Below, piece by piece: positions 1 through 8,631 of a DNA stretch of 8,631 nucleotides. The notes beneath the pieces are model-generated. The model made no database searches. It worked only from the letters and a program-made list of their open reading frames with translations, and was not told where the DNA came from. The DNA is from Pirellulales bacterium (GTDB lineage: Bacteria; Planctomycetota; Planctomycetia; Pirellulales; JAICIG01): assembly GCA_025924495.1 (NCBI GenBank), contig JAICIG010000347.1, positions 1 through 8,631 of the forward strand, read 5' to 3'. How positions within the stretch are numbered: position 1 is the first letter of the stretch; every line of letters starts with the position of its first letter. Made by a program: the position numbers and the translations under genes.

Positions 1-476
1 CCGAGTACGACGGCCAGTTCCTGGTAGGTCACGTCGTCGTAATAGTACATCGTCAACACTTCGCGGTATTCGTCGGGACGAGCTTCGACCTCGTCCAATA
101 ACCGCCGCAGTCGCTCGCCGCGCTCCGTGGCTCGCTTCGTCTCCCCATCGGATGCCGCCGAGCATTCTTCGGCGCGCCAGCCGTCGCCTAAGACGCTAAA
201 CGGCACCTGATGGGTCTGCTTGCGTTTGAGCCAATCCAGACAGGTTCGCAGCGCGATGCCTCGCAACCAGGGCCCGAATTTCTCCGGCTCGGAGAGCGAA
301 GACAACGAACGATACGCCCGCAGCAGAGCATCTTGCGCTAAGTCCTCAGCGGCGTGACTTGAGCGAACTTTGGCGCGGCAAAAGGCCAAGATGCGCGCGG
401 ACCAACGGCGCACGAGTTCCTCGTACGCGGCCGTTCGGCCGTCCAGGGCCTGACGGACCAGCTCCCCGTCGGACAT
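1..476 (-). CDS. ECF-type RNA polymerase sigma factor, 3' end missing
   Basis: Sigma-70 family factor of the extracytoplasmic-function type, which directs RNA polymerase to a small set of promoters. The first 158 codons are visible from ATG at 476-474 and the reading frame stays open to the window edge. Region 2 spans about residues 18-85, with the pattern AAEDLAQDALLRAYRSL followed by FGPWLRGIALRTCLDWLKRK. Region 4 starts near residue 125 (LLDEVEARPDEYREVLTMYYY, then the HTH start VTYQELAVVL) and is cut by the window edge. There is no sigma-1 or sigma-3 domain, as expected for ECF factors. The start is supported by GGGAG about 9 nt upstream. The gene is divergent from the exported-protein gene at 655 and shares a 178-nt control region with it. 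No anti-sigma factor is visible; it could lie beyond the left edge. Confidence 0.93.
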   Translation of the reverse strand, partial: MSDGELVRQALDGRTAAYEELVRRWSARILAFCRAKVRSSHAAEDLAQDALLRAYRSLSSLSEPEKFGPWLRGIALRTCLDWLKRKQTHQVPFSVLGDGWRAEECSAASDGETKRATERGERLRRLLDEVEARPDEYREVLTMYYYDDVTYQELAVVL

Positions 477-654
477 GCAATGGTTCTCCCAGTCCCGCGG
501 CAGACTGATTGGCAAGCCTCCTCTTCATAGTAGAGCGGGCGGGCGTTGTTAATAAAGATTTATTGGTTTTTGCTTCTAGGTCCACTTAAAGACGGATCGA
601 CGGCGGCTGCGCCCGGAAATTCCTACATTTCGTCTTGCAATTCAGGAGTGCGTC
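477..654. promoter_or_regulatory. Divergent intergenic control region between the ECF sigma and exported-protein genes
   Basis: The 178 nt between the two divergent starts should hold both promoters. An AT-rich core with a small inverted repeat, AATAAA-GA-TTTATT, sits at 551-564 in an otherwise GC-rich region. I could not identify a convincing -35/-10 pair or an ECF-type GGAAC/CGTC promoter on either strand, so no specific promoter is called. Confidence 0.4.
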
Positions 655-1983
655 ATGCGAAACACTTGGGGTCTGGCAGTCGTGATCTTGGCCGCTTTGT
701 TGGCCGCCATTGAGTTCGGCGTGGCAAGCAGCGCGCCTCAAAGCGCGCGTTCGTCGGCTCAACCGCCGTCGCCTGTCGGCAAGCTCGTGGTGCACGAATG
801 GGGGACCTTTACCAATTTCGCTGGCTCCGACGGAATTCAATTGGAGTTTCGACCTCTCGTGGACCAGGAACTTCCCCGCTTCGTCTACGAAAGCGCCGGC
901 TATAGCGATCTGCTCTTTGAACAGCTCCTCGGCAAATCGCGGCTCACTGCCCGCCAGCGAATGGAAACGCCCGTCACTTATTTTTACGTCGACCGGCCAA
1001 GAGACGTTGAGGTCCGGGTCGGATTTCCGCAAGGGTTGCTGACGGAATTCTATCCTCCCGTCAAAACGGCGATTCCCGTGTTTCATCCCGGCCAGCGGCC
1101 GCCGCTCGAGAACTCGCAACTTGATTGGGGACGGGTGCGTCTTCTGCCGCAAGCATCGTTCGAGAAGCATCGCCATCGCGACGCTCGCGGCGGCATGCAA
1201 CCTGCTGCTTTGCCTGAGGTGGCCGGCGATAACCATTACGCCTTCGCCCGCGAGACCGACTCCGCGGTAGTTGAAGTCACGGACCAGGGACAGTTCAAGC
1301 ACTACGAGAAATTCTTGTTCTACCGCGGGCTGGGCGACTTCACCTTGCCGCTACGGTTTACGGCCTTAGATCAGCGGCGGTTTTCGGTCCAGAACGACGG
1401 GCCGGAGGCAATCAAGAGTTTGTTCCTGGTGCACATTGAAAGGGACCGAGTCCGCTTCCGGCATGCGCCGCTTATCGAAGCTCATAGCTCGCTCGTCCTG
1501 GATAAGCCAGAAGTCGATTCCAGCATCGAACAGCTAGGCAATGAGATGGTGCAAGCGCTAGAGCAGGCAGGCCTCTACGAAAAAGAAGCGCGAGCCATGG
1601 TCAAAACATGGCGCTCAAGTTGGTTCGGGGAATCGGGCACGCGGCTGCTCTATCTGGTTCCTGGAAACGTTACCAACAAATTGCTGCCGCTCGACATTAA
1701 GCCGACGCCTGATGAACTGGTTCGCGTCCTGGTGGGCCGCATGGAATTGCTGGCGCCCACGGAAAGCGAGCGCCTGCAGAGAATCATCCGCGAATCAGGA
1801 AGCTGTTTGGCGATTGAAAACGAACCGATCCGCGGCGAGCTAGCGCGGCTGGGGCGATTCGCGGAACCCGCGCTCGAATACCTCTCCGAGCGCGCCGATA
1901 ATGAACAGGAGCGAGCCGCCATCAAGCGCCTGTTGTCGCAGGTGCGGGCAATTGGCGCGAACGCCCTAATTGGCAAGGGTTGA
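655..1983 (+). CDS. Exported protein of unknown function with VHEWGTFT motif
   Basis: A 442-residue protein. The N-terminus looks like a signal peptide: charged MRNT, hydrophobic WGLAVVILAALLAAI, then a small-residue stretch near residues 24-27. A Ser/Pro/Gln-rich linker (about 28-42) leads to VVHEWGTFTNF at 45-55, a signature I associate from memory with conserved planctomycete proteins of unknown function. Other recognisable stretches are METPVTYFY (103-111), a YPP segment near 133 and LDWGRVRL near 156. The last 70 or so residues are helical and charged (LARLGRFAEPALEYL), resembling a single HEAT-like hairpin. AGGAG at 644-648 is 6 nt before the ATG and fixes the start. No catalytic motif is recognised. 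Export suggests an envelope or periplasmic role, and the divergent ECF gene may regulate it; both are inferences. Confidence 0.85.
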   Translation: MRNTWGLAVVILAALLAAIEFGVASSAPQSARSSAQPPSPVGKLVVHEWGTFTNFAGSDGIQLEFRPLVDQELPRFVYESAGYSDLLFEQLLGKSRLTARQRMETPVTYFYVDRPRDVEVRVGFPQGLLTEFYPPVKTAIPVFHPGQRPPLENSQLDWGRVRLLPQASFEKHRHRDARGGMQPAALPEVAGDNHYAFARETDSAVVEVTDQGQFKHYEKFLFYRGLGDFTLPLRFTALDQRRFSVQNDGPEAIKSLFLVHIERDRVRFRHAPLIEAHSSLVLDKPEVDSSIEQLGNEMVQALEQAGLYEKEARAMVKTWRSSWFGESGTRLLYLVPGNVTNKLLPLDIKPTPDELVRVLVGRMELLAPTESERLQRIIRESGSCLAIENEPIRGELARLGRFAEPALEYLSERADNEQERAAIKRLLSQVRAIGANALIGKG

Positions 1984-2000
1984 AACCCAAGAACTAGCGC

Positions 2001-2041
2001 CAGGCGCGGTCTGGGCGACGCCTGAACATCTCGTGTCAGGC
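2001..2041 (+). terminator. Weak hairpins after the exported-protein gene
   Basis: Starting 18 nt after the stop codon, CAGGCG (2001-2006) can pair with CGCCTG (2019-2024). Alternatively GCCTGA (2020-2025) can pair with TCAGGC (2036-2041). The two stems share bases and exclude each other. There is no T-tract, so a classical intrinsic terminator is not shown; the position between convergent genes is what suggests a termination role. Confidence 0.3.
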
Positions 2042-2062
2042 AACCCTCTCGTGTCAGGCAAC
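2029..2062. repeat. Two-copy 16-bp direct repeat, period 18
   Basis: TCTCGTGTCAGGCAAC occurs at 2029-2044 and again, identically, at 2047-2062, separated by CC. It lies in the non-coding gap between convergent genes. Slippage duplication is the simplest origin. The first copy's TCAGGC is one arm of a hairpin with GCCTGA just upstream. Confidence 0.9.
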
Positions 2063-2084
2063 AGAGCACGTCGGTGTGGCTCAT

Positions 2085-2110
2085 GGCGGGCGACGACTAG
2101 GTCGCCCGCC
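2085..2110. terminator. Perfect 10-bp hairpin over the end of the hybrid-kinase gene
   Basis: GGCGGGCGAC (2085-2094) and GTCGCCCGCC (2101-2110) are perfectly complementary around a 6-nt loop, GACTAG. The loop contains the stop codon of the leftward hybrid-kinase gene (2099-2097). The hairpin sits where two transcripts converge and could act on both strands as a transcript end or RNase barrier. No T-tract follows on either strand, so intrinsic termination is unproven. Confidence 0.5.
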
Positions 2111-3599
2111 TAACACGATCCTCCAAGACAAGCGTCAGCTTGCCGAGTTCGGCCTCCAGCGTCTGGCAGGCCAAATCGGCGGCAGCCAACTCGCCATTTC
2201 GGCCTATTGCTTCCAGCGCGGCAGCCGCTTGAACCGTGGACTGAGCGCCAAAGTTCGCGGCCAGACCTCGAATGCTGTGCGCCGTTCGCTCCAGCGAACG
2301 CGCGTCTTGCCTGTCGATCGCGGCGCGAGCCTCGGCGAGCAGCTCGGGGCCGTCTTCCAAAAAGAACTCCGCCAGTTCGTCGAGAAGTTGTTCATTGCCT
2401 CCCAGCCGGCTTAGGGCGCCGCGGAAATCGACGAGCGATCGTTGGTTGTCCGCTTCCGTCTCCGCCTCGATCTCGCTCGCTGGCGGGTTTAACCCTTCAA
2501 CGACCTCGAACAATCGTTGAGCGCCCACAGGTTTGCTAAGCGCGGCATCAAACGCGCCCTCGCCAAGCAACTCGGCGGCGCCCTCGACGCGATGGGCCGT
2601 CAAAGCCACCAGCGGAGCACGGCCTAAGGGATCTAACTTGCGCATTTCCTTCGCAGCCTGCCAACCATCCATAATCGGCATTTCCAGGTCCAAAATCACC
2701 ACGTCAAAAGGCTTGAGTTCGCTTTGCGCTTCAAACAATTCGACGGCTTCCATGCCATTGTTGGCGGTCACGACCAGGTGCCCGCGATCTCGGAGCAACC
2801 TAGCCAGCAATTGCTGATTGGCGCGCGTGTCATCGGCCAGCAAAATGCGTCGGCCTTCCCGCCGCCCGCGCACTGGATTCGCCGCGGGCGTCGCCGCAGT
2901 TTCAGACAGCTGCGGCAATTCGAAGCGAGCGGCGAGCCGCGCGGTCAATGCTGAATCCTTGGAGGCGGCGATCCATAACTTGCCTTGCATCAAAGCGGCG
3001 AGACCAGCGGCAATCGCCAATTCCAACCCCGGCCCAAACGATCCGCTTAAAGCGGCCTCCGAGCATTCGACGAACTTGCCCGGCGGAAGATTGCCATCGT
3101 CGCACGACATTCGCATCGCGCCCGGCAGGCCGCAGGAAAACGATAGTTCGATGCAATCGGCGCTACGCCGGCGCGCTGTTACGCCAAGCGCGAGTTGTCG
3201 CCGCCCCTGCACTTGAATCGCATGGTTGACGAGACAAGCAATCGCTTGCCTGGTTCGCGCCGCATCGCCCACCAGCCGATGCGAAACGTCCTCTGCAACG
3301 GCCACAGACAGCGAGGCGCCGGGACAAATTTCGGACACGGATCGAGAGATTTCGTCCAGCAGCGGCCCTAGCTCGAAAGTCTCTTTGCGGAGCGACAAAG
3401 TGCCTGCGTTCAGGCGAGAAAAATCGACGGCGGAATCCATCAACTTCAAGATCGATTGCACCGCCTGCTGCATCGTGCCGAGGTACTGGCGTTGGTCGGC
3501 CGGCAAATCCGCAAGCGCGAGCAATTCAGTCATGCCGACCAAAACCGTCAACGGAGAGCGGATCTCGTGATTGAGGTGGTCGATGAAGGTTCGCGTCAC
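2097..3599 (-). CDS. Hybrid histidine-kinase-like protein (DHp, degenerate HATPase, receiver, HPt)
   Basis: A 500-residue multidomain phosphorelay protein with no transmembrane or sensor domain. DHp: residues 5-65, phosphoacceptor H11 in HEIRSPL. HATPase-like: about 80-230, starting with the recognisable GDAARTRQAIACLVNHAI. Receiver: 251-370, with acidic D256/D257, phosphoacceptor D304 in VILDLEMPIMDG, T334 and K356. HPt: about 388-495, with H441 in TAHSIRGLAANFGA. The receiver and HPt keep all key residues. In the HATPase domain the N-box asparagines are C122 and H126, the G1 Asp is missing (SFSCGLPG) and the G2 motif reads GPGLEL. ATP-dependent autophosphorylation is therefore doubtful and a scaffold, phosphatase or phosphotransfer role is more likely. 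The start is GTG with a weak Shine-Dalgarno; an in-frame stop at 3632-3630 excludes a longer form. It follows the ANTAR gene by 155 nt in the same direction. Confidence 0.88.
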   Translation of the reverse strand: MTRTFIDHLNHEIRSPLTVLVGMTELLALADLPADQRQYLGTMQQAVQSILKLMDSAVDFSRLNAGTLSLRKETFELGPLLDEISRSVSEICPGASLSVAVAEDVSHRLVGDAARTRQAIACLVNHAIQVQGRRQLALGVTARRRSADCIELSFSCGLPGAMRMSCDDGNLPPGKFVECSEAALSGSFGPGLELAIAAGLAALMQGKLWIAASKDSALTARLAARFELPQLSETAATPAANPVRGRREGRRILLADDTRANQQLLARLLRDRGHLVVTANNGMEAVELFEAQSELKPFDVVILDLEMPIMDGWQAAKEMRKLDPLGRAPLVALTAHRVEGAAELLGEGAFDAALSKPVGAQRLFEVVEGLNPPASEIEAETEADNQRSLVDFRGALSRLGGNEQLLDELAEFFLEDGPELLAEARAAIDRQDARSLERTAHSIRGLAANFGAQSTVQAAAALEAIGRNGELAAADLACQTLEAELGKLTLVLEDRVRRAT

Positions 3600-3754
3600 G
3601 GCGCTCGTCGAGGCTATAGGCCTGCGCCGTCAACATCGCCACCAAAAGCAATTGACCTGCTGGCCTGCCTCCCAGGCAAGTACGGTCGACGTGGTGCGTT
3701 TCAACGGCGAGATGGGCGGCAAAATAGTGATAACAGGACGGGCGTCGGACGCGA

Positions 3755-4396
3755 CTATCCGTTCAAAGCCTCCGCCATCGTCAGTACCATCTCTGCGATC
3801 TCGATTAGCTTTTTATTCTTACTGCTGGCAAGCTTCTGTAGCTTCCGAAATGCCTCTTGCTCATCGAGATTCAGATGCTTCATCAGCAAGCCTTTGGCTC
3901 GTTCAATCAACTTGCGATCAGCAAGCGCCTGACGCAGGTCGTCCGTCTCGTGCTTCAACGCCTGGAATTCTTCATAGCGACGCGTCGCCAAGGCAATCGC
4001 CGGTTCTAACTGGGCCTGCGTAATCGGCTTCAGCAGATAAGCGAATACATGGTTTTCCTCGGCGCGATCAATCAATGCTCGATCACAGTGGCCGGAAAGG
4101 AGCAGGATCGGCATGGGCGAATTCTGATAAATAATGCCCGCCGCATCCAGGCCATCCATATCGGGCATTTGGATATCGGTCATTACCAGGTCGGCGCCCT
4201 GAGCCAGGCATTGATCGACCAGTTCCCGGCCGGTCCCTGCCGCGATGACTACTTCATGGCCTAGCGCGAGAAGCATTTTCTGGAGCACTTCGCGAACGTC
4301 GCGGTCATCGTCCGCGATGGCAATCCGCAACCGAGTTCGTTGTTCGGCATCGTTGGCAGGCTGAGTTTTAGCTCGCGTCATAGTCATAGGGGGCAT
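3755..4396 (-). CDS. Response regulator with ANTAR RNA-binding output domain
   Basis: A 213-residue regulator. Receiver at about 22-137: acidic pocket D29-D31, phosphoacceptor D74 in VMTDIQMPDMDG, S101 and K123. A short linker helix precedes an ANTAR domain at about 147-208, with the family pattern LIERAKGLLMKHL, a middle EAFRKLQKLAS and a closing NKKLIEIAEMVL. In this family phosphorylation promotes dimerisation, and the ANTAR domains bind paired small RNA hairpins in mRNA leaders to prevent termination. The reading frame is open up to 4723, but GGAG 9 nt before ATG 4396 and the normal family length support this start. A sigma-54 promoter at 4579-4564 also lies inside the longer frame. The gene lies 310 nt downstream of the NtrC-type gene and 155 nt upstream of the hybrid-kinase gene, all in one direction. 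Confidence 0.92.
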   Translation of the reverse strand: MPPMTMTRAKTQPANDAEQRTRLRIAIADDDRDVREVLQKMLLALGHEVVIAAGTGRELVDQCLAQGADLVMTDIQMPDMDGLDAAGIIYQNSPMPILLLSGHCDRALIDRAEENHVFAYLLKPITQAQLEPAIALATRRYEEFQALKHETDDLRQALADRKLIERAKGLLMKHLNLDEQEAFRKLQKLASSKNKKLIEIAEMVLTMAEALNG

Positions 4397-4416
4397 GCCG
4401 GCGTTCTCCGTTCTTC

Positions 4417-4514
4417 GCGGGCTGACCGGTTTTCCCGCCACTCGATTCGTTCGGTATAGATGGGGGGGCGAACTATTCACCATAACAAAACCCCCTACGA
4501 CTCGCAGCAAGTCG
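4417..4514 (-). promoter_or_regulatory. Structured mRNA leader before the ANTAR gene
   Basis: Three hairpins can be drawn in minus-strand RNA between the predicted sigma-54 start (about 4553) and ATG 4396. CGACT...AGTCG (4514-4498) has a 7-nt loop that shrinks to 5 nt if a U-G pair forms. A five-G run (complement of 4495-4491) can pair with a C run (4468-4462) around a long loop. GCGGG...CCCGC (4438-4417) ends 7 nt before the GGAG ribosome site. None shows the typical pair of ANTAR hexaloops with A at position 1 and G at position 4. A regulatory role is inferred only from the structure and position. Confidence 0.3.
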
Positions 4515-4563
4515 GCCTTCGTTTTTGACGGATCCAGTAAAGCGTCTGAAATCGCATGCAGTT

Positions 4564-4579
4564 CGCAAATCACGTGCCA
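4564..4579 (-). promoter_or_regulatory. Sigma-54 (-24/-12) promoter upstream of the ANTAR regulator gene
   Basis: The minus strand reads TGGCACG-TGAT-TTGCG, matching the consensus TGGCACG-N4-TTGCW at every position except the last, with exact GG-N10-GC spacing. The expected start point is near 4553, giving a leader of about 157 nt to ATG 4396. The gene immediately upstream encodes a sigma-54 activator with an intact GAFTGA loop, which makes activation by that neighbour plausible. Confidence 0.78.
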
Positions 4580-4706
4580 ACTTGCATTTCCGTCATGCAC
4601 GGCAACTAACAGGACTTGGACGCTTGCAAACTCGTCGACCACATGACAGCTACCGGACCATCTTGGTCGCCTCACAGCCATCATCCGCCGCCAAGCACCG
4701 ATTGCC

Positions 4707-6203
4707 CTATTCACCGTTTGCATGCGAGGCCACTGGGGCGCCTTGCTCCTCGTCTTCCTCCTCCTCGACGCTCACCACCTGGCCAATGCTGATTTTGAGC
4801 AATCGTATTTTGTTGCGCAGACTGCCCCTGGTGATGCCCAGGATTTTGGCAGCCTGAGACTGGTTCCCGCCCGTATGGCTTAGCACGCGTGTGAAGAGAT
4901 ATTTCTCCAGCATGGCCAGCGATTCTGCATACAACTCTTCGCCGCCGCCTTCCAGAATATCGTCAATCAGCATCTCGAGCGACCGCAATCCGCCTTGTCG
5001 ACTCGGTCCGGCCGTAACGAGAGGCTTTCGGCCGCGGCGAACTTCTTCGGGCAAAAAATCAGGCATCAGCACCCGCCCGGTCGCGTGCAGCAGCGATTGG
5101 CGGACGACGCTTTGCAACTCGCGCACATTGCCGGGCCAGGGATACTTGGCCAACAAGTCCAACGCCTCGGGCGTGATGCCCTCGACATCTTTGCCCAGGC
5201 TATTGGCAAAGCGACTCAGGAAGTGCTCAAGCAAAATGATCAAATCGTCGCCGCGCTCGCGCAGCGGAGGCAGCTTAATGGTGTATCCATTCAAGCGGTA
5301 ATACAGATCGGCGCGGAAATCGCCGTCAGCAACCATTTTTTCCAGGTCGCGATTGGTCGCTGCCAGAATGCGGACGTCGGTGGAAATGGTCTCGCTGCCG
5401 CCGACCCGTTCGAACTTCTGTTCTTGCAGCAGGCGCAACAATTTGCTCTGGACCAGCGGCGTCATGTCGCCAACCTCATCCAAAAACAACGTTCCGCCCG
5501 AGCATTGCTCGAACCGCCCAATTCGCTTGCTGTCGGCGCCGGTAAACGCACCCTTTTCGTGACCGAACAGCTCGCTTTCCAACAGCGTTTCGGGAATGGC
5601 CGCAATGTTGACGGCCAGATACCTGCCGGCGGCCCGAGGGCTGTGATGATATATCGCTCGCGCGACCAACTCTTTGCCGGTGCCGCTCTCACCGCGAATC
5701 AAGACGGTCACGTTGTGCGGCGCGACCCGGCCGATCGCCTTGTAGACTTCTTGCATCGCCGGGCACCGCCCGACGAAAATATCCGAGGCGTCGCCGGCAT
5801 CGCAGGCGGCCTCGGGCACGCGCACGGGCACATGCATGCAGTGGCGAATTTCCAGCGCCCGCTCCACCAGCGCTCGGACCTTGACGAAATCCAACGGCTT
5901 AAGCAAGTAGTCGTAGGCGCCTAGCTTCATGGCTTCAATCGCCGTGTCGCTCGTGCCGCCAGCGGTGATGAATATCACCGGAACCTTCGAGTCCCGCTGA
6001 TAAATCTGCTCGAAGGTCGCCAGGCCCGACTGGTCAGGCAACATGATATCGAGGATCACCACATCGGGCTTTTGCTCGGAGAGCAATTCCAAGCCATCGG
6101 CTGCGGTGTTCGCCGCCAATACGTTTACTTCCGTATCGCGGAAAACCTGGCGGAAAATATGGAGCACCGACCGATCATCATCGATGACAAGCACGGAAGG
6201 CAC
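4707..6203 (-). CDS. NtrC-family sigma-54-dependent response regulator
   Basis: A 498-residue activator with the full NtrC plan. Receiver at about 3-118: D8-D10, phosphoacceptor D52 in VILDIMLPD, T80, K102. Central AAA+ domain at about 142-385: Walker A GESGTGKE (171-178), sigma-54 contact loop GAFTGA (218-223), Walker B GTLFLDEVGD (237-246), then LPPLRERGDD and YPWPGNVREL. C-terminal Fis-type helix-turn-helix at about 440-470 (GGNQSQAAKILGITRGSLRNKI), followed by an acidic run (about 480-486). All residues for ATP hydrolysis and sigma-54 contact are present, so it should remodel sigma-54 RNA polymerase after phosphorylation. The start is GTG at 6203-6201, with GGAG at 6214-6211, 7 nt upstream; the overlapping ATG at 6210 is out of frame. 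It is first in a leftward series with the ANTAR and hybrid-kinase genes. The partner kinase is not evident. Confidence 0.95.
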   Translation of the reverse strand: MPSVLVIDDDRSVLHIFRQVFRDTEVNVLAANTAADGLELLSEQKPDVVILDIMLPDQSGLATFEQIYQRDSKVPVIFITAGGTSDTAIEAMKLGAYDYLLKPLDFVKVRALVERALEIRHCMHVPVRVPEAACDAGDASDIFVGRCPAMQEVYKAIGRVAPHNVTVLIRGESGTGKELVARAIYHHSPRAAGRYLAVNIAAIPETLLESELFGHEKGAFTGADSKRIGRFEQCSGGTLFLDEVGDMTPLVQSKLLRLLQEQKFERVGGSETISTDVRILAATNRDLEKMVADGDFRADLYYRLNGYTIKLPPLRERGDDLIILLEHFLSRFANSLGKDVEGITPEALDLLAKYPWPGNVRELQSVVRQSLLHATGRVLMPDFLPEEVRRGRKPLVTAGPSRQGGLRSLEMLIDDILEGGGEELYAESLAMLEKYLFTRVLSHTGGNQSQAAKILGITRGSLRNKIRLLKISIGQVVSVEEEEDEEQGAPVASHANGE

Positions 6204-6237
6204 AATTCATCTCCAAGGGTGATACTTCGTCACAAAT

Positions 6238-6261
6238 CGGCGACACGAACGACAGTCGCCG
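6238..6261 (-). promoter_or_regulatory. Hairpin in the NtrC-type gene leader
   Basis: CGGCGAC (6238-6244) and GTCGCCG (6255-6261) form a 7-bp stem around a 10-nt loop, ending 23 nt before the GGAG ribosome site of the NtrC-type gene. It could equally be a DNA operator. TCGCCGGCGA (6256-6265) overlapping it is itself a 10-bp palindrome. Confidence 0.3.
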
Positions 6262-6343
6262 GCGAGAAGCGAGATTAATGAAATCGCTCCTCGTCGAGAT
6301 CGCAGAGTTTGAATCTCTGAGTTTTAAGACGCCCTGTTTAACG

Positions 6344-6378
6344 AAAAAGCCCTCGCTCTGGTGATTAGAACAAGGGCT
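6344..6378 (-). terminator. Intrinsic terminator, leftward
   Basis: In minus-strand RNA, AGCCCUUGUUCU (6378-6367) pairs with AGAGCGAGGGCU (6359-6348) to give an unbroken 12-bp stem with a 7-nt loop, followed by a run of U (five counting the stem's last base). Two pairs are G-U, which would be mismatches in the opposite RNA, so the structure is specific to the minus strand. It lies 145 nt before the NtrC-type start and 234 nt after the small 67-aa gene. It may end that gene's transcript, end a short RNA from 6411, or attenuate transcription into the NtrC-type gene. Confidence 0.82.
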
Positions 6379-6411
6379 GTCATAGCCGCAACGGCAACGG
6401 TGTTTGCACTA
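6344..6411 (-). ncRNA. Candidate short leader RNA or small RNA, about 68 nt
   Basis: Initiation 7 nt after the promoter at 6446-6418 and termination at the U-run at 6348-6344 would give an RNA of about 68 nt. Upstream of the terminator stem, two small hairpins can be drawn: GCAA/UUGC with a 6-nt loop ACACCG (6407-6394), and GGCU/AGCC with a 5-nt loop (6387-6375). The second uses bases of the terminator's 5' arm, so the two exclude each other. This is inferred from signals only; no known RNA family is recognised. Confidence 0.33.
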
Positions 6412-6417
6412 CGATGA

Positions 6418-6446
6418 AATGTAGATAGCCTGACGGCGACTGTCAA
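6418..6446 (-). promoter_or_regulatory. Sigma-70-like promoter, leftward
   Basis: The minus strand has TTGACA (6446-6441), a 17-nt spacer and TACATT (6423-6418). The -35 box is perfect and the -10 box matches TATAAT at four of six positions. The predicted start is near 6411. It points toward the terminator at 6378-6344 and the NtrC-type gene beyond. Planctomycete housekeeping promoters are less well described than E. coli ones, which lowers confidence. Confidence 0.5.
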
Positions 6447-6611
6447 CTAAACTCCTGTGCGATTCAGCCCACGAACGGCTCGAAACCGCACGGCCAACAA
6501 CCGCTTAGCAAATCCGTTCGAGCTCGCTCGCAAGTCAGCGGCGACCAAGAATGTTGCGTTTGCGCGGCCCAACCTGCAGGCCGCAGTCGCCCGGATGCTG
6601 CTCCCCGGAAT

Positions 6612-6815
6612 TTACCAGTCTTCAGAAAACCCGCGACGGTGACTCGAACTGCGGATCTCGACGATTTCAAGCGGTCCGCTGCTCATGGAGCGCTTGAAAT
6701 GCTGCCGGGGCGTCCAATCTTCACGAATTCGCGCGGCCCGGATCTGAATCTCTTCCTGAGAAGGTACATTCGGAAAATTCTTTACGCTCGGTGCGCGTTT
6801 ACGAGTTCGAGGCAC
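6612..6815 (-). CDS. Small basic protein of unknown function
   Basis: A 67-residue protein, basic at the N-terminus (PRTRKRAPSVKNFPNVP), with a central charged helix SQEEIQIRAARIREDW (about 18-33) followed by TPRQHFKRS. The central pattern resembles small uncharacterised planctomycete proteins I recall, but I cannot name a family. The start chosen is GTG 6815, because AGGAG lies 7 nt upstream; an ATG at 6863 would add 16 residues but has no ribosome site. A sigma-54 promoter at 6919-6904 lies about 78 nt upstream of the GTG. A perfect 10-bp inverted repeat lies inside the coding sequence (6664-6700), so the last 20 or so residues may be a recent addition. It could also be a truncated remnant. 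Confidence 0.55.
   Translation of the reverse strand: MPRTRKRAPSVKNFPNVPSQEEIQIRAARIREDWTPRQHFKRSMSSGPLEIVEIRSSSHRRGFSEDW
6664..6700. repeat. Perfect inverted repeat inside the small gene
   Basis: ATTTCAAGCG (6664-6673) and CGCTTGAAAT (6691-6700) are exact inverse complements around 17 nt. After one G-G mismatch, inner TCC/GGA bases could extend the stem. It lies within the reading frame of the 67-aa protein, covering the codons for HFKRS to PLEI. Confidence 0.85.
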
Positions 6816-6903
6816 GTCAGGTCTCCTGTCTCTCACCACAATCCCCTTGTTGAGATTTCCCATTCATCCGGGTTATCTCGTCCGCATCTTTTGGCGGGAC
6901 CTG

Positions 6904-6919
6904 AGCATTTGGCGTGCCA
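6904..6919 (-). promoter_or_regulatory. Sigma-54 (-24/-12) promoter upstream of the small basic protein gene
   Basis: The minus strand reads TGGCACG-CCAA-ATGCT against the consensus TGGCACG-N4-TTGCW: one mismatch, in the first T of the -12 box, with exact GG-N10-GC spacing. The predicted start is near 6893, about 78 nt before GTG 6815. It is the second such site in the window and points toward both the small gene and, further on, the NtrC-type gene. Confidence 0.68.
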
Positions 6920-7136
6920 GTACGCTATAGATTTCTCGAGAGCAGGCTAGGCGCCTTCCCGACTGGGCTGAAATAGCGCGCAGCGAGCGGATTATCACAG
7001 CGTCCCACACACGAGCCACTCCATTGGACGCACCCGTGTCGCATGCGCGTTTTAGGCGGCAGCGATCTTTTGGTCGATTTGTCGCCGTATTGATCGCGCC
7101 GCAGACGATGCCGGCAAAGTGGGCAAGTTTTAGGGG

Positions 7137-7184
7137 CGAAACGTCTGACGTTGTACGAATGGTGGGCTAACCGCCGAAACGTCT
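7137..7184. promoter_or_regulatory. AACGTC repeats, candidate operator
   Basis: AACGTC-T-GACGTT forms a perfect 13-bp palindrome at 7140-7152, and a third AACGTC lies at 7178-7183. The wider direct repeat CGAAACGTCT occurs at 7137-7146 and 7175-7184, 38 bp apart. The set ends 50 bp before the RHH gene start, a usual place for an autoregulatory operator. It is also about 220-265 bp upstream of the leftward sigma-54 promoter, which would suit an enhancer. Confidence 0.5.
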
Positions 7185-7234
7185 TCATAGCTGTATGAGT
7201 AGCAGCATGCTCTTTCCGCCACCGCGAGGCCGCA

Positions 7235-7483
7235 ATGACCATCAAATTGCGAAAGCTGGAACCCAAGATCAGAGCCACGTTCTACCTTTCGGCTGATGTG
7301 CTTGATCAGGCCCGCAATGCCGCCGTCTATCTGGCCGGTTATCCGGCCCGTCTGACCTTAACCAAACTGGTAGAAGACGCGCTGCTGGCGGAATTACAGC
7401 GATTGAAGGACCAACACCACCAAGGAAAGGACTTTCCTCCACGCGAAGCGGACCTTAAAGGCGGCCGCCCCATTGCCGCATAG
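7235..7483 (+). CDS. Ribbon-helix-helix (CopG/ParG-like) small DNA-binding protein
   Basis: An 82-residue protein. A beta strand RATFYL (13-18) is followed by helix A, SADVLDQARNAAVYL (19-33), a turn, and helix B, TLTKLVEDALLAELQRL (41-57): the ribbon-helix-helix layout, in which two strands of a dimer insert into the DNA major groove. The C-terminal tail FPPREADLKGGRPI (67-80) has the PPR...GRP pattern seen in small centromere-binding or ParB-like RHH proteins, as I recall. GAGG at 7226-7229 is 5 nt before the ATG. The stop is followed after 2-8 nt by the next small gene, so the two are probably translated together. The AACGTC repeats upstream may be its operator. Plasmid-type partition and antitoxin-like repression are both possible; no toxin is recognised. 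Confidence 0.8.
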   Translation: MTIKLRKLEPKIRATFYLSADVLDQARNAAVYLAGYPARLTLTKLVEDALLAELQRLKDQHHQGKDFPPREADLKGGRPIAA

Positions 7484-7491
7484 GGATGTCG

Positions 7492-7608
7492 ATGCAAACT
7501 GCGACGCCAACCCCAGCCAGTCGCCAGACCGAGTTACAGAAGCTACGCCAGAAACTGTTGCGATTGATCCTCAAAAACGAAGCTCGTCGCCGGATCACTA
7601 CCAAGTAA
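7492..7608 (+). CDS. 38-residue basic helical protein coupled to the RHH gene
   Basis: A short frame encoding MQTATPTPASRQ followed by an amphipathic, strongly basic helix LQKLRQKLLRLILKNEARRR and ending ITTK. The ATG at 7492 is preferred over ATG 7486 because AGGG at 7482-7485 lies 6 nt before it; the AGGG overlaps the stop codon of the RHH gene, so translation is probably coupled. The Leu spacing in the helix would suit a small coiled coil or membrane-surface helix. No family is recognised. Its stop is 21 nt before the GTG of the protease gene, making a tight three-gene unit. The tight fit between neighbours is the main evidence that it is real. Confidence 0.55.
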   Translation: MQTATPTPASRQTELQKLRQKLLRLILKNEARRRITTK

Positions 7609-7629
7609 CTGTCTCCAGGTCATTGCCCG

Positions 7630-8631
7630 GTGAAGCGTCTGCTGGTCCTCGGCTTATTCCTGCTTGCAACTGCACCGCGCAAGGCGCAGGCAGACTTGAT
7701 TTGGCCATTCAACAGCCTCTTCCGCGAAGCGCCCTCGGGCGCCGCAACGCCAAGCGGCGGGCTCCCGCCCAACCGCGGCTGGACTAAGCCGCACCCGGCG
7801 GTCGTGCGAGTCATTGTCCCCGAGGAAGGCGGCAGCACGTCGTATGGCTCGGGCACGCTGATCGATGTCCATGATCGCTACGGGCTCGTGATTACGAATT
7901 ACCACGTCGTCTCCGATGCAGCGGGCCCCGCCACTGTATTGTTCCCCGACGGATTTCAGTCCGCGGCCCAGGTCGTCAAGGTCGATCGCGACTGGGATCT
8001 GGCTGCGCTGGCCATCTGGAAACCGGAGGTTTCTCCGGTTGCTGTTTCTTCGCGGCCGGCTCAGCCGGGCGAATGGCTGACGATTGCCGGCTATGGTCAA
8101 GGTCTATATCGCGCGGCATCGGGACAGTGTACGCAATACGTGGCGCCTGGCATGCGTCTGCCGATGGAGACGGTCGAAGTCGGCGTTGCCGCGCGGCAGG
8201 GCGATTCAGGCGGACCTATTTTCAATGCGCGCGGAGAATTGGCAGGAGTGCTGTGGGGCGCCGGCGGCGGCCGCACTGCGGGCAGTTATTGTGGCCGCGT
8301 ACGCCAGTTTCTGGCTTCAATCGTTCCGACGTCGCCCAACCAGACTGATCCCTCGACAATTGCTCTGGCCGGCGCCGCTTCGCCGACAGAGGTCGTAGGC
8401 GATCGGGGCGCTTCGCGCACATTGCCGCTACAGGAACCGGCACAGCCGGCTTATGCGGCATCGTTTGCCAACCACATTGCCCCGCCGGCCGCATCGGCCG
8501 CTCCAAGCCAGCTTGCGAAGTTGCCCGAGACCGGCGAGCAACCGCTCGTTTCGGTCGCCGCTCCGCCGTCCGGTGCCGGCCATTCCACGGCATCGAGCGA
8601 CGTGGAATCAATTTCGTTCGGCTGGCAGGAG
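7630..8631 (+). CDS. Exported trypsin-like serine protease, 3' end missing
   Basis: The first 334 codons are visible and the frame is open at the window edge. A signal peptide is clear: MKRLLVLGLFLLATAPRKAQA, with AQA before D22. The protease domain covers about residues 55-230 and is of the trypsin/HtrA (S1) fold, with the full triad: H92 in TNYHVV, D123 in DWDLAAL and S193 in GDSGGP. The oxyanion-loop context and a GSGTLI strand (74-78) are also normal. C167 and C221 might form a disulfide. After the catalytic domain comes a long Ala/Pro/Ser-rich, low-complexity stretch with no PDZ domain before the edge, so this is not a standard DegP. The start is GTG at 7630, with AGG 10 nt upstream; an in-frame stop at 7606-7608 prevents a longer form. 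It probably acts outside the cytoplasmic membrane. It is co-directional and closely packed with the RHH and 38-residue genes. Confidence 0.9.
   Translation, partial: MKRLLVLGLFLLATAPRKAQADLIWPFNSLFREAPSGAATPSGGLPPNRGWTKPHPAVVRVIVPEEGGSTSYGSGTLIDVHDRYGLVITNYHVVSDAAGPATVLFPDGFQSAAQVVKVDRDWDLAALAIWKPEVSPVAVSSRPAQPGEWLTIAGYGQGLYRAASGQCTQYVAPGMRLPMETVEVGVAARQGDSGGPIFNARGELAGVLWGAGGGRTAGSYCGRVRQFLASIVPTSPNQTDPSTIALAGAASPTEVVGDRGASRTLPLQEPAQPAYAASFANHIAPPAASAAPSQLAKLPETGEQPLVSVAAPPSGAGHSTASSDVESISFGWQE

Follow-up and report, generated by a model that had tools for sequence, protein, structure and literature searches.

On balance, we think that the window (the whole 8,631-nucleotide stretch analysed) encodes a two-component output module specific to one family of Pirellulales, consisting of a sigma-54-driven ANTAR response regulator and a kinase-dead relay partner. 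Synthesis of the ANTAR protein would depend largely on an active sigma-54 activator, and its phosphorylation state would be set via a partner composed of DHp, pseudo-ATPase, receiver and HPt parts. This hybrid would either pass phosphate on or drain it, the source being kinases encoded elsewhere, and the module would be grouped with sigma-54-linked envelope or stress-type genes. At the level of sequence, the basis is the gene content, the conserved sigma-54-like sites, the pairing of ANTAR and hybrid genes, the loss of ATP motifs with relay residues kept, and the attenuator-like leader of the NtrC-type gene; the direction of phosphate flow and a stress role of the module are what we infer from them.

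The ANTAR gene and the hybrid gene form a pair

The gene order in the window is that proposed by the initial annotation, which had correctly placed and typed the three two-component genes (Table 1); it had also given D52 (NtrC-type protein), D74 (ANTAR protein, in numbering that starts with the ATG at 4396) and H441 (HPt) correctly. Genes were called with a home-made gene caller and eight window proteins were scanned with profiles at Pfam cut-offs. No nas gene or nitrate sensor was found among these eight proteins, and Rfam and tRNA searches returned no match. The label YqjK for one small neighbour gene was withdrawn as it had no Pfam match.

Table 1. Features of the locus, with positions in the window
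Feature	Position	Strand	Basis or remark
Sigma-54-like promoter TGGCACGCCAAATGCT of small-protein gene	6904..6919	-	one mismatch to TGGCACN5TTGCW
Small protein gene, 67 aa, GTG start	6612..6815	-	core VPSxxEIxxRaaxIRxxWsP
Sigma-70-type promoter TTGACA-17-TACATT, NtrC-type gene	6418..6446	-	leader scan
GGCTATGACAGCCC, possible short hairpin overlapping terminator arm	6374..6387	-	motif in relatives
Intrinsic terminator, 12-bp stem and U run, attenuator-like	6348..6378	-	fold z -3.4
NtrC-family sigma-54 activator: REC, AAA+ with GAFTGA, HTH_8	4707..6203	-	domain profiles
Sigma-54-like promoter TGGCACGTGATTTGCG of ANTAR gene	4564..4579	-	one mismatch; conserved in clade
REC-ANTAR regulator	3755..4396	-	start is ATG at 4396 or 4387
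Kinase-dead hybrid: HisKA (H11), pseudo-ATPase, REC (D304), HPt (H441)	2097..3599	-	domain profiles

The ANTAR domain scored 72.2 bits against a Pfam cut-off of 27.3, and the protein is predicted to bind RNA. In EutV numbering (PMC8934654), the G4-contact residues R142, K143, K149 and E160 are kept in the window protein and in 120/120 of the best 120 of 3011 homologues, and position Y164 is F in the window. The hexaloop plug Met172 is replaced by Ser in the window and is Met in none of these best 120, 119 of which carry N at R175; a Met172 equivalent is present in 9/48 other Pirellulales ANTAR proteins. ANTAR genes were found in 47/296 genomes of the order, a sample in which at most 21 candidates were scored for each genome. 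The five ANTAR proteins encoded behind a sigma-54-like site form a supported clade (100/97), within which the three hybrid-adjacent ones form a subclade (100/88). A kinase gene lies directly 5' of the ANTAR gene in 12 of the next 20 cases outside the clade (receiver E 1e-24 or better; 10 by script, plus L127 and L120, with kinase queries taken from six of the counted loci), against 0/4 clade members with a visible upstream side, L116 starting at a contig end.

The hybrid gene lies directly 3' of the ANTAR gene in 3/3 loci that hold it, namely the window, L128 (17.0 kb, genome G001) and L118 (12.5 kb, genome G008). Among 396 sampled Pirellulales genomes, with only the three best candidates scored in each, a hybrid above 600 bits was found in two, both times beside an ANTAR gene, and the pair is known from three genomes only. 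ANTAR and hybrid matches also fall on longest contigs of equal size (4912, 7508, 11942, 12398 and 58377), which suggests linkage in five more cases.

The expectation that all three genes stay together was borne out for ANTAR and hybrid but not for the activator gene, as neither L128 nor L118 contains an NtrC-type gene. In both genomes the best NtrC-type homologues (69-79% identity) are on other contigs; as these contigs are fragments, a long-range linkage may exist there. The comparison genomes are often incomplete bins. The activator itself has a Sigma54_activat domain (236.3 bits) with GAFTGA and GESGTGKE motifs and scored 489.5 bits against the NtrC-proper equivalog TIGR01818, below its cut-off of 558.6. 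It is predicted to activate the ANTAR promoter. The position of the closest NtrC-type genes away from the pair in G001 and G008 may instead indicate that the activator gene and its leader (see below) are chance neighbours unrelated to the ANTAR and hybrid genes, the leader being a small RNA gene or the target of another factor, which we hold as a tentative possibility. Against it, NtrC-type genes lie within about 5 kb of an ANTAR gene in 7/56 loci and adjoin it in three (L115, L127, L136), where a rough estimate from 15-19 such genes per genome gives 1 to 2 neighbours, signalling genes clustering anyway. In L115, a different NtrC-type gene (45%) adjoins the second ANTAR gene of G001.

Sigma-54-like promoters are conserved in the ANTAR clade

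Sites of this type had been noted before the ANTAR and small-protein genes; both are present in the window and kept in relatives. From the window alone they are modest (2 observed against 0.34 expected, with 10/200 shuffles reaching 2) and they are convincing because of this conservation. With a scoring matrix written from recall, a site was found 5' of the ANTAR gene in 5/5 clade members, window included: the scores were 16.5 bits in the window, 19.1 in L118, 18.0 in L116 and 16.2 in L115, each reached by 0/100 shuffles, and a weak 10.6 bits in L128 (6/100 shuffles). Two distant ANTAR genes, L129 (12.4 bits, 1/100 shuffles) and L146 (14.4 bits, 0/100), were not counted with the clade. Candidate sites 5' of the ANTAR genes in L127, L145, L120 and L125 were dropped because they encode the G2 box GTGLGMAIA of the upstream kinase.

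Homologues of the small protein occur in G001 (L205) and G008 (L190), and in 3/3 genomes the conserved core is located 137-173 nt 3' of a sigma-54-like site. The gene divergent from the ANTAR gene of L118 and L128 resembles DUF883/ElaB, with profile matches too weak to reach the cut-off, and has its own site of 13.7 and 11.8 bits, respectively; no DUF883 gene was found in the window. The putative stress link rests on genes near such pattern sites, about half of which may be due to chance, as 44 matches were counted in G001 and G008 together against 24 for the reversed pattern. G008 carries a sigma-54 gene; the search of G001, which may be an incomplete bin, revealed none. Terminators behind sigma-54-like sites were seen in 2/47 cases, both within the downstream gene.

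The hybrid protein retains relay residues and has lost ATP motifs

The alignment marks this 500-aa hybrid as kinase-dead and conserved, with its relay residues kept; it probably cannot use ATP. Its HisKA domain scored 54.5 bits (cut-off 26.9) and its HATPase region is degenerate (17.7 bits, cut-off 26.4). The initial annotation was right that the cluster has no ordinary sensor kinase, because this ATPase part is degenerate, but it had mentioned neither the HisKA domain nor the degenerate HATPase region. Homologues were drawn from the best 120 of 169. HisKA, REC and HPt domains were recognised in 22/22 aligned hybrids and a weak HATPase_c match in 10/22; the DHp histidine H11 is kept in 21/21 members reaching it and D304, K356 and H441 in 22/22. 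The G1 Asp column is D in 4/22. Two further proteins viewed separately from this alignment, P0008 and P0017, also have no N-box Asn. A DHp histidine combined with a degenerate ATPase part is the mark of kinase-derived phosphotransferases, whereas the N-box Asn and G1 DxGxG that characterise active histidine kinases are missing.

The HisKA domain with its intact H-box, a G2 box that partly survives (middle Gly in 19/22) and fold matches of the kinase-like region to the GacS, ShkA and RetS kinase cores could belong to a divergent sensor kinase of the ANTAR protein that is still active. However, the N-box Asn is kept in 0/22 members (window included) compared to 13/13 canonical hybrids, each G1 glycine is kept in only 1/22, and the chain begins at the H-box with no sensor domain, which makes an active kinase highly improbable. 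The match to RetS, which modulates GacS, also fits a role as phosphatase, or as a modulator of the RetS kind, in damping another kinase with no forward relay. PhyT has both roles (PMC5898713). The conserved HPt and REC residues favour relay, and we consider a purely modulating hybrid doubtful.

An attenuator-like leader precedes the NtrC-type gene

The initial annotation had overlooked the promoter and terminator of the NtrC-type gene's leader. The leader consists of a strong promoter followed by an intrinsic terminator 23-33 nt past the predicted start; this arrangement was found in 6/8 closest NtrC-type homologues (at least 68% identity, window included), or 6/34 examined, compared to 1/876 other genes used as a control. 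An attenuator is recognised by a promoter and an intrinsic terminator that are conserved upstream of the start codon; regulated read-through is predicted here. The pre-terminator motif of the window also occurs in L214, L215 and L272, loosely in L216 and not in L273, and in G001 it is confined to these leaders (2/2 matches). In five leaders the hairpin is more stable than in shuffled sequences (z -2.9 to -3.9); in L216 the z value is a weak -1.6. The consensus fold of the six leaders has little covariation because the terminator loops differ in length, and fold support is per sequence. For the ANTAR gene's own leader, a candidate attenuator was rejected, its fold being no better than shuffles (z 0.39).

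These results suggest, without proving, a loop from the NtrC-type protein and sigma-54 to the ANTAR protein and back to the NtrC-type leader. In its closed form, the activator would drive the ANTAR gene via sigma-54 and the ANTAR protein would antiterminate the activator's leader, giving positive feedback across initiation and termination. The near-absence of the arrangement from other genes is consistent with such a loop, as is its co-occurrence with ANTAR genes, which also argues against chance neighbours: ANTAR genes are present in 4/4 examined leader-bearing genomes (G001, G008, G049, G036), against the frequency in the order given above, and G025 has a near NtrC-type homologue with neither leader nor ANTAR match. 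For the 29 genomes examined for both, eight of them ANTAR-positive, a hypergeometric value calculated by hand is ~0.003, which kinship confounds since the leader occurs only in the closest homologues. Several observations speak against the closed loop. The leaders contain no canonical dual hexaloop, as would also be expected of chance neighbours, and the short GGCU/AGCC hairpin does not hold up in L216 or L273. Four ANTAR-positive genomes (G080, G039, G228, G053) have no leader, and no convincing sigma-54 site precedes the ANTAR genes of G049 (L130, 5.2 bits) or G036 (L113, where the site of 10.6 bits lies 421 nt upstream, within a kinase gene). The dual-hexaloop search of 60.7 kb of leaders from chosen loci gave 1 match against 1.1 expected, and strict hexaloops in eight chosen loci gave three matches, none intergenic and not above chance. 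We hold the closed loop to be unlikely. The full circuit, in which the ANTAR protein would receive phosphate via the kinase-dead DHp-REC-HPt hub, would use an altered loop for non-hexaloop hairpins and would release the activator's leader attenuator, seems quite unlikely.

Relation to known systems

That the architecture had not been described, as the initial annotation held, is too strong a claim because a cascade from NtrC to NasT (ANTAR) to its target was published for Paracoccus nitrate assimilation (PMC5424462) and a 2025 survey lists 66 predicted sigma-54 promoters before ANTAR genes (COG3707), primarily beta- and gamma-proteobacterial (PMC12316311). The kinase-dead partner, a window without nas genes and an activator gene with an attenuator-like leader are still unusual with respect to the open-licence literature. 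As in the NtrC-NasT/NasR systems of Paracoccus and Klebsiella, where NtrC controls an ANTAR gene (nasT of Paracoccus) or an operon under ANTAR control at the termination step (PMC5424462), an NtrC-type protein would act on an ANTAR gene; unlike them, the window has no nas, NasS or NIT sensor gene, and has a kinase-dead HPt-hybrid partner and a leader on the activator.

EutV and Rv1626/PdtaR, the best solved relatives, share the REC-ANTAR architecture and the G4-contact residues, but here no ordinary kinase adjoins and Met172, needed by EutV for hexaloop binding, is replaced. PhyT, Spo0B and ChpT resemble the hybrid in having a DHp histidine with a degenerate ATPase and being used as phosphotransferases; they are not known to have a fused REC and C-terminal HPt, whereas the hybrid combines three relay residues within a single chain. 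RetS, which with GacS matches the fold of the kinase-like region, has a membrane sensor and two receivers and is not known to carry an HPt.

Most of what is known about ANTAR proteins comes from the use of nitrate, ethanolamine and amides, and from actinobacteria. If the module reading is true, their reach would extend to a stress-like programme in planctomycetes, phosphorelay would be wired to RNA in a new way through a relay partner unable to self-phosphorylate, and the ANTAR RNA target would be predicted to lie outside the dual-hexaloop rule. PhyT serves a stress response (PMC5898713), and in the Planctomycetota sigma-54 regulon chaperones, UspA and activators are likewise predicted under sigma-54 (PMC12316311).

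Gene layout of the window

On the minus strand, the transcription order is the 67-aa gene, the gene of an NtrC-type sigma-54 activator, the REC-ANTAR gene and the gene of a hybrid with HisKA, pseudo-ATPase, REC and HPt parts. The nearest named relative is the Pirellulales bin L001, whose ANTAR protein is 76% identical to that of the window. A 442-aa protein encoded at 655-1983 has a signal-like start (by eye) and no match in Pfam or NCBIfam. At 515-3 (minus strand) lies a sigma factor gene that looks like the ECF type (Sigma70_r2, 56.1 bits), truncated at the window edge.

Features of the regulatory cluster, in order of transcription
Feature	Position	Strand
Sigma-54-like site of small-protein gene	6919-6904	minus
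67-aa gene	6815-6612	minus
Sigma-70-type promoter before NtrC-type gene	6446-6418	minus
Intrinsic terminator in NtrC-type leader	6378-6348	minus
NtrC-type gene	6203-4707	minus
Second sigma-54-like site, before ANTAR gene	4579-4564	minus
REC-ANTAR gene	ends 3755	minus
Hybrid	3599-2097	minus

The REC-ANTAR gene is paired with a predicted kinase-dead hybrid

ANTAR was found in 47 of 296 Pirellulales genomes. The hybrid family, at >600 bits, was present in 2 of 396 genomes and adjoined ANTAR in both (3/3 counting the window); G001 and G008 each carry further ANTAR genes without a hybrid. The initial annotation took the NtrC-type, ANTAR and hybrid genes as a candidate cascade, which would call for their staying together in relatives. 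For the first of them this did not hold: it is absent from the ANTAR/hybrid loci L128 (G001) and L118 (G008), and its best homologues in these genomes (69-79%) sit on other contigs, the contigs being short. Within that limit, the ANTAR/hybrid pair does not include the NtrC-type gene. In the 56 loci examined, NtrC-type genes adjoined ANTAR in three (L115, L127, L136) and lay within about 5 kb in seven, above the 1 to 2 expected by our rough estimate. The ANTAR genes of L118 and L128 are each transcribed divergently from a DUF883/ElaB-like gene and a holin-like gene (matches below cut-off). Two other arrangements were observed. At L129 3775-8804, ANTAR and a window-type NtrC gene occur within 5 kb, together with the small membrane genes Pmp3 (78.1 bits) and DUF1328 (63.2 bits) and with sigma-54-like sites. 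At L136 6227-8748 (G218), an NtrC-type gene and a convergent ANTAR gene stand side by side with the gene of a free-standing HPt-like protein of 119 aa (24.5 bits against a cut-off of 24.6).

Twenty-two hybrids, including that of the window, were aligned at full length, with 13 canonical hybrids as the reference for the N-box Asn. HisKA, REC and HPt were each found in 22/22, and HATPase_c, weakly, in 10/22. The N-box Asn was present in none of the 22 compared to 13/13 canonical hybrids; the G1 glycines were kept in 1/22 each, the G1 Asp column in 4/22 and the middle G2 glycine in 19/22. H11 of the DHp was kept in all 21 hybrids reaching that position, and D304, K356 and H441 in all 22. Loss of the ATP-binding motifs with retention of the three relay residues (H11, D304, H441) fits a phosphotransfer hub or drain. 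In the structure model (mean pLDDT 81.6, pTM 0.47), to our reading, the kinase-type ATPase fold appears reduced, and the best solved matches are the kinase regions of GacS, ShkA and RetS. The hybrid may be likened to PhyT as a putative phosphotransfer protein of kinase origin; the authors of the PhyT study liken PhyT to Spo0B and ChpT (PMC5898713).

The ANTAR proteins of the window, L128, L118, L115 and L116 form a clade (support 100/97). A kinase gene lies directly upstream of 12 of the next 20 ANTAR genes outside it (10 by script; L127 and L120 added) and of 0/4 judgeable members; the clade therefore looks derived, the kinase apparently having been lost and a sigma-54 site and a dead-kinase partner gained.

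Sigma-54-like sites precede the ANTAR and small-protein genes

One-mismatch sigma-54-like sites numbered two in the window (0.34 expected), which, taken alone, is only suggestive. As first annotated, such a site precedes the ANTAR gene, and it was present in 5/5 clade members within 500 nt before the receiver domain. Scores were 16.5 (window), 19.1 (L118), 18.0 (L116) and 16.2 bits (L115), with 0/100 shuffles as good for each; the L128 site is weak (10.6 bits, matched by 6/100 shuffles). Four high-scoring sites upstream of ANTAR genes in other lineages fall within sequence that encodes a kinase G2 box; they were taken as coincidental and discarded.

The site proposed before the small-protein gene was likewise recovered. 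A motif scan of the loci examined gave four matches, of which the window, L205 (G001) and L190 (G008) look homologous, with the core 137-173 nt downstream of a 16.5-18.8-bit site; L205 and L190 came from the sigma-54 pattern scan, which biases the 3/3 count for them and not for the window. The fourth match (L164) seems to be unrelated and lacks such a site. The three make up a tiny sigma-54-linked protein family, with no Pfam match for the window or L243/L205 member and no NCBIfam match for the window member.

The NtrC-type gene has an attenuator-like leader

The strict leader rule required an exact TTGACA, 16-18 nt, TANNNT and then an intrinsic terminator at most 95 nt from the predicted start site. 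Such leaders were found at 6 of 34 NtrC-type genes (window, L214, L215, L216, L272, L273). They make up six of the eight genes at >=68% identity, window counted; the other two, L217 and L274, do not follow the rule. In the control, 4/879 genes followed it; three of these four are NtrC-type genes of the same set, and without them the count is 1/876. In each of the six leaders, the predicted start site and the beginning of the terminator are 23-33 nt apart, with the terminator downstream, and folding z-scores were -3.4, -3.8, -3.4, -1.6 (L216), -2.9 and -3.9. The motif GGCTAYGNNAGCCC before the terminator had two matches in the whole of G001, both in NtrC-type leaders, two in G049, one of them in such a leader, and none in G008, G036 or G025. 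All four genomes examined with the leader carry ANTAR genes, and four other ANTAR-positive genomes examined are without it; as an argument for a link, this co-occurrence is weakened by kinship.

The ANTAR domain retains the G4-contact residues R142, K143, K149 and E160, and has Ser at the position of EutV Met172 and Asn at that of Arg175. In EutV, M172A abolished binding, as did the triple change N173A/R175A/R177A (PMC8934654). In the examined loci, canonical dual hexaloops occurred no more often than expected by chance. We conjecture that the leader might hold a noncanonical ANTAR target, perhaps a hairpin with a short AYGNS loop that overlaps the arm of the terminator; this hairpin is not conserved in L216 or L273.

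The architecture had been thought undescribed. For the ANTAR gene nasT of Paracoccus, control by NtrC is already published and described as a three-level cascade (PMC5424462), and the general idea is therefore known. The open-licence literature searched showed neither a kinase-dead partner nor a planctomycete setting nor an attenuated activator gene.

Genes behind sigma-54-like sites in G001 and G008

In these two genomes together, the sigma-54-like pattern had 44 matches compared to 24 for the reversed-pattern control, about twofold. In L214-L259, sigma-54-like sites stand before general-stress-type genes. Within 400 nt downstream of pattern sites were BON (41.2 and 40.0 bits, the second being the L128 gene), Hsp70 (884.6), Hsp20 (81.9), YflT (27.6, 31.4), LigD polymerase (298.4), a glycogen-debranching enzyme (198.7), PP2C (48.0) and PII (101.2). 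Flagellar genes (named by eye) also lie behind such sites, and many sites have no stress-type gene behind them. Since the excess over the control is only twofold and many sites are without a stress gene, a stress-type programme for sigma-54-linked genes is a lead; it agrees with the enrichment of chaperones and UspA predicted under planctomycete sigma-54 (PMC12316311). On contig C241 of G008, the same 45-aa gene with a sigma-54-like site occurs twice (L231 and L232). The two copies are inverted relative to each other and separated by about 16 kb, reflecting a large inverted repeat or an assembly artefact.
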